A stretch of 64,000 bases of DNA from Bacteroidota bacterium. GTDB lineage: Bacteria; Bacteroidota; Bacteroidia; UBA8524. The first letter of the stretch is position 1. Every line of letters starts with the position of its first letter. A model generated the notes under the pieces. It ran no database searches and was not told where the DNA came from. It saw nothing but the letters and a program-made list of their open reading frames with translations. Position numbers and translations under genes: made by a program. Location: the NCBI GenBank assembly GCA_008933805.1, contig WBUH01000001.1:1-64000 (forward strand). The letters run 5' to 3'. Positions 1 through 64,000 of the stretch are shown here, one piece after another.

Positions 1-40
1 ACCCACGACCTTCCCGACCTAAGTCGGGATGCGCTATCGT
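1..40 (-). other. tRNA-like fragment or palindromic repeat at window edge
   Basis: Read on the minus strand, this edge resembles the D-arm end, anticodon arm and start of the T-arm of a tRNA: GCGCA, a stem-loop, then AGGTCGTGGGT, which is almost the same flank as in the nearby tRNA-Pro. The anticodon-like arm is 18 nt, with a 5-bp TCCCG/CGGGA stem and an 8-nt loop instead of 7. No acceptor or D-stem is visible further inside the window. The core TTCCCGACCTAAGTCGGGA also resembles the palindromic intergenic repeats seen at 29281 and 53800. It may be a decayed tRNA, a tRNA whose other half lies outside the window, or a repeat. Confidence 0.3.
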
Positions 41-63
41 TCAAAATGAAATAGTATAAAACA

Positions 64-94
64 AAAAATCCCATCGTTTTGTGATGGGATTTTT
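64..94 (-). terminator. Intrinsic terminator after tRNA-Pro
   Basis: A perfect 12-bp inverted repeat (AAAAATCCCATC / GATGGGATTTTT) with a 7-nt loop lies 18 bp beyond the 3' end of the tRNA on the minus strand. The stem ends in a T-run in both directions, so it could also work on the plus strand. Confidence 0.8.
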
Positions 95-112
95 GGGGTT
101 AGTATGTTTAAG

Positions 113-186
113 TCGGAGTGGCGGGATTTGAACCCACGACCTCTTGCACCCCAAGCAAGTGCGCTACCGGGCTGCGCTACACCCCG
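113..186 (-). tRNA. tRNA-Pro (anticodon GGG)
   Basis: The minus strand folds as a 74-nt tRNA. The acceptor CGGGGTG pairs with CACTCCG (one G-T pair) with discriminator A. The D-arm has GCGC/GCGC. The anticodon arm is CTTGC-TTGGGGT-GCAAG, placing GGG at positions 34-36 (reads CCC proline codons). The T-arm is GTGGG-TTCAAAT-CCCGC. CCA is not encoded. It lies downstream of the mscS-family gene on the same strand and is followed by a terminator. Confidence 0.95.
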
Positions 187-254
187 AGCCTCGTATTAAG
201 CAAAAACATTGCTGTTTTTGAGGGCTGCAAATCAACAAAAAAAAAACTGCCCAA

Positions 255-1361
255 TCAAGTACTAGGGAAATTTTTATCCAAATACAAAGTGCGCGTAGGA
301 TAGGCAAAACCGCTGCCATTGTTTTCTACAATTTCCATCACTTTATAGTTTAACCGTTCTCGTACATCCATCATCACATCCCACTCGTTGGTTTTTACAA
401 AAAATACCACCAATATATCCAGTGAGCTTTCACCATAGTCGGTAAACCTTACAGTAATATCTTCATCCACCAATTCGTGGTTTTGCAGTTCGGCTTTTAT
501 CTCGTCGCAAATCTTCTTTAACTGCTCGGCACGGGTGCTGTACAGTAATTTTAGGCTAAACCTTACCCTGCGGAATGAGCTGAGGGTGATATTGTTTAGC
601 GGGGCATCAATCATCTTTTTATTGGGAACGGTAAGTAGGCTTTTATCTAAGGTACGTATGCGGGTGCTGCGGAAACCTACTTTTTCAACGGTTCCGGTAA
701 TCTCTGATACGTTTACCAAATCTCCCGCCTTGAAGGGTTTATCTAAAAAGATAATAAACGATGCCAGCAAATTGCCCAGTGTTTCTTGTGCGGCAAGTGC
801 TATGGCCAAACCTCCCAATCCTAAACCCGTTACTAAAGCGGCTATGTTTACGTGAAACACAAGCCCTAAGATGAAGAACAGCGATAGCACTACAACCAAG
901 AACTTTGTGAGCTCTTTGAAGAATCCTACCAATTGGTCGTCAGACTTGTCTTCAGTAAGCATGGCACGAGACATAAGCACTAGTGAGATAAACTCAACCA
1001 TGCGTAATAATATCCATGTAATGGATATTATCAGAGCCAGCTCGTAAAGGGTAGATATGACGTACATAAAGTTTTTGCCCTTGTAGATGACAATATTCCA
1101 CGATTTGGGAAGCACCAACGGGTAAAACGCTATATGTAGCAATATCAGTTCGAATAGAAGTTTGAAAGGGCTTTTTAGCAAGCCGACAAACTCTTCTGAA
1201 AATTTACGGTTAGAAAACTTTTGGAAGAACTTGAACAGCAAGCGGCTAAAGCCCTTACTTATCAGGTTGCGGATGAAAAATCCCAACAATAGTATGGCCA
1301 AACACAGTAGGTAATTGCCTACCGGGTTGCCCAAAAATTGTTGGTATATCAGGTCTTTCAT
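255..1361 (-). CDS. MscS-family mechanosensitive ion channel
   Basis: A 368-aa inner-membrane protein of the small-conductance mechanosensitive channel family, which releases solutes on hypo-osmotic shock. Several hydrophobic segments precede the pore helix at about residues 175-202, which has the Gly/Ala-rich pattern VTGLGLGGLAIALAAQETLG typical of MscS TM3. The beta domain begins at FLDKPFKAGDLV (about 205-216), with the usual GTVEKVGFRSTRIRT following. The first 130 residues carry extra transmembrane helices beyond the three of E. coli MscS, as in larger YnaI/YbdG-like members. The gene starts 16 bp after the dehydrogenase stop and is probably co-transcribed with it. Family assignment is secure; gating properties cannot be judged. 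Confidence 0.93.
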   Translation of the reverse strand: MKDLIYQQFLGNPVGNYLLCLAILLLGFFIRNLISKGFSRLLFKFFQKFSNRKFSEEFVGLLKSPFKLLFELILLHIAFYPLVLPKSWNIVIYKGKNFMYVISTLYELALIISITWILLRMVEFISLVLMSRAMLTEDKSDDQLVGFFKELTKFLVVVLSLFFILGLVFHVNIAALVTGLGLGGLAIALAAQETLGNLLASFIIFLDKPFKAGDLVNVSEITGTVEKVGFRSTRIRTLDKSLLTVPNKKMIDAPLNNITLSSFRRVRFSLKLLYSTRAEQLKKICDEIKAELQNHELVDEDITVRFTDYGESSLDILVVFFVKTNEWDVMMDVRERLNYKVMEIVENNGSGFAYPTRTLYLDKNFPST

Positions 1362-1377
1362 TCTCGCAGTTGAGTGA

Positions 1378-2625
1378 TTATACTAAGTTAATCAACGAAA
1401 TTTCAAGGCCTTTTTTCATAAGCCCTGTTGGTTTGGGATTAAACTGATGAACTTTTGCCATGGCATCAAAAATGATTTTAGATGCATCGTGGAAAATAGC
1501 CTCATCCGTTAATTGTGCCTCAGCACTCATTAAATAGGCAAATACGCGAGCCATACCGCAGTTTGCAATAAAATCAGGGATTACTGCTGTGTGATTGTCG
1601 GCATATTCAGCTATCGGGCCCATAAATATCTCTTCATCGGCAAAAGGTACGTTAGCACCGCAGCTCATTACTTCAAGACCACCTTCAATAAGGTCGTCCA
1701 TATTCTTTTTGCTTACCAGCCTTGATGCAGCACCGGGGATAAATATTTCAGCTTTCAGCTTCCATATTTGCTCGTTGGCTTCCTCAAAGCTAAGCATATT
1801 AGGTGCGCTTAGTTTGTTTCCGTCGCGGGTTAAGAACAAATGACGGATTTCATCAAAAGTGAAACCTTCTTGTTTAATCAAACCGCCGTCGCGGTCGATA
1901 ATACCCACGATAGTTACACCGTTTTTGGCAAGATAATAAGCAGCAGCAGCAGCCACATTACCCCAACCTTGTATAACAGCAGTTTTGTAGTTTAAAACAC
2001 CGCCATACAGGTGGTAAAAATGGCGCACGCCTTCAGCAACACCCCAGCCGGTAATCATATCGCTTACGGTGTATGGTTTGCTCAAATCAGGGCTAAAGCG
2101 TTCATCGTCCAATACTTTAGTTACACCACTTACAAGGTTTTCTATACGACGGCCTTGTTCAGCAGGGTCAGTAATTTTTAAGTGGCTTTTTACCACACAT
2201 TCTTGCGGGTGGCGTACCCCGTTGGCTTGTGTCATTGGGATAACCTCGTGTATTTCATCCACGTTCAAATCGCCGCCGGTACCGTAGTAGTACTTTAGCA
2301 ATGGGGTTACCGCTTTGTACCAACGCTCAAGCACACCCTTTTTACGAGGGTCGGCAGGGTCGAAGTTGATACCTGATTTTGCACCACCGATAGGAGGGCC
2401 TGATACTGAAAATTTAACTTCCATAGTTTTGGCAAGCGACTCAACCTCGTATTTGTTAAGTCCTTTGCGCATACGCGTTCCGCCACCGGATGCTCCGCCA
2501 CGCAGTGAGTTAATAACCACCCAGCCTTCGGCTTCGGTTTCACTGTCTTTCCATTCAAAAACTATTTCAGGCCTTTTGCTTTGAAACTTCTCAAGCAGGC
2601 TTTTCAGCGATTCATTGTACATCAT
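1378..2625 (-). CDS. Glu/Leu/Phe/Val family amino acid dehydrogenase
   Basis: A 415-aa NAD(P)-dependent amino acid dehydrogenase (ELFV family), which interconverts an amino acid with its 2-oxo acid and ammonia. The N-terminal dimerisation domain carries the catalytic-lysine region PPIGGAKSGINFDP (about residues 77-90, catalytic K83) and TGGDLNVDE. The Rossmann half has the dinucleotide motif GWGNVAAAAAYYL. The length lies between leucine dehydrogenases (about 365 aa) and glutamate dehydrogenases (about 450 aa), so the substrate is not assigned. The following gene on this strand is the MscS channel, 16 bp on; anmK lies just upstream. Cytoplasmic, with no signal peptide. Confidence 0.9.
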   Translation of the reverse strand: MMYNESLKSLLEKFQSKRPEIVFEWKDSETEAEGWVVINSLRGGASGGGTRMRKGLNKYEVESLAKTMEVKFSVSGPPIGGAKSGINFDPADPRKKGVLERWYKAVTPLLKYYYGTGGDLNVDEIHEVIPMTQANGVRHPQECVVKSHLKITDPAEQGRRIENLVSGVTKVLDDERFSPDLSKPYTVSDMITGWGVAEGVRHFYHLYGGVLNYKTAVIQGWGNVAAAAAYYLAKNGVTIVGIIDRDGGLIKQEGFTFDEIRHLFLTRDGNKLSAPNMLSFEEANEQIWKLKAEIFIPGAASRLVSKKNMDDLIEGGLEVMSCGANVPFADEEIFMGPIAEYADNHTAVIPDFIANCGMARVFAYLMSAEAQLTDEAIFHDASKIIFDAMAKVHQFNPKPTGLMKKGLEISLINLV

Positions 2626-2662
2626 CTCCGTAATATATTTAGTGTGTTCGGGTAATTGTTAA

Positions 2663-3763
2663 TTAAATAAGCGACGAAAAATTGCCATACAAAGCGCCGC
2701 CGATATTATCGGCTTTGCTGCCTGTTGCTGCTGACAATACGTTTGTTTGGTTTTTAACGCGCAACAATCCTAACAGTGCAAAAATAAGAGCCTCTTTGTA
2801 TTCAATTATGTTTTTATCCTCGGGTATCACAAACTCAGCATCGCTATGGGTGCGCATAAGGTCGATAAGAGCCTCGTTGTATGCACCGCCGCCGGTTACC
2901 AATATTTTATAGCCTTCGGGTTGGTTATCGGTAAGGGCGTCAATGGCTTTGGCAATTTGTCCGGCAACGTGGTCGGCAAGGGTTTTCATCAAATCCTCTT
3001 GCTTGTTGGCTTTTTCATAGTCACGTACAATTGGCCAAAACTCGCTGTTAATCCACTCACGTCCCAATGATTTAGCACCGGTTTTAGTGTAAAAAGGCAG
3101 TTCGTTCAGTTTTTTCAACAAGTCGTAGTTAATGCTTCCGCTCAGTGCTATTTCTCCGTTGTGGTCGTAATCTTTTCCAAGATTGCGGGCAATACGGTTT
3201 AATATGATGTTACCGGGGCAAATATCAAAAGCAGTAAGTGAGCCGTTGCGTTTTGCTGTTATGTTGCAAAAGCCGCCTAGGTTTAGGCAAGCATCGTAAT
3301 TAGCAAACAAAAGGGTGTCTCCCATTGGAACTAAAGGAGCGCCTTGGCCGCCAAGGGCTACATCCACCGTTCTGAAATCAGAGACAACCGGTAGACCTGT
3401 TGAACCGTGTAATGATGAACCTGCACCTACTTGTGCAGTGAAACCACTTTCAGGTTGGTGAAATACGGTGTGGCCGTGTGAAGCAATTAAATCAACTTTT
3501 ACGTTGTGTTTTTTTATGAACTGGTTTACCAGCGAACCAAGGTATAAGCCGTAAAATGTATCGGTTTTGGCATAAATGGCAGGTGTTTGCTTGCGCAGTT
3601 GCGAAAGGCGAATGCGCCATTTAGAATCGTACGGAACGGTTTCAGCCTCTACGATGCGGTAAGCCCATTGGCCGCCATCTTCTTGTAGCTCACAAAGAGC
3701 AAGGTCAACCCCATCCATCGAAGAGCCCGACATAATTCCTAAAACGTTGTATTTCATAATCAT
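2663..3763 (-). CDS. anmK: Anhydro-N-acetylmuramic acid kinase
   Basis: A 366-aa sugar kinase of the AnmK family. It hydrolyses and phosphorylates 1,6-anhydro-MurNAc to MurNAc-6-phosphate in peptidoglycan recycling. The N-terminus has the diagnostic GIMSGSSMDGVDLA; further ASNK-fold motifs are SHGHTVFHQP, VVSDFRTVDVALGGQGAPLVP (about 125-145) and the C-terminal ATP-site segment LVTGGGAYN. The start could also be the second methionine two codons later (MIMKYN); the sequence does not decide. It sits 37 bp upstream of the dehydrogenase on the same strand. Confidence 0.95.
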   Translation of the reverse strand: MIMKYNVLGIMSGSSMDGVDLALCELQEDGGQWAYRIVEAETVPYDSKWRIRLSQLRKQTPAIYAKTDTFYGLYLGSLVNQFIKKHNVKVDLIASHGHTVFHQPESGFTAQVGAGSSLHGSTGLPVVSDFRTVDVALGGQGAPLVPMGDTLLFANYDACLNLGGFCNITAKRNGSLTAFDICPGNIILNRIARNLGKDYDHNGEIALSGSINYDLLKKLNELPFYTKTGAKSLGREWINSEFWPIVRDYEKANKQEDLMKTLADHVAGQIAKAIDALTDNQPEGYKILVTGGGAYNEALIDLMRTHSDAEFVIPEDKNIIEYKEALIFALLGLLRVKNQTNVLSAATGSKADNIGGALYGNFSSLI

Positions 3764-3910
3764 TCAGTTAAATATCAATCAAATCAAAAAGGGCAAAATC
3801 AAAGTATTAAAAAACTACCGAGGCAGATGTGTAAAAGTGTGCCCCCTTAAGCGCGCTGCGAATTTAAAAAAGTTTGCCTTAAAACATAGGTAATCAAGCC
3901 ACTTTAGGCA

Positions 3911-4312
3911 TTATTTCCTATCATCCAATAAGGTTTGCAGGCTGGTAAGGTTTAAAGGTTTGTGAAAGAAGCCTTTAAGAATAGGGTATTCTTTCATTTT
4001 TTCGATATCAGAAGGGTCTTTTGACGAAGATAAAATGTAGATAGTAATCTGTTTATTATCACCGATATATTCCAGATTTTCTTTGTGCAACACATTTAAA
4101 AAATCCCATCCGTTCATAATGGGCATATTAATGTCAAGCAAAATAACATCGGGTTTAAGAGAACCGGCCTTCAAATGTTCTATAGCCAGCTGAGCATTAA
4201 GGTATTTAGTGATGGTAGTATTGGGTATGAAACGTTGAATAACTTTCTCATTGATGAAATTTTGTATCTCATCATCATCTATCAGGCAGATATGTATAGA
4301 GCTTATTTCCAC
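3911..4312 (-). CDS. Single-domain (CheY-like) response regulator
   Basis: A 133-aa receiver domain with no output domain. The acidic pocket is IDDDE (residues 11-15), the phospho-acceptor is D60 in VILLDINMP, the switch serine region is ILSSSKDP (about 93-100), and the conserved lysine is K118 in FFHKPL. Stand-alone receivers of this type are common in Bacteroidota and pass phosphate between histidine kinases and other partners. No kinase lies nearby, so the partner is unknown. The gene is divergent from the aminotransferase across a 176-bp gap. Confidence 0.93.
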   Translation of the reverse strand: MEISSIHICLIDDDEIQNFINEKVIQRFIPNTTITKYLNAQLAIEHLKAGSLKPDVILLDINMPIMNGWDFLNVLHKENLEYIGDNKQITIYILSSSKDPSDIEKMKEYPILKGFFHKPLNLTSLQTLLDDRK

Positions 4313-4444
4313 GTTTGCTCTAAAGAGACCCTTTAAAAGTCATCAATCCCTTTATTATCAGTTTATAAGTTTAAAAAAACTACCGTTCGTTTATTCTCAA
4401 ATATAAGGCGGGTTTTTAAAAATACACACGTCGGTAGAATTTTT

Positions 4445-4475
4445 TTTGAAAAAATGTGTACTTAATGTAGGTTTG
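4445..4475 (+). promoter_or_regulatory. Bacteroidota-type sigma-A promoter of the aminotransferase
   Basis: A TTTG -33 element (4445-4448) and a perfect TAnnTTTG -7 element (TAGGTTTG, 4468-4475) are separated by 19 bp, which fits the Bacteroidota housekeeping consensus. The predicted start of transcription is only a few bases before the ATG at 4489. Confidence 0.7.
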
Positions 4476-4488
4476 ATAAACGGAAACC

Positions 4489-5763
4489 ATGAACACTAAC
4501 CGAAGAAAATTTATAACAAGAAGTGCTATTGCCACCGCAGGGGCGCTACTCTTGCCCCGGCTGGGAAGCGGGAATAACTATACTGATTTAAGCGGTGTGC
4601 CCGCAACCGATGATGAAAATTTTTGGAGATTAGTGCGTAATAATTTTCCGTTGGATGATAAAATCTCCTATTTGAATAACGGTACTATGGGCCCATCGCC
4701 GTATAGTGTTATTGAAAGCCAGTACACTACCATGCTTGAGGTTGACCGTACAGGAAAGTACGGGGGATGGGAAGATGCAGTGCCTGCATTGGCAAGATTT
4801 ACAGGCTGCAAAGACGATGAAATATGCCTTACCCGAAATGTTACCGAAGGCATTAACATAGTTTGCTGGGGATTGGATTTGAAAAAAGGCGATGAGGTAA
4901 TAATTACCAACCACGAACATGTGGGCAATGCCTTGCCGTGGCTAAACCGTGCTAAAATTGACGGTATTGTGCTAAAGGTACTTCAGCTTGCCGATACGGC
5001 TGCCGAAAACCTAAACCGTATTAATGCACTCATCACTAAAAAAACAAGGGTGATAGCTGTGCCTCATATACCTTGTACTCAAGGACAAATATTACCTGCT
5101 AAAGAAATTTGCACGTTGGCAAAAGAAAAGGGTATCTACTCTTTTATTGACGGGGCTCACGGGCCCGGTATGTTGGTGCTTGATTTGAACGATATGGGCT
5201 GCGATTTTTATGCTAGCTGCTGCCACAAATGGATGCTTGGCCCAAAGGGTACAGGCTTTTTGTATGTGAAGCATGAAAAGCTGAACGACATACAAGCCAA
5301 ATGGGTAGGCGGATATTGTGATACCGGCTGGAGTTTGCTAAGCAACCCGCCTGAACTGAAAGGGTATGTAGATAACGCACACCGTTACTATTATGGCTCT
5401 ATGAGTGCGCCTTTGTATAAAGGGGTGGTGGCAGCCGTTGAGTTTCATGAGTTAATAGGACGTGAGAAAATAAATCAGCGTATAACCGCTTTGGCATCTC
5501 ATTTTTATAAACGGATGCAGGAATTAGAAGGGAAAGTGGTGCTTACCACCCCCGCAGAAGCAATGTCAAGAGGTTCGGTGGTGAGCTTTACCATGCCATC
5601 GTTACCGGGCGAAGAGTTTACGGGGATAGCCAACAAAGCAGGTATGCGTTTACGCTATGTTCCCGAAAACGGGCTTAATTTCCACAGGGTATCCTTCCAT
5701 ATTTATAATACCTTTGAAGAGGCCGATAAACTAGCCGATTTGGTGGCTCAATCGGTAAAATAG
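4489..5763 (+). CDS. Exported class V aminotransferase-fold PLP enzyme
   Basis: A 424-aa fold-type I PLP enzyme of the class V (NifS/isopenicillin-N-epimerase-like) group. The PLP lysine is K247 in SCCHKWMLGPKGTGF, with the cofactor aspartate and histidine in DGAHGPG (D221, H224). The N-terminus reads NRRKFITRSA followed by a hydrophobic run and small residues, a twin-arginine signal. The folded, cofactor-loaded enzyme is therefore probably moved to the periplasm. The substrate cannot be told from sequence; desulfurase or epimerase activity are both possible in the family. The MenE-like gene follows after 10 bp, so the two are likely co-transcribed. Confidence 0.88.
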   Translation: MNTNRRKFITRSAIATAGALLLPRLGSGNNYTDLSGVPATDDENFWRLVRNNFPLDDKISYLNNGTMGPSPYSVIESQYTTMLEVDRTGKYGGWEDAVPALARFTGCKDDEICLTRNVTEGINIVCWGLDLKKGDEVIITNHEHVGNALPWLNRAKIDGIVLKVLQLADTAAENLNRINALITKKTRVIAVPHIPCTQGQILPAKEICTLAKEKGIYSFIDGAHGPGMLVLDLNDMGCDFYASCCHKWMLGPKGTGFLYVKHEKLNDIQAKWVGGYCDTGWSLLSNPPELKGYVDNAHRYYYGSMSAPLYKGVVAAVEFHELIGREKINQRITALASHFYKRMQELEGKVVLTTPAEAMSRGSVVSFTMPSLPGEEFTGIANKAGMRLRYVPENGLNFHRVSFHIYNTFEEADKLADLVAQSVK

Positions 5764-5773
5764 AAAGAAACGT

Positions 5774-6871
5774 GTGCCTTATTTAGTCTTAGGAAATAAC
5801 AACATACCGTTTTCTCAGCTTGCTGATTCTGACTTTTTGTTTGAAGGTGATTTGAGCCCCAATCAAGGGGTTGCTTTGCACGTTGCGCAACAATGGTTGC
5901 AGGGCAGGCAGGAATTTACCATTCACACGTCAGGCAGTACGGGTACCCCCAAGCCGATAGTTTGGAAGCGCAAACTGATGGAGCAAAGTGCGCAGCAAAC
6001 TCTTAGTGTATTAGGTGTTACATCGGCAGATAAGATTTTTCTGTGCCTTTCGGTTCACACGGCAGGCGGACTAATGATGCTGGTGCGTGCCCTTTTGGCC
6101 AACATTCCTGTTGAGGTGGTTGAGCCATCAGGCAACCCAATGGAGAAACTTTCACTACAACACGATTACACCTTTGCCTCGTTTGTGCCCCTGCAAATGC
6201 ACCATATTTTGACCGGCTACGATATGGTATCGGTGCAGAAACTTAACAGGTTTAAAAAAATACTGGTGGGCGGGGCTACTATGAACAACGATTGGGCAAG
6301 GAGATTTACCGACCTTGACCCTGAGTTTTACCATACTTACGGAATGACGGAAACCTACACCCATATTGCTTTGCGTAAGCTAAACGGGGTAGGAACTACA
6401 CCACGATACGTGCCGCTAAAATCGGTGCAGGTGAGTAAGGATAGGGAAGAGCGTTTGGTAATAAACGGGGTGATAACAGGATATGCTGATATTGTAACCA
6501 GCGACCGTGTGCGTATATTCCCCGACGGGAGTTTTGAGATTTTGGGCAGGATGGATAATGTGATAAACTCAGGCGGGGTAAAGATTCAATTGGAAAAGGT
6601 TGAATCGGCGTTGGCCAGTTTGAAGCAATTGGCAGGGCGAGATAGTTTTGCTTGGTATGTGCCCGATGAAGAGTTAGGACAAAAACTGATTGCCATAATA
6701 AAGGGTAACCCGTTGCCTGCAATGGATGAGTATGAGGCCAAAGTTGATTTGCGCAGCTACTTAGAGCGGTACGAGGTGCCCAAACAATTTTTTTACATAG
6801 CTGATTTTGTATTGACTGACAGCGGTAAAGTGCAACGACAAAAAACCGCACAGTTGCTATTTGGAAAATAA
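5774..6871 (+). CDS. menE: AMP-binding ligase, probably O-succinylbenzoate-CoA ligase
   Basis: A 365-aa short acyl-adenylate-forming enzyme. The P-loop motif is HTSGSTGTPKP (residues 51-61), the A5 motif is YGMTET (189-194), and the catalytic lysine region DSGKVQRQK lies near residue 352. The compact length and motif spacing match Bacteroidota MenE, which makes succinylbenzoyl-CoA for menaquinone synthesis. No other men gene is in the window, so the substrate rests on family resemblance alone. Translation starts at GTG, 10 bp after the aminotransferase stop. Confidence 0.75.
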   Translation: MPYLVLGNNNIPFSQLADSDFLFEGDLSPNQGVALHVAQQWLQGRQEFTIHTSGSTGTPKPIVWKRKLMEQSAQQTLSVLGVTSADKIFLCLSVHTAGGLMMLVRALLANIPVEVVEPSGNPMEKLSLQHDYTFASFVPLQMHHILTGYDMVSVQKLNRFKKILVGGATMNNDWARRFTDLDPEFYHTYGMTETYTHIALRKLNGVGTTPRYVPLKSVQVSKDREERLVINGVITGYADIVTSDRVRIFPDGSFEILGRMDNVINSGGVKIQLEKVESALASLKQLAGRDSFAWYVPDEELGQKLIAIIKGNPLPAMDEYEAKVDLRSYLERYEVPKQFFYIADFVLTDSGKVQRQKTAQLLFGK

Positions 6872-6881
6872 AATAAGCGGT

Positions 6882-7835
6882 ATGACAGGAATAACCCGCA
6901 AGTATATTGAAGAAAGGCTGGCAGCGCTTGGAGTTGATGCTACGCTGATTAACCGTTATGATGAACCCCAAAGGTTTTATCACACGCTTGATCATGTGAT
7001 TGAGATACTGGAGTATTTTAAACGCTACGGCGCACTAGATAACGATGTTCTTTTTTTGAGTGCCGTTTTTCATGATATAATTTACAACCCCAAGGCGTTG
7101 GATAATGAGCTGAAATCAAAGCGGTTGTTTAAAGAAGTATTTAACGGGCCTAAGGAAGTTAAAGAAGAAGTAGAGCTGATAATAGCTGATACACAAACCC
7201 ATGAAACCACTTCGCCGTTATCGGCAGTGTTTCAAAAAGCGGATATCGCTGTTTTTGATAAACCGTTTGAGGGCTTACTTGATTACGAAAACAAGATTTT
7301 TAAAGAGTTTCAATACGCCGATTGGAAATTGTACCGCCCTGAAAGGATTAGGGTGCTGCAACAGTTTAATATTGACGGTAAACTAAACAATCTGATTTCT
7401 TATGTAGCCAACCGCAAACCCTCAATAGGGGTGTATGCGGGCAGTTTTAATCCTTTTCACAAAGGGCATTACAATATTTTGCAAAAGGCCGAGCAGATTT
7501 TTGATAAGGTGATTATTGCTTTTGGCAAAAACCTTGAAAAGAACAATGCTAAATGGCCAGTGCCGCAAACCATCTCTTTCAGGCAAATTGAAGAGTATGA
7601 CGGACTGATTACTGATTTTGTAAAGTCGTTGGGGTATGATGTAACGTTGATTCGCGGCTTACGGAACACCGAGGATTTAAAGTACGAAATGAAGCAGTAC
7701 CGCTATATGCAGGATTTTATGCCCGAAGTGAAAGTGGTAAGTCTTTTCAGCGACCCGCAATTCGAGCACATCAGCTCCTCAAGCATCCGTATTTTAGAAA
7801 AATACGGCAAGCACCAAAATTACCTGTTAGAGTAA
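6882..7835 (+). CDS. HD-domain hydrolase fused to CoaD-like phosphopantetheine adenylyltransferase
   Basis: A 317-aa two-domain protein. Residues 1-175 resemble the COG4339 family of predicted metal-dependent HD phosphohydrolases, with FYHTLDH (H34, H38), the HD pair in FHDIIYNP (H64, D65) and a distal aspartate in KADIAVFD. Residues 183-317 are a CoaD-type nucleotidyltransferase: GVYAGSFNPFHKGHYNI carries the HxGH motif (H193-H196), RGLRNTEDLKYE matches the substrate loop, and ISSSSIR is the C-terminal signature. CoaD converts 4'-phosphopantetheine and ATP to dephospho-CoA. I chose the ATG at 6882; a TTG at 6861 in frame would overlap the menE end. Whether this is the only CoaD in the genome is unknown. 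Confidence 0.85.
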   Translation: MTGITRKYIEERLAALGVDATLINRYDEPQRFYHTLDHVIEILEYFKRYGALDNDVLFLSAVFHDIIYNPKALDNELKSKRLFKEVFNGPKEVKEEVELIIADTQTHETTSPLSAVFQKADIAVFDKPFEGLLDYENKIFKEFQYADWKLYRPERIRVLQQFNIDGKLNNLISYVANRKPSIGVYAGSFNPFHKGHYNILQKAEQIFDKVIIAFGKNLEKNNAKWPVPQTISFRQIEEYDGLITDFVKSLGYDVTLIRGLRNTEDLKYEMKQYRYMQDFMPEVKVVSLFSDPQFEHISSSSIRILEKYGKHQNYLLE

Positions 7836-7854
7836 GTGCCTGCCGTATGATGTA

Positions 7855-9045
7855 TTAATGTCCGTGCCCGCCTTCTTCGCTGTTAAATTGTTTGGCAAGC
7901 AATGCGTAGGCACCTTTGGTTACCACTTTCAACTCTTTCATATCCGTTTTGGTCGGTAATTGTACTTCGGTAAAACCGTTTTCACTTAATCCTGAGGTGA
8001 CCTCAATCATTGCATACTCGTTCATCTCTGCATCCCCCTCTTTTTTAGTCCCCTCAAAAGCAAAAATGTATTTCTTGTTTTCGTAGGCCACTACAGCTTC
8101 GTTGGGCAGCGAAGGCAACGTACCGCTTTGGGTTTCAACGGTGGCGGTAATAAACATACCGGGCAACAACTCAGGGTCTTCTTTATCCAAATGGCAATGA
8201 ATGCGTACGGTGCGGTCTTGCTCAATTTCGCGGCCGATAAGATATACATGGGCTTTGCGGTCGGTAGTTTCGTGGGCAATGCTGAAATGCACCAAATTAC
8301 CCAGCTTAATTTTTGACAGGTCACGCTCAAACACACGTATTTCGGCGTGTAGGTGTTTAGTGTCAATAATTCTAAACATCTCAACACCGGGACTTATAAA
8401 TGCGCCTAAACTAACATTTACTTGGGTTACGTAACCGCTGATGGGCGATGTGATGTTTAACACCGCACTAATGTCTCCCTTTTCAATTTGTTGAAGCGGA
8501 GCTCCTGCCATTTGCAGTTTTGCTCTTAATCCTTGCGCTTTGGCCTTTGTGCCTTCGTAATCAGCTTTTGATTGTTGCAGGGTTTTCAAAGCGTTTACAT
8601 TGTCTTTGGCCAATAGCTCCTGCCTTTTGTATTCAGCTTCTAAAAACTCAAGCCTGCTGCGGTTTTCTATATAATCTTGTTGCAGTTGTATATACTCGTT
8701 GCTTTTAAGGGTAGCGATTACTTGCCCTTTGCTCACTTGCATACCTTGCAACAACTCGGTATGTTGTAAAAATCCTCCCAATGTAACCGTAACCGATACT
8801 AGGTTTTGCGGGGGGACATCCAAAACGCCGGTGGCTTTTATCGTGCCGCTAAGTTGGCGCATCTCGATACTGCCCAACACAATGCCCGCATTTTTAACTT
8901 GCTCGGCAGTTAGTTCAATATGGCTGCCGTGTTCGTGTTCATCCGCGTGGGTATCTGCTTCTTTTGCACCTTCTGTTGACGAGTTTTTACAGGCACCCAA
9001 TAGTGTGATGAACGTTGCTATATATACTATCTTGTTAATTTTCAT
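7855..9045 (-). CDS. RND efflux periplasmic adaptor lipoprotein (CusB/CzcB type)
   Basis: A 396-aa membrane-fusion protein that bridges an RND pump and its outer-membrane channel. The signal ends in LLGACKN, a lipobox with C19. A His/Asp/Glu-rich stretch follows (residues about 28-40) and the C-terminus is GGHGH, both suggesting metal handling. The barrel-sandwich, alpha-hairpin (about 120-180) and beta-barrel regions appear in order. The start is 11 bp after the pump stop, so it is the last gene of the efflux operon. The metal (copper/silver or cobalt/zinc/cadmium) cannot be decided. Confidence 0.92.
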   Translation of the reverse strand: MKINKIVYIATFITLLGACKNSSTEGAKEADTHADEHEHGSHIELTAEQVKNAGIVLGSIEMRQLSGTIKATGVLDVPPQNLVSVTVTLGGFLQHTELLQGMQVSKGQVIATLKSNEYIQLQQDYIENRSRLEFLEAEYKRQELLAKDNVNALKTLQQSKADYEGTKAKAQGLRAKLQMAGAPLQQIEKGDISAVLNITSPISGYVTQVNVSLGAFISPGVEMFRIIDTKHLHAEIRVFERDLSKIKLGNLVHFSIAHETTDRKAHVYLIGREIEQDRTVRIHCHLDKEDPELLPGMFITATVETQSGTLPSLPNEAVVAYENKKYIFAFEGTKKEGDAEMNEYAMIEVTSGLSENGFTEVQLPTKTDMKELKVVTKGAYALLAKQFNSEEGGHGH

Positions 9046-9056
9046 GGTGGTAAACG

Positions 9057-12000
9057 TTATTTAATGCCCAGCAGGTATTCAATTTCAATTACTGCTTGGT
9101 TGTAATTATTCAAAGCCTGTAAATGGTTTTGTTTTATCTCAATAGCTGCCGATAGGCTTTGCAGGTATTCTACATAACCTATTTCACCGCTTTTCCATGC
9201 TTTTTGGGCTTGCTCCATAATAAGCTGCGCATTGGGCAAAGCAGTGTTTGTGTAGTAATCCAACGAGGTTTTGCTTTTAGTAAACTCCAAAACAGCTTGT
9301 TTATACCCTGTGTTTAGTTCAAGTTCAGCCTGTTTGTATTGTGTTTGACTGATAAGCTGTTGCGTTTCAGCAGCCCTTACTTTAGCTGTTTGCGGGGCAA
9401 ACCACAAGGGAATGCTTATTCCCACCTGCATACCGGTGAACCGCTTTTCGCTACCATAGAATACCGAGTTTCCGCCAATGGTTTGCGTACCGATAAGCGT
9501 TTGGCTAAAGTAGCCGATGGTAATATCGGGTAGTAACAATGCCCCCTCTACTTGTTTTTGTTTATATGCAATTACTTGTTGCTGTTGCCACCATTGCAGC
9601 AAAGGGTTTTTGTGCAATTGGTTGCTATCGGCAAGGGTACTGCCTGTTTTTGCTTCAAACGAAACCGCAGGAAATTGCAGACTATCAGGGGTGTTTAGCA
9701 ACAGTTGTAAATACGTGTATTTGCTGTTTAGCAGTGCACGGTGTTGTTGCAGTGCATCGGTGGCAAGTCCTTGTCGGGCAAGGGCGGTGGTTTTTTCAAG
9801 CAAGTTGGTTTCTCCGGCTGCATAACGTGCTGAAGCCGTTTGGACAAACCCTTTGTACAAGCTGTCTTGTTCAACCAAAAGCTTTTCATTAGCCAGCAGG
9901 TACACTATTTCATGCCACGTTTGTTTTACAGCTTTTACAAGGCTGTTTTCGTTGGCTGATAATTGCAATTGGCTGCTTTTTACCGTTTCGGTAGCTAATT
10001 GTGCCCGCTTGCCCAATACCGTAGGGAAGGGCAGTGTTTGGCTAATTGTAATGTTATTATCGGTTTGGATACTGTTATACTGCCCTAACATTACGTTGAT
10101 GTTAGTTTTCCCAATATCAGAGCTTGTTTTTTTGAGCAGCTGCCGATGAGTAACTTCTTGCTTTGATGCCTGTATGCCATAATTGTTTTGCAGGGCAGTG
10201 TTAATGGCCGTTTCAAGCGTAAGCGGAGTTTGGGCTGCGCCTGTAAATGGAATCAAAGCCAATGCAAGACAAGTTATTGCGGGGGTAACTGGAAGTTTTT
10301 TAGTGAATGAGGATTTAGTAAAGAGGCTGTATAGCACAGGCAGGACTAACAAGGTTAATAAGGTAGCAGTAATAAGCCCGCCTATTACTACGGTGGCAAG
10401 TGGTTTTTGTACTTCTGCACCCGATGAGTTTGAAAGTGCCATGGGTAAAAAGCCTAAAGAAGCCACTAAAGCAGTCATAATAACGGGGCGCAAGCGTACG
10501 GCGGTACCCTTTAATATAATGCGGTTGAGTTGGGTATATCCTTCTTTTTTCAGTCGGTTAAACTCTCCAATCAACACGATACCGTTTAATACGGCTACCC
10601 CAAACAGTGCGATAAACCCTACACCTGCCGAGATACTAAAGGGCATATCGCGCAGCCACAATGCCAAAACACCGCCAATAGCCGAAAAGGGAATGGCTGT
10701 GAATATAAGCAGGCTTTGCCCGATGGAGTGAAAGGTGAAATACAGCAGTACGAAGATGAGTAGTAAAGCTACGGGAACAGCAATGGCAAGGCGGTTGCGT
10801 GCCTCTTCAAAGTTTTTAAAAGTACCGCCGTAGGTGGCATAATAACCCGGTGAGAATTTTACTTGGGTTTCCATTTTTGCTTTCACTTCTTCTACAATGC
10901 TTTGTACATCCCGTCCGCGCACGTTAAAGCCAATCACAATACGGCGTTTGGCATCGTCGCGTTGTATTTGGTTGGGGCCGCTCACAAAATCAATGTCTGC
11001 AATCTGTTCAAGGGGTACGTTTTGCCCGTTGGGGGCAGGAACATATAATCCTTTCAAATCTTCAATATTTTGCCGATTGTTTTTGTCCAGTCTCACCACC
11101 ATATCAAAACGGCGTTCGCCTTCAAAAACCTGCCCGGCGGCTTCTCCCGCAAAACCTACCCGTAAGGCACGGTTTACGGTTTCAATATCAAGGCCGTAGC
11201 GTGCCAGTGCTTCGCGGTCTATATTCACCACCATTTGCTGCAAGCCGGTAGCTTTCTCCACATAAATGTCTTGCGCACCTTGCACTTGTGCTACCAGTTT
11301 TCCTGTTTTTTCAGCATACTCAGTAAGTTTATCAAGGTCTTCGCCGTAAATTTTAATTACTACGTCTTGCCTTGCTCCGGTCATTAGCTCGTTAAACCGC
11401 ATTTGTATGGGTTGCAAAAACCCGAAACTCACCCCGGGGATGGCCTCCAGTTCCTTTGCCATTTTTTCAGCCAGTTCATCACGGGTTTCCGCACTCGTCC
11501 ATTCGTCGCGGTCTTTCAGCACTACAATCATGTCGCAAGCTTCAATGGGCATGGGGTCGGTAGGTATTTCCGACGAACCAATTTTCCCTATCACTTCTTT
11601 TACTTCGGGAAACTTCGCTTTTAGTATGCCTGCGGCTTTTTGGCTTATTTCGATAGTGTGGCTTAACGATGAACCTGTAAGTACCCTTGTTTCTACTGAA
11701 AAATCGCCTTCGTCTAGCGAGGGGATAAACTCGCCGCCCATGTTTATAAACAGTATTAGTGCTCCTGCAAGGGCAACGACGGAGCTGGTGATAACCAGTG
11801 CTTTTCTTTTAAGGGCAAACTTGATGGCAGGACTGTATAAGCGTTGGAAAAAGTCCATCAGTTTATCAGAAAAGGTACGTTTGTTGGATACGTTTTTGCT
11901 GAGAAATAGTGCCGAAATCATCGGAACATAGGTAAGAGAGAGAATGAACGCTCCTAAAATGGCAAACGATACCGTTTGTGCCATAGGGCCGAACATTTTC

Positions 12001-13412
12001 CCCTCTATACCTACCAAGGCAAGTATGGGCAGGTACACAATCAAGATGATGATTTCTCCGAAGGCGGCGGCATTCCGTATTTTTTTGGCTGAATGATACA
12101 CCTCATCGTCCATTTCGGCTTGGGTGAGTTTGCGTTGCAGGTTTCTTACCCCCAAATGGTGCATGGTGGCTTCTACAATAATTACAGCTCCGTCCACAAT
12201 CAACCCAAAGTCGATAGCACCTAAGCTCATCAAATTACCCGATACGCCGAACAACTGCATCATCCCCACGGCAAACAACATAGCTAAGGGTATTACTGAT
12301 GCTACAATTAATCCTGCACGCAGGTTGCCCAACAGCAATACCAGCACAAAAATTACTATCAAAGCACCTTCAGCAAGGTTTTTAGTTACGGTACCTATGG
12401 CGTTATCTACCAGTTTCGTACGGTCGAGGTAGGCAACAATTTTTAATCCGTCGGGTAGTGTTTTTTCAATTTGGGCGATGCGTTCTTTTACCCTGTCAAT
12501 CACTTTTGATGAGTTGGCACCTTTCAGCATTAATACTACTGCTCCAACCGCTTCTCCTTCATCGTTTCGGGTAAGTGCGCCGTATCGTACTGCGTGCCCC
12601 ATTTGCACATTGGCTACATTTCGTATCAATATAGGCTGGCCGCCGGGGGTGTTTTTAATAACCACTTTTTCAATATCGGCCATTGTGCCTACCAAACCTT
12701 CACTGCGTATAAACCAAGCGTTTGGGTTTTTATCAATATATGCCCCGCCAGTATTTTGGTTGTTACGCTCCAATGCTGCAAACACTTCGTCTATGGTAAT
12801 ATTGGCACTCCTCAACTTATCAGGGTCAATAGCAATTTCGTATTGCTTCAATAGCCCGCCGAAACTGCTTACATCGGCCACACCTTCAACTCCTAACAAT
12901 TGGCGGCGTACCACCCAGTCTTGTATGGTGCGCAGTTCTGTTGCATCGTATTTATCCTCAAACCCTTTTTGGGGTTGTATCGTGTATTGGAATATCTCGC
13001 CTAAGCCTGTAGTTACCGGTGCCATTTCAGGTATTCCTGCGGCGGCAGGTATTTGTTGACGGGCTAATGTGAGGCGTTGGTTTATTTGTTCCCGCGCCCA
13101 GTAAATATCTATATCATCGTTAAAAACAACAGTAACTACCGAAAGGCCGAAACGAGAAAAGGAACGCATTTCTTCAATGCCGGGTATGGTGGCCATCGTT
13201 TGTTCGATAGGGAAGGTTACCAGCCTTTCAATATCTTGTGCTGCCAATGAGGGCGACGAGGTAATAATTTGTGCCTGATTGTTGGTGATGTCTGGCACGG
13301 CATCAATGGGCAGGTTCATCAGCGAAACTGTACCCCAAGCTATTAACCCCAACATCAGCAGGGCAATAACCAACTTGTTTTTTATGGAATATGCAATAAT
13401 CCTGTCAATCAT
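9057..13412 (-). CDS. CusA/CzcA-type heavy-metal RND pump fused to a TolC-family channel
   Basis: A 1451-aa fusion. About the first 1040 residues are a heavy-metal RND pump: an N-terminal membrane helix, periplasmic porter loops, the TM4 motif GAIDFGLIVDGAVI with acidic proton-relay residues, and a second helix bundle. The pump ends near LPVLYSLFTKSSFTKK. A hydrophobic segment (TPAITCLALALIPFTGAAQT) follows, which looks like an internal signal peptide, and then a TolC/CusC-type outer-membrane factor beginning LTLETAINTALQNNYGI, with two long coiled-coil repeats to the C-terminus. Pump and channel are normally separate genes of about 1040 and 400 codons. The adaptor gene follows and a small exported protein gene precedes. 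Confidence 0.92.
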   Translation of the reverse strand: MIDRIIAYSIKNKLVIALLMLGLIAWGTVSLMNLPIDAVPDITNNQAQIITSSPSLAAQDIERLVTFPIEQTMATIPGIEEMRSFSRFGLSVVTVVFNDDIDIYWAREQINQRLTLARQQIPAAAGIPEMAPVTTGLGEIFQYTIQPQKGFEDKYDATELRTIQDWVVRRQLLGVEGVADVSSFGGLLKQYEIAIDPDKLRSANITIDEVFAALERNNQNTGGAYIDKNPNAWFIRSEGLVGTMADIEKVVIKNTPGGQPILIRNVANVQMGHAVRYGALTRNDEGEAVGAVVLMLKGANSSKVIDRVKERIAQIEKTLPDGLKIVAYLDRTKLVDNAIGTVTKNLAEGALIVIFVLVLLLGNLRAGLIVASVIPLAMLFAVGMMQLFGVSGNLMSLGAIDFGLIVDGAVIIVEATMHHLGVRNLQRKLTQAEMDDEVYHSAKKIRNAAAFGEIIILIVYLPILALVGIEGKMFGPMAQTVSFAILGAFILSLTYVPMISALFLSKNVSNKRTFSDKLMDFFQRLYSPAIKFALKRKALVITSSVVALAGALILFINMGGEFIPSLDEGDFSVETRVLTGSSLSHTIEISQKAAGILKAKFPEVKEVIGKIGSSEIPTDPMPIEACDMIVVLKDRDEWTSAETRDELAEKMAKELEAIPGVSFGFLQPIQMRFNELMTGARQDVVIKIYGEDLDKLTEYAEKTGKLVAQVQGAQDIYVEKATGLQQMVVNIDREALARYGLDIETVNRALRVGFAGEAAGQVFEGERRFDMVVRLDKNNRQNIEDLKGLYVPAPNGQNVPLEQIADIDFVSGPNQIQRDDAKRRIVIGFNVRGRDVQSIVEEVKAKMETQVKFSPGYYATYGGTFKNFEEARNRLAIAVPVALLLIFVLLYFTFHSIGQSLLIFTAIPFSAIGGVLALWLRDMPFSISAGVGFIALFGVAVLNGIVLIGEFNRLKKEGYTQLNRIILKGTAVRLRPVIMTALVASLGFLPMALSNSSGAEVQKPLATVVIGGLITATLLTLLVLPVLYSLFTKSSFTKKLPVTPAITCLALALIPFTGAAQTPLTLETAINTALQNNYGIQASKQEVTHRQLLKKTSSDIGKTNINVMLGQYNSIQTDNNITISQTLPFPTVLGKRAQLATETVKSSQLQLSANENSLVKAVKQTWHEIVYLLANEKLLVEQDSLYKGFVQTASARYAAGETNLLEKTTALARQGLATDALQQHRALLNSKYTYLQLLLNTPDSLQFPAVSFEAKTGSTLADSNQLHKNPLLQWWQQQQVIAYKQKQVEGALLLPDITIGYFSQTLIGTQTIGGNSVFYGSEKRFTGMQVGISIPLWFAPQTAKVRAAETQQLISQTQYKQAELELNTGYKQAVLEFTKSKTSLDYYTNTALPNAQLIMEQAQKAWKSGEIGYVEYLQSLSAAIEIKQNHLQALNNYNQAVIEIEYLLGIK

Positions 13413-13483
13413 AAAATTTTAAAAATCAAATGAATAGTGTGTCCGCACGATAGTGCAGCACCATTAAATTATGAAAGAGAAAA

Positions 13484-13861
13484 TCAGGCTATTGGCGGAG
13501 GCCGCAATGATAATGCTGCAATGTGCCCTTTAAGAAGGGTGGGCACAAACAATATGCAAGTATAATTTGTGGTTTGAAGTTGAGGACTGGGTGCGTAAAA
13601 CATTTTAGGCAGCACAAACACTTGCAAGGCCGCCAGTATCTGCGGGGTAACGTTTTGTACTTTTACAACCTCAAAGGTTTCTAAGTGGTTGGTGCCAATA
13701 TCAGTGCCGAAAATTTTACTTAGCCAGTCAAAATCTTCATGGGGAGTTTCACAGGCTTCACGTGTATCCGGCTCAGGGCAATGGCAATGGGGTACCAACT
13801 GGTGCGCCAGCAACAGCATTAGCCCGATAATGGCAAGCAGGTATGTGAAACGTTTGCCCAT
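13484..13861 (-). CDS. Small exported His/Cys protein at head of metal-efflux operon
   Basis: A 125-aa protein with an N-terminal hydrophobic signal or anchor (about residues 5-22) followed at once by HQLVPHCHCPEPD, a compact His/Cys cluster. The C-terminus is Pro-rich (LRPPPIA). Short proteins of this design are often found beside CzcA/CusA pumps in Bacteroidota and resemble DUF2946/DUF6769-type proteins; I cannot name the family with certainty. It lies 71 bp upstream of the pump on the same strand and probably opens the operon. A periplasmic metal-binding role is inference from the residues and position. Confidence 0.7.
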   Translation of the reverse strand: MGKRFTYLLAIIGLMLLLAHQLVPHCHCPEPDTREACETPHEDFDWLSKIFGTDIGTNHLETFEVVKVQNVTPQILAALQVFVLPKMFYAPSPQLQTTNYTCILFVPTLLKGHIAALSLRPPPIA

Positions 13862-14007
13862 TTTTTCATTACAAAATTAACAAAATAACAATTGGTTTGC
13901 CCTATTAAACTGGTTTATTGTGCATAACCAATATTTTAAAGTTTTCGATAAACGATTGATGACTTAACAAATCAGCTAACACAAATAAATTATTATTGCA
14001 AAACTTT

Positions 14008-14042
14008 GAGGTAGTTGCACTATTGTAGTGATTCGCTACCTC
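14008..14042 (+). repeat. Two-tier inverted repeat upstream of the transglutaminase gene
   Basis: GAGGTAG (14008-14014) pairs with CTACCTC (14036-14042), and inside it CACTA (14018-14022) pairs with TAGTG (14026-14030). It ends 22 bp before the ATG at 14065, so it could be an operator dyad or a 5'-UTR hairpin. Confidence 0.5.
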
Positions 14043-14064
14043 TTTGAAAACGATCTATTAACCT

Positions 14065-16365
14065 ATGAGGAGACTATTTACAATTTTGGCAACAGTGTCG
14101 GTACTGTTGTTCATTAGTTCTTGTTCTTACCAGACCTACATCCTTCCTGCAAGTTACTTCTTCCGGCCGATGGAGTACAATTTTGTGTCGAAAGACATGA
14201 TTGAAGAAGGCGACCGTCTTAAGGCAAAATACCCTGACGAAGACTTTTTGTACCGCTCTTGGCAGGTTACTTACACATTTAATGTGGATGAAGGAAAGCT
14301 GAAAAAGGCTGATAACAACAAAACATCTAAGAAGAAGAAAAAGATTAAAAGAGATAACGATGATTACGGTGGCAGTAAGGGGTTTGCAGGGGCGAGGGTA
14401 ACCTATATTAACGGTATACGTACCTCTAAACGTTTTGATGAAAAAACGGTAGAGCAAGTATTAAAAAATATAGATACCGATGAATCTGACTGGGAGAAAA
14501 CAGGCGTTACCATTGATGAAAAACACTTGGTAGATGTAGTTGCGCTAAATGATAACCTAAGCTACGACCACGTGATATTTTATGACGGAACAACATCCGT
14601 TTCAGGTGTCGGAGGTCAGTATGCAAAAACTCCAAGTTCAAGGTTTATAGTTCCTGCGGTAACTAAAAACTATGAGGATGCCGGTATTTTCCATTCGGAT
14701 GAAAAAATGGCGGTAATGTCAATCCCTACCTACGTTTTAGGAAATAGTGTTCAATTGGATTACAACCTGAACTATCGTGATTACCGCTACCTAACTTCGG
14801 TATATTTTTCAGAAGACTATTTTGTTAAAGAGAAGATAGTGTCTTTCGAAATTCCCGAAGGGTTGGATGTAGAATTGATAGAGATGAACTTTGACGGGTA
14901 TGAGATTACCCGTACAGAAGGAGCTCCTCCTGCACCGGCTGATGATGTAGAAGAGGAAGATGAGGACGATGGTGACAGTAAATCGAAGAAAAAGAAGAAA
15001 AAAACCTCAAAAAAGAAAAAGAAGAAAAAGACTAAATCAAGCTCATCAGGCAACACCAAAACCATTAACTACATAGTTAAAAATATGCCTGCTATGAAGC
15101 GTGAGCCATATAACTATGGCCCTTCGCACAGCATACCGCATTTATTGGTGCTTTGCAAAAGCTACACAAACGGTTCTGATACCACCAGTTTGATGCGTAA
15201 TACCGATGATTTGTACTCGTGGTATAACACACTTACCCAAAAGATGGACAACAAGCAGGAAGACATTAAGAAAACTGCTGAGAAACTGATTGCGGATAAA
15301 ACTACCGATGAGGAAAAAATATCGGCCATATTTTACTGGGTACAGGATAACATTCGCTACATAGCTTTTGAAGACGGGCTTGCCGGGTTTGTGCCTGATG
15401 ATTGCCAAAGCGTGTTTAACAAACGTTATGGTGATTGTAAAGGTATGGCCAACCTTACCAAAGAGATGCTGAAATCAGTTGGGTATGATGCCCGCCTAAC
15501 TTGGATTGGGACTGACCGTATAGCCTACGACGGAACTACGCCAAGCCTTTCAGCGGCCAACCACATGATTTGCGTGGTATATCCTGATAGTACCGATAAA
15601 AACAAACGCTATTTCTTAGACGGTACAGAAAGTTTTGTTTCGTTTGGTGATTATGCCAAACGCATACAAGGACGCAGGGTGGTGATTGAAGACGGAGAAA
15701 AATACATTGTTGACTCAGTGCCTGAGTTTGACCATTTGCATAACAAGGTGATTAAAACTGAGAACTTTACTATTGATAATAAATTGGTGAAGGGTACTGT
15801 AAAGCGTGTATATCATGGCGAGAGCAAAACAAATGTGATACGCTCTTATGACAATATGCGCCTTGATGAACGCGAACGTGCATTGCGCGGCTTTTTAAAT
15901 GACAATGATTTTAACCTGTCAGTGTCAGGTATGAATCATACCGATTTTGGGGAGCGCAGCCAGCCGTTTGAAATTTCGTACAACATAGAGGCTCGTAACC
16001 GAGTGATTGAAGAGGGTAAAAAGCTGTTTGTAAACACCGACTGGGACCGTGAGTGGGCTAACTACCGAATTGATACAGCACGGTTAACGCATTATTCGTT
16101 TTTGCATAAAAAACATACGGTTAAAACTTCAACCATTGCTATCCCTGCCGGATACAAAGTGGCTTCGTTACCTGCGGCGCTGAGCATTACCAATGATTAT
16201 TTTGAGTTTAAATTATCCTATACACAACAAGGTAATAGTATTGTTTACACCAAAGAAATATCGTTGCCAAAAGGCTATTTGCACCGCGGCCAAATAAGGG
16301 CTTGGAATGAGGCCGTTGATGAGCTGACTGATTTTTATGACAGCTATATTGTTTTAACTAAATAA
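14065..16365 (+). CDS. DUF3857 / transglutaminase-like lipoprotein
   Basis: A 766-aa exported protein. The signal ends in LFISSCSY, a lipobox. A DUF3857-type beta-rich region comes first, interrupted by two Lys-rich low-complexity inserts (near residues 90-105 and 300-330, the latter preceded by an Asp/Glu run). The transglutaminase-like core then has the full triad: C458 in RYGDCKGMA, H500 in AANHMI and D519 in FLDGTE. The family has a papain-like fold, and in Bacteroidota it is usually of unknown substrate. The next gene starts 21 bp on and encodes a DUF3857-like partner without the triad, so the two probably act together at the cell envelope. Confidence 0.88.
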   Translation: MRRLFTILATVSVLLFISSCSYQTYILPASYFFRPMEYNFVSKDMIEEGDRLKAKYPDEDFLYRSWQVTYTFNVDEGKLKKADNNKTSKKKKKIKRDNDDYGGSKGFAGARVTYINGIRTSKRFDEKTVEQVLKNIDTDESDWEKTGVTIDEKHLVDVVALNDNLSYDHVIFYDGTTSVSGVGGQYAKTPSSRFIVPAVTKNYEDAGIFHSDEKMAVMSIPTYVLGNSVQLDYNLNYRDYRYLTSVYFSEDYFVKEKIVSFEIPEGLDVELIEMNFDGYEITRTEGAPPAPADDVEEEDEDDGDSKSKKKKKKTSKKKKKKKTKSSSSGNTKTINYIVKNMPAMKREPYNYGPSHSIPHLLVLCKSYTNGSDTTSLMRNTDDLYSWYNTLTQKMDNKQEDIKKTAEKLIADKTTDEEKISAIFYWVQDNIRYIAFEDGLAGFVPDDCQSVFNKRYGDCKGMANLTKEMLKSVGYDARLTWIGTDRIAYDGTTPSLSAANHMICVVYPDSTDKNKRYFLDGTESFVSFGDYAKRIQGRRVVIEDGEKYIVDSVPEFDHLHNKVIKTENFTIDNKLVKGTVKRVYHGESKTNVIRSYDNMRLDERERALRGFLNDNDFNLSVSGMNHTDFGERSQPFEISYNIEARNRVIEEGKKLFVNTDWDREWANYRIDTARLTHYSFLHKKHTVKTSTIAIPAGYKVASLPAALSITNDYFEFKLSYTQQGNSIVYTKEISLPKGYLHRGQIRAWNEAVDELTDFYDSYIVLTK

Positions 16366-16386
16366 CCCCACCAAACACTAAGTAAA

Positions 16387-18678
16387 ATGCTGAAGAGAAT
16401 ACTATATACATTATTGCTGGTGCTTGCTGTTGCCGTAAGTGCAAATGCCCAGTTTAGCAGGAAACGACTTCCATACTCTGAACAAGAAAGAAAAGAACTG
16501 TTTAAGCAGTATATTAAAGAAGATGCCTTTGATGATGAGGTTTTCGAGTCGAACGATGTGCCCGAAAAGTGGAAAAACGAATCGATGGTGGTGTTGGGTA
16601 GAAAAATGCATTATCAGGGTGATGTGAACCCATGGAACAACATCGGGTACCTGCATTTCTTTTTTAGAACCAAAATTAAACTACAAGATAAGTATGCCGT
16701 TGAAACCTACTCTGAATATTATTTTGATGAGGGGGATATTGTTGAAATTTATATCCAAAAGCCTGACGGCACAAGGACAATGGTGGATTTGGATGAAGCA
16801 ATAGAGGTAAAAGAGAACATTCCAAATTTGTTTTTAGGAGCTAATGTAAGTATTACCCAATATAAAAAACTTGCAATACCCGGTCTTGAGCCCGGAGATA
16901 TTATTGATGTGTACTCGTTTGATGCCATGCGTTTTAACCGTAACTATTTTCATTGGACTGATCCCTTGACGGCGTTGGTGTGGCCTTTTACATGGGTTAA
17001 AGTGGGTCTTTCTATTGTGTACGATGCCGGTTATACAGGGTCGTTTGGTAATGCAAAATTATTGCACGACGATGTACCTGTTGCCGGACAAAAGGTGTCG
17101 TTTGATTTAGGTCGTAACTTTTACCTGAATTTTCGCTCGTTGAACGGTGCGCCTGAAATTGAAGAAGGTGACAGCAAAAAACGCAAAAGGAGGTTGTGGG
17201 TTTTTAAAGACGGAATGCGCGACCGACTAAAAGAAGAGGAGTTTAGCGAACCCTTTGCCAGCCTACCGGCCATTAAGTACGAAATTACGTTTGCCAATAA
17301 CCGCGAGAAAAAGAAAACGGAAAAATTGATTGACCGTAAAAACAAACTAAAAACAGCGGTAAATGAAAAGGATATTAAAAAAATTGCTCATAAATTTTTA
17401 AAGGATAGTAAAGAAGCTACCGGCGATATTTATTATAAATTTTACAAAACCCAAGGTAAAAAAATAAAGGGTAACAGGGAATTTATTGAAGCTTTTTACA
17501 ACCACTACCGCACCACTAAATTATTTCAAATAGCCCGTTTCAGTGATGAAGCACCATATGATGTAGCTTTAAATAATTCTGACTTTGTGATGTACATGGT
17601 GAAGATTTGCCGCAAACGCCTGATTGACTACACCCTTATTGCCGGGGTGCCATCGTCGGCGGGGGGCATGGATGCGTTGGTAAGTAAAGAAGATTTGATA
17701 TGGGGTATTAAAATGAACATTGATGGTGAGGAAGTAATTTATACGGATTGTGACTTTTATGCCCAACCCGGTGAAGTAAACCCCGCTTTTGAGGGAATTA
17801 AACTGTATGAGATTAAACCGGCATCGTCTCGTCGAAGAATTAAATTGGATGAATACAGCATTGCTGTTACTAAGCCTGCCGATAACCAATTTAAGTTTGA
17901 GATTAAAGCCGAGTTTCAAGATGATTTAGATACACTGAAAGTTGCCCGTAATACTCATCTTAAAGGAATGCCCCGCTACCGTTTTAAGGCTCGCACTTTT
18001 TCATACGAAAACTACTTTGAAAAAGTGAAAGAACAGTTTAAGACGGAGAGGATGTTTGCCAACGGCTTTGTTTACGAAAAATCAGCACTTAGAGATGATA
18101 ACTTTTTGGATGAAGAAGAAGCCAGGATACAAAAAGGGATTGTTGACAGGTATAGCAAAATAGCCCAAAAGAACGCCAAACGTGATTTACGAAGTGACTA
18201 TGTTATGGCATCGCATGATAAGTTGACTATTAAGCAAAACGGACTTGAAGTTGGACAACCCGATATAATTTTTGATGAGGAATACCGCTTGGTGGATTTG
18301 CTAGATAGCAACGGGGGCAATGTTTATATCTTAAAGATTGGTGAGTTTATTGACGGTCAGATTGAGTTGAACGACAAAGATGACCGCGAGCGTCAAGGGG
18401 ATATTGTGTTTCCTTATTCAAGGTCGTTTGTATACGATATAGAACTGGTAATACCCGGTGGTATGCAGGTATCAAGCATTGACGCATTGAACCGCAATGT
18501 TGAGAACGAAACCGGAAGTTTTGTGTCAACCGCCAAACTGGAAGGCTCTACCCTTAAAATACATTTAGAAAAAGTGTATAAGGGTAATTTTCATAGTAAA
18601 GATAAATGGGAAGACCTGCTGAAGTTTATTGACGAGGCAGTTGATTTCCGTAGTGTTAAACTTATTTTAAGCAAATAA
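16387..18678 (+). CDS. Exported DUF3857-like protein, partner of the transglutaminase
   Basis: A 763-aa protein with a cleavable signal (hydrophobic run ending ANAQ at about residue 22). The middle carries segments typical of DUF3857 proteins, such as ITQYKKLAIPGLEPGDIIDV (about 157-176). No cysteine-histidine-aspartate triad like that of its neighbour is visible. The size and architecture match the upstream gene, so an ancient duplication with loss of catalysis is possible. The barrel protein gene starts 4 bp after the stop. Function unknown. Confidence 0.75.
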   Translation: MLKRILYTLLLVLAVAVSANAQFSRKRLPYSEQERKELFKQYIKEDAFDDEVFESNDVPEKWKNESMVVLGRKMHYQGDVNPWNNIGYLHFFFRTKIKLQDKYAVETYSEYYFDEGDIVEIYIQKPDGTRTMVDLDEAIEVKENIPNLFLGANVSITQYKKLAIPGLEPGDIIDVYSFDAMRFNRNYFHWTDPLTALVWPFTWVKVGLSIVYDAGYTGSFGNAKLLHDDVPVAGQKVSFDLGRNFYLNFRSLNGAPEIEEGDSKKRKRRLWVFKDGMRDRLKEEEFSEPFASLPAIKYEITFANNREKKKTEKLIDRKNKLKTAVNEKDIKKIAHKFLKDSKEATGDIYYKFYKTQGKKIKGNREFIEAFYNHYRTTKLFQIARFSDEAPYDVALNNSDFVMYMVKICRKRLIDYTLIAGVPSSAGGMDALVSKEDLIWGIKMNIDGEEVIYTDCDFYAQPGEVNPAFEGIKLYEIKPASSRRRIKLDEYSIAVTKPADNQFKFEIKAEFQDDLDTLKVARNTHLKGMPRYRFKARTFSYENYFEKVKEQFKTERMFANGFVYEKSALRDDNFLDEEEARIQKGIVDRYSKIAQKNAKRDLRSDYVMASHDKLTIKQNGLEVGQPDIIFDEEYRLVDLLDSNGGNVYILKIGEFIDGQIELNDKDDRERQGDIVFPYSRSFVYDIELVIPGGMQVSSIDALNRNVENETGSFVSTAKLEGSTLKIHLEKVYKGNFHSKDKWEDLLKFIDEAVDFRSVKLILSK

Positions 18679-18682
18679 CCCA

Positions 18683-19336
18683 ATGAAGAAGTATATCGTA
18701 TTTTTTGGATTAGTTTTTCTGTGTTTCGTTTCAAAAGGCCAAACTTTTATACAAGGTGGCTTATTGGTTAAAGGAATTGAAGCTGCATTTGGAAGGGGCG
18801 ACCAATCTGTAAAAGGTGGTTTGGGTGTTGATTTTCAAATCGGGAAGTTTATTAACGAAAAGAAAATGAGGTCTTTTACAATCAATTATAGATTTGGCAG
18901 GAAACATTCTCCTGAGAATGATAAAGTGTTTGTTTATGACCCAAATACCTCATTAAGTACTGAATACAATATAAAACGGACAGCAACAAGCTCGGTACTT
19001 TCTCTAGGTTATGAGCGAAAAAGTTGTTTTGCAAATACTGAATTTGATGATGTTTGGCAGTACTATAATATAATTAGTTACATGCTTTCTTTAACAACTG
19101 TAAAAGAAGAAATAGATAATTCTGTAAAACTACCAACGAGCTACGAATACGATTATCAAGGTACGCACTTTGGTTTGCTTGATGTTACCGCAGGATTTGG
19201 TATGGCCAGAAAATTTAATATGAATTCTTATGCCTTTGCTGAGGCAAGATTATTCTTTCCGCTAATAGACCAAGGTGATTTTTATCCGGGTGCAGGCATA
19301 CGTTTTAATTTTGGAGTAAGGCACTTTATAAATTAA
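18683..19336 (+). CDS. Predicted small outer-membrane beta-barrel protein
   Basis: A 217-aa protein with a signal peptide (residues 1-19, ending SKGQ). Alternating hydrophobic beta strands and a C-terminus IRFNFGVRHFIN suit a small outer-membrane barrel. I do not recognise a named family. It lies 4 bp after the DUF3857-like gene and is the last member of that three-gene unit. More AT-rich than its neighbours by eye. Confidence 0.65.
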   Translation: MKKYIVFFGLVFLCFVSKGQTFIQGGLLVKGIEAAFGRGDQSVKGGLGVDFQIGKFINEKKMRSFTINYRFGRKHSPENDKVFVYDPNTSLSTEYNIKRTATSSVLSLGYERKSCFANTEFDDVWQYYNIISYMLSLTTVKEEIDNSVKLPTSYEYDYQGTHFGLLDVTAGFGMARKFNMNSYAFAEARLFFPLIDQGDFYPGAGIRFNFGVRHFIN

Positions 19337-19385
19337 TACTTTGGGGCTTTAGTATTTGTGGTTTCTTTGCATCTTTGCAAAAAGC

Positions 19386-20150
19386 ATGAAAGATTTTATT
19401 ACCTGGCTGATGCGCAATGTGCCACGGCCCGTATTGATTAGGTTTAGCTACGTTTTTAACAAATTCTCGCCCCTTTTTTTAAAGGGTGATAAAGTACAAT
19501 GTCCCGTTTGCGAAGGTAATTTTAAGTACCTTTTACCCTACGGTGCCGTAAAACGCCGCGATAATGTGTTGTGCCCCAAATGTCTTTCGTTGGAGAGACA
19601 TAGGCTTTTATGGTTGTTTTTAAACCAAAAGACAAACTTTTTTACCGATAAGATTAACCTGTTGCACATAGCACCCGAGCAATGCTTTTACTCACGCTTC
19701 CGCAAACAGGCGAACTTAAATTACCTTACCGCTGATTTAAATTCTCCGTTGGCGGATGTAAAAATGGACATCCACAAAATGCCGTTTGAGGATAATCGTT
19801 TTGATGCAGTGTTATGTAACCACGTGTTAGAACACGTTGACGACAGCCATAAATCAATGACTGAAATATACCGTGTGCTAAAACCCGGCGGATGGGCAGT
19901 GATGCAGGTGCCTTTGGACACTACAAGGGCAACCACTTACGAAGACCCAAGCATAACCAGCCCCGAAGACCGCGAAAAACATTACTGGCAAAAAGATCAC
20001 GTTCGTTTGTTTGGGTTAGATTACCCTGATAAGCTTGCTGCTGCCGGATTTACTGTAATTCCTGTAGATTTAACTGCCGAGTTGCCCGCTGAGATGGTTG
20101 AGAAATACCGACTATCAAAAGGCGAAGTAATTTATTGGTGCAAGAAATAG
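19386..20150 (+). CDS. Class I SAM-dependent methyltransferase
   Basis: A 254-aa protein. The first 70 residues hold a zinc-ribbon-like module with CPVCEGNF and CPKCLSLERHR. A Rossmann-type methyltransferase domain follows, with motif-like LLHIAPEQCF, the acidic segment LTADLNSP, VLCNHVLEHVDD and RVLKPGGWAVMQVP (about 155-170). ATG 19386 is preferred because upstream in-frame codons are only TTG/GTG and lie in the presumed promoter. Related enzymes often sit near glycan or secretion genes; no substrate can be proposed here. It ends at a hairpin shared with the convergent HAD gene. Confidence 0.85.
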   Translation: MKDFITWLMRNVPRPVLIRFSYVFNKFSPLFLKGDKVQCPVCEGNFKYLLPYGAVKRRDNVLCPKCLSLERHRLLWLFLNQKTNFFTDKINLLHIAPEQCFYSRFRKQANLNYLTADLNSPLADVKMDIHKMPFEDNRFDAVLCNHVLEHVDDSHKSMTEIYRVLKPGGWAVMQVPLDTTRATTYEDPSITSPEDREKHYWQKDHVRLFGLDYPDKLAAAGFTVIPVDLTAELPAEMVEKYRLSKGEVIYWCKK

Positions 20151-20171
20151 TATTCATTGTTTAAATACATC

Positions 20172-20198
20172 AAAAAAGGGCCTTAAAGGCCCTTTTTT
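20172..20198 (+). terminator. Bidirectional terminator between convergent genes
   Basis: GGGCC/GGCCC stem with a 5-nt loop, flanked by six A and six T, so both strands end in a T-run. It terminates the methyltransferase transcript and overlaps the last four codons and stop (KKGL*) of the HAD-like gene on the other strand. Confidence 0.85.
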
Positions 20199-20632
20199 GA
20201 TGATAGGGTATATAGTACCCGCTTTTTAAAGCTGCGGTGCTTTGTATAGTTCGTATGGGCGTCGTAGTCTAATACCATTTTTTCTAAATCTTGCCCGTCA
20301 GGACAAAGCAGTTGGTAAATTCTGCCCCAGCCTATAAAACCTCCCACGTTACGGTCGTCTATAAAGCAGTCAACATTAAGTTTACGCGGTGTGGCAGCGT
20401 CAAATACTTCACCTTCGTAATTTGCATTTACAGCTTCAAATTCTATACCGTGTTTGCGGCAAAACTCTACAGCTTCATCCAATTCGCTACCAATCCTAAA
20501 TGTCCATAAAATCAATTGGTGGCCTTTCTTTTTAAGCGCATCCAATGTAGCAAAGGCAAACAACATCTCTTCGCCAATGGCAGGGTACTTGTTTTCTACT
20601 ATCGTTCCGTCAAAATCTACGGCTATCTTCAT
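20183..20632 (-). CDS. HAD-like hydrolase (BT0820-like), copy 1
   Basis: A 149-aa protein beginning MKIAVDFDGTIVENKYP, the HAD motif I (DxDGT) at residues 6-10. Motif II is in ILWTFR (about 41-46) and the terminal acidic motif is CFIDDRNVGG (about 109-118). It resembles small cap-less HAD hydrolases of Bacteroidota with unknown substrate. A second, diverged copy lies just upstream on the same strand with a very similar leader sequence, suggesting tandem duplication. Its 3' end is built into the terminator hairpin. Confidence 0.82.
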   Translation of the reverse strand: MKIAVDFDGTIVENKYPAIGEEMLFAFATLDALKKKGHQLILWTFRIGSELDEAVEFCRKHGIEFEAVNANYEGEVFDAATPRKLNVDCFIDDRNVGGFIGWGRIYQLLCPDGQDLEKMVLDYDAHTNYTKHRSFKKRVLYTLSSKKGL

Positions 20633-20636
20633 TCTA

Positions 20637-20675
20637 GTCAGTTTTAAGTTATCTGTTTACAGTTTTGAGTTATGG
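20637..20675 (-). repeat. Leader repeat, copy 1 (upstream of HAD copy 1)
   Basis: About 39 bp (on plus: AGTCAGTTTTAAGTTATCTG and onward) that reappears with few changes at 21073-21113, each copy immediately upstream of a HAD-like gene. On the coding strand it reads as short AACTG-rich units. Confidence 0.6.
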
Positions 20676-20694
20676 TAAACCAAAAGGCTGTTAA

Positions 20695-21072
20695 CTATTT
20701 TTCGAGCCACGTTTTAAAGTTGGCAACTGTTTCTACGGTTTCATCCCATTTACCTGCAAAGTTTATAGCACGGTCGTCAATAAACAAATCAGCCATGGGT
20801 TTGCCAAACGTCCATATTTTGTCATACGGAATATCATATTTGGCCATGTATTCTTTTATCTGTTGTTCTTGGTATTTCTCATCCTTACCGTCGCCACTTT
20901 TCTTAAATATCTTATTGGTACGGGTAGTAAAAATGTAAATATAATGGCCGTTTTCTTTCAGCTTCTTCAACGCTTCTGAAGCACCTGGCACCGGAGGGTC
21001 GTACAACTCGCCGTCTTGGTAGCCTTTGCTGTATCCGTGTATTACACCGTCAAAATCAATCGCTATTTTCAT
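20695..21072 (-). CDS. HAD-like hydrolase, copy 2
   Basis: A 125-aa protein starting MKIAIDFDGVIHGYSKGY, with HAD motif I at DFDGV. Motif II lies in IYIFTTRTN (about 48-56) and the C-terminal acidic motif is LFIDDRAINF (about 96-105). The first 12 residues and the codons behind them closely match copy 1, but the rest has diverged and it is 24 residues shorter. Substrate unknown. It sits 62 bp upstream of copy 1 and 43 bp downstream of elbB on the same strand. Confidence 0.8.
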   Translation of the reverse strand: MKIAIDFDGVIHGYSKGYQDGELYDPPVPGASEALKKLKENGHYIYIFTTRTNKIFKKSGDGKDEKYQEQQIKEYMAKYDIPYDKIWTFGKPMADLFIDDRAINFAGKWDETVETVANFKTWLEK

Positions 21073-21113
21073 GTCAGTTTTTAAGTTTTCTGTTTACAGT
21101 TTCAAGTTGTATG
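21073..21113 (-). repeat. Leader repeat, copy 2 (upstream of HAD copy 2)
   Basis: About 41 bp matching the segment at 20637-20675 (shared CTGTTTACAGTTT core and flanking AAGTT). Its position directly before the second HAD gene shows that the duplicated unit included the 5' leader. Confidence 0.6.
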
Positions 21114-21115
21114 CC

Positions 21116-21805
21116 TTATTTGGTGCCGGTCATTTCTATCAGTTTGTCAATAGCCATTTTAGCGTTGGCGCGCACTTGTTTTATGCTCACCTCCATCATA
21201 TAGCACGGTGCCGAAATAAGTTTATTTTCCTCATCTACCAAAATTTCATTGATAGTTTTCATTTGTGGTTGAGCACCCATGGCCGCTAATCCTTCGCTGT
21301 CAGCTTTGATGTCGTAAGGAGACGGGTCTTTATCAGTACCCAATGTAAGTTTGGGATGAGTACCGCTACCCTCAAGAGCTTTTGCCAATACAACGGGCGA
21401 TACGCATAAGGCTGCAATGGGCTTGCCTGCTTGCATCACACGTGCTAAAAAATCCTTAATTAATGGGTTAATAGGGCCTTCGGCGCCTTTAAATGCCCAT
21501 TGGGTAAAGTTTTTTGCAGCACCAAAGCCGCCGGGCATCACCAAACCATCGATTTCATTGATGTCAAACCCTTCAATATCTTTTATATTTCCGCGAGCTA
21601 TGCGTGCGGCTTCAATTAAAATATTGCGTGTTTCAGGCATTTCCTGCCCTGTAGTGTGGTTTATTACATGGTGCTGGTTGTAGTTGGGAGCAAGACATAT
21701 CCATTCTGCTCCGGCTTCATCTATTGCTAAAAGACTTAATACTGCCTCGTGTATTTCTGAACCGTCGTAAACGCCGTTTCCTGAAAGAAGAACACCAATT
21801 TTCAT
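21116..21805 (-). CDS. elbB: ElbB-type glyoxalase / DJ-1 superfamily protein
   Basis: A 229-aa protein of the ElbB (isoprenoid biosynthesis, class I glutamine amidotransferase-like) family. It begins MKIGVLLSGNGVYDGSEIHE and has GLVMPGGFGAAKNF (about 84-97) and the nucleophile-elbow region ALCVSPVVLAKAL with the cysteine near residue 133. Family members show glyoxalase III activity in E. coli; the in vivo role is unclear. ATG 21805 gives the family's usual length; a longer reading frame to 21961 has no supporting similarity. Confidence 0.9.
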   Translation of the reverse strand: MKIGVLLSGNGVYDGSEIHEAVLSLLAIDEAGAEWICLAPNYNQHHVINHTTGQEMPETRNILIEAARIARGNIKDIEGFDINEIDGLVMPGGFGAAKNFTQWAFKGAEGPINPLIKDFLARVMQAGKPIAALCVSPVVLAKALEGSGTHPKLTLGTDKDPSPYDIKADSEGLAAMGAQPQMKTINEILVDEENKLISAPCYMMEVSIKQVRANAKMAIDKLIEMTGTK

Positions 21806-21948
21806 GCGATGTTGTTTTGTTTTGAACTCAAGCCAAAGATAAGGGGCTTGTAGGTGAGTTGCAAACCCCATTTGTGATGCAGCAGTACAACTAACATACC
21901 GTATGGTTTTATTTATTATACTTGCTAAAAGTAAAAAAATTGAAATAT

Positions 21949-22572
21949 ATGTCAATTGCAATTAAACTAAACTTGATTAATCGGTCAAACGACCAAAACA
22001 ACTCTGAAATCGTAATTTTCTCTAAAAACGTAGCTACTGATTTTGAAGAAACAGCCATTGCTTGGACAGTGATTCAATATTTAGGTCAGGGGGCTCACCA
22101 CCCTTTTACCTATCCAATGGATAGCACTGCAAGTGCTGTTGACAGCTATGGTAATTATTTGCCGCAACTTATGGCCAATCCCGGTGAAGCTTTTCATGTT
22201 ATAAGGGATACTTCGGGTGATGTTATTTCGGCAATGGGTTCGGGAACAAATCCGCAACAAATACAAATACGGAACGATTTGCCGCAAGGAGCAATTAATG
22301 CCTTAATTTACAAAGACGGTAAGTTATTTACTCAAAAAACGGGTATTGCTCCGGGACAAATGGCTGTTTTTGAATTTAAGCCAACAATTTGGATTGGTGT
22401 GGTTTCTGAAGTTGAGCAAGGTCAGGTGATGGATGCGGCAATAATTAGTACTGTTAATACTGAATTATCTTTGTTGGGTATAGCCTCTGCTGATATTGTA
22501 ATGACTGGGGGTGGTCCGGGTATATCTGCTACTCCATTTTCATTTACTTTGGAGAATGTGGTGATGGCGTAA
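21949..22572 (+). CDS. Conserved-looking hypothetical protein
   Basis: A 207-aa cytoplasmic-looking protein beginning MSIAIKLNLINRSND. It is beta-rich by pattern, with no signal peptide or membrane segment. The Gly-rich C-terminal part includes MTGGGPGISATPFSF. I do not recognise the family. The second gene of the pair starts 2 bp after the stop, so translation is probably coupled. ATG 21949 is preferred over an upstream in-frame TTG at 21922. Base composition is more AT-rich than the flanking elbB and uvrA. Confidence 0.65.
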   Translation: MSIAIKLNLINRSNDQNNSEIVIFSKNVATDFEETAIAWTVIQYLGQGAHHPFTYPMDSTASAVDSYGNYLPQLMANPGEAFHVIRDTSGDVISAMGSGTNPQQIQIRNDLPQGAINALIYKDGKLFTQKTGIAPGQMAVFEFKPTIWIGVVSEVEQGQVMDAAIISTVNTELSLLGIASADIVMTGGGPGISATPFSFTLENVVMA

Positions 22573-22574
22573 TA

Positions 22575-23135
22575 ATGGCTAGGTTTAAAAGGAATAATAG
22601 TCAATTTTCAATGAAAATATCTGACGAAGAATTAAATAAATTTTTTGAAAATTTTGATGTCAAACTCCAAAAATGTTTTGATGAAATTGAAGAATTGGCT
22701 TTAGTTGGAAACCGTATAAGAGATAAAATTATACCGTTTAAGGAGTCTAGCTTTGATATAGGAAGCCTTTACATTCCTTATTCAGCACTAAGAATCTTTT
22801 ATTTAAGAAGGCAAGCAAATGAATATGACCGGGGTATTGAATTGTCAGTCCATTTTCAATATAACTCATTCAGTAATGAAGAAAATAAGGCCTATTTTAC
22901 CAAATATACTAGTGATAAGCTATACTTATGGATTGATATATACCCCTGTCGGGATAATGATTTTACTAATTTTGAATGGGAACTTGGGGAGGGTGAGATA
23001 AAAACAATAGAATTCCCAAACCAACTAAATGGGGAGTTGGTAGAAGAAATCTGTCTTTATCTCTCTTTAAAGGCAAATATCATTGCTAAAACGCTTAATG
23101 ATATTGTTCTTGAAGATGAAAGCAGGGTGAATTAA
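22575..23135 (+). CDS. Hypothetical protein, partner of preceding gene
   Basis: A 186-aa protein, AT-rich, rich in charged and aromatic residues. The N-terminal third (about residues 15-65) is predicted helical, with FFENFDVKLQKCFDEIEEL. No catalytic motif, signal peptide or membrane span is visible. It starts 2 bp after the previous stop and runs convergent to uvrA. Family and function unknown. Confidence 0.6.
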   Translation: MARFKRNNSQFSMKISDEELNKFFENFDVKLQKCFDEIEELALVGNRIRDKIIPFKESSFDIGSLYIPYSALRIFYLRRQANEYDRGIELSVHFQYNSFSNEENKAYFTKYTSDKLYLWIDIYPCRDNDFTNFEWELGEGEIKTIEFPNQLNGELVEEICLYLSLKANIIAKTLNDIVLEDESRVN

Positions 23136-23162
23136 ATCAACTAATCACCAAATCTTCAAATT

Positions 23163-26003
23163 CTAAAGCTCCTCCTTCAAAAATAAGCCTGTAAAGCTTT
23201 CTTTTACTTTTACTATTTGTTCGGGAGTTCCGGTGGCTACAATTTGTCCGCCACGGTGCCCGCCTTCGGGGCCAAGGTCAATAATGTGGTCGGCAACCTT
23301 TATTACATCCAAATTGTGTTCAATCACCAACACGGTATTGCCGCGCTCTACTAATTTGTTTAGCACATCAAGCAAGATGCGCACGTCTTCAAAATGGAGC
23401 CCTGTAGTCGGTTCATCTAAAATGTAGAAGGTATTGCCCGTGTCTTTTTTGCTAAGTTCGGTAGCCAGTTTCACGCGCTGCGCTTCACCGCCGCTAAGGG
23501 TGGTGCTGCTTTGTCCAAGGGTAACGTAGCCCAAGCCCACATCCTTCATGGTTTGTATTTTACGAAGAATGAAGGGAACACCTTCAAAAAACTCGCAGGC
23601 TTGCTCAATGCTCATGTCCAGCACATCGCTGATGGATTTACCACGGTAGCGCACTTCCAATGTCTCGCGGTTGTAGCGTCGGCCGTTGCATTCTTCGCAC
23701 TGCACGTACACATCGGGAAGGAAGTTCATTTCAATCAAACGCATACCGCCGCCTTTGCAGGTTTCGCACCTGCCGCCTTTTACGTTAAAGCTGAACCGAC
23801 CGGGTTTATAGCCGCGTATTTTGGCTTCGGGCAGTTGGGTAAACAGGTTGCGTATGTCTTGAAAAACGCCTACGTACGTTGCAGGGTTGCTACGCGGGGT
23901 ACGCCCGATGGGGCTTTGGTCTATCTCAATCACCTTATCCAAATGCTCCAAGCCTTTAATGCTTTTGTAGGGCAATGGTTTTTGGTGCGAGCCGTAAAAA
24001 TGTTGTTTTAATATGGGGTAAAGGGTTTCGGTAATCAGGCTGGATTTTCCGCCGCCCGAAACGCCCGTTACGCAAATAAATGTACCGAGGGGGAAATCAA
24101 CGTCAATACCTTTCAGGTTGTTGCCTGTAGCACCTTTAAGCACCAGTTTATTACCGTTGCCTTTGCTGCGGGTTTTAGGGACTTCAATCGACCGCTCACC
24201 GCTGATGTATTGGGCGGTAACGCTGTTTTGCTTTTTAAACTCTTCGTAAGTGCCTTGTGCCACAATTTTGCCGCCGTGTATGCCCGCACCGGGACCTACG
24301 TCTAACACGTAATCAGCGTTGATAATCATGTCTTTATCATGCTCCACTACAATCACGCTGTTGCCAATATCGCGCAGGTTTTTCAGCGAGTTGATGAGCT
24401 TTACGTTGTCGCGTTGGTGCAAACCGATACTCGGTTCATCTAAAATGTATAATACGCCGGTTAATTGCGAGCCTATCTGCGTGGCCAAGCGGATGCGTTG
24501 GGCTTCGCCACCGCTGAGTATTTTGCTGGGACTGTTTAGGGTGAGGTAATCCAAACCCACGTCCAGCAAAAAGTCGATGCGGCTGCGTATTTCCTTTAAA
24601 ATTTCGGTAGCAATAATGTTTTGGCGGTCGGTAAGGCGGGTTTCAATCCCGTTAAACCATTCTTTCAGTCCGCCGATGTTTAGCATGGCCAGCTCTGAAA
24701 TGTTTTTCCCGTCGAGAATAAAGTGTAATGATTCTTTACGCAGCCTTGCTCCGTTGCAGGCAGGGCAGGTGCTTTCGGTCATAAACTCCTCAGCCCAGCG
24801 GTACAGCGCATCGTACGATTTTTCTTGATAATGACGGCTAAGCATGGGGATAATGCCTTCAAACGTGCTTTGGTACGTTTGTTTTGCTCCACTGCTAAAC
24901 TCGTAAGGCACATCAAACTTTTCGTCGCTACCGTGCAGGATTATATTCAGGGCTTCTTGCGGTATTTTGTTGATGGAATCGGCAAGGCTGAATTTGTATT
25001 TTTTGGCTACTGCACGCAGTTGTTGAAACGTCCAGTTCTCCTTCAATTCGCCCAAGGGGGCTATGCCGCCGCGGTTGATGCTGACGGTAGGGTCGGGGAT
25101 GATGAAGTTAATATCTACTTCGGTGATGGAGCCTAAGCCCTCGCAGGTGGGGCAGTATCCGTAGGGGCTGTTGAACGAGAAACTGTTGGGTTGCGGCTCG
25201 TCGTACGAGATGCCCGATGCAGGATCCATCAGGTATTTGCTAAAGTGGTAGTATTTTTCGTTCTCCACGTCAAACACCAGCACCAACCCTTTGCCGGCCT
25301 TCATGCCCGCTTGTAAACTTTGCGAGATGCGGAACGCCGATTTATCGTCGGGTTCAAGGCGGTCTATCACCACCTCAATGTCGTGTATTTTGTAGCGGTC
25401 AAGCTGCATTTTGGCGGCAATCTCCATAATCTCGCCGTCAACACGCACCTTGGTATAACCTTGCTTGCGCAGTTGCTCAAACAACTCGCGGTAATGCCCT
25501 TTTCTTCCCTTTACTATGGGAGCCAGCAACAGTATTTTTTGTCCGCGAAACTGCTCCAGTATGCGGTCTTTTATTTGGTCTTCGCTAAAGCGCACCATTT
25601 TCTCTCCCGTTTCGTAGCTATAGGCTTCGGCTACGCGGGCATACAACAGGCGCAAAAAGTCGTAAATTTCGGTAATAGTACCCACCGTACTGCGCGGGTT
25701 GCGGCTTACGGTTTTTTGCTCAATGGAGATAACGGGGCTAAGGCCGTTAATCTTGTCCACGTCGGGGCGTTCCATATCGCCGATGAACTGGCGGGCATAC
25801 GCGCTAAAACTCTCCATGTAGCGGCGTTGTCCTTCGGCATAAATGGTATCAAAGGCCAGCGACGATTTGCCGCTGCCACTAAGGCCGGTAACCACCACCA
25901 ACTGGTTGCGGGGTATGGTAACGTCTATATTCTTAAGGTTGTGCTCGCGGGCGCCTATCACCTCCAGCACACCTTCTTCTACAATGGGGTTTGCGGTGCT
26001 CAT
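23163..26003 (-). CDS. uvrA: Excinuclease ABC subunit A
   Basis: A 946-aa DNA-damage sensor of nucleotide excision repair. Two ABC ATPase modules are present: Walker [15 protein letters not shown] near the N-terminus and [14 protein letters not shown] in the second half, each with a signature ([14 protein letters not shown] and [14 protein letters not shown]). Zinc-finger cysteines appear in [18 protein letters not shown] and CETCKGGG...CEEC. The start is set at ATG 26003 ([11 protein letters not shown]), which matches the family; an upstream in-frame ATG at 26030 would add nine unconserved residues. The AT-rich methylase gene ends 43 bp upstream, leaving little room for a private promoter. 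Confidence 0.97.
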
Positions 26004-26046
26004 TTTAAATGAAACCGCAAAGGTAGGCAAAGTGTTTGAGGGTTGA

Positions 26047-26967
26047 TTATATTGAGCAAAAAGCTTTCAAGAACTCTTTTTGCTTGATTGGCGTAAATAT
26101 ATATTTTGAATTATTGATGAATTTTTCTGGCATCACACAGTTTCTACTACAAAAAATAACTTCTTCTCCAATTTTGACTTTAGAAGCGAAGTAATTCATT
26201 GCTAAAAATTCCAGCCTTTGGTCATCGTATAAATTTTTGATAAATTGGCTATCATCATATGACAAAACCCATTTATAATTATTTTGATTTTTAATGAACT
26301 TCGCCAAGTTTTTATGATGCTCGTCGGAATATGCTAAACGATATAAGTCATTACCTTTTTTATAATAAGGAGGATCTAAGTAAATTAAAATTTTACTATT
26401 TTCTAAGGGTAGGTGAGCAAAATAATTTTCAAGAAATGAAATGGAATCTAAGTTGTATACTTCAATTTTATTTTTGTTAAGTCCAATCAGCTTTATTCGC
26501 TCAATAAGATCACTTTTATTGAATCGGGCATCCAATTTCCAATTTCCTGTTTGATTTTTTCCACCTATTGGGCCAGCTGTTAGAATCCCTGATCGATTGC
26601 ACCTATTCAAAAAAAAGCAAGTGAACCCTTTTTCAATTGTTGAAAGTTCCTTTGGAATGCTGAGATTATATTTTAATCTATTATAAGTGTCAATTGTGAT
26701 TTTAGTATCATGAATTAAAGAGATTAATTCATCAGTATTCTTACAAGCAGACAGCCAAAATGAACTGACAAATTCATCAAGATCGTTTAAAACAATTTTA
26801 TCAACGATGTTACTAAAAAGTAATTTAAGTGCCGCGCCTGAACCCCCTGCATATGCCTCAACATAGGTCCCACCTTGTAATTCATTTGATCTTATGATTT
26901 CCGCTAGAAAGGTCGATAACTTTGCTTTTCCTCCCGGGTATCGTAATGGGCTATAAAAGGTGCTCAT
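26047..26967 (-). CDS. D12-class DNA adenine N6-methyltransferase (Dam-like)
   Basis: A 306-aa DNA methyltransferase. The N-terminal SAM-binding motif region is PLRYPGGKAKLSTFL (about 7-21) and YVEAYAGGSGAALKLL (about 35-50). The catalytic motif IV is DPPY in LIYLDPPYYKKGNDLY (near residue 197). This is the D12 (alpha) order seen in Dam and phage enzymes, methylating adenine; the recognition site cannot be read from sequence. The ATG overlaps the stop of the ParB-like gene by 4 bp (translational coupling). No restriction endonuclease is adjacent. The pair is clearly more AT-rich than uvrA, suggesting horizontal gain. Confidence 0.92.
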   Translation of the reverse strand: MSTFYSPLRYPGGKAKLSTFLAEIIRSNELQGGTYVEAYAGGSGAALKLLFSNIVDKIVLNDLDEFVSSFWLSACKNTDELISLIHDTKITIDTYNRLKYNLSIPKELSTIEKGFTCFFLNRCNRSGILTAGPIGGKNQTGNWKLDARFNKSDLIERIKLIGLNKNKIEVYNLDSISFLENYFAHLPLENSKILIYLDPPYYKKGNDLYRLAYSDEHHKNLAKFIKNQNNYKWVLSYDDSQFIKNLYDDQRLEFLAMNYFASKVKIGEEVIFCSRNCVMPEKFINNSKYIFTPIKQKEFLKAFCSI

Positions 26968-28679
26968 TGAATAATTTTTAATAAATACGGATGAAAGTTG
27001 TTGTATATATGTTTTAAATCATCAAAACTCGGCAAGCTTGCGTGGTTGTGAACAAACTCGTTTAAATCTTGGAAAAAACGCTGGTTACCACTTTTGGCCA
27101 TAAAACTTTTGACATTATCAGAGATGTGTTGATCATTTATCAAATTTTTATCACATACACGCTTTAACATTGCACTCAAATTCGGCCAAGTTTTTTTATC
27201 AAGCGTTCTTACATTTAAATCTAAATCGGTTTCATTAATGGTCACCCCCATGGATATTAGGCTGTTATATAGAGCTTTTCTTTTGTTTTGTGCCTCTAAT
27301 GTGAATGTTGATTTTAGTTCTGTACTCCATATTTTAATCTCATTGTTTTTTTGCAAAAAAACAAATGTAGGAATTTCAATCAAAGTACGTAATAGTAAAG
27401 CCGCCCCTATCACATGTTTTTTAGCATCTAAAGTTTTAAGCTCTTCGATAATTAGTTGTGTCTTTTTATGTAAGATACAATTTATTGGGTCATCGTCTTC
27501 GATTATATAGTTAGTAACAGGTTTCTTCTTTTTAGTATTAGCTTTTTTATCCTCTGTACTTGATGTAGTTAGGTTTTGGGTATCATTATTTACTAGTGGG
27601 GAATTTTGATTGTCATTATCGTTTGTGTTAAAGGTATCGCTTGAATTGTCTCGGCCACTTGTATTGTTGCTGCTTGAATCACCATTATCATTAGTGACAT
27701 TATTGTCAACTTGGGAAGGATTATTTTTTGCTTCACTTTCTACGGGTAGCCAAAACTCCTCTTGTGGTATGTCAATCAATGCTCTTTTTTGAATTGGAGA
27801 ATTAATAGATAGTTTAAATTTTGGAAATACCTTTTCGTACCATTCTTCAAGATTTCGAGAGTCAGCATCTTTATTAGTAATATCTTCGATAAGCTTGGCA
27901 AAAGTTAGCGCAAATTCGTTTGGAGCTATCTTTAAATATAAATCACCATTTACGTCTCTTTCAAGTCCATATAACAAGAGCCTTTCTTTGACTATTGTGT
28001 ACCGATGAAGATTTGTAATTGAGAAGCCTTGCTTTCCTCCAGTTTTTTTAATTTTTTCTGCGAAATCAAGTGGCCAATTCTTTACTTTTAGTGCAGTAAT
28101 ATATAATTGGTCAATAGAGATGGCATCTTTAAATTTACTTTTACTTATGTTATACTTTTTCTGAATATCAGTCATTGAGAGTCCTGTTTTTTTCATGAAT
28201 TTTATTGAAAAAACAGCTTGTTCTAAAGGAGTCCAACCTTTCTTTGTGTCCTGAATATGTTTATCTAATATTGCGGGCTCCGCTTCCTCTCTTGAAGGGG
28301 CTATAACAATTTCTAGTTGTTCGATTGGTTTTTTGTTTCCGATTTCTTTGGATGTTCGTCTTACGTTATCAATAATTTTTCCAGGAGCACAATTAGGGTC
28401 AAGTAATACACGTACGGCAGCAAGTCTTCTATTTCCTTCGATAATATAAACTTTTTTTTCTTTTTTATCAAAGTACCCAATCGGCTGTTCGTAAGGTATA
28501 AAACCTATTGCCTTTATTTGTTCAACTAAAGTCAAAACGTCATACTCTTCACATAATTGAGTAAGTATTTCATCTTGACTTTTATCCTGTTTATCTTCAG
28601 GAAATCTTGGGTTAAAAGGGTCGAAGTATAAATCAAAGGGGTTGTATAGTTTTTTCGGCCAACCTGAGTAATCAATCAT
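26964..28679 (-). CDS. ParB/Srx-domain protein with C-terminal helical domain
   Basis: A 571-aa protein. Residues about 10-130 resemble the ParB/sulfiredoxin N-terminal domain, with KVYIIEGNRRLAAVRVLLD in place of the usual DGxRR box. A ParB-like helix-turn-helix follows near 150-200 (LSMTDIQKKYNISKSKFKDA). A long Asn/Asp/Ser/Thr-rich linker spans about 315-375 and ends in a Lys-rich run. The last 180 residues are helical, with ALLLRTLIEIPTF and FQDLNEFVHNHA, which recall HEPN or Abi-type C-terminal domains; that is a pattern guess. It is translationally coupled to the Dam-like methylase. A role in self-protection or phage defence is inference. Confidence 0.8.
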   Translation of the reverse strand: MIDYSGWPKKLYNPFDLYFDPFNPRFPEDKQDKSQDEILTQLCEEYDVLTLVEQIKAIGFIPYEQPIGYFDKKEKKVYIIEGNRRLAAVRVLLDPNCAPGKIIDNVRRTSKEIGNKKPIEQLEIVIAPSREEAEPAILDKHIQDTKKGWTPLEQAVFSIKFMKKTGLSMTDIQKKYNISKSKFKDAISIDQLYITALKVKNWPLDFAEKIKKTGGKQGFSITNLHRYTIVKERLLLYGLERDVNGDLYLKIAPNEFALTFAKLIEDITNKDADSRNLEEWYEKVFPKFKLSINSPIQKRALIDIPQEEFWLPVESEAKNNPSQVDNNVTNDNGDSSSNNTSGRDNSSDTFNTNDNDNQNSPLVNNDTQNLTTSSTEDKKANTKKKKPVTNYIIEDDDPINCILHKKTQLIIEELKTLDAKKHVIGAALLLRTLIEIPTFVFLQKNNEIKIWSTELKSTFTLEAQNKRKALYNSLISMGVTINETDLDLNVRTLDKKTWPNLSAMLKRVCDKNLINDQHISDNVKSFMAKSGNQRFFQDLNEFVHNHASLPSFDDLKHIYNNFHPYLLKIIQ

Positions 28680-28896
28680 AGCAAAATTAATATTTCGTGA
28701 ATATAAATAATTAAAAAATGTTTTAGGAAAAAATATTAATAATAGATGTCAGAAGTCTTGTTTTCTTCTGTCTTTATAAATGGTCGTTGTTTCTCAAAGT
28801 CTGCAAAGAATTGATTTAGGGTGAGGAAAAAAATGGCTGCCGTTGTAAAACGCCCTTTTTCCTTTATGTGTAACCGTTTTTCGACCACTCCCAACC

Positions 28897-28914
28897 TCCC
28901 GATTGAAATCGGGA
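28897..28914. repeat. Perfect 8-bp palindrome in a common Bacteroidota intergenic repeat
   Basis: TCCCGATT-GA-AATCGGGA, followed by CAGGCTCTCC and later AAGGAGGGGAG. From memory this arrangement recurs between genes in Bacteroidota, so it is annotated as a dispersed repeat. Confidence 0.55.
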
Positions 28915-29200
28915 CAGGCTCTCCTTTTCCACCCTCACAAGGCTATTCCAAGGAGGGGAGCGGCGCGCAGTCCATCACAAGCCGCACGATGATGCCAAAG
29001 CGGGAATATGTTGGGTTAGTGGGCTGATAAGTCCTGAGCTTGTCGAAGGGTGCGGTGGGTGTGGACACCTCTTTTACCCTCCCTTTTTTGTGTAAACATT
29101 ATTTAGGACTTGACATTAAAGCAAGGCGACTGTTTGAACGTCGGGTTGGTGAGTAATCGGGTAGGGATCTTGTTCCTGCGACAGGTACATAGACCTGCCG

Positions 29201-29254
29201 CTATTGATAAAGTGCCCAACTTTCTATCAATAGCATCGGGATTTATTCCCGATG
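29201..29254. repeat. Two adjacent hairpins
   Basis: CTATTGATA (29201-29209) pairs with TATCAATAG (29225-29233), followed with no gap by CATCGGGA (29234-29241) pairing with TCCCGATG (29247-29254). A weaker CAGGT/ACCTG dyad lies just before, at about 29182-29197. The perfect stems suggest a structured RNA or a dispersed palindromic element. Confidence 0.55.
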
Positions 29255-29279
29255 GTTAGGGAGTGGTATAAACAATAGA

Positions 29280-29304
29280 TTCCCAATCAAGTTGGGAATG
29301 ACGG
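29280..29304. repeat. Palindromic intergenic repeat (TTCCCAA-N5-TTGGGAATGAC)
   Basis: TTCCCAA/TTGGGAA with a 5-nt loop and the tail TGACG. Same design as the element at 53800-53823 (TTCCGAA...TTCGGAATGAC), so at least two family members occur in this window. Confidence 0.6.
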
Positions 29305-29472
29305 GGCTGCAAAGTCGGCAAAGAGTACATTCAGAGTGAGGGATTTCCAATTAGTAGGTATCGCCGTTCTTTGAGCTTTTGCCTTGCTTTTGTGTGCAAC
29401 CCTTGCGGCTGTCGTAACATAAATAACACGATAACTCGGTAACCGAATAACACCGTAACTGCAATAGTAAGA

Positions 29473-29561
29473 CTGTCCCACTTTGTCCCACGTGTTTGGG
29501 ACAGCTAACTTGTTGTATTTGTAGGGCTTGAGAGGGTGTTACACATGTCCCGGTTGTCCCA
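29473..29561. repeat. Cluster of TGTCCC(A) repeats
   Basis: TGTCCC(A) occurs at 29474, 29484, 29546 and 29555 on the plus strand and inverted as TGGGACA at 29497. CTGTCCCA (29473-29480) and TGGGACAG (29497-29504) form an 8-bp dyad. Meaning unknown. Confidence 0.45.
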
Positions 29562-29867
29562 CCTAAAATGATTAATGGGTTTCATTTTGGAAAGAACCGT
29601 TCAGGGAATGCGGCAATTTTCAGGGGGTGTTTTCACGTCACGGGGCACGTTGTAAACGGTTGCAAATTTGGGCCATTCAACGCTTACGTGCGGCTAACAG
29701 CCTGTTTACCTTTGTGTTGTTGTTTGGGTTATGCTAAAAACAAGTACTGTTTTTGGCTGATTCCGCAAGTAAAATAATAATACCGCCATCGATATAAATT
29801 AACTCAGGAAAGGGGTGGCGTATCAATAATATTGAACTTGTAATGGTAACAAACACAAAGTAACCCT

Positions 29868-30332
29868 ATGAAAAACAGAGTAATACAATTGGTGTTGGCA
29901 GCGTTGGTTGTTTTTGCAGCTTCGTGCAGCAAAGCCGATGAAACTGTTGCGCCGGTTGAAACTTCTGCAAAAAATAGTTGGATTACCTATACCCACACGG
30001 TTGCCGCTGAGCACAGCCATATTCCTTACTCGGTTGAGTATATTGACCAAAAGGGAACTAAAAGGGTGGTGGATTTAACTGGTAATTTTACCCTTAGGGT
30101 ACCTGTTATGAAGTTTGACTCAGCGGGAATAAGTTACATACGCACTTCCTTTACTTTTAAAACCAACGCCGCTGAGGGGCAGGATGCTCCGCTAATCAAT
30201 TCGGCAGTAAAAATTAAAGGGGATAATGGTTTTGTAGTTGCTGAAACGTATCTGAGCAGCAACGGCTGCGGAAACAATCACCGCACGGTGAGCGAAACCC
30301 GTCCGTTATCAGTATTGCAGGTTAAGTTTTAA
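29868..30332 (+). CDS. Small lipoprotein of unknown function
   Basis: A 154-aa protein with a lipoprotein signal: basic start, hydrophobic stretch and the lipobox FAASCSK (cysteine at about residue 20). The mature part is beta-rich by pattern and has no recognisable motif. It follows the repeat-rich non-coding stretch and precedes the patatin gene by 88 bp, which has its own promoter, so it may be a single-gene unit. Family not recognised. Confidence 0.7.
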   Translation: MKNRVIQLVLAALVVFAASCSKADETVAPVETSAKNSWITYTHTVAAEHSHIPYSVEYIDQKGTKRVVDLTGNFTLRVPVMKFDSAGISYIRTSFTFKTNAAEGQDAPLINSAVKIKGDNGFVVAETYLSSNGCGNNHRTVSETRPLSVLQVKF

Positions 30333-30406
30333 TCTTTGCACAACGTTTCATCGGGCTATTTTCACATTTCACACAATCACTTAACAAACCGAGTCTTTTT
30401 TCAGAT

Positions 30407-30414
30407 TAACTTTG
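30407..30414 (+). promoter_or_regulatory. -7 promoter element of the patatin gene
   Basis: TAACTTTG matches the Bacteroidota TAnnTTTG element and lies only 6 bp before the ATG at 30421. If used, the transcript would be leaderless or nearly so. No clear TTTG -33 partner is seen at the usual distance. Confidence 0.5.
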
Positions 30415-30420
30415 TGTTGA

Positions 30421-32751
30421 ATGATTAAAAGGCTGCTTTTTTTCTGCGTACTACTATCAGCAGGGTTTGCCTCGTTTGGCCAAAAAACCAAAGTGGGTTT
30501 GTGCCTAAGCGGGGGAGGTGCCAAGGGGCTTGCTCACATTGGCTTGCTAAAGGTAATTGATAGCGCAGGGATTAAGGTAGATTACATTACGGGCACCAGT
30601 ATGGGGGCGGTTTTGGGTGGGATGTATGCCATTGGCTATAGCGGCAATGATATTGAGAAAATTGCCCGCGATGCTAATTGGCGGTTGCTGCTTAGCAACG
30701 ATGTGCCCATGACGGATATTAATGTGGAGGAGAAGGAAGAGTTTGACCGTTATCTTGCTGAATTGCCTATGAAGGGGTTAAAGCCGGGCCTTCCCTTGGG
30801 GGCTATTGAGGGGCAGGAATTGAATAAAATGTTAGGCGATCTTACTTTCCCCGTTCACCACATTGCTGATTTTGATTCGTTGCCGGTTCCGTTCAGGTGT
30901 ATTGGTGCTGATATTTTAACCGGTGAAGCCGTTGTGTTATCAAAAGGATATTTGCCCACTGCCATGCGTGCCAGTATGGCCATTCCCTCAGTGTTTACGC
31001 CTGTGAAATGGCAAAACCGTTTGTTGGTTGATGGTGGATTGGTGCGTAATTTTCCTGTTACTGATTTAAAAGAGATGGGTGCTGATATTGTTATTGGCGG
31101 GTACACAGGTGGTCGCTTGTTTACCGAAGAAGAACTCACCTCTCCTATAAAATTATTGTATCAGTCGGCCAGTTTTAACCGTGTGGCAGATAGCGAAATG
31201 CAAAAGGGCTTGTGTAATCTGCTTGCCGATTATGATAAACAATTGCAGGAGTATTCAGCCGCTTCGTTCTCAAAAATTGATTCGATAATTGATATTGGCT
31301 ATCGTATTGCCCTGCAACTATTGCCTGAGTTGGAACGACTTGCTGATTCTTTAGAAATGACGGACAATGCTAATCACCAGCCTTTAAAACGCTACTACGG
31401 CCACGAGGTGTGTGTAAATCGTATTATACTTGACGGGGCTTGTGAAGAAAGCAGGGAATTAGTGCTGGGTAAAATGGGGCTGGCTGAAAATACAACTTAC
31501 AGTGTTGCGCAAATAAATGATGCCATACAAATGGTATACGGTACCCGTTTTTTTGATAAGGTATATTATACGTTTGAAAACAATGTTTTTGGTAATGATT
31601 TAATAGTGCACATAAAAGAAAGCAGACGCGCGGCTATAAAGTTTGCTTTGCACTACGATAACGAGCAAGCCGCAGGCATAGTGCTTAATTTAACCGCTCG
31701 CAATGTATTGGGTAATGGCAGCCGTGCTTTGGCTACAATAGATATTTCTGAATACCCTAAACTAAGGGTTAATTACCAGAAATTTATTGATAGCCAGCAA
31801 AAACAATGGTTGCACGGTGGTTACCATTACGAGTTTATTCCCTACAGGTTGTATAATAAAGGCAGGCTGCAAGAAGAGCTTACCAATAGTTATAACAATA
31901 TGTATGTTGGTGTTAATTATACCCTTACTAAAAGCAGCTATTTTGGAGCTGAAATAAACAACGAATGGAGTTTTACACGTACAAAAATATATCCCGAAGA
32001 TAGGTCGACGCCCGATAGCGGTGATTTTAGGAGCTTAAACTCTAGAGAATGGGCGGTAGGTTTTAAATATTATTCAAATACATTAAACAAGTTTTTATTT
32101 CCTACTCGTGGAAATAGAGTAAAACTATTATTAAAAATAATACCCGGCCACACCAGCATTAATAATTATTATACACTTGATAGTGTCCATCCTACTCACA
32201 ACTTTGATGTATCGTTACCCGTTTCACCTGCTGTTAGGTTTTCAGCATCAATTATAAATGTATCGAAAGTGAATAGACGGATGGCTTGGATAAACAACGT
32301 TTTTTTGGGGTTGGTGTATGATATTCGTATAAAAGGGCATAATAATGAGCCGTATTCGGCGGCGGCAGTGCCCGGTTTGTTTTTTGCGGGTGGTGTGCAA
32401 TCCCGCCAGCGTGATAATTTGGTGCCTTTTTTGGGGTACAGGGAAACCGAACTTGTAGCTGCACAGTTACTGGTATGGCAGGGGGGATTGCAAACAGAGT
32501 TAATGGATAAGCTGTTTATTACTCCGGGGATATCGTTTTTAGCTGCGGGAGGCGATATAACCAGATATGTTGAGAACCTTGCCAACTTTAACCTCAACTA
32601 TCAGGATTTTACTAAGGGGGCAACCCACGCCGTTGGGTATGGTATAACATTTGCCTATAATTGGTTCGGAGGGCCTATTAGCCTCACTGTTTACAGGGCA
32701 ACAGGCGTTGATGTAATCAGGGGGTATTTTACCTATGGCTATAAATTTTAG
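30421..32751 (+). CDS. Patatin-like phospholipase with Omp85-type barrel (type Vd secretion)
   Basis: A 776-aa exported protein with a signal peptide (residues 1-20). The patatin domain has the oxyanion loop SGGGAKG (30-36), the nucleophile serine S60 in GTSMGAV and the catalytic aspartate D204 in VDGGLV, giving an intact Ser-Asp dyad. A POTRA-like segment follows (about 330-400, VNRIILDGACEESRELVLGK). The C-terminal half is a BamA/FhaC-like barrel ending in aromatic strands (GYFTYGYKF). This is the PlpD-type layout, in which the barrel secretes the lipase domain. In Bacteroidota the passenger may stay attached. msrB follows 3 bp on. Confidence 0.93.
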   Translation: MIKRLLFFCVLLSAGFASFGQKTKVGLCLSGGGAKGLAHIGLLKVIDSAGIKVDYITGTSMGAVLGGMYAIGYSGNDIEKIARDANWRLLLSNDVPMTDINVEEKEEFDRYLAELPMKGLKPGLPLGAIEGQELNKMLGDLTFPVHHIADFDSLPVPFRCIGADILTGEAVVLSKGYLPTAMRASMAIPSVFTPVKWQNRLLVDGGLVRNFPVTDLKEMGADIVIGGYTGGRLFTEEELTSPIKLLYQSASFNRVADSEMQKGLCNLLADYDKQLQEYSAASFSKIDSIIDIGYRIALQLLPELERLADSLEMTDNANHQPLKRYYGHEVCVNRIILDGACEESRELVLGKMGLAENTTYSVAQINDAIQMVYGTRFFDKVYYTFENNVFGNDLIVHIKESRRAAIKFALHYDNEQAAGIVLNLTARNVLGNGSRALATIDISEYPKLRVNYQKFIDSQQKQWLHGGYHYEFIPYRLYNKGRLQEELTNSYNNMYVGVNYTLTKSSYFGAEINNEWSFTRTKIYPEDRSTPDSGDFRSLNSREWAVGFKYYSNTLNKFLFPTRGNRVKLLLKIIPGHTSINNYYTLDSVHPTHNFDVSLPVSPAVRFSASIINVSKVNRRMAWINNVFLGLVYDIRIKGHNNEPYSAAAVPGLFFAGGVQSRQRDNLVPFLGYRETELVAAQLLVWQGGLQTELMDKLFITPGISFLAAGGDITRYVENLANFNLNYQDFTKGATHAVGYGITFAYNWFGGPISLTVYRATGVDVIRGYFTYGYKF

Positions 32752-32754
32752 CAC

Positions 32755-33291
32755 ATGAAACTTTTACAGTTTTTTACGGTTATTACTTTACTGGCAGGTT
32801 TTGCGGCCTATAATTCATCGGTTACAAATAATACTAAGGATATGAGGGATATGCAATCTAAATTAACGGATAAACAACCCGACAGCACAGTGAAAACTAT
32901 TGTTAAAACTGAGCAGGAATGGAAAGAACAGCTTACGGCAGAGCAATACTATATTTTGAGGGAAAAGGGTACTGAAAGAGCTTTTACTGGTAAGTACTTG
33001 TTGAACAAAGAGACGGGTGTATATAATTGTGCAGCTTGTGGCAACCCTTTGTTTAAGAGCAATCAGAAATTTGACAGCCATTGCGGATGGCCGAGCTTTG
33101 ACGACCAAATTGAAGGAGCCGTGAAGACTGAGCGCGATAGTTCACACGGTATGGTTCGGACCGAAATTATGTGTGCCCGTTGCGGTGGGCATTTGGGACA
33201 CGTGTTTGATGACGGGCCAACTAATACAGGGCTTCGGTACTGCGTAAATTCAGTATCAATTGATTTTGAGAGAGATACTGCAGTTAAATAA
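32755..33291 (+). CDS. msrB: Exported peptide-methionine (R)-S-oxide reductase
   Basis: A 178-aa MsrB preceded by a signal peptide (about residues 1-20). It reduces methionine-R-sulfoxide in oxidised proteins, here probably in the periplasm. Zinc-binding CxxC pairs are CAACG and CARCG; the active-site region GWPSFDD and the catalytic cysteine C163 in GLRYCVNS are intact. The signal lacks a lipobox cysteine, so it is soluble or membrane-anchored rather than lipidated. It starts 3 bp after the patatin stop and is likely co-transcribed with it. Confidence 0.95.
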
Positions 33292-33333
33292 GCAGGGCAA
33301 TACCTATTGTGCTCATTCATAAAACAATAGTGT

Positions 33334-33359
33334 TTTGTCAATAATAATAGTTATCTTTG
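33334..33359 (+). promoter_or_regulatory. Promoter of the DEAD-box helicase gene
   Basis: TATCTTTG (33352-33359) is a perfect TAnnTTTG -7 element. A TTTG at 33334-33337 lies 14 bp upstream, closer than the usual 19 bp, so the -33 part is uncertain. The implied 5' leader is about 50 nt, as often seen for cold-shock helicases. Confidence 0.55.
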
Positions 33360-33415
33360 CGGCCTAATTTTCATAGCCTAGAGATAGGCTAAATATTTTC
33401 TTTATACAATAATTA

Positions 33416-35266
33416 ATGAGTACATCTTTTGCGCAGCTTGGGTTGCGCACCGAAATTGTGGATGCCATTACTGCAATGGGTTTCGAAAACCCTACAGAAA
33501 TCCAAAACATGGCAATTCCCATCCTGTTGTCCCGCCCTACCGATTTGGTAGGCCTTGCCCAAACAGGTACAGGCAAAACCGCAGCATTTGGGCTGCCTAT
33601 GCTTCACCTGCTTGATTTTTCTAAAAAACAAATACAGGGGCTTATTTTGTGCCCCACCCGCGAACTTTGTTTGCAAATCCAAAAAGACCTTTACAATTTT
33701 TCAAAACAACTACCCGGTACCAGCGTTGTTGCTGTGTACGGTGGTGCCAGTATCGAAAACCAAATTCGTGACCTAAAACGCGGATGCCAGATTGTGGTTG
33801 CTACTCCGGGTCGTTTGATTGACATGATGCAGCGTAGAGCTATCAACCTTTCAAGTGTTGATTACCTAGTGTTGGATGAAGCGGATGAGATGCTGAACAT
33901 GGGTTTCAAAGAAGACATTGATGCTATATTAGAAGCCACACCCGAAACCAAACACACTTGGTTGTTTAGTGCTACTATGCCTGCTGAAGTTCGCAGGATT
34001 GCATCAGGTTATATGAACCAACCGGAAGAAATTCAGGTAGGCTCAAAAAATACTGCCAATGTTAATATTGAGCACGTGTATTACCTAACCATGGCGCGTA
34101 ACAAGTATGCTGCACTTAAGCGTATTGTTGATTTTTCACCTGATATATACGGTATTATTTTTACCCGTACTAAAATTGAAGCTCAAGACATTACCGAGCA
34201 TTTGATGAAAGACGGTTACAATGCTGATGCTTTACACGGTGATTTATCACAAGCTCAACGCGAAAAAGTAATGGCACGTTACCGTTCACGCAGCTTGCAA
34301 CTACTAGTTGCTACTGACGTTGCAGCACGTGGTATAGATGTAAACGACATTAGTCACGTTATCAACTACTCTTTGCCCGATGAATTAGAGGTTTATACCC
34401 ACCGTAGCGGTCGTACAGCCCGTGCAGGTAAAAAAGGTATTTCAATTTCAATTATCAACAGCAAAGAAACCGGTAAAATCCGTCAGCTTGAAAAAGCAAC
34501 AGGTGCTAAGTTTAAAAAGCAGGACATTCCTAACGGAAAAGAAATCTGTGAAAAGCAGCTGTTTAAAATTATACAAGAAGTACACGATGTAGAGGTAAAT
34601 GCTGCTGAAATTGAGCCTTTCTTGCCGGTAATTTACAAACGCCTTGCCGATTTGGATAAGGAAGAACTGATAAAACGTTTTGCTTCTCTTGAGTTTAACC
34701 GCTTCTTAGAATATTACCGTAACTCTCCTGATTTGAACATTGATGCTGATTCAGGTTCATACAAAGCAGGAGGCAGCTTTGCTCGTTTCTTCATCAGTAT
34801 TGGTGAAAAAGACGGGGTTGATAAAACAGGCCTACTTAAATTCTTGAACAAACAAGGATTGGGTAACTATAAAATTGGTCGTATCAACATTAAATTCACG
34901 TATTCATTCTTTGAGATTGATGAAAGTGGAGCAAGCGAAGTACAGGAACGTTTAACCGGAGTAATATTCGGTAACCGCGAAATTCGTGTTGAGCTAGAAA
35001 CCGGTAATTCTGGTGGCGGAGGCGATAGAGGTGACCGTGGCGACCGTGGTGGTCGTGAGCGTTCATCATCGGGCCCGCGCAGTTATGGTTCACGCGAAGG
35101 CGGTGCACCCCGTGGCGGAGGTAACTCACGCAATTATGGTGGTGGAGGCGGTGGCGGCCGTGATCGCGGTAACGACCGTGACAGAAGCAATAGCCGTGAT
35201 AGGGGAGGAGACCGTGGAGGAAGCAGACCTCCTAAAGGTAAGGGACCCCGTAGCTACGATTTTTAA
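33416..35266 (+). CDS. DEAD-box RNA helicase with Arg/Gly-rich tail
   Basis: A 616-aa ATP-dependent RNA helicase. The N-terminus has the Q motif (FENPTEIQNMAIP), motif I AQTGTGKTAAF (about 45-55), motif II LDEADEM (about 158-164), motif III SATMP and motif VI HRSGRTARAG. A DbpA-type RNA-binding domain follows (about 455-525, FARFFISIGEKDGVDKTGLL). The last 80 residues are Gly/Arg/Asp-rich RGG-like repeats, typical of Bacteroidota DeaD/CsdA homologues that unwind rRNA or mRNA at low temperature. A strong terminator follows, so it is monocistronic. Confidence 0.95.
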   Translation: MSTSFAQLGLRTEIVDAITAMGFENPTEIQNMAIPILLSRPTDLVGLAQTGTGKTAAFGLPMLHLLDFSKKQIQGLILCPTRELCLQIQKDLYNFSKQLPGTSVVAVYGGASIENQIRDLKRGCQIVVATPGRLIDMMQRRAINLSSVDYLVLDEADEMLNMGFKEDIDAILEATPETKHTWLFSATMPAEVRRIASGYMNQPEEIQVGSKNTANVNIEHVYYLTMARNKYAALKRIVDFSPDIYGIIFTRTKIEAQDITEHLMKDGYNADALHGDLSQAQREKVMARYRSRSLQLLVATDVAARGIDVNDISHVINYSLPDELEVYTHRSGRTARAGKKGISISIINSKETGKIRQLEKATGAKFKKQDIPNGKEICEKQLFKIIQEVHDVEVNAAEIEPFLPVIYKRLADLDKEELIKRFASLEFNRFLEYYRNSPDLNIDADSGSYKAGGSFARFFISIGEKDGVDKTGLLKFLNKQGLGNYKIGRINIKFTYSFFEIDESGASEVQERLTGVIFGNREIRVELETGNSGGGGDRGDRGDRGGRERSSSGPRSYGSREGGAPRGGGNSRNYGGGGGGGRDRGNDRDRSNSRDRGGDRGGSRPPKGKGPRSYDF

Positions 35267-35290
35267 AATCAAACATAACCGTTTAAATAC

Positions 35291-35321
35291 AAGCCGCAGT
35301 ATAATACACTGCGGCTTTTTT
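35291..35321 (+). terminator. Terminator of the helicase gene
   Basis: A 10-bp perfect stem AAGCCGCAGT/ACTGCGGCTT with a 7-nt loop, followed by a T-run. Confidence 0.85.
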
Positions 35322-35325
35322 GTTG

Positions 35326-35353
35326 TTGCATTTAAGGGTTAAAGTTACTTTTG
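35326..35353 (+). promoter_or_regulatory. Promoter of the YbjN-domain gene
   Basis: TTG at 35326-35328, a 17-bp spacer, and TACTTTTG (35346-35353), a perfect TAnnTTTG element, 28 bp before the ATG. Confidence 0.5.
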
Positions 35354-35381
35354 TTGTTTAATTTAATACAGAACAATAGTA

Positions 35382-35831
35382 ATGGAACGTTATTATAAGA
35401 TAATAGAAGAGGCTTTACAAGTGATAGGAGTAGACCCACAACATGCACGCAATGCCGAAGAAGGACAATGGTCGATTTTTAGAGATGAGATTGAAGTGTT
35501 TGTGGATTTATGGAGCAGTGGAAAAGAGTCTCAATGGAACTATTACTTTAAAGAAGAGGATGTGCCCGTTTTGCAGGTAATAGCTCCTATTACCACATTG
35601 CCGGTTTTTGATTTGGACGAGTTTTATGAAGAATTGCTTGAAATAAACCGCCACCTGTTTTATGCCACTTTTGTAGTGAATAAAGAACAAAATATGCTTG
35701 CTGTTAAATACCGTTCGGTAGGCCTTGAGTTGGATGTTGATGAAGCCACTCAAGCCATCGAGAGTGTAAGCTACTACGCTGAGTATTTTCAGCCGCGTTT
35801 GATACAAAAATTCAGGGTGCAACCTGTTTAA
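35382..35831 (+). CDS. YbjN-domain protein (type III chaperone-like fold)
   Basis: A 149-aa cytoplasmic protein with the YbjN/T3SS-chaperone-like layout. A helical start (MERYYKIIEEALQVIGV) leads to a beta sheet with FVDLWSSGKESQWNYYF and VLQVIAPITTLP, followed by a helix ending in the C-terminal IESVSYYAEYF. YbjN proteins act as general chaperones or stress modulators in proteobacteria; the role in Bacteroidota is not defined. It sits alone between two promoters, just ahead of the ECF sigma gene. Confidence 0.75.
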   Translation: MERYYKIIEEALQVIGVDPQHARNAEEGQWSIFRDEIEVFVDLWSSGKESQWNYYFKEEDVPVLQVIAPITTLPVFDLDEFYEELLEINRHLFYATFVVNKEQNMLAVKYRSVGLELDVDEATQAIESVSYYAEYFQPRLIQKFRVQPV

Positions 35832-35853
35832 TTTAAAAATCACCCAACCTTTT

Positions 35854-35880
35854 GCAACCTTTTTTCGTCGCCCTTCATCT
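35854..35880 (+). promoter_or_regulatory. Possible ECF-type promoter of the sigma/PKD operon
   Basis: GCAACC (35854-35859) and CATCT (35876-35880) are separated by 16 bp, reminiscent of the AAC / CGTCT-like halves of ECF-sigma promoters, and lie 30 bp before the sigma gene. This would mean self-activation; tentative. Confidence 0.3.
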
Positions 35881-35910
35881 TTCCAATCAAACGCCTTTTA
35901 AACACATCGA

Positions 35911-36456
35911 ATGACAGTTAGAGAAGAGGAAATAGTAGCCGGTTGTTTGAAAGGAGACCCAAAGTACCAAAAAGCTCTTTATAGTCAGTATTCAAAAAAG
36001 ATGTACGGTGTTTGTTTACGCTATGCATCAGACCCAGAAGCCGCCCGCGACTTGTTGCAAGACGGTTTTATTAAGGTGTTTCAGAACCTAGCCGGATTTA
36101 AAGGTCAAGGTTCGTTTGAAGGATGGATAAGGAGAATTATGGTGAACAATGCACTTGAAATGTTGAGAAAGCTGAGCAGCAAGGCCCAGCATGTTGATGT
36201 GGAAGATGTGCAGGAAGAACTGTATGAGAGCACCAACTTTAGCAGGTATGATATGAATTATCTGCTTAGTAAAATCCAGCAGTTAGCACCGGGATACAGG
36301 GCAGTTTTTAACCTGTATGTGATTGAGGGTTTCCAGCACAACGAAATAGCCGAAATGCTGGGGATAAGCGAGAATACTTCAAAATCTCAATTATCCAGAG
36401 CCCGTAAATTGTTACAGGAATCATTAGAAGACGTGAAAAAAGCATACAATGTCTAA
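35911..36456 (+). CDS. ECF-family RNA polymerase sigma-70 factor
   Basis: A 181-aa sigma factor with region 2 (about 25-95, including YASDPEAARDLLQDGFIKVF) and region 4 helix-turn-helix (about 125-175, GFQHNEIAEMLGISENTSKS). It directs RNA polymerase to a private promoter set. Its end overlaps the start of the next gene by 8 bp. That gene encodes a membrane protein with an N-terminal segment that looks like a regulator, so the two probably form a sigma/anti-sigma pair. Cytoplasmic. Confidence 0.93.
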   Translation: MTVREEEIVAGCLKGDPKYQKALYSQYSKKMYGVCLRYASDPEAARDLLQDGFIKVFQNLAGFKGQGSFEGWIRRIMVNNALEMLRKLSSKAQHVDVEDVQEELYESTNFSRYDMNYLLSKIQQLAPGYRAVFNLYVIEGFQHNEIAEMLGISENTSKSQLSRARKLLQESLEDVKKAYNV

Positions 36457-37768
36457 CGAGAATAACATACAAGACTTCGACAACTTCTTTAAGGAGTCGT
36501 TCGGCAACTTTCAGCCCGAACCTCCTGCCGGAGTTTTTGAAGCTATCCAAAGCCAGCTGGGCACTGCAACTGCGGGAGGCAGTGCAGGTACCGCAATAGC
36601 AGGTAAGGCAGCACAGTGGGGTATTGCAAAAATTATAGTAGGTTCAGTATCAGCATTAGCTGTTGCTACTACTATATATATAGCATCAACAAACTCAACA
36701 AACGAGTCTGCTGTTCCAACTAATAATACTGCCACAGAAAATACTGCTTCAACAGGGTCAACTACCGAAGGAACAAACCCAACTGATATCGAGACTCCAT
36801 CGGATGTTGCCTCATCAAACACCGGTACCGGTGCTAATTTACCAGATAATAATGCTTCAAGTGGAACTAATGGTAGTACTGTTAACGGAACAGCACAAGC
36901 CAATGGCGGAAATTCTCAGCCTCCGTTGTCAGTTACACCCCCGGCTTCTAGCGAGGACAACAACAAAGGAGTTGTAACAACAGTTACAACCGGTACAGAA
37001 AAAATAGTGGTACCAATGTATGTGTCTTCAGCCAAAGCTTGCCCCAATGAGCAAGTTACCTTAACCATTGCCGACGATTTATCAAAAAATACCTACAAGG
37101 TTAATTTTGGAGATGGAGCCACTGCTACAACTGTTTTGGGCAAGTCAATCACCCACAAGTATGCCGCCGCAGGAACGTATAAAATTACTGCTGTTGATAT
37201 TAAAGGGTTAAAAATGGCTGAACAAACATTGGTAATACATGGTGTAAAAGCTCGTTTTACTATTGAAAATACCGATAAAGCAACCTTTAAGTTTATAAAT
37301 ACTACTGAAGGTGCATATACCTACAATTGGTTTTTTGGTGATAACGAACAAAGTACTCAGCAATCTCCTTCGCATACCTACAAAAGCTTTGAGCCTAAAG
37401 AATACAGAGTGAAGCTTGTGGCAATGGATCATATTGGTTGTGTAGATTCGTTTATTACAACCGTAAAACAAACCTATACCTACGAAGATTTGAAACCGAT
37501 AATACCCAACGTGTTCTCTCCAAACGGAGATGGTATCAACGACAGGTATGATATAGGTATAAGGAACGAAGAGTTGTATCATTTAGTAATTACCGACCGT
37601 AACGGAAGTATTGTATTTGAGAGCTTAGATAAAGAAAATACCTGGGACGGACGTAACCAGCTTACAGGGACTGAATGCCCCGCTACAGCATATAGAATGG
37701 TGTTTGTATATAAGATAAGAGGTTTTGGGGAGCAAAAAGTAAACGGCACATTAACTATTAAACGTTAA
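36449..37768 (+). CDS. Membrane-anchored PKD protein with T9SS type B (CHU_C) domain, putative anti-sigma
   Basis: A 439-aa protein. Residues 1-57 are cytoplasmic-looking, with FDNFFKESFGNFQPEPPAGV, a segment that in Bacteroidota often sits on proteins encoded beside ECF sigma genes. One membrane helix follows (about 59-79). Then comes a Thr/Ser/Asn/Gly-rich linker (80-180), two PKD-like domains (about 185-345, with NFGDGATATT and NWFFGDNEQS), and a C-terminal gliding-motility-associated domain (FSPNGDGINDRYDI ... GTLTIKR). The order suggests an envelope sensor that holds the sigma factor. No cleavable signal is seen, although CHU_C normally marks T9SS cargo. Overlaps the sigma gene by 8 bp. 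Confidence 0.85.
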   Translation: MSNENNIQDFDNFFKESFGNFQPEPPAGVFEAIQSQLGTATAGGSAGTAIAGKAAQWGIAKIIVGSVSALAVATTIYIASTNSTNESAVPTNNTATENTASTGSTTEGTNPTDIETPSDVASSNTGTGANLPDNNASSGTNGSTVNGTAQANGGNSQPPLSVTPPASSEDNNKGVVTTVTTGTEKIVVPMYVSSAKACPNEQVTLTIADDLSKNTYKVNFGDGATATTVLGKSITHKYAAAGTYKITAVDIKGLKMAEQTLVIHGVKARFTIENTDKATFKFINTTEGAYTYNWFFGDNEQSTQQSPSHTYKSFEPKEYRVKLVAMDHIGCVDSFITTVKQTYTYEDLKPIIPNVFSPNGDGINDRYDIGIRNEELYHLVITDRNGSIVFESLDKENTWDGRNQLTGTECPATAYRMVFVYKIRGFGEQKVNGTLTIKR

Positions 37769-37833
37769 TAGCTGATGCAACCCCTAAGCATAGATAAACA
37801 TCTATTATATATAGTATAAATGATAAAATTATA

Positions 37834-37841
37834 TAGTTTTG
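37834..37841 (+). promoter_or_regulatory. Possible -7 element of the large PKD gene
   Basis: TAGTTTTG fits TAnnTTTG, 40 bp before the ATG. A near copy, CAGTTTTG, lies at 37851-37858. No clear -33 element, so this is weak. Confidence 0.3.
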
Positions 37842-37881
37842 TAAATACCACAGTTTTGTAATAAAGAAAACGGCCTATAAT

Positions 37882-40800
37882 ATGAATAAAATTAAATTTC
37901 TGTTACGGTGTACACTCGCACTGCTGTTCTTTGGAGCAGTCTTTGCCAACAGGGTCAATGCCCAGTGTACCATTACTGCCAAAGCCGACGGGTGCGTTGG
38001 TGTTGGCGTTCAGTTTTCGGTTTCCGGAGCTGCAACAGTCGGTGCAATAGACTCAATCGTGTGGACGTTTAGCAACGGTTCTACACGTACCTCTGTTCCC
38101 ACAGGTGTTACTAACGTTTGGAGTTCCCCCACAGGCGGACCATCTGTTGTAACAGTTACCATCTATAAAGGAGGTAGCACCACACCGGCTTGCGTTTCAA
38201 CACACAATGTTACTATCCATGCAAATCCTGTGGCTGATTTTAATAATCTATCGCCATCACCACAGTGTTTTAATGGTAACTGTTTCAATTTTCAGGATGT
38301 GAGCCAAACGCCAAGCGGAAACCCCATTGTTTGGCGCGAATTTGTGTTTGGTGATGGAGGTAAGCAAATTGACAGTATCTCTATTCCGAGTATAATAGGC
38401 TGCTACAGATATGTTCCCCCAACTCCTGCGGGTGGTAAATTTACCCCTCAAATGACCATTAGGGACAGCAAAGGTTGTATCTCGTTTGTTGAGAAGCAAG
38501 CTTTAATAGAGATTAAGCCTGATATTGGAGCTAACTTCACTACTCCAAATCCGAAGCAATGTTTATTTACACCTACTAATTTTACTAACACTTCATTGGT
38601 AAATCAAGCCAATACCAAAAAATTCATTTGGGATTTTGGTGATGGTACGATTGACAGCAGCCAAACCCAATGGAGCGGATTCGTTCATACTTATACCAAA
38701 AATGGTTGTTTCAATGCTCAATTAATTATTGAAGCACTGGACGGTTGTAAGGATACCGTTAAAAAAGCTGCCGCTTGTAACGTTGCTCCTATTTTGGATG
38801 TTAGCGTAGCTAATGGTGATATTCAATGTGCAACAGGACAGCAGTTTGTATTTAGTCACCCTGCTATTCAAGGTGCCGCTTTCTTATGGAACTTTGATGA
38901 TCCCCCAACTGGTCCCTTGAACTTTGATAACAAAAACTGGACAACAACTCACAACTTCTCAAGCACTGGCCCTTTCGATGTTAGGTTTACCTTATTTACA
39001 CAAGGCCCTGCTTGTCAGTTTGATACTGTTTATCGTGTTCACGTTAAAGGTCCTTTGGCTGGTATCGAAACCAAACCAGCTCCGGTTATTCCTCCTTCAC
39101 AACGCTACCAATGTAAAATTACTGATACTGTATATTTCCCTAACATTTCATCATACTACTTAAATGATGATTCAGCATTCAATGATTTTTACTACACTGT
39201 AGGCGGAGGTATATTCCAGTTTATTACTCTAACAACAGCTCATGTTGATTTTGATACACTTGTTTTAGGTACTCCTCGTAACTTCACTACTCGTACAGGC
39301 CGCAAGGTATATGTGAATGGCGATACTGTTGCCGTAAACGGTGATACTTTGATTTTACAAGGTACCTACTTGGTAAAAGGTACAGATATGAGCGACAGGG
39401 ATGCATTCTTCTCTAAGAATAGTCATACCACACGTATTTGGGATTTTGCCGATGCAGTAGCTCCACAATGTACAACAGACTCAAGGCCTATTTATCCTAA
39501 GAGTGCCGCAAACGGTAACTTACACTGGCCTACTTCACCTGCTCCGGCATGGACGTATGATGCCAACGGAAAATGGTACAACTGTAATTTTAACCGTGAT
39601 TCATTGCCTAAGCACTGGTACACTCCCGGACAAGAGCGTTGTTACCAAGTACGTTTGATATTGGAAGATACAAGTAAACCCGATCCAAATATTCAAACAC
39701 TTACTTCTACTCATAACGACCCAAGCTGTCAATCAGAAGCTACTGTGAACCTTGCATTGCAAGGACCTGATGCCAGCGGTTTGCGTATGAAAAAAGACCC
39801 TTGCTACGGTAGCCCTAACGTATATGGCATAGAATTCTTCTTTGACAGGACAGGCCCTGCTTGTGACCGTCAAATGTTCTGGATTCACCTTGACTCTACT
39901 GCTGATAGGGTGGATAATACTCCTAATGTGTTCGACAAATGGATTCCTCAAACCGGTACTGTTGTTGACCGTATGTTTACTCCTTGGCCGATGGCTACCA
40001 TGGGACTACCTCCTAACGTAGGTAGCATCTACTGGCAATATTCTGCTCAAGGTGGTTACCCTTCAAAAATTGCTGATAAATCAGGTTGGGTAACTGTTGG
40101 TTTGCGTATTCAAAACGGTATCGACCCAACAACCGGTCAACCATGTATTGATGAAAAATGGTATAACAAAGCTTACCGTTATATTCAAGCTGAACCTGAT
40201 TATAAGTTCTATAACTTGAATAGGCCTGATAGCTTGTACACTTTTGAAAGGTTGTGTTCACCTAACGATATATATGTTAAACGTAACAAACTTGCTATAT
40301 CGTTACAAGGTGGTTTGACTGACTCTACTTATGCTAGTGATAGTGTGGGTGTAGATTCATGGTCATGGACTAACACAGCTGCACCTATTACAGGCGGTTA
40401 TTTAGAAACCGGTGCGTTAGTTGATAGCTTCCATAGGTATATGTGTGACTCATTGTCTAACTATTGCTACTCTTATGTTATGCGTTATGAATTTAAAGCT
40501 GACGGTAGTGTAGTATTATTAGACTCTGTTGTTACCCGTGTTTGGGATAGAACTACAAAACAAACTATATCGGTTACACCAATGGACTCTATTCCGGATG
40601 TAATCAAGAAAATCCGTATCAATTCACCCGGTCGTTATGATGTAAGGCACGCATTGATTACTTGTCAATCGGAAGAACGATTAGTAGATGGTGCTATGAA
40701 ACGTGTTAAAACCTGTTGCGATAATCCATACTTTGAGGCAAGTCACATTGCAGTATTAGGTTTCTTTAGCAACTTGAACCTTGACGATTCAATAGTATGC

Positions 40801-42546
40801 CGCAATAAAGAGATTCAATTCTTCGATTCGGCCAGGTACTATTTAGAAGATGATATACCTGTTTATCCATACATTTTGGATGAATATGATTTCTGGGATA
40901 ACCCGTTAGTGTACAAAGATGGTTCTAACCGTCCACGCCCACGTCCGTTCCCTGCTGATTATGAAAAATTGCGTTGGGATTTTGGTGACGGTACAGGCTG
41001 GAACTCTTCAGTACCTGATAACCCACTACGTGCTTTCCCAGAACCAGGTATCTATACTGTTAAACTTGAAATGAGCGATAGTATCGGTTGTAAACAAGTT
41101 GAAACTAGGAATGTAACCATTACAGGTATCTCATCTAACTTTACTTACAATAGGAAACTTACAAACTGTCGTCCTACCGTTGACTTCCTTGATACATCAT
41201 TGATACTTGATCCTTGCCGTTTGGTGAAAAACACAAACTGTGATCAAATAGTGAGCTGGGAATGGAACTTTGGCGATAACAAACCAAACAACCAAAGTAT
41301 ATCTATCTTACAGAATCCTTCAAAAATCTATACCTCATTCGGTGATTTTGATGTGACACTAGTAGTTACTACTAAATTGGGATGTAAAGACTCTATCAAA
41401 CGTACAATTTCGTTGGAAGGTCCTCGTCCAAGATTTGAGTTTGCTGCTGACTCAGTAGGTTGCCGTCCTTTCACTGTAGAATTGCGTAACACTAGTATCA
41501 ACCCAAGCCCTAATGCAAACTGGATTTGGTACTTTGGTGATGGTAAATTCTTGAATGACAATACTGGTAAAGATGTTACCCATACATATGATACTGCCGG
41601 TACTTTCGAAATTATACTATATCAAGAAGACCAAACTCCTCTAGGCTCAAATAAGTGTAATGCTATATTCCCTGATACTAACCAAACTAACGGTAACTAT
41701 CGTAAGTTCTTAGTAAGGGTATTGCCATCACGTAAAACTGCCTTTACTGTGTCTGATAGTATTGTGTGTGTTAACGATTCAGTTACCTTTACAAGCAGCT
41801 CAGATACTATTTACTCCGACTACGTTTGGGTAACCGGTGTTGTTGGTGATACAATTAAGAAAACCAAAGCAAACGGTGGTGATGTTGTTGGTAAGCGTTA
41901 TACCTTCCCCGGTACTTTCTACGTGCAGTTGAGGCCACAATACACTCCCCCAGCAGGTGAGCCAGCTTGTCCTACATCATCTGTTCGCAGGGTTGTTGTA
42001 CGTGACGTTGAAGCTAAATTTGCTTGTGATACTGCTAACATACCTGTAATGAAGTTTATCAACCAGTCTCGTAATGCGGCTAAAATTTGGTGGGATTTCG
42101 GAACCGGTGATGGATTTGAAGATGGTAATGCAAGACCTGATTATCCAGATGCTAACTACAACTATGGTGAGAACAAAGGTTTCTACACTGTTCTACTTGC
42201 TGTAGAAAGCCCTGAAGGTTGTTTAGATACTGCTTTTTGCCAGTTTGTTTATGACTACAAAGTAGGTATTAACCCTCCAAACATCTTTACTCCTGGAGAC
42301 GGTAACAACCTAAACGATTTGTTCGATGTGAGAATAGAGAACGAAGAAGCTTATGCGTTGGGTATATACAACCGTTGGGGTGAGAAAGTGTTTGAAGCTG
42401 AGAAGAAAGATGCAATGTGGGACGGTAAACACATGGCTACCGGCTCAGATTGTCCTCCAGGTGTGTACTTTGTAGTAATTAACTACAGGTTGCGTGGTCA
42501 AAGTGATAAAACGTACCGCGGTACACTAACCTTGAAACGTCAATAA
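37882..42546 (+). CDS. Large PKD-repeat surface protein with T9SS type B sorting domain
   Basis: A 1554-aa secreted protein. Signal peptide ends near NRVNAQ (residue 27). It carries many PKD/immunoglobulin-like units, recognisable by WDFGDG-type cores (for example IWDFGDGTID, RWDFGDGTGWN, WEWNFGDNKPN, WIWYFGDGKF, WWDFGTGDGF), and numerous cysteines that may form disulfides. The C-terminus (about 1465-1554) is the CHU_C domain, with PNIFTPGDGNNLNDLFDV and GTLTLKRQ, which directs export by the type 9 system and cell-surface attachment. Likely an adhesin or matrix protein. It follows the sigma/PKD pair by 113 bp and could be a target of that sigma factor, which is inference. Confidence 0.93.
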   Translation: MNKIKFLLRCTLALLFFGAVFANRVNAQCTITAKADGCVGVGVQFSVSGAATVGAIDSIVWTFSNGSTRTSVPTGVTNVWSSPTGGPSVVTVTIYKGGSTTPACVSTHNVTIHANPVADFNNLSPSPQCFNGNCFNFQDVSQTPSGNPIVWREFVFGDGGKQIDSISIPSIIGCYRYVPPTPAGGKFTPQMTIRDSKGCISFVEKQALIEIKPDIGANFTTPNPKQCLFTPTNFTNTSLVNQANTKKFIWDFGDGTIDSSQTQWSGFVHTYTKNGCFNAQLIIEALDGCKDTVKKAAACNVAPILDVSVANGDIQCATGQQFVFSHPAIQGAAFLWNFDDPPTGPLNFDNKNWTTTHNFSSTGPFDVRFTLFTQGPACQFDTVYRVHVKGPLAGIETKPAPVIPPSQRYQCKITDTVYFPNISSYYLNDDSAFNDFYYTVGGGIFQFITLTTAHVDFDTLVLGTPRNFTTRTGRKVYVNGDTVAVNGDTLILQGTYLVKGTDMSDRDAFFSKNSHTTRIWDFADAVAPQCTTDSRPIYPKSAANGNLHWPTSPAPAWTYDANGKWYNCNFNRDSLPKHWYTPGQERCYQVRLILEDTSKPDPNIQTLTSTHNDPSCQSEATVNLALQGPDASGLRMKKDPCYGSPNVYGIEFFFDRTGPACDRQMFWIHLDSTADRVDNTPNVFDKWIPQTGTVVDRMFTPWPMATMGLPPNVGSIYWQYSAQGGYPSKIADKSGWVTVGLRIQNGIDPTTGQPCIDEKWYNKAYRYIQAEPDYKFYNLNRPDSLYTFERLCSPNDIYVKRNKLAISLQGGLTDSTYASDSVGVDSWSWTNTAAPITGGYLETGALVDSFHRYMCDSLSNYCYSYVMRYEFKADGSVVLLDSVVTRVWDRTTKQTISVTPMDSIPDVIKKIRINSPGRYDVRHALITCQSEERLVDGAMKRVKTCCDNPYFEASHIAVLGFFSNLNLDDSIVCRNKEIQFFDSARYYLEDDIPVYPYILDEYDFWDNPLVYKDGSNRPRPRPFPADYEKLRWDFGDGTGWNSSVPDNPLRAFPEPGIYTVKLEMSDSIGCKQVETRNVTITGISSNFTYNRKLTNCRPTVDFLDTSLILDPCRLVKNTNCDQIVSWEWNFGDNKPNNQSISILQNPSKIYTSFGDFDVTLVVTTKLGCKDSIKRTISLEGPRPRFEFAADSVGCRPFTVELRNTSINPSPNANWIWYFGDGKFLNDNTGKDVTHTYDTAGTFEIILYQEDQTPLGSNKCNAIFPDTNQTNGNYRKFLVRVLPSRKTAFTVSDSIVCVNDSVTFTSSSDTIYSDYVWVTGVVGDTIKKTKANGGDVVGKRYTFPGTFYVQLRPQYTPPAGEPACPTSSVRRVVVRDVEAKFACDTANIPVMKFINQSRNAAKIWWDFGTGDGFEDGNARPDYPDANYNYGENKGFYTVLLAVESPEGCLDTAFCQFVYDYKVGINPPNIFTPGDGNNLNDLFDVRIENEEAYALGIYNRWGEKVFEAEKKDAMWDGKHMATGSDCPPGVYFVVINYRLRGQSDKTYRGTLTLKRQ

Positions 42547-42566
42547 ACCGCTCAAGGCTATAATAT

Positions 42567-42601
42567 AAAAGCCCCGTCGATTAAAATCGACGGGGCTTTT
42601 T
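42567..42601. terminator. Bidirectional terminator between convergent genes
   Basis: A perfect 16-bp stem AAAAGCCCCGTCGATT/AATCGACGGGGCTTTT with a short loop and T-runs on both strands. It closes the PKD gene and the hydroxylase operon. Confidence 0.92.
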
Positions 42602-42628
42602 GTTTAAAAAGACTGTTAATTGTTAATA

Positions 42629-43192
42629 CTAATTAGATGCTTGGGTAAAAAAGCTCCGTAGCCAATCATTTACTGAGCAGTCTATAACTAAGTGAACACG
42701 GTCTGTTTGTCCGCCATTTTTTAGACTGTGCAATAGATTAAAGTTCAAATACCAGCATTCCCCCTCGTTTAAGAATACGCGTTGTTTATCAAGGTAAAAC
42801 TCCATCTGTGGATTAGTAGTAATTGGGATGTGTAAGCGAAGTTCTACGTCATCAAGTGATAAGTTATAGTCTGTATGTTCTTTAATAACAGCTCTGGGTC
42901 TCAATCGCATCAATCGTACAGTGTTCTTTTGACATTTAAGACTGTCTAAAACTTCTCTGAAATACGGGCACTTTGCCATGTATTCAGTATCAGCCATCTT
43001 GTCCGTAACCTCGTAAGGAGAGAATATCTTGTACTTATTGCCATCCTCGGCTCTTAAAGCAATTATACCCCAATCACCCTCGTAATGACTTTTGTTATAG
43101 TGTGATATCCAATCGTCTTCCCTAAATTTTTTTAAATCAGCTTGAAGTTTCTCTACATCAAACTGAAACGGTAGTTTTAGCTTAGCAATCAT
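42629..43192 (-). CDS. Aspartyl/asparaginyl beta-hydroxylase family protein
   Basis: A 187-aa Fe(II)/2-oxoglutarate-type oxygenase. The metal site is H106 and D108 in KEHTDYNL, with the distal histidine H155 in NLLHSLKN and a likely 2-oxoglutarate-binding arginine at R165 in TDRVHLVID. The family hydroxylates aspartate or asparagine side chains, or small molecules in biosynthetic clusters. No signal peptide, so it acts in the cytoplasm. It is the last gene of the leftward arm of the collar cluster, 12 bp after the PKHD dioxygenase. Substrate unknown. Confidence 0.88.
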   Translation of the reverse strand: MIAKLKLPFQFDVEKLQADLKKFREDDWISHYNKSHYEGDWGIIALRAEDGNKYKIFSPYEVTDKMADTEYMAKCPYFREVLDSLKCQKNTVRLMRLRPRAVIKEHTDYNLSLDDVELRLHIPITTNPQMEFYLDKQRVFLNEGECWYLNFNLLHSLKNGGQTDRVHLVIDCSVNDWLRSFFTQASN

Positions 43193-43204
43193 AAATTTTA
43201 ATGG

Positions 43205-43906
43205 TTAGGCTTCAGCCCACATACGTATTAAATTACTATGGGTTTGTAGCAATTGGTTGGCCTCAGGTGAATTGGGATTGTCTTTACTAATAGACTTGTG
43301 AACATTGTATAGTTCAAATAGCGTTTGCCGCTGGCCTGCATCTCTAATGTAGCTTTGTATCCAGGTCACTGCAACTTGGCGCATACCCTTAGTTACTTCC
43401 TTTACGCAATGCACTTGTGTGCATGGGTATACAATAGCATCTCCTTTAGCAAGTTTATAGCTGAATTCACCTGTAGGTGATAAGACGACTAACTCCCCGC
43501 CTTCATAAGTATCGGGTTCGCTCAAGAAGATAGTCATTGCAATATCACCCCTCATGCCGGGATAGGCACCCATAAGCGGGCTATCAACGTGCCAGCCGTA
43601 ACTCATTCCTGCCCTGTAACGACTTACTAATGGCGGGAAGATGTGGCGCGGGAATATTGCCGCTTGAAATATAGGGCTACGGTTCATTGCATCAACAATA
43701 TGCTGTTGTATCAGCGGTAATGTTTGCTGATTTCTAATGTCAATCTGCGTATTGTTTTTAACCTCCTTTGCTGCAGCGGTAGCTGTTAGTTTTCCGTCAA
43801 CAAAATCAGAGCGTGATATTAACTCATCAATTGCCGGTAATTTATCCGCAGAGATTAGTTGTGGGATATGGAGATATAAAGCAGGGAAACTTGTTTGTTC
43901 TTGCAT
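43205..43906 (-). CDS. PKHD-type Fe(II)/2-oxoglutarate dioxygenase
   Basis: A 233-aa oxygenase of the YbiX/PiuC type. The iron ligands are H106 and D108 in YGWHVDSPLMG and H166 in TQVHCVKEV, with the 2-oxoglutarate arginine R176 in GMRQVAVTW. All are intact. In proteobacteria this family is tied to iron-regulated loci, but no siderophore gene is seen here. It starts 8 bp after the HEAGH-protein stop, within the four-gene leftward operon. The substrate could be a peptide, possibly encoded in the same cluster; that is inference. Confidence 0.9.
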   Translation of the reverse strand: MQEQTSFPALYLHIPQLISADKLPAIDELISRSDFVDGKLTATAAAKEVKNNTQIDIRNQQTLPLIQQHIVDAMNRSPIFQAAIFPRHIFPPLVSRYRAGMSYGWHVDSPLMGAYPGMRGDIAMTIFLSEPDTYEGGELVVLSPTGEFSYKLAKGDAIVYPCTQVHCVKEVTKGMRQVAVTWIQSYIRDAGQRQTLFELYNVHKSISKDNPNSPEANQLLQTHSNLIRMWAEA

Positions 43907-43914
43907 ATACAGTA

Positions 43915-44436
43915 TTATTTAACAGTCCATTTTACCATTGCAGGGAAAGCAGGCGCATTGTTTTCTTTTGCCATTTTAGGTTCAAACGCAAGTCCCTTCC
44001 ATTGTAATATAGGGACTCCAAGATAACGACCTTCAGAGAAGTTTTCAATCAAAGAATCGGATGAGCCTTTGTACCCCTCGGGGTGAAACAAAATCTCAGG
44101 TTCAAGGTCTAAATATTTCAAAGCAGCCCAACTCCATGCAATGGCTCCCATTTCCTCACCGCCTTGCATTTTGGTGTCGTACACAACTGTATCTGTTAGG
44201 TTTTTTCTAATTCCGGGTGCAATAATTGCCAAGTGGCCGGCTTCGTGCAGAATGTCTCCCGGTGCGAGCATCTTATCCTCGTCAACAAGAATACTTCCAT
44301 TAACTATCCTTATGCCGGGTAAGAAAGTCTTTTCATCAATTTGAGCAGCATGTACTTCAATCCCTATGCTCCACAAAAAATCACTGATTTTAGTGGTGAT
44401 AGGGTTTTTAAACTGGGGGTTGGTTATTGTATTCAT
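43915..44436 (-). CDS. HEAGH-motif protein, possible zinc hydrolase
   Basis: A 173-aa cytoplasmic-looking protein with the HExxH-type motif HEAGH (H64, E65, H68) in GDILHEAGHLAII, preceded by an acidic VDEDKML segment. This is the zinc-binding signature of gluzincin and related metallopeptidases, but I do not recognise the family and a third ligand is not certain. Its ATG overlaps the carbamoyltransferase stop by 4 bp and the dioxygenase starts 8 bp after it, so it is tightly built into the leftward operon. It may mature or trim a cluster product. Confidence 0.75.
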   Translation of the reverse strand: MNTITNPQFKNPITTKISDFLWSIGIEVHAAQIDEKTFLPGIRIVNGSILVDEDKMLAPGDILHEAGHLAIIAPGIRKNLTDTVVYDTKMQGGEEMGAIAWSWAALKYLDLEPEILFHPEGYKGSSDSLIENFSEGRYLGVPILQWKGLAFEPKMAKENNAPAFPAMVKWTVK

Positions 44437-46121
44437 TTGACCTTACCAATAATAATGTTTTCAAAAATTAAATAGTCCAAAGGTGATTCAATAAAGAAAG
44501 ATATTGCCTGCTGTGGCGTTTCGATTATAGGCATACCCTTACGATTAAGAGATGTGTTTAATAGTATTGGTAAGCCTGTCTTGTTTTTAAAGTCGCGAAG
44601 TAAATTATAGAAATTTATATTGTTTTCTTCTGTAACAGTTTGCACCCGTGCAGTACCGTTAAGGTGTACAACATTGTTCAATGGTTTTTCCCATTCAGGC
44701 TTTACGGGATTTACCAGTATCATATAAGGAGAGTCCCAATCATATTTAAAATAGTCAGTACAGTGCTCCCTCATCACCGCCGGAGCAAATGGCCTGAAAT
44801 CCTCTCGTAGCTTTATATATTTATTAATATAGTCTTTAACTCCAGCTTTTCTTGGGTCGGCAAGAATACTTCTGTAGCCTAATGCACGAGGTCCAAATTC
44901 ACAGCCTTCGTTAAACCAGGCTATAACATTACCCTCAGATAATAATTTAGCAGTAATGGTTATCCAATCAGTTGTTTTTTGAATAGTAAGGTTTTCAGGT
45001 AGCGATGAAATATCAACCGTGTATTTTTTCCCAAAATTAGATGTGCCGGTATGTTTAATCCGCTCTTTCTTTAGTATTTCAAGCCAGCCGTAATAGGCGC
45101 AACCTATTGCAATGCCATTGTCGCCTGCTGCAGGTTGTATGTATAGGTTTTCAATACTTGTTTCAGCCAATATACGTTGGTTTGCAACCGCGTTTAGGCC
45201 AACACCACCTGCGTAGCACCAGTTTTTATTCGGAAGCGTGTTTTGGTGGTAATTAAAAAGGTATAGCAATGCCCTTTCGGTCTCGTCTTGTAGCCAACGG
45301 GCTATATTAGCATAATGCTGGAAATGTGTGTTGAAGTTATCATAGCTTCTTGAGGGCTGTTTAAGTTCGTTAAGCCAATCTAATGTATTAAACACCCTGC
45401 CGTCTCTAAGTTCAAAAACTGGAAGCTGATAACTGTCTTTTACTCCATAAGGTGATAACCCCATTAGTTTACCTGTATCGTCAACGTTGCCAAAGCAATA
45501 TTGGCTGGCTGCTTGGTAGGCTCCTCCAATAGAGTGAATTATTGTAGGCATATGCAACTGTTCAGCGGCTTGCATATGGTTAAATTCAGAAAAGTCCTTA
45601 AATATGGGAGTGAGAATGTTGTTGTGGTATTTGTACACACTAAATTTCTCGCACCAAAAATGGTGAGGATTTTCATGTATTGATGAAAGATTTGGTATAG
45701 TAGCCCCTGCAATATCGTCGCATTGTGTAAAGGGACTGCCACTACCGTCAATTACCATAACATTACAGTCGTCAAATGGCGAAGTACCTATTGCGCTGTA
45801 AGCATGGGCTAGGTGATGGGATATGGTAACAATGGGGGCTTTAAAATTAGATGTAAACGCCCTAGCCCCACTGTAGTTTGTGGTTTCTATTGTTTCCTTT
45901 TCAAAATTGGCATTTTGTACAACAAGGTCAATATCGTCTATTGTTATGCCTTCAGCTTCTAAGCAGTATTCAATAGCCAGTTTATCGTTTCCCCCGTGGT
46001 GTTTTATTCGGGTGATGCGTTCTTTTTCTATTGCTACTGCAATCTTACCGTCTTTTAATAAACAGGCACTACCATCATGTGATAAATGCGTGCCTAAAAC
46101 GTATGTATGTTTTTTGTACAC
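44433..46121 (-). CDS. NodU/CmcH-family O-carbamoyltransferase
   Basis: A 562-aa carbamoyltransferase. The N-terminal Kae1-like domain starts YVLGTHLSHDGSACLLKDGK and has the metal-binding HHLAHAYSA (HxxxH) and the acidic MVIDGSGS. The C-terminal carbamoyltransferase domain has WFNEGCEFGPRALGYRSILA and NTSLNRKGMPI. The family uses carbamoyl phosphate and ATP to carbamoylate a hydroxyl group on nodulation factors, cephalosporins or aminoglycosides. No other antibiotic or Nod genes are here. It is the first gene of the leftward arm. Together with two hydroxylases it could carbamoylate a newly made hydroxyl group; this is inference. Confidence 0.93.
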   Translation of the reverse strand: MYKKHTYVLGTHLSHDGSACLLKDGKIAVAIEKERITRIKHHGGNDKLAIEYCLEAEGITIDDIDLVVQNANFEKETIETTNYSGARAFTSNFKAPIVTISHHLAHAYSAIGTSPFDDCNVMVIDGSGSPFTQCDDIAGATIPNLSSIHENPHHFWCEKFSVYKYHNNILTPIFKDFSEFNHMQAAEQLHMPTIIHSIGGAYQAASQYCFGNVDDTGKLMGLSPYGVKDSYQLPVFELRDGRVFNTLDWLNELKQPSRSYDNFNTHFQHYANIARWLQDETERALLYLFNYHQNTLPNKNWCYAGGVGLNAVANQRILAETSIENLYIQPAAGDNGIAIGCAYYGWLEILKKERIKHTGTSNFGKKYTVDISSLPENLTIQKTTDWITITAKLLSEGNVIAWFNEGCEFGPRALGYRSILADPRKAGVKDYINKYIKLREDFRPFAPAVMREHCTDYFKYDWDSPYMILVNPVKPEWEKPLNNVVHLNGTARVQTVTEENNINFYNLLRDFKNKTGLPILLNTSLNRKGMPIIETPQQAISFFIESPLDYLIFENIIIGKVK

Positions 46122-46160
46122 AAAAAAGGTGTTTTAACGGGGGTTAAATAACCTTTATTA

Positions 46161-46202
46161 CAACTGTTAGTTGTTATTTTTGAGTTTAACAACTTTTAGT
46201 TG
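46161..46202. promoter_or_regulatory. Paired dyads in divergent control region
   Basis: CAACTGTTAGTTG (46161-46173) and CAACTTTTAGTTG (46190-46202) are two copies of the 13-bp dyad CAACT-N3-AGTTG, with centres 29 bp apart, about three helix turns. They lie between the carbamoyltransferase (minus) and collar (plus) genes, in the only gap that could drive both arms. Likely operator for a dimeric regulator, which is not encoded nearby. Confidence 0.5.
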
Positions 46203-46360
46203 TAAAAAGGAGGTGATATCTTTAGTTATTGCAAAAAACACTATAATCATAGCATTTGCAACGTTTTCTAATTGTTATTTTAAATTAATGTTAAAATAAT
46301 CTTGCAGTTGAAAGATATTTTTTTAAATTGCTCTACCAAAAAAAATATATACTATTAATT

Positions 46361-46942
46361 ATGGAAGGATACATTGGAGAAATCAGAATGTTTGGAGGCA
46401 ACTTTGCTCCAAGAACATGGGCCTTTTGCGATGGGCGAACTATTAACATCGCATCAAATACGGCCTTGTTTTCAATTGTAGGTACTCTTTACGGTGGAAA
46501 TGGAACAACAACCTTTTGCTTGCCTGATTTACGCAGCAGAACAGCTGTAGGCGCTGGAACGGGACCTGGTCTGTCTCCATACGTGTTAGGGCAAAAGGGA
46601 GGTGTTGAAACAACTGCAATGTCACTAGTTCAAATGCCAATACATACGCACATGATTGGAGGAACTATTGTAACAAACCCTGTAACATTTGCTGCTACCA
46701 ATGGTGATGCGTCAACTACAGAGCCTAGTTCAACAAATTTTCCCTCAATAAGTGGCGGCGCGGCTATATATGAAAGTGTACCAACGCCAGGGGCTTATAT
46801 GGGACCAATAAACACAACAATTACGGCTACAGGAGTTTCTGTAGGACAAGTGGGGTCCGGACTACCTTTCTCAATCCAACCCCCATTAACCGTGACAAAC
46901 TACATTATTTGTATGTTCGGTATTTTCCCATCAAGGGATTAA
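46361..46942 (+). CDS. Phage tail collar domain protein 1 (MdpB-like)
   Basis: A 193-aa protein with the tail-collar (PF07484-type) fold seen in 'microcystin-dependent protein' MdpB and short-tail-fibre collars. It starts MEGYIGEIRMFGGNFAPRTW, has the core LPDLRSRTAVGAGTGPG and ends NYIICMFGIFPSRD. The middle (about 95-155) is Thr/Ser/Gly/Pro-rich. No signal peptide. First of three tandem paralogues, 37 bp before the second. ATG 46361 aligns with the starts of copies 2 and 3; a TTG-initiated extension is not supported. Confidence 0.9.
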   Translation: MEGYIGEIRMFGGNFAPRTWAFCDGRTINIASNTALFSIVGTLYGGNGTTTFCLPDLRSRTAVGAGTGPGLSPYVLGQKGGVETTAMSLVQMPIHTHMIGGTIVTNPVTFAATNGDASTTEPSSTNFPSISGGAAIYESVPTPGAYMGPINTTITATGVSVGQVGSGLPFSIQPPLTVTNYIICMFGIFPSRD

Positions 46943-46979
46943 TTTTTAACTATTATTCATACTATAAAAACATATAGAA

Positions 46980-47549
46980 ATGGAAGGAACAATGGCAGAA
47001 ATCCGCTTATTTGCGGGTAATTTTTCACCCAAAAGCTGGGGATATTGCAATGGTCAATTGCTAAGTATTGCTCAGAATACGGCATTATTTTCGTTACTTG
47101 GTACAACATACGGTGGAGACGGTAGGGTAACCTTCGCATTGCCTGATTTTAGGGGACGACATCCTTTAAGTTCTGGTCAAGGTCCTGGTTTGCCAAACTA
47201 TCCGCTAGGTCTAGCCACAGGAACACAAAGTACCTCTTTAACTCTGGGTAATTTGCCACCACACAGTCATAGTGTTACAGGCACGCCATCTGTTACAATA
47301 AAGATGCCATGTAATATAAGTGATGGTAGTGGTACTGAACCTGAAGGTCAATACCCAGCAACTCCTGCTGGAGGGGCTACAATGTATTCTCCGGCCGCAG
47401 ACTCCACTTTAGCTACAATTAATTTAAATCCTGTGTCTAATTTAATTGCTTCTGTAGCTGGTGCATCAATGCCAATACCATTAGGATCTCCCTACTTAGG
47501 GATTAATTATATTATTTGCATGTACGGCATTTACCCAAGCCGTGATTAA
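46980..47549 (+). CDS. Phage tail collar domain protein 2 (MdpB-like)
   Basis: A 189-aa paralogue of the previous protein: MEGTMAEIRLFAGNFSPKSW at the start, LPDFRGRHPLSSGQGPG in the core, the His-containing NLPPHSHSV and the ending NYIICMYGIYPSRD. The central insert differs from copy 1, as expected if this face binds different ligands. No signal peptide, and none of the usual phage structural genes are adjacent. Confidence 0.9.
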   Translation: MEGTMAEIRLFAGNFSPKSWGYCNGQLLSIAQNTALFSLLGTTYGGDGRVTFALPDFRGRHPLSSGQGPGLPNYPLGLATGTQSTSLTLGNLPPHSHSVTGTPSVTIKMPCNISDGSGTEPEGQYPATPAGGATMYSPAADSTLATINLNPVSNLIASVAGASMPIPLGSPYLGINYIICMYGIYPSRD

Positions 47550-47590
47550 TACAGTATTATTTCATTAACATTAACTAAAAAACAACATTT

Positions 47591-48166
47591 ATGGAAGGAT
47601 ATATTGGCGAAGTAAGATTATTTGCCGGCAATTTTGCTCCTAGGGCTTGGATGCTCTGTCAAGGTCAATCATTATCAATTGCTGAATACACTCCGCTTTA
47701 TGCACTCATTGGCACTATGTATGGCGGTGATGGGCAGCAGTCATTTTTATTACCCGATCTTCGTGGTCGTAGGGCTGTTCACTCTGGGAACAGCACAGGT
47801 CCTGGTTTGCAGCCCATATATATAGGTGAGGTTGGTGGATATGAGCAAATAAACATAACATCATCTCAGATGCCGGCTCATAGTCATCCAATTGCAGCAA
47901 CATTAACCGGTAGTGCTACGGTGCAATTCGCAAATGTAGATGCGGATAGTGGAGTAACGCCTCAGAATAACTATTTCGCAATTTCAAGCGAAAATTTTTA
48001 TGCACCCGGAGGTGATACAACCTTGGCAAACCCCATTGTGACTACTAATGTGTCGACAATGAGTTTGTCAACTGCTGGAGGTTCTCAGCCGATTCCTTTA
48101 GTTACTCCTTATTTGGCATTAAATTATGTTATTTGTTTAGAGGGTATATTTCCTTCTCGCAACTAA
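47591..48166 (+). CDS. Phage tail collar domain protein 3 (MdpB-like)
   Basis: A 191-aa third paralogue: MEGYIGEVRLFAGNFAPRAW, LPDLRGRRAVHSGNSTGPG, QMPAHSHPI and the ending NYVICLEGIFPSRN. Conserved ends and a variable middle match copies 1 and 2. A strong terminator follows, which closes the collar-gene unit before the binding-protein gene. Confidence 0.9.
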   Translation: MEGYIGEVRLFAGNFAPRAWMLCQGQSLSIAEYTPLYALIGTMYGGDGQQSFLLPDLRGRRAVHSGNSTGPGLQPIYIGEVGGYEQINITSSQMPAHSHPIAATLTGSATVQFANVDADSGVTPQNNYFAISSENFYAPGGDTTLANPIVTTNVSTMSLSTAGGSQPIPLVTPYLALNYVICLEGIFPSRN

Positions 48167-48190
48167 TGTATTGTTAATAACAATTTTCTT

Positions 48191-48222
48191 GGCCCAAACC
48201 ACAATGGTTTGGGCTTTTTTTT
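48191..48222 (+). terminator. Terminator after the collar genes
   Basis: A 10-bp stem GCCCAAACCA/TGGTTTGGGC with a 3-nt loop and an 8-T run. It separates the collar genes from the binding-protein/formyltransferase pair, so the pair is either read through at low level or has its own promoter. Confidence 0.85.
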
Positions 48223-48244
48223 ATTTTCACGCACAAAAAATAGT

Positions 48245-49357
48245 ATGAGTATTACAATAGGGATATTAATTCCGCGATCAGATATTTTTCCAACGCTTCC
48301 TCAGCACGTTGTTAAGGGTATTAAGCTGGCATTTGAAAATGAAGGTATTGATGCACAGGTGATAGTGTGTGATATAGGCAAGGGTGTTGTTCAGGATTTG
48401 GTTATGTCAAAAGCCAATGAATTAATTATGCAAGATGTGGATATCACAATTGCTTATGCTGGTAAAAAGGTATTAGATGCGCTAAAAGCATTGTTTAGAA
48501 CTTCTAAGAAGCCGTTAATGCTGATGGGTATGGGGCCTAACATAACAAGAGAAGAAGAACTTGGAGAAGCGCCATACATAGCCAGCAATTCATTTGATTT
48601 ATGGCATACTTGTTATTTATTGGGTGAGTACGCAGCAAAGAACATTGGAAAACAGGGGATTGCTTCTGTTGGACTATTTGAAGGGGGATACCAGCTTTTA
48701 CCTGCTTTTAATGAAAGTATGGTACAGAATGGAGGGGGTGTTGTTGCCACTCATATATCAAAACAACTGGATGAAATTGATTTTACGGGCGATTTGAATA
48801 ATATGATTAATTCAACACCTGCTGATTATTTAGTGGAGTTTTTTAGTGGTATTGATAGCCCAAGGTTTTATGATTTGTGTGTTAAAAGCGGTATTAGCAA
48901 AGAGCTTCCGATAATTACTCCAAGTATTGGGATTGAGCCTTTTGCCGAATACAACAAAAGACTTGTGCACGGGCTTAGCTGGCAACCTTTTGTTAAAAAT
49001 GCCGCAAATGAGCAGATGATAACAAGTTTTACCCAAAAACATAATGAAGAGCCCAGCGCTTATGTAGCGTTGGCCTATGAAACAGCATTGTGGATAGCAG
49101 AAGGGATAAAAGCTTGCGACGGTAAATTTAACACTGCTACCTACTGTGAGGCTATTGCAAAGGCAAGTTTTCAAAGTCCGAGGGGAGGCTTTACGGTTAA
49201 TAGCGAGAAAAATACCAATCAGCCGTTTCCTACAATTATTGTTGATGGTGAAACAGTAGCAAGTTATTCAATAGCTGCTGAACAGGAGAAAGAACTAGTT
49301 GAGTCATTTAGTAGCCGTGTTCAAGCAGGGTGGTTTAATCCTTTTCCTTGCGCATAA
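48245..49357 (+). CDS. Periplasmic-binding-protein-like (type 1 fold) protein without signal peptide
   Basis: A 370-aa protein with the two-lobed Leu/Ile/Val-binding-protein fold (Peripla_BP_6-like): ITIGILIPRSDIFPTLPQHV at the first strand, KPLMLMGMGPN, the hinge segment IASVGLFEGGYQ and VALAYETALWIAEGI near the C-terminus. The best ATG (48245) gives no signal peptide, and the upstream in-frame extension overlaps the terminator. No ABC permease or ATPase genes are present. It is thus an orphan, possibly cytoplasmic, ligand-binding protein. The formyltransferase gene starts 3 bp after its stop. Confidence 0.8.
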   Translation: MSITIGILIPRSDIFPTLPQHVVKGIKLAFENEGIDAQVIVCDIGKGVVQDLVMSKANELIMQDVDITIAYAGKKVLDALKALFRTSKKPLMLMGMGPNITREEELGEAPYIASNSFDLWHTCYLLGEYAAKNIGKQGIASVGLFEGGYQLLPAFNESMVQNGGGVVATHISKQLDEIDFTGDLNNMINSTPADYLVEFFSGIDSPRFYDLCVKSGISKELPIITPSIGIEPFAEYNKRLVHGLSWQPFVKNAANEQMITSFTQKHNEEPSAYVALAYETALWIAEGIKACDGKFNTATYCEAIAKASFQSPRGGFTVNSEKNTNQPFPTIIVDGETVASYSIAAEQEKELVESFSSRVQAGWFNPFPCA

Positions 49358-49360
49358 TAT

Positions 49361-50302
49361 ATGAAGATTGGTATTTTATGTAACAGTGTATTACCCCTTC
49401 CGGCAATACAAATGTTAGCTTCAAATGGGTTAATTGTTTGTATAGGGTTGCCCGCAGATGAGAATCCTGAGACTGCTGAAGTTGTAGCTACCCTTGCCGC
49501 TATGCAGTTGTCGGTGACAAGGCTTCATAAAAATGGGCTTGAAGATTCGCTTCTCAGATGGGTAAATAGGAACAAGCCCGATGTGGTGTTTGTAATGACC
49601 TTTCCTTGGAAAATACCAAGCAAGACTCTTTTGCAACCAAAGTTAGGATTTTTCAATTTTCATTATGCATTGTTGCCAAAGTACAGGGGGGCAAGTCCTG
49701 TGTTTTGGCAATTACGGAACGGGGAGTCGTATGGCGGACTCACTGTTCATAAAATGGATCAGGGTTTTGATACAGGACCTATTGCGCATATACACAAAAT
49801 TGCCATCAAAGCAGGGGAAACTTATGGTATGCACAACAAACGACTTGCATGGGAAACGGTGCAGGGAGTTGGAGCATTTACACAAACATTAATGCTGCTT
49901 GGAAATGCAGTACCGCTTACCCCACAAAGTAGTGACGAGGCACAGTACTTTAATAGACCCACGGCAAAAGATTTAGCCATTGATTGGTCCGCAATGAGCG
50001 CCAAACAAATACAATGCCTGGTAAATGCTTGCAACCCATGGAACAAAGGTGCCTTTACACGATGTGGAGATATTGTATTTAAAATTGTACAGGTTTCTGT
50101 AAAAGAACAAAAGATTGTTTATAACCAACAATTAATTCCAGGTACAGTAATTAATTGTTCTGAAAAAAAGACAATAGACATTATTACCGTTGATAATAAC
50201 GTTTTAAGTATTGAGGTTATTTCGGTTGATGAAGGTATTTTTACCGCAGATTTCTTAGTCTCTATTGGTCTAAGAAATGATATGGTACTTGTGAACCTTT
50301 AA
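49361..50302 (+). CDS. Formyltransferase (methionyl-tRNA formyltransferase-like)
   Basis: A 313-aa protein with an N-terminal formyl_trans_N domain. The catalytic set is visible: Asn and His in FFNFHYALLPKYRGASPV (about 97-114) and Asp in DQGFDTGPI (about 133-141). A C-terminal Fmt-C-like beta domain follows (about 205-313). 10-formyl-tetrahydrofolate is the family's donor. Sequence divergence from housekeeping Fmt and its position suggest a specialised enzyme that formylates an amine in a sugar, peptide or tRNA-like substrate. Coupled to the binding-protein gene by a 3-bp gap. Confidence 0.85.
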   Translation: MKIGILCNSVLPLPAIQMLASNGLIVCIGLPADENPETAEVVATLAAMQLSVTRLHKNGLEDSLLRWVNRNKPDVVFVMTFPWKIPSKTLLQPKLGFFNFHYALLPKYRGASPVFWQLRNGESYGGLTVHKMDQGFDTGPIAHIHKIAIKAGETYGMHNKRLAWETVQGVGAFTQTLMLLGNAVPLTPQSSDEAQYFNRPTAKDLAIDWSAMSAKQIQCLVNACNPWNKGAFTRCGDIVFKIVQVSVKEQKIVYNQQLIPGTVINCSEKKTIDIITVDNNVLSIEVISVDEGIFTADFLVSIGLRNDMVLVNL

Positions 50303-50322
50303 AATAAACCAGAAATAAATAA

Positions 50323-51198
50323 ATGCTTATGAATTTTATTAATTGTTTAGATGGGAAACGTGTGTTTAGTTTTAAACCATTTTTTCTGTTATTATTAGTT
50401 GTTTTTTTTCTCGCTTTTTCAGCGCGAAAAACAAAAGCGCAAACTACGTTAAGCACGGGCGATGTTGTATTTACTGCGTATAACTGCGGTTCAAACGGCG
50501 CAGATACTTTTGCGGTAATGTTGTTGACGGGAATCACTAGCGGGACTGAAATTATTTTTACAGACGGTTGTTACACTGATGCTACCGGCTATTTTCTTTT
50601 TCCCGGGGCGGCAACATCAGACTGGGCCTTTAGATGGGTGTCTTCATCAACTATGAATGCAGGGGATCAGATTAAATTTTGGACTTCTACTACCAATTGT
50701 TCCGGTAATTGTGGTTATAATGCTTCAACTGGCAATATAACCTGGGGTAGGGGACTATCCTTTCCTTCGTCAGGTGATCAGGTATTTGCCTGTCAAGGAG
50801 GAACTATAGATACGTCATCTGCAACTCGAACTTATACCCCTGGTACCGTACTTACAGGTATTCATATGAATTTAACTACGGCTACTACTACAGCGAATTG
50901 GGATGTAGGGGCAACGGGTACCAGTGCTTCTGAACTTCCTAACTCACTCACTACTTACACTAATGCTATATGGCATAAATATATTGGTACTGGTGCTAAT
51001 GGTGAAGTTGATAACGTACGTTATAATTGCGCTGTTACAAGTGGAACAGCTGCTGCTATTCGTTCAGCTACAATGGATACAGCCAATTGGAGTTACCTTG
51101 ATGGGACAACGCCTCTTTTAGCCCTACCAGTTGTGCGGATGTGCCGGTGGTTTGGAGTGGTACATGGAGTAATGGCACAGGTCCAAGCCAGGTCTTAA
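50323..51198 (+). CDS. T9SS cargo protein, N-terminal part (frameshifted gene)
   Basis: A 291-aa open frame with a signal peptide (hydrophobic run ending RKTKAQ at about 40). It is the first part of a surface protein: the beta-rich domain starts TTLSTGDVVFTAYNCGSNGA and carries several cysteines (CYTDATGY, NCSGNCGYN). The frame is lost between about 51103 and 51140. The last 20 or so residues (VVRMCRWFGVV...) are out-of-frame read-through. The proper continuation (PTSCADVPVVWSG) is in the next frame, so this and the following entry are one gene of about 868 codons. Confidence 0.75.
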   Translation: MLMNFINCLDGKRVFSFKPFFLLLLVVFFLAFSARKTKAQTTLSTGDVVFTAYNCGSNGADTFAVMLLTGITSGTEIIFTDGCYTDATGYFLFPGAATSDWAFRWVSSSTMNAGDQIKFWTSTTNCSGNCGYNASTGNITWGRGLSFPSSGDQVFACQGGTIDTSSATRTYTPGTVLTGIHMNLTTATTTANWDVGATGTSASELPNSLTTYTNAIWHKYIGTGANGEVDNVRYNCAVTSGTAAAIRSATMDTANWSYLDGTTPLLALPVVRMCRWFGVVHGVMAQVQARS

Positions 51199-52928
51199 AA
51201 GCTGTAATAAATAGTAGTGCAACTCCTGGTAGCTTCACCTGCGCCGATCTGTATATTAGTAGTACCTTTGCGCTAACGTTGAATAGTGGAGCTACAGCAA
51301 CTATTTATGGTGACCTTTATAATAATGGCAACGGTACAAGCGGTGTTGGAACTTTACGTTTTGTTAAATCGGGTACACAATCACTTAACGGTACAGTTTT
51401 TACCCACAGCGGGGTTGTAGAAGTTGCCACCGGATCTACACTTACAACCAATAGTAAGCTTACCATTGCCAATGGCGGTAGCTTAATGCACGGTACTAGT
51501 ACCCCAAATGGTGGGGGTTCAGTATCGGGTAGCATTACTTTTGAAAAGACAATCGGGACAACCACCAAAGGCTGGCGTATGTTTTCACTGCCTGTAGATG
51601 CGTTGATTGATAATTTTGAATCTGGTTTGAACACTTTGTGCAGCAATCATACTCCTTCAGGTGAGCGTAATGTTTATTATTATAATCCTGCTGCAGGAGC
51701 CACTGCCCCTGGCGGTAATTATGCAGTGGGTTGGACACAGGCTAATAATACTACTGACGATGAGCAGAAGGCGTATTCAATTTATTTGGACAATACGAGT
51801 CATGGTGCTTGGAACTTTGGCTCTACTGTAAGTATTTCAGGAACTCCTAATAATGGTACCGATACGTTTAGCCTCCAATATCATTATGATCCCGCAAGTT
51901 CAGGTAATCAAGCTCCTCAACGTGGCTGGAACCAAATACCTAATTATTTTCCCAGTAATTTAGGGGTGTATAACCTTATTAACGATGGTAACTTTGGTAC
52001 TACATATAAAGCGATACACGTTTGGGATCAAAATACAAGCCAAATGATTGGTCTTAACCAAAGTTCAATGAATAGTTACAACAACTCAAGTACAAGCCGT
52101 TTTAGTACCATCAGGCAAATATCACCGTTCACAGGTTTTTGGGTAAAGGCTACTTCAGTTTCACAGTCTATTCAACTTAAAAACAGTATGCGCACCAGTC
52201 GTACCGACTCTTTACCCGCAAATACCTACTTTAAAAAAGAGTTTGATATTTTTAGGGTTGAAGTGAAAGATGCAGAAGGCAAAGCAGACCAGTTTTCAGT
52301 TTGTTTTGATGAGGCAGCTACCGATGGTATGGACTATTCAATGGATATCTATAAGTTTAAATCGTTTAGCGATGAAGTGCCTACATTATATACTGAACTT
52401 GCCGGTGAGGGTATGATGAGTTTGAATGCTTTACCTATAAAAGAATCCTACACGATGCCCCTGTTTATTGAATCGTTTAAGGATGGTAAAGAATATACTT
52501 TTAGTCCTATCACCGAAGAATATTTAGGGTACTTTGATGTAGAGCTTGTCGATAACAAAACAGGTGTTAAAACAATGTTGTTGGATAAAAACTACAGCTT
52601 TAAGTATGATGCGGCTTATAAAGGTGCCCGTTTTACGTTAAACTTTACAAAAAAATCAACCACTAGTGTTGATGAATTGTTTAGCCCTGAAAAAATGTAT
52701 GCTTATACAAACGAGGGTGGAATTAACGTAGTGTATAGCAACAGAAACACTGCAACAACTGCTACAGTTGAAATTTATAATATTATGGGGCAAAAATTGT
52801 TTAGTACACAAACTGCTGCCGGTGTTGAGACAGTTACTTACCAACCTGCAGCCACTGCCCAAGCAAACGTTTATGTTATAAACGTTACTTCAAACGGAAA
52901 AACAAAAACTATTAAAGTGGTTTATTAA
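51141..52928 (+). CDS. T9SS cargo protein, C-terminal part with type A sorting domain (frameshifted gene)
   Basis: A 595-aa open frame that continues the preceding one in another frame. Its apparent GTG start is not real; the frame is open from about 51102. It has Gly/Ser/Thr-rich beta-helix-like repeats (about 1-110), a jelly-roll-like region (about 150-350), and a C-terminal T9SS type A sorting domain of about 80 residues with VVYSNRNTATTATVEIYNI, FSTQTAAG and ending KTIKVVY. The intact product would be an exported, surface-attached protein. A one-base loss in the CTTTTA run near 51115-51120 would explain the break; a sequencing error is equally possible. Confidence 0.75.
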   Translation: MPVVWSGTWSNGTGPSQVLKAVINSSATPGSFTCADLYISSTFALTLNSGATATIYGDLYNNGNGTSGVGTLRFVKSGTQSLNGTVFTHSGVVEVATGSTLTTNSKLTIANGGSLMHGTSTPNGGGSVSGSITFEKTIGTTTKGWRMFSLPVDALIDNFESGLNTLCSNHTPSGERNVYYYNPAAGATAPGGNYAVGWTQANNTTDDEQKAYSIYLDNTSHGAWNFGSTVSISGTPNNGTDTFSLQYHYDPASSGNQAPQRGWNQIPNYFPSNLGVYNLINDGNFGTTYKAIHVWDQNTSQMIGLNQSSMNSYNNSSTSRFSTIRQISPFTGFWVKATSVSQSIQLKNSMRTSRTDSLPANTYFKKEFDIFRVEVKDAEGKADQFSVCFDEAATDGMDYSMDIYKFKSFSDEVPTLYTELAGEGMMSLNALPIKESYTMPLFIESFKDGKEYTFSPITEEYLGYFDVELVDNKTGVKTMLLDKNYSFKYDAAYKGARFTLNFTKKSTTSVDELFSPEKMYAYTNEGGINVVYSNRNTATTATVEIYNIMGQKLFSTQTAAGVETVTYQPAATAQANVYVINVTSNGKTKTIKVVY

Positions 52929-52955
52929 TAGTTCATAAGCAGCACCAAGTGTGTG

Positions 52956-52981
52956 AACCCCGTCGATGAGACGGGGTTTTT
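52956..52981 (+). terminator. Terminator of the T9SS cargo gene
   Basis: AACCCCGTC/GACGGGGTT 9-bp stem with a 5-nt loop, followed by a T-run. Confidence 0.85.
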
Positions 52982-53082
52982 GCTTTATAGAGATGCAGTA
53001 ATCAGCAGAAATAATTTTACAGAATGGCTATTCGCGAGCTGAGTTTTTTGCATATTTTTACAAAAACTATTATCAATTTATT

Positions 53083-53733
53083 ATGGCTAATCTTATTACC
53101 GGAATAGACGTTTCTAAATATCAGTTTGATATTGATTGGACAAAAATTCAACAACCGATAACTCCGTTTGATCCGCCTGCAATTGTATTTGCCTATATAA
53201 AAGCAACGGAAGGTGTAGGTTATATCGATCCGAATGCTCAAAGCAACGCTACAGGTGCCAAAGGGGCAGGGCTTAAAATCGGGTATTACCATTTTGCTAC
53301 ACTTAACAATGCTGCTAACCCTGTGGCTGATGCACAAAGCGAAGCACAGGCATTTTTGGCAGCAATGGCAAAGTTACCCGCACATGATTTACCACCTGTG
53401 CTGGATATTGAAAAGAATGTTTCTAACCTTACCAAGCAACAAGTATTGGACTGGATACACAGCTTTTACGCTGAGTTGGAAAAGAACGGGGTTAACAAAT
53501 ACATCATCTACAGTTATAAGTACTTTTTAGACCCGTACTTACCTGCAAATCACGGTTTGGGAAACATACCCCTTTGGTTGGCTAATTACAGTAAAGTAAC
53601 TGCCCCGCCGTTACCCATTGGTTGGAACAGTTATGCAATATGGCAATACCGCAGCGACGGCCAATTTACAGGCAAAAGCGGCAAACCGGTTCCTTGTGAT
53701 GTGAACAAAGGCAACGACGGATTTTGGCTGTGA
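53083..53733 (+). CDS. GH25-family lysozyme without signal peptide
   Basis: A 216-aa glycoside hydrolase family 25 (Cellosyl-type muramidase) domain: GIDVSKYQFDIDW at the N-terminus (catalytic-barrel aspartate), FAYIKATEGVGYIDP, GYYHFAT and the DxE motif in PVLDIEKNVS (about 104-110), with WQYRSDGQF near the end. GH25 enzymes cut MurNAc-GlcNAc bonds in peptidoglycan and are common in phage lysis and tail-associated modules. The full domain fits the protein with no signal peptide or wall-binding domain. It follows the collar cluster on the same strand but behind its own terminator. Confidence 0.92.
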   Translation: MANLITGIDVSKYQFDIDWTKIQQPITPFDPPAIVFAYIKATEGVGYIDPNAQSNATGAKGAGLKIGYYHFATLNNAANPVADAQSEAQAFLAAMAKLPAHDLPPVLDIEKNVSNLTKQQVLDWIHSFYAELEKNGVNKYIIYSYKYFLDPYLPANHGLGNIPLWLANYSKVTAPPLPIGWNSYAIWQYRSDGQFTGKSGKPVPCDVNKGNDGFWL

Positions 53734-53746
53734 GCATCCCTAATAC

Positions 53747-53823
53747 GTCATGTTGAACTTGTTTCAACACCTCACCAATTTACTATGAATAGGTAAGTGA
53801 TTCCGAAACAAGTTCGGAATGAC
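53747..53823. repeat. Inverted pair of Bacteroidota intergenic palindromes
   Basis: GTCATGTTGAACTTGTTTCA (from 53747) and, inverted, TTCCGAAACAAGTTCGGAAT (from 53801) are two arms of the same repeat family around a 30-bp spacer. The second resembles the element at 29281. Located between the convergent GH25 and tatD genes. Confidence 0.6.
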
Positions 53824-53831
53824 TTATCGGA

Positions 53832-54605
53832 TTATTCAAACCCGAAAATGCTTTGTGCATTTTGGGTGGTAATTCGTGCAATTTCTTCTACGGGTATATC
53901 CTTAATTTCTGACAGTTTTTGGGCTATGTGTTGCACATAGGCGCTTTCGTTGCGTTTACCGCGAAAAGGCATAGGGGCTAAATAGGGCGAGTCTGTCTCA
54001 AATACAAGGTTTTGCAGGTCAATGTCTTTTAAAATGGTTCCTAAATCGGAGTTCTTAAAAGTAAGCACTCCGCCTATACCCAAATGAAAACCTAATCCTG
54101 TAATTTTTTGTGCTTGTTCTTTTGTTCCTACAAAGCAATGAAAAACACCACGAGCACCTTTTAATTCAGGCAGGTTAAGAAGTTCAATGGCCTCATCAGT
54201 AGCTTCGCGGGTATGAATGGATAAGGGTAGGTTTAACTCTATTGACCATTTGACCTGTTGTATGAAGGCTGTTTTTTGTTCTTCAAAAAAAGTCTTATCC
54301 CAGTACAGGTCAAGGCCCATTTCACCAACGCCGTAGTATTTGTAGTTGCTAAATAGCTCCTGCTCCACTAAGGCTAACTCACTTTTGTAATCCTCTTTCA
54401 CACTGCAAGGGTGCAAACCCATCATGGGGAAACAGTTTGCAAGGTAATTTTCAGCTAGGGTTTTCATTACCGCAAGGCTGCCGCTATCGATATTAGGCAA
54501 TAGTATCTTTGTTACTCCGGCATCAAACGCCCGCTGTAACATGGCATCCCTGTCACTGTCAAACTCTTTTGCATACAAATGGGTATGCGTATCGCACAAT
54601 ATCAT
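53832..54605 (-). CDS. TatD-family metal-dependent hydrolase
   Basis: A 257-aa amidohydrolase-fold nuclease. DTHTHLYAKEFD (HxH metal site, H7 and H9), the glutamate in VGEMGLDLYWDK, IHTREATDEAI, FHCFVGTKEQA and ETDSPYLAPMPFRGKRN are all present. TatD homologues are 3'-5' DNA exonucleases or D-tyrosyl-tRNA deacylase-like enzymes; the precise activity is not fixed by sequence. Its start codon overlaps the upstream hydratase stop by 1 bp (TAATG). Confidence 0.93.
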   Translation of the reverse strand: MILCDTHTHLYAKEFDSDRDAMLQRAFDAGVTKILLPNIDSGSLAVMKTLAENYLANCFPMMGLHPCSVKEDYKSELALVEQELFSNYKYYGVGEMGLDLYWDKTFFEEQKTAFIQQVKWSIELNLPLSIHTREATDEAIELLNLPELKGARGVFHCFVGTKEQAQKITGLGFHLGIGGVLTFKNSDLGTILKDIDLQNLVFETDSPYLAPMPFRGKRNESAYVQHIAQKLSEIKDIPVEEIARITTQNAQSIFGFE

Positions 54606-55384
54606 TACCAGCTAAGTTTTTCTTTGTTTAAAAACGATTGTATTCCCCGTTTGCAATCTTCTGTTGCACGGGCGTGGGCATTCATTTGGGCAGCATAATT
54701 TAATCCTTCATCAACGCTTAAATGTTGTACTTCGGCAATCATCTCCTTAACCAAAGCAATCGATTGACCTGAAGCTTCTGTGCACAGTTTAGAGGCAAAG
54801 TCAAGCACTTCTGCATCAATAGTCTCTTTAGACGTTACAAAGTTGATTAATCCAAAATCTTTTGCTTCTTGTGCTGATATAATTTTACCTGTCAGCAGCA
54901 ATTCACGGGCTTTGCCTTCTCCAATCTTGCGTAGTAAAAACACTTTCACAATGGCAGGTACAAACCCAATTTTTACCTCGGTATAGCCAAACTTGGCTTC
55001 GGGTACACTAAAGCTAATGTCGCACACTGTAGCCAGACCGCAACCACCGGCCAGTGCATGGCCTTGTATTTTTCCTATTACAGCCTTTTTTCCTTTATAA
55101 ATCATGCTGAACAGTTCCATTAAATGGGTACTGTCGGCAAGGTTTTCATCGTACGTATTGTTTTGCAGTTGTTGCAAATAGGCAAGGTCGGCACCCGCAC
55201 AAAAGGCTTCACCGTTGGCTTGCAGCACTATCACTTTACAATGCTCGTCGTTTTCAGCTTGTGTAAAGGCAGCTTTAATGGCTGTTACCATTTCAGCATT
55301 CAGTGCATTGCGCTTTTCGGGACGGTTTAGGGTAATGTATCCTATCCTGTCCTTCGCTTCGTATACTACCAAAGATTCGGTCAT
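54605..55384 (-). CDS. Enoyl-CoA hydratase/isomerase family protein
   Basis: A 259-aa crotonase-fold protein. GYITLNRPEKRNALN, the oxyanion-hole segment EAFCAGADLAYLQ and GHALAGGCGLATVCD (about 108-122) with FGYTEVKIGF are typical. The usual catalytic glutamates are partly different, so hydratase, isomerase or methylglutaconyl-CoA activity cannot be separated. It starts 2 bp after the ComEC stop and overlaps tatD by 1 bp, so it is in a tight multi-gene operon. Confidence 0.9.
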   Translation of the reverse strand: MTESLVVYEAKDRIGYITLNRPEKRNALNAEMVTAIKAAFTQAENDEHCKVIVLQANGEAFCAGADLAYLQQLQNNTYDENLADSTHLMELFSMIYKGKKAVIGKIQGHALAGGCGLATVCDISFSVPEAKFGYTEVKIGFVPAIVKVFLLRKIGEGKARELLLTGKIISAQEAKDFGLINFVTSKETIDAEVLDFASKLCTEASGQSIALVKEMIAEVQHLSVDEGLNYAAQMNAHARATEDCKRGIQSFLNKEKLSW

Positions 55385-55386
55385 AG

Positions 55387-57447
55387 TTAAAATTGTATTC
55401 TATACGCCCCGTCAAGGGCTACGTTGTGTGTTTCTGTTGTTGTGTTTTTAGAAAAAGGCGAAGTAACCACCAACTGTCTATACCTAATCAAAGAGGCTAA
55501 CTTATCAGTTTTTACTTTCGGGCTCAATATCACCACATCCCATTCTACCTCTTCTGAGGCAGTAACAGGGTTTTCATCAGCAACCCAAAGCACCTTTAAT
55601 CCCTGCAAAGCTATGTACCTGCCGCCGTATATGCCAAAATTGTTTGCGAATACACTATCGCCATACGTAAAATTTACCTTGCTGATATTGGCTGCAATTA
55701 AATGGGGCTCAATTTTTTGACGGTAAGTGAGTGAGTGTTGAGTAATGGAACTATCCGCCCAAATCCACGCTTCGTTTTTTTCGATATAACTGATTGCCTT
55801 TTGCTCGTATGGGAGCGCATACACTGTAAACTCTTTATTTTGGCGGGTGGTGTAGTTTCTATACAGATGTAGCGATGCCAACCCAATGCAAAAACTTAAA
55901 CACACTACCAGTGCTGTGTATTTTTTTGAGGCAATAAAGATTCCCAAGGCGATAATGGCAAGATATACCAGTATCATACCGCCAAAACTTAGGTACAGGC
56001 CGCCTGAGTAGGAGAGAGGCCAATGTTCAATTCCGACGGCGGTTCTATTACAGGCCAGCAGCAAGTAGTGCAAGCCTTTTCCCATCCAAATGCTGATGAA
56101 CGGGATGGGTGAGGCAATAAACAAAACTATCCCAACGTACACGGCAAGTATGCTGAGGGGTACAATAATCAAATTAGATAGCAAGAAGTAATTAGGAAAC
56201 TGGTGGAAATAGAAAATACCCAATGCAAAGGTGGCTATCTGTGCGGCTATTGAAACCGATACCAATTGCCAACAGTAATCGACAATTTTGTTTTTTAGAG
56301 TGATGAGACGGTATAGTGGTAAGTACAACAAACCAATGCCTGCAACGGCCAAGTAGGAAAGCTGGAAACCGATATTGAACAATGCTTTGGCATCTACACA
56401 CAAAATAAAAAGGGCAGAAGCGGCCAGTGAGTTAAACAAATTAGTTTTTCGCCCGATGGTATCTCCAATCACAATAAAACTGAACATTACCGTAGCCCGC
56501 AGGATTGACGGGGCTAACCCCGTAAGTACAGCATACCCCCATAGCACTGTTAAAATAATCAGGGTACGGAATATCCGCAGTGTTTTAGTGCGGTTAAAGA
56601 ACAGTAACAGCCAACCCAGCAATAAGTAAATGGCTCCTACGTGCAAGCCCGAAACCGCCAAAACGTGGATAGTGCCTGTGCGGGCGTATGCGTTGGTAAG
56701 TTCATCGGGTACATCACCCCGCTGACCCAAAATAAGGGCAGCAGCAACGCCATAGGTTACGCTATCGGGTAAAAACTGTTGTAATACTCCGTTAAAATAG
56801 GTGCGTGCGGTATTGGCAATTTTATAAATCGGATTTGTGAAGTTTACTCCGGTTTTTGAATATTCGCCTTGTTTTAAAAATACTTGGAAATAAATATTTT
56901 GGTTGGCCAGCCACCGCGAATAATCAAACTCGTTTGGATTTAAAGGCGGTTGCGGGGTTTGCAAATTCCCGTTAATGATTACATAATCGCCGTAAGCAAG
57001 GGTAGAATCGTAGCCCTTTTTAGGGAAATACACCCAAAGTTTTCCTTTCGACGCGGTCAGACTGTCGTTTGTATTGACCCATTCTGCTTGGGCAAGCGCT
57101 CGGTAGGTTTTGTTTTTCTCTTCGGGGTTTTCTAATAATCGTACTAATAAAGTTTTTTGTGGAGGAATATTTACTAAATTATTTTTAAAATTATGGGGTG
57201 AGTTAAAATAAATAGCCAATAGCCCTGCAAATAATAAAGTGCTATTAATTACAATGCCCGGAAATACGGAGAAGGAAAGTTTAGCTTGCCAATTAGGCTT
57301 TGTAACTACGAAAAATAATAATGCTGCCGAACAAATTATTAGCCCGACGATAATTAATCCGATAGGGATGGGAAAATAATACCCCGCTAAAATGCCAGCA
57401 ATAAAGGGAATAATTAACCGTACTATGGGTGCCCTATGCAATGGCAT
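55387..57447 (-). CDS. comEC: ComEC/Rec2-family competence protein
   Basis: A 686-aa polytopic inner-membrane protein. It starts with two or three helices and a DUF4131/OB-like domain (about 70-200), then the Competence core with HVLAVSGLHVGAIYLLLGWL (about 255-275) and several further helices. The last 150 residues form a soluble tail that is much reduced compared with a full metallo-beta-lactamase domain, as usual in Bacteroidota. ComEC forms the channel for single-stranded DNA uptake. It starts 9 bp after the TOPRIM-like gene. Confidence 0.92.
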   Translation of the reverse strand: MPLHRAPIVRLIIPFIAGILAGYYFPIPIGLIIVGLIICSAALLFFVVTKPNWQAKLSFSVFPGIVINSTLLFAGLLAIYFNSPHNFKNNLVNIPPQKTLLVRLLENPEEKNKTYRALAQAEWVNTNDSLTASKGKLWVYFPKKGYDSTLAYGDYVIINGNLQTPQPPLNPNEFDYSRWLANQNIYFQVFLKQGEYSKTGVNFTNPIYKIANTARTYFNGVLQQFLPDSVTYGVAAALILGQRGDVPDELTNAYARTGTIHVLAVSGLHVGAIYLLLGWLLLFFNRTKTLRIFRTLIILTVLWGYAVLTGLAPSILRATVMFSFIVIGDTIGRKTNLFNSLAASALFILCVDAKALFNIGFQLSYLAVAGIGLLYLPLYRLITLKNKIVDYCWQLVSVSIAAQIATFALGIFYFHQFPNYFLLSNLIIVPLSILAVYVGIVLFIASPIPFISIWMGKGLHYLLLACNRTAVGIEHWPLSYSGGLYLSFGGMILVYLAIIALGIFIASKKYTALVVCLSFCIGLASLHLYRNYTTRQNKEFTVYALPYEQKAISYIEKNEAWIWADSSITQHSLTYRQKIEPHLIAANISKVNFTYGDSVFANNFGIYGGRYIALQGLKVLWVADENPVTASEEVEWDVVILSPKVKTDKLASLIRYRQLVVTSPFSKNTTTETHNVALDGAYRIQF

Positions 57448-57456
57448 CGGTGGGTA

Positions 57457-57951
57457 TTATCGTTGTTTATAGATATGGTCAAACGCTTTTTGTAGAGCAA
57501 CAAAACAAGAACAATTTTTTTGTTTTAAGTCGTTCAGAAGAGTTTTAAATTCAGGTTTGGTATCTATTCCGTATGTTTTTAATCCTTTCATAAACTTTTT
57601 TCGGTCAGTACTAAATCTGTATTTTGAAAGGTCAACAGACACTTCAGCAGCATTTGTGTGAATAAAACCATCTACCTGTGGTGATAATGTTATGAGGAAT
57701 AAATTTCCTAATTGTTTTAAAACTACCCCGTCTATATTAGAAACTTCGGTAAAGGTTTCAAAAAATTTTTGTTTTCTTTTATCATTATCTACAACGCCAA
57801 TAAATATACCTTTTAGCTTTTTATCATAAGCTCTTTGTAAACTGGCAGATACTTGATATACATCAATAGCATTTTCAACACTGTAAGCATCTTTTGAAAA
57901 TAAACGGCACAGGCCATAAGTAGCACCGTCTTCAGTAAAAAACTTGTGCAT
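57457..57951 (-). CDS. TOPRIM-like protein paired with AAA ATPase
   Basis: A 164-aa protein starting MHKFFTEDGATYG. The glutamate near the N-terminus (E7 in FFTEDGATYG) and the DxD pair in IGVVDNDKRK (D55, D57) are spaced like the metal ligands of TOPRIM-type nuclease domains (DUF3226/DUF4276-like). A later acidic motif is less clear. Its ATG begins 1 bp after the ATPase stop. By analogy to OLD, Gabija or PARIS pairs, it could be the nuclease effector released by the ATPase; that is inference. ATG 57951 was chosen because the frame upstream overlaps the ATPase coding sequence. Confidence 0.7.
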   Translation of the reverse strand: MHKFFTEDGATYGLCRLFSKDAYSVENAIDVYQVSASLQRAYDKKLKGIFIGVVDNDKRKQKFFETFTEVSNIDGVVLKQLGNLFLITLSPQVDGFIHTNAAEVSVDLSKYRFSTDRKKFMKGLKTYGIDTKPEFKTLLNDLKQKNCSCFVALQKAFDHIYKQR

Positions 57952-57952
57952 T

Positions 57953-59092
57953 TTATTTCTCTTGCAAGTGATTAATAAAACGGTCGATATTAAAGAAAAT
58001 ATCAGTTTTCCATTCTTGGACTTTCGCCAATTCCTCAGCACTTAAAATCTTAATTTTAGTTTGATAGTCTTCGTAATACGTCAACACCACATTTAATTCT
58101 TCATCATCCAAACTGTCAATTAAGGTATTCAGCATATACGGGCTGTGTGTAGAAATAAAGTATTGGTTTTCGTCGTTCAGTACAATCCTGTCGGCCAGCA
58201 TTTTAATATACGGTGGGTAAGAGTGTACCTCCGGTTCTTCAAATAACAATACTGAATCTTTGTTAGTTTCAATGGCAGCTAAATAAAAAATAATATGGCG
58301 CAAGGTATCTGCAATGTTCGAGTACGGAACCTGATACACAATCCTATCTATTTTCTTTTGAATGATAAACTTGTTTTCTTTTTTATCTAAAACAAATTCA
58401 AGACCTTGTTCTTCAATAAAACCACCAAATTCATTTAAAAGTTCTTTATTGTAATTTAATATGGTAAATAAATTTTCACCATACGGAGGGTATAAAAAAT
58501 CTCTAAAAGTATCATAATAGTTATCATAATGCTTGTAGGTGTATGTTCTTATGGGGTTGCTAACTTCAATGTTGTTGGGGAAATGTAAAGGTATCGCGTT
58601 ATTTGAACGACCAGTTTTGTCAAATTCTACTAGCGAAGGGCGCAAATAATGTTTTTGAGGCGGTGAAAATGGTTCTAAATTTCCTCTAAGTTCATAGAAT
58701 GCATTTCTTGGAAAATATGTTAGTTTACGATCATTATATACAGAGGCGATTTTTGATTCCCATTCTTTGTCAATAGAGGTGTATATGAATAAGTGGTTGT
58801 AATATTCAATTGTTACTCTTGATAGCTCTGTTGATATTTTGATTTCATTATCTGTATCTTCGTCGTAAAAGAGATTAAATAAGTCCCTAAAACGTATAAT
58901 ACCTTTTTGGGCGAGTTCAAAATTACCACTTTGCATATTTAGGGTAGAAGTCATCAACCCCATCCCCTCCAAAATATTCGATTTTCCCACGTTCGGTTTG
59001 CCAATAAACACGTTCACCCGTTTGGGATTAAACTTTATATGCTTTATAGACTTAAAGTTTTTAATTTCAAGTTCTTTAATGTTATTTTCCAT
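57953..59092 (-). CDS. AAA ATPase of OLD/RecF-like type
   Basis: A 379-aa ABC-class/AAA_21-like ATPase. It opens ELEIKNFKSIKHIKFNPK with Walker A GKPNVGKSN (31-39), a central coiled and divergent region (about 60-250), and a C-terminal Walker B LLFEEPEVHSYPPYI followed by the histidine switch ISTHSPYML. This layout is shared by OLD-family and anti-phage ATPases. The adjacent TOPRIM-like gene starts 1 bp on. The pair sits between a glycosyltransferase and comEC in the same direction. AT-rich compared with comEC. Confidence 0.85.
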   Translation of the reverse strand: MENNIKELEIKNFKSIKHIKFNPKRVNVFIGKPNVGKSNILEGMGLMTSTLNMQSGNFELAQKGIIRFRDLFNLFYDEDTDNEIKISTELSRVTIEYYNHLFIYTSIDKEWESKIASVYNDRKLTYFPRNAFYELRGNLEPFSPPQKHYLRPSLVEFDKTGRSNNAIPLHFPNNIEVSNPIRTYTYKHYDNYYDTFRDFLYPPYGENLFTILNYNKELLNEFGGFIEEQGLEFVLDKKENKFIIQKKIDRIVYQVPYSNIADTLRHIIFYLAAIETNKDSVLLFEEPEVHSYPPYIKMLADRIVLNDENQYFISTHSPYMLNTLIDSLDDEELNVVLTYYEDYQTKIKILSAEELAKVQEWKTDIFFNIDRFINHLQEK

Positions 59093-59139
59093 AGTGGTAT
59101 AAACAAAGATAACTATTTATGCCAAGCAATACTGCAAGG

Positions 59140-59889
59140 CTATTTCCTCACATTTTTTAAAAAACGCAGGGTAAAAAAATAATTTATGCCGCGTGAAATA
59201 TTATTAAAAAGGGTGGTAAACAAGCCGTAGTAGTTAATCATTACCCTAAAGCGTTCGCGTACGCCTGCCCAGCGGTGTTGGGTGCTAACCCCATCCTGCA
59301 TGAATTGGGTAATTACCGTATGCGCATTTTTAGCCGTCTCACTATTTTTTAATAAACGGATGGCCCAATCAATATCAGCGGCAATTTTATATTCCAAATT
59401 ATACAAAGGCGTAATTTCCTTTTTACTGATAACCGATTGGTGGCACACCACCATCCCTTGCTGAAAACTTTTCCAAGTTAAATGCTCAGGCGGGGTAAAA
59501 TGGCGCATCCCCACAAACTGATAATCGGTGTCAATAATTTTGGTGTCACCGTACAACACATCTTCACCTGCGCAGTGGCTAAATGTTGTTTCAAGCGTAT
59601 CAGGGGCATCCAGTAAGTCGCCCGCGTTCAAAACCATCACATAATCACCCGTAGCCATTTGCAAACCCTTGTTCATAGCGTCGTACAAGCCGTTATCGCG
59701 TTCGCTTACCCATTGGGTTACCACGTTAGGGTACTTTTTTATAATATCTACGGTGCCGTCTTTGCTGCCGCCGTCAACAATTACATACTCAATGTTGGGG
59801 TATGTTTGGGCGGCAATACTTTGTATGGTAGGTTCTAAAAACCGTTCGGCGTTGTAGGTAACCGTAATGATGGAAAGCTTGGGCTGCAT
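59140..59889 (-). CDS. Family 2 glycosyltransferase
   Basis: A 249-aa GT-A enzyme: SIITVTYNAERFLEPTIQS, VIVDGGSKDGTVDII, ERDNGLYDAMNKGLQMATGD and VLNAGD (DxD-like region). It resembles WcaA-type transferases that add a sugar from an NDP-sugar in polysaccharide or glycolipid synthesis. No cluster of such genes is in the window. The end region is basic (FLKNVRK). Confidence 0.92.
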   Translation of the reverse strand: MQPKLSIITVTYNAERFLEPTIQSIAAQTYPNIEYVIVDGGSKDGTVDIIKKYPNVVTQWVSERDNGLYDAMNKGLQMATGDYVMVLNAGDLLDAPDTLETTFSHCAGEDVLYGDTKIIDTDYQFVGMRHFTPPEHLTWKSFQQGMVVCHQSVISKKEITPLYNLEYKIAADIDWAIRLLKNSETAKNAHTVITQFMQDGVSTQHRWAGVRERFRVMINYYGLFTTLFNNISRGINYFFTLRFLKNVRK

Positions 59890-59954
59890 ACTTGTGCAAA
59901 GATATCTTAATTTGGGGTGTTGTTTATGAGAATGGGTTTAAACCCATAAAGCGT

Positions 59955-60494
59955 TCATTGTTTAATCTCTAATCCTGTAATGCTGCTTACTCGCTTTGCA
60001 ATTTCATTGTGTCGTTTAGTATCCATGTATAAAATCGGGATGGTAATTATACGGTGCTTACTTGCGTCTTTGTTGATAAGGTCGTAAAACATTCCGCCCC
60101 CGCGTCCGCCTCGGTGGCTATAGCGTATATAATCGGCTGAATTAACCGGTAGCTCGCTTATTGTGTTTCTTGCCAAGCGATTATAGGTTACGGTGATTTT
60201 ATCCCGCTCTATACAAACCTCATACACCACCTTTTGTTTCAATAATAAAACTATCAATACTAACACCAACAGCAGCAATGCTCCAATGAGGGGGATGGGT
60301 AATTCTTGACCAGCAACAACGGCAACGATGCCAAGTAGAATTAATAAAACGAATGGGTAAATTCTGAAAAAAATATACAGAAATATCCTACGGTTCTTAC
60401 TTTCTGTCAAGTGTAAGCGTTCAGCAGTATCTTCAACCACCGTATAAGGTTTAAAAATATTCACACAGCTAAAATAAGGGTTTGTTGCCGACAT
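59955..60494 (-). CDS. Membrane protein of unknown function
   Basis: A 179-aa protein with two adjacent membrane helices (about residues 40-85: YPFVLLILLGIVAVVAG and LIGALLLLVLVLIVLLL). A soluble tail follows that has beta-strand patterns like bacterial PH domains (VYEVCIERDKITVTYNRLAR). No catalytic motif. It heads the long leftward run of genes, next to the repeat array at 60.5 kb. Family not recognised. Confidence 0.65.
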   Translation of the reverse strand: MSATNPYFSCVNIFKPYTVVEDTAERLHLTESKNRRIFLYIFFRIYPFVLLILLGIVAVVAGQELPIPLIGALLLLVLVLIVLLLKQKVVYEVCIERDKITVTYNRLARNTISELPVNSADYIRYSHRGGRGGGMFYDLINKDASKHRIITIPILYMDTKRHNEIAKRVSSITGLEIKQ

Positions 60495-60522
60495 CTTATC
60501 ACGGTAGGGTAAAACCTTCTGT

Positions 60523-60830
60523 GTCGACGGGCATAAAGCCCGCCTCTCAGGATGTGTTTGTTCCGAAGGGTTTTAAACCCTTCGGAACGAAACCTCGCAA
60601 CAGAGACGGGCTTTATGCCCGTCGGAACATCCGTCGTGGCAGACGGTTATGAAAACCGTCATTATTGATAACGTCCCCATTGAATTTAACGCTCATGGAT
60701 ATGCGCAAAGATTGCCTGAATATAAAATTCAGGGCTTTTGGCGATAACGTCCCGAAGGGTTTTAAACCCTTCGGGACGAAACCTCACAACAGAGACGGGC
60801 TTTATGCCCGTCGGAACACCCGTCGGAACG
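60523..60830. repeat. Composite palindromic repeat array
   Basis: A unit of about 69 bp occurs at 60561-60629 and again at 60749-60818: a palindrome CGAAGGGTTTTAAACCCTTCG, then ACGAAACCTC-CAACAGA, then a second palindrome ACGGGCTTTATGCCCGT. A partial inverted copy of the second palindrome lies at 60523-60548. Between them is a GACGGTT/AACCGTC hairpin (60642-60660). The 408-bp gap between the divergent genes contains only this array and the presumed holB promoter. Confidence 0.75.
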
Positions 60831-60902
60831 CTATCAAAATCCCCGTCGTAAAGCTCACAAATTTTCAAAGTAGCATATCCGCACATTTCCTAACTTCGCC
60901 CC

Positions 60903-62015
60903 GTGCAATTTAAAGACATAGTAGGCCAGCAGGCAGTAAAAGCCAAACTGATTTCAGGTGTAAAAGAAGGGCGTATACCTCATGCCCAGCTATTTTTAGG
61001 CCCCGAAGGAAGCGGTAATTTGCCCTTGGCTCTTGCTTATGCACAATACATTGCCTGTGCAAATCGTGGCGAGGACGACAGTTGCGGTGCTTGCCCCAAC
61101 TGCATAAAGTACAGCAAGATTATACACCCCGATTTACATTTTACATTCCCTACGGTGGGTTCGAAAGAGATTTCGGACAACTTTATGGAGGAATGGCGTT
61201 CAACCTTTTTGGCCAATCCTTACCTAAATGTATTTGATTGGTTAATGGCTTTAGAGGCTGAAAACAAACAAGGGAATATTACGGTAGATGAGTGCCGGAA
61301 CATTATCAAAAAGCTATCGCTGAAAAGCTTTGAAGGAAATTTTAAGGTATTGATAATGTGGATGCCCGAATACTTGGGTAAAGAAGGAAATACCTTGCTT
61401 AAACTGATTGAAGAACCGCCCCAAAAAACCTTGTTTTTGCTGGTAGCCAATAGTGATGAACAGATACTTACTACCATTAAATCGCGTACGCAGTTGGTAA
61501 AAATACCTGCTTTGCAACAAGCCGATGTTCAAGATGCCCTTGTTGAGCGTTATGGAGCAGAGGTTGAAGCCGCCCGCGCTTCTGCATTTTTAAGTGAGGG
61601 GAACTTGAACCTTGCCGTGCAGATGTTGAGTCAAACCGAGAACAACTTTTTTGACAGTTTCCGCAACTGGATGCTGATGTGCTACAAAAACGATATGAAC
61701 GGTGTAATGGGATGGATAGATGATGCAAGCACATTGGGTCGCGAAATGTTGAAGCACTTTTTAGCTTACGGTCTGCATATTTTCCGTGAATGCTTGATAT
61801 ACAAAAACACAGACGGACACTTAGTGAAACTAACCGAAAAGGAACGTGATTTTGTGAGCAAGTTTGCCAACTTTTTAACTCCCGCTACTATCGAAAAAAT
61901 CTCAAACACCTTTAACGACGGCATTTATCACATTGAGCGGAATGCGAATGCCAAGATTACATTAATTAATATATCTTTGCTAATTAAAAATAACCTGGCG
62001 GCCAAGGCGGGGTGA
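60903..62015 (+). CDS. holB: DNA polymerase III subunit delta'
   Basis: A 370-aa clamp-loader subunit. Starts QFKDIVGQQAVKAKLISGVK; the P-loop is degenerate (GPEGSGNLPLA, lacking GKT), as in delta'. Zinc-finger cysteines are in CANRGEDDSCGACPNC (about 51-66). The sensor motif SRTQLVK (about 197-203) is present. It helps load the sliding clamp during replication. Translation starts at GTG 60903. It heads a plus-strand run with ricT and gldH, an arrangement I recall as common in Bacteroidota. Confidence 0.93.
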   Translation: MQFKDIVGQQAVKAKLISGVKEGRIPHAQLFLGPEGSGNLPLALAYAQYIACANRGEDDSCGACPNCIKYSKIIHPDLHFTFPTVGSKEISDNFMEEWRSTFLANPYLNVFDWLMALEAENKQGNITVDECRNIIKKLSLKSFEGNFKVLIMWMPEYLGKEGNTLLKLIEEPPQKTLFLLVANSDEQILTTIKSRTQLVKIPALQQADVQDALVERYGAEVEAARASAFLSEGNLNLAVQMLSQTENNFFDSFRNWMLMCYKNDMNGVMGWIDDASTLGREMLKHFLAYGLHIFRECLIYKNTDGHLVKLTEKERDFVSKFANFLTPATIEKISNTFNDGIYHIERNANAKITLINISLLIKNNLAAKAG

Positions 62016-62271
62016 GATGGATAAGAGGCAAAGAATGAACGGTGTAGCTGATTTAACAAGCCCGGTATAGTATTTAGCAAACGTTTGCAGGTGTAACTGC
62101 ATGGTGCATTGCACCCTGATATTTATAAAACCTCTCCCCTGATGGGAATGGAATACGAATACCTGCCAAGCAATCCTAAATACTTTAATAAACCTCTGTC
62201 AATCAAACAACTGCCCTATATGCCATCGGCCGCTGCATATAAAATTTTTACTAAACGGAGAAGAAACGTAT

Positions 62272-63594
62272 ATGGGATGTGGTTCATGCGGAACGGGCGG
62301 CGGATGCTCGCCAAAAGGGTGCAAAAATAACGGCACCTGCAACACCGGAGGGTGTAATAAACTTAATGTGTATGATTGGTTGGGCGATATGGAACAGCCC
62401 AACGGATATAAACCTTTTGATGTTGTTGAAGTACGCTTTAAAGGAAGCAGAAAAGAATTTTACCGTAACGACAGCAATTTTGAACTTTTTATTGGCGACC
62501 CGATTGTTGTGCAGGCCGAAAACGGCTACGACTACGGGCACGTATCTCTTAGCGGCGAATTAGTGCGCCTGCAACTTAAAAAACATGGGGTAGATGCTGA
62601 CAGTCCCAATATGTTCAAAATATACCGTCGTGCTAACGAAAAGGATACCGAAAAATACGACGAACTAAAGGCCAGAGAACCCTACACGCTTGAAAGGGCG
62701 AGAACAGTAGCTCTTGAACTGAACCTGCAAATGAAACTGAGTGATATTGAGTTTCATGGGGATGGACGTAAGGTTACTTTCTTTTACACTGCTGAAGAGC
62801 GTGTGGACTTTAGGGAGCTGATAAAACGCTACGCCGAAGAGTTTAAAGTGCGTATTGAGATGAAGCAGATTGGTTATCGTCAGGAAGCTGCAAGGCTGGG
62901 CGGTATCGGTTCATGCGGCAGGGAGTTGTGTTGCTCAACATGGCTTACCGATTTTAAGTTGGTAAACACATCGGCAGCCCGCTACCAAAACCTGTCCATC
63001 AATATGCTAAAACTTTCAGGTCAGTGCGGTAGGTTAAAGTGCTGTTTGAACTACGAGTTAGACACTTACCTCGAAGCCTTGAGCGATTTCCCCAAAGGAG
63101 ATAATGTTACCATTGAAACCGAAGTAGGATATGCCCGTTCACAAAAAACCGATATTCTAAAACGTCAGATGTGGTTTGTGTACGAAAACAGCACTGATTG
63201 GTTTCCGTTGGATATTAAAAAAGTGAACGAGATAATAGCCTTGAACCGTGAGGGTAAGAAGGGTGAGATTTTGGTAGATACACCAAAAGGAACAACCGCC
63301 TTGCAACGCTCTATGGATGAAGATATTATCAGCGAAAACGACCTAACCCGTTTGGATAAAGGCGGTAACCGTCGTGATAACAACCGTCGCCGCGATAACA
63401 GGGGTGGGGGAGATAGGGGTAACCGACCTACCAACAACCGTAACCCAAACAACACACGTAACCCCAACCCTAATCCTAATCCCAACCCTAACCCTAACAA
63501 TCAGAACAGAAGTAACGAACCGCGTGAAAACGGTGGTGATAATGCCAACAACGGCGGAAATAATAACAACCGCAGAAGGCGTAAGAAAAAGTAA
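62272..63594 (+). CDS. ricT: PSP1-domain protein RicT (iron-sulfur regulator)
   Basis: A 440-aa protein. The N-terminus is Cys/Gly-rich (MGCGSCGTGGGCSPKGCKNN). The PSP1 domain (about 35-270) has IGDPIVVQAENGYDYGHVSL and the conserved cysteine sets GSCGRELCCSTW and GQCGRLKCCLNYE. RicT with RicA/RicF carries Fe-S clusters and controls RNA processing and phosphorelay in Bacillus; the Bacteroidota role is not defined. The last 80 residues are a basic Arg/Asn/Gly/Pro tail with (NP)n repeats, whose DNA is CCCTAA-like (63470-63500). Confidence 0.92.
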   Translation: MGCGSCGTGGGCSPKGCKNNGTCNTGGCNKLNVYDWLGDMEQPNGYKPFDVVEVRFKGSRKEFYRNDSNFELFIGDPIVVQAENGYDYGHVSLSGELVRLQLKKHGVDADSPNMFKIYRRANEKDTEKYDELKAREPYTLERARTVALELNLQMKLSDIEFHGDGRKVTFFYTAEERVDFRELIKRYAEEFKVRIEMKQIGYRQEAARLGGIGSCGRELCCSTWLTDFKLVNTSAARYQNLSINMLKLSGQCGRLKCCLNYELDTYLEALSDFPKGDNVTIETEVGYARSQKTDILKRQMWFVYENSTDWFPLDIKKVNEIIALNREGKKGEILVDTPKGTTALQRSMDEDIISENDLTRLDKGGNRRDNNRRRDNRGGGDRGNRPTNNRNPNNTRNPNPNPNPNPNPNNQNRSNEPRENGGDNANNGGNNNNRRRRKKK

Positions 63595-63604
63595 TTTAGC
63601 AGTA

Positions 63605-64000
63605 GTGAAAAAAACCGCAGTTATTTTAATAGCCCTTGTGGCAATGCTGATGCAAAGCTGCAACAGCAATACAGTATACGATCAGAATTTGTTTTTGCCC
63701 GAAGACGGCTGGCATTATAAAAACCGGGCGGCTTTTGATATTGAAATAACAGATACTACACACTACCACAACTTTTTCGTAAACCTGCGTATTACGCCTG
63801 ATTACGAATACAGTAATTTATATGTGCTGGTGTATGCAAAAAGTCCGACTGGTGATAGCACTATGACCCGCGAAGAGCTGAAACTTGCAGAAACCGACGG
63901 ACGCTGGACAGGGAAAGGCTCGGCAAGTATTATCACTTACCGCATACCCATTGCTGAAAAATTTGTTCCTAAAAAAACAGGTGTGTATCACTTTGAGATA
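63605..64000 (+). CDS. gldH: Gliding motility lipoprotein GldH (partial)
   Basis: The frame begins at GTG 63605, 10 bp after ricT, and runs open for 132 codons to the window edge. The lipoprotein signal is MKKTAVILIALVAMLMQSCN, lipobox with C19. The mature start VYDQNLFLPEDGWHYKN and the following NLRITPDYEYSNLYVLV match GldH, which is needed for gliding in Flavobacterium-type organisms. It supports a gliding or T9SS-linked lifestyle. C-terminus outside the window. Confidence 0.85.
   Translation, partial: MKKTAVILIALVAMLMQSCNSNTVYDQNLFLPEDGWHYKNRAAFDIEITDTTHYHNFFVNLRITPDYEYSNLYVLVYAKSPTGDSTMTREELKLAETDGRWTGKGSASIITYRIPIAEKFVPKKTGVYHFEI

Follow-up and report, generated by a model that had tools for sequence, protein, structure and literature searches.

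The 64-kb window (the whole stretch of DNA analysed here) carries upstream of uvrA two overlapping genes, A and B, which, judged by their sequences, constitute a divergent new member of the already described PD-lambda-5 family, an anti-phage system found by functional selection and for which protection against phages was established by experiment (Vassallo et al. 2022; PMC9519451). We consider it likely that this pair was acquired horizontally beside uvrA, that B marks the DNA of its own cell and that A is a ParB-type switch which fires its HEPN-like end on DNA lacking the mark. An anonymous gene pair can now be addressed as a named defence system, and PD-lambda-5 gains a testable anatomy consisting of an NTP switch, a DNA-binding region, a linker, a HEPN-like end and a self-marking methylase. 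The genes concerned are as follows.

26964-28679, minus strand: gene A, predicted ParB-fold and HEPN-like protein of 571 aa, ATG start, PD-Lambda-5_A
26047-26967, minus strand: gene B, D12-class N6-adenine DNA methyltransferase of 306 aa, ATG start, PD-Lambda-5_B
26964-26967, minus strand: ATGA, 4 bp, with the stop of A within the start of B
23163-26003, minus strand: uvrA, a neighbour outside the system

Family assignment of the pair

Gene A matched 18 models of PADLOC-DB, all of them PD-Lambda-5_A (best 4.6e-37, followed by 7.5e-36) and with the best-matching stretches in its N-terminal half, and the best match of B in the same database was PD-Lambda-5_B (2.6e-106, residues 1-285 of 306). 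PD-lambda-5 calls for two adjacent genes, and here the two overlap by 4 bp. The two family-model E-values, together with a gene order that recurs in unrelated genomes, place the assignment beyond chance, and the link to PD-lambda-5 runs via the PADLOC models and a homologue in an E. coli P2-like prophage rather than via the validated E. coli proteins. This prophage pair has the same architecture and matches both models over the full length (5.3e-168 for the A model and 7.9e-122 for the B model). The window pair likewise has A followed by B, each matching the models of the family, with NxR, GNRR, W149, R431 and H544 conserved in A and a DPPY methylase in common. It differs in that A is longer (571 aa, whereas the E. 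coli relative has 501 aa) and has an Asn/Ser-rich linker, in that the genes overlap whereas those of the E. coli relative are separated by a 69-bp gap, and in that it is chromosomal, beside uvrA, whereas the relative is prophage-borne. Identity is also low, window A being 14-27% identical to its 43 homologues in the alignment used below (A3) and window B at most 47% identical to its relatives. The word ParB is absent from the main text of PMC9519451, figure labels aside, and literature searches covering the main text of freely accessible papers brought up no study of the mechanism of PD-lambda-5.

The initial annotation had described an AT-rich pair of ORFs at 26047-28679, overlapping by 4 bp, lying upstream of uvrA and lacking a restriction nuclease, and this description holds throughout. 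Both ORFs are present at these coordinates on the minus strand, 43 bp separate B from the probable ATG of uvrA, and the GC content of the pair (0.323) is the lowest among 2633-bp stretches sampled at 250-bp steps across the window (mean 0.412, s.d. 0.025). Searches of A and B with Pfam, PADLOC and NCBI models revealed no restriction nuclease domain in either, and no adjoining nuclease gene was seen. A type II restriction-modification (R-M) system was rejected for want of a cognate restriction endonuclease, A having no nuclease-family match and none being seen adjoining the methylase. The genome (4.29 Mb in 40 contigs) has one copy each of A and B.

Predicted anatomy of the two proteins

28245-28655, minus strand: A residues 9-145, ParB/Srx-type NTP-binding domain, limits inferred from AlphaFold, Foldseek and profile comparison with the genomic ParB
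28425-28439, minus strand: A residues 81-85, the EGNRR box, in which GNRR is invariant in 44/44 homologues
27810-28244, minus strand: A residues 146-290, putative ParB-like helical DNA-binding region, from the model and Foldseek
27498-27803, minus strand: A residues 293-394, Asn/Ser-rich linker, pLDDT mostly below 50 in the AlphaFold model
26967-27497, minus strand: A residues 395-571, HEPN-like helical domain, containing R431 and H544
26836-26853, minus strand: B residues 39-44, YAGGSG, which we take to be the SAM-binding motif
26365-26376, minus strand: B residues 198-201, DPPY, presumably the catalytic motif, invariant in 17/17 sequences

The AlphaFold model of A, built with 44 sequences (mean pLDDT 78, pTM 0.55), shows an alpha/beta domain at the N-terminus, followed by a helical region and, beyond a disordered linker, by a helical domain at the C-terminus. 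When the full model was compared with the PDB by Foldseek, the first 28 rows were ParB, Spo0J, Noc and KorB (best E 1.6e-4), and the rows list Q52A and E93A mutant structures. Profile comparison by hhalign with canonical ParB of the same genome and its relatives (E 5.6e-5, probability 66) pairs NPR of A with QPR of ParB, and EGNRR with GERR. In alignment A3, which consists of window A and 43 of the 46 full-length A genes, G82, N83, R84 and R85 are invariant in 44/44 sequences, and N23 and R25 are found in at least 90%. That the N-terminal part of A has a ParB-CTPase fold with the box II arginine is therefore a well supported prediction of the model, and the earlier description of a ParB-like protein with an EGNRR box, an HTH and a disordered linker corresponds to residues 81-85, the ParB-type helical DNA-binding region and the low-confidence stretch at about 293-394. 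None of the 44 homologues matched a ParB or HEPN family of Pfam, and sequence searches of the PDB with the A alignments returned nothing meaningful.

With the CTP switches ParB, Noc and KorB, A shares the predicted fold over residues ~1-290 and an alignable box I and box II (genomic ParB), whereas its C-terminus is different, Pfam ParB_N does not match it, and both the Gln of QPR and the Glu of GERR are Asn in A (N23 and N83). This Gln and this Glu matter for hydrolysis in ParB-type switches, and A, with Asn at both positions, may be a slow or non-hydrolysing NTP switch. Since ParB-fold relatives bind CTP, ATP or GTP, with the box II arginine being needed (as described in PMC12704722), the nucleotide bound by A is not predictable.

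The ParB fold of A would also suit a partition or gene-regulation protein accompanied by an orphan methylase, with no role in defence. We regard this as very improbable, as the genome encodes its canonical ParB, with a standard GERR box, in another gene, none of the neighbouring genes was recognised as ParA, the family models that A and B match describe a defence system, and both the C-terminal domain and the replacement of A by OLD-like proteins at other loci (see below) fit defence.

The C-terminal domain, modelled alone, reached a mean pLDDT of 85.8. Its ten best structural rows have Z values of 6.0-7.8 and include several HEPN toxins, MntA-HepT among them, a C-terminal portion of Csm6', and 1wwp and 2q00/2jpu, which we take to be HEPN-like. 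HEPN-named chains score Z 6.0-7.2 vs. 5.6 for the best unrelated row, in a range of middling values to which helical bundles are prone, and Foldseek gave no match with E below 0.001, HEPN-fold structures having E above 1. The resemblance is suggestive of a HEPN-like domain, although the Z values may reflect only a common helical-bundle arrangement. R431 and H544 are invariant in 44/44 homologues and E435 occurs in at least 90%, but the Rx4-6H motif of HEPN RNases is found in 3/44 and missing in 41/44, window A included, so that the domain may be called HEPN-like while canonical HEPN RNase chemistry is not supported by its sequence. The HEPN/Abi-like end put forward in the initial annotation is thus supported only as a helical domain and a lead towards a HEPN-like fold. 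The count of 44/44 holds for A3 only, from which L088 (C-terminus near-identical to that of L083), L114 (close to L089/L106) and L123 were left out. The C-terminus of L123 has no RxxxE and no clear LNxxVHN motif, and L038, in alignment A1, has Trp where others have R431.

Gene B encodes a D12-class adenine methylase (Pfam 8.4e-20) whose best sequence match in the PDB is the adenine-specific methylase 7m6b (2.2e-11), and its YAGG and DPPY motifs are kept in its relatives. It had been called a Dam-type methylase; the class is confirmed, but the Dam identity is rejected by model TIGR00571 (50 bits against a cut-off of 114.85).

On these components the following model can be proposed. B would methylate adenine at its own site throughout the genome and so mark self. 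A, attached to DNA by its ParB-type NTP switch and its helical DNA-binding region, would act as a clamp under nucleotide control. Unmarked DNA would flip the state of the switch, and the switched A would release or activate the C-terminal HEPN-like domain, which would then bring the phage or the infected cell to a halt. We infer four elements of this model: that A recognises DNA, that B marks DNA in this host, what triggers A and what its effector acts on. If the model is true, ParB-type clamps, known from chromosome segregation, also sense DNA methylation in immunity.

The opposite polarity, in which A acts on methylated DNA, either because B tags incoming or replicating phage DNA for A or because A counts methylation as a replication signal, is suggested by the modification-dependent systems GmrSD and BrxU (DUF262 + DUF1524), where, as in A, a ParB/Srx-type NTPase is joined to an effector, and by Dazbog, in which DUF262 likely recognises methylated DNA (as described in PMC10952713). 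One A homologue also weakly matches GmrSD_N (0.0025). A differs from GmrSD and BrxU, however, in having no HNH domain according to Pfam and in having a dedicated methylase beside it, and a resident methylase would tag the host as well, which calls for a further means of discrimination, and no such feature was seen. We therefore think this reading unlikely and retain the one in which A responds to unmarked DNA.

Distribution of the pair and exchange of the methylase partner

A search of 395 genomes from the phylum gave 55 with a B-model match of 1e-30 or better, and a gap in the scores sets apart 19 of them, including the genome studied here, as having true B (E <=1.6e-84, the rest being 6.8e-69 or worse). 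The pair recurs in them: A lies directly 5' of B in 13 of the 18 other genomes (11 intact, 2 interrupted), and the remaining five show, one each, a short ParB 3' of B with a full A further on, an ATPase gene instead of A, no A, a broken B, and a contig edge. When the B alignment was used to scan 84,980 species genomes, 566 loci were confirmed, and in the best 80 of these, a sample biased to near relatives, a ParB-HEPN gene adjoins B in 48 (44 directly 5', 2 interrupted, 1 3' and 1 convergent). Distances between A proteins correlate with those between B proteins (Spearman 0.48 for each half of A against B, a value not reached in any of 2000 permutations; 44 pairs), and the pair is therefore for the most part inherited together. 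With window A as the query, a scan of 60 genomes (its own and 59 relatives) recovered its own copy only (1/60), and a scan of viral contigs gave 14 pattern matches, none of which was confirmed.

Carriage by prophages is common. True B (E 1e-60 or better) is present at 40 of the 80 loci retrieved from viral contigs. In 23 of these it is accompanied by ParB-HEPN (17 directly 5', 1 split and 5 convergent), in 14 by an ATPase partner (in one case at a distance of 342 bp) and in two by a short ParB, and one lies at an edge. The pair is found on viral or prophage contigs and on chromosomes alike. In Marinobacter phage AS1 it lies beside the integrase gene, and in the E. coli P2-like prophage it is flanked by the replication-endonuclease gene and the portal gene, so that the possibility, raised at the outset against a defence role, that it occurs mainly in prophage replication modules is not borne out by these two annotated examples. 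At one locus (L046) the pair is situated within a type I R-M operon. Family identity, recurrence as a pair, presence as temperate-phage cargo and this last copy uphold the original proposal of a defence module, as a prediction for the window copy.

Frequent prophage carriage, the R-M-like gene pair and the AT-rich islet would also be expected of a selfish addiction module, in which A is toxic unless B methylates the genome, cells losing the pair are killed, which maintains it, and defence is incidental. Loci with B but without A exist, however, several of them at contig edges, and the PD-lambda-5 family protects against phages (PMC9519451), which makes such a module an improbable explanation and leaves defence by self-marking as the preferred one.

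The same methylase also occurs with other partners. In 15 of the best 80 of the 566 loci (L097, L100, L101, L104, L108, L111, L119, L126, L128, L129, L136, L140, L146, L155 and L157) an OLD-like ATPase gene, encoding ~550-590 aa where complete, lies directly 5' of B; a regular expression retrieved 12 of these and an HMM all 15, counting the truncated L128 and L140 at a contig edge. An OLD-like partner with the methylase is also found at L245 and L247, and on E. coli chromosomes such a pair is located next to icd/intE as well as next to an integrase gene. Among 13 aligned partners G35, K41, S212, G214, D246, E247, H280, E347-D348 and D401-x-D403 are invariant; we take G35/K41 to be the Walker A motif, S212/G214 the signature, D246/E247 Walker B and H280 the switch His, and the layout, including the C-terminal E347-D348...D401-x-D403, presumably that of an OLD-like ATPase-TOPRIM protein. 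In 4 of the same 80 loci (L086, L089, L090 and L114) the OLD-like gene joins the ParB-HEPN pair, and in another 4 of the 80 a short ParB (367-386 aa) and then a protein of about 306-314 aa lie 3' of B, without full A. Loci of this short-ParB type, with a second protein of 302-330 aa overall, are L084, L131, L149, L150 and L047, and phage L163; in a P2-like phage the trio of methylase, short ParB and second protein is located beside the portal gene. The second protein had no PADLOC match in the two loci scanned (L047 and L163). At L092 and L145 a HerA-like ATPase gene (PADLOC HerA 4.9e-20 at L092, the one scanned) and then a gene for a ~460-aa protein follow the methylase, as a further type of partner.

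In a tree of 121 methylases, built without L170 (neighbour lengths the same as at L169) and L187, a minimum of 15 changes of partner label is required, compared with a mean of 36.2 for shuffled labels, none of the 200 shufflings being as low, and several changes are forced by well-supported branches. Partners are thus exchanged occasionally rather than freely. Window B belongs to a set of five rows, all with ParB-HEPN (96*).

The finding of the same methylase with an OLD-like partner in 15 loci, and of both partners in 4, among the best 80 of 566 supports an R-M-like logic in which B marks self and its partner senses and acts. Of all the observations, this exchange of partners speaks most strongly for B being a general self-marker and for A occupying the slot of the restriction partner. 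As a broader possibility, to which we give somewhat less than even credence, PD-lambda-5 may be one branch of a wider, undescribed defence class having one self-marking adenine methylase and an exchangeable partner, namely a ParB-HEPN-like clamp, an OLD-like ATPase-TOPRIM protein, both, or a short ParB with a ~305-aa protein. In the PD-lambda-5 branch the ParB clamp would read methylation and fire a motif-less HEPN-like domain, amounting to restriction without a restriction enzyme. The same searches of the main text of freely accessible papers found the methylase/OLD-like pairing nowhere described; the remaining novelty lies in this exchangeable-partner pattern and in the ParB-switch and motif-less HEPN-like anatomy. 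The PD-Lambda-5_B model scores an OLD-paired methylase as strongly as a true PD-Lambda-5_B, and annotation by the methylase model alone will label OLD-like systems PD-lambda-5.

The probable uvrA promoter element and other loci in the window

26018-26025, minus strand: TACCTTTG (TAnnTTTG), between B and uvrA, likely the uvrA -7 element

The -7 element of Bacteroidota has the consensus TAnnTTTG. The probable start codon of uvrA is the ATG whose last base is 26003, and TACCTTTG lies 14 nt ahead of it; in all four genomes of the same family that were examined, TACTTTTG is found 15-16 nt ahead of the uvrA ATG. The element in the window and its counterpart in the four genomes indicate that the -7 element of uvrA itself is downstream of the pair. 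Thus, as far as can be read from the sequence, uvrA likely retains a core promoter element of its own, with the pair situated upstream of it, and the initial idea that the pair was inserted between the promoter and uvrA is not supported. It may be that the -33 half is no longer the original one, and transcription may also continue from the pair into uvrA. Neither an empty site nor a target duplication nor flanking direct repeats marking an insertion of A and B were found; the four same-family uvrA regions share no synteny outside uvrA.

An AT-rich orphan gene for a 186-aa protein (22575-23135, plus strand, GC 0.31), which lies immediately beyond uvrA on its 3' side and is oriented towards it, has no Pfam or PADLOC match. 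A second AT-rich islet (57457-59092, minus strand, GC 0.31-0.33) encodes a 379-aa AAA_15/AAA_21 ATPase (Pfam 4.7e-19; best PADLOC match NsnB at 1.8e-19, then AriA at 8.8e-18), whose gene overlaps that of a 194-aa protein without PADLOC or Pfam match; it is possible that this islet is a second defence module. On the minus strand at 9057-13412, a single ORF of 1451 aa comprises a full RND pump (ACR_tran) together with an outer-membrane efflux (OEP) domain.
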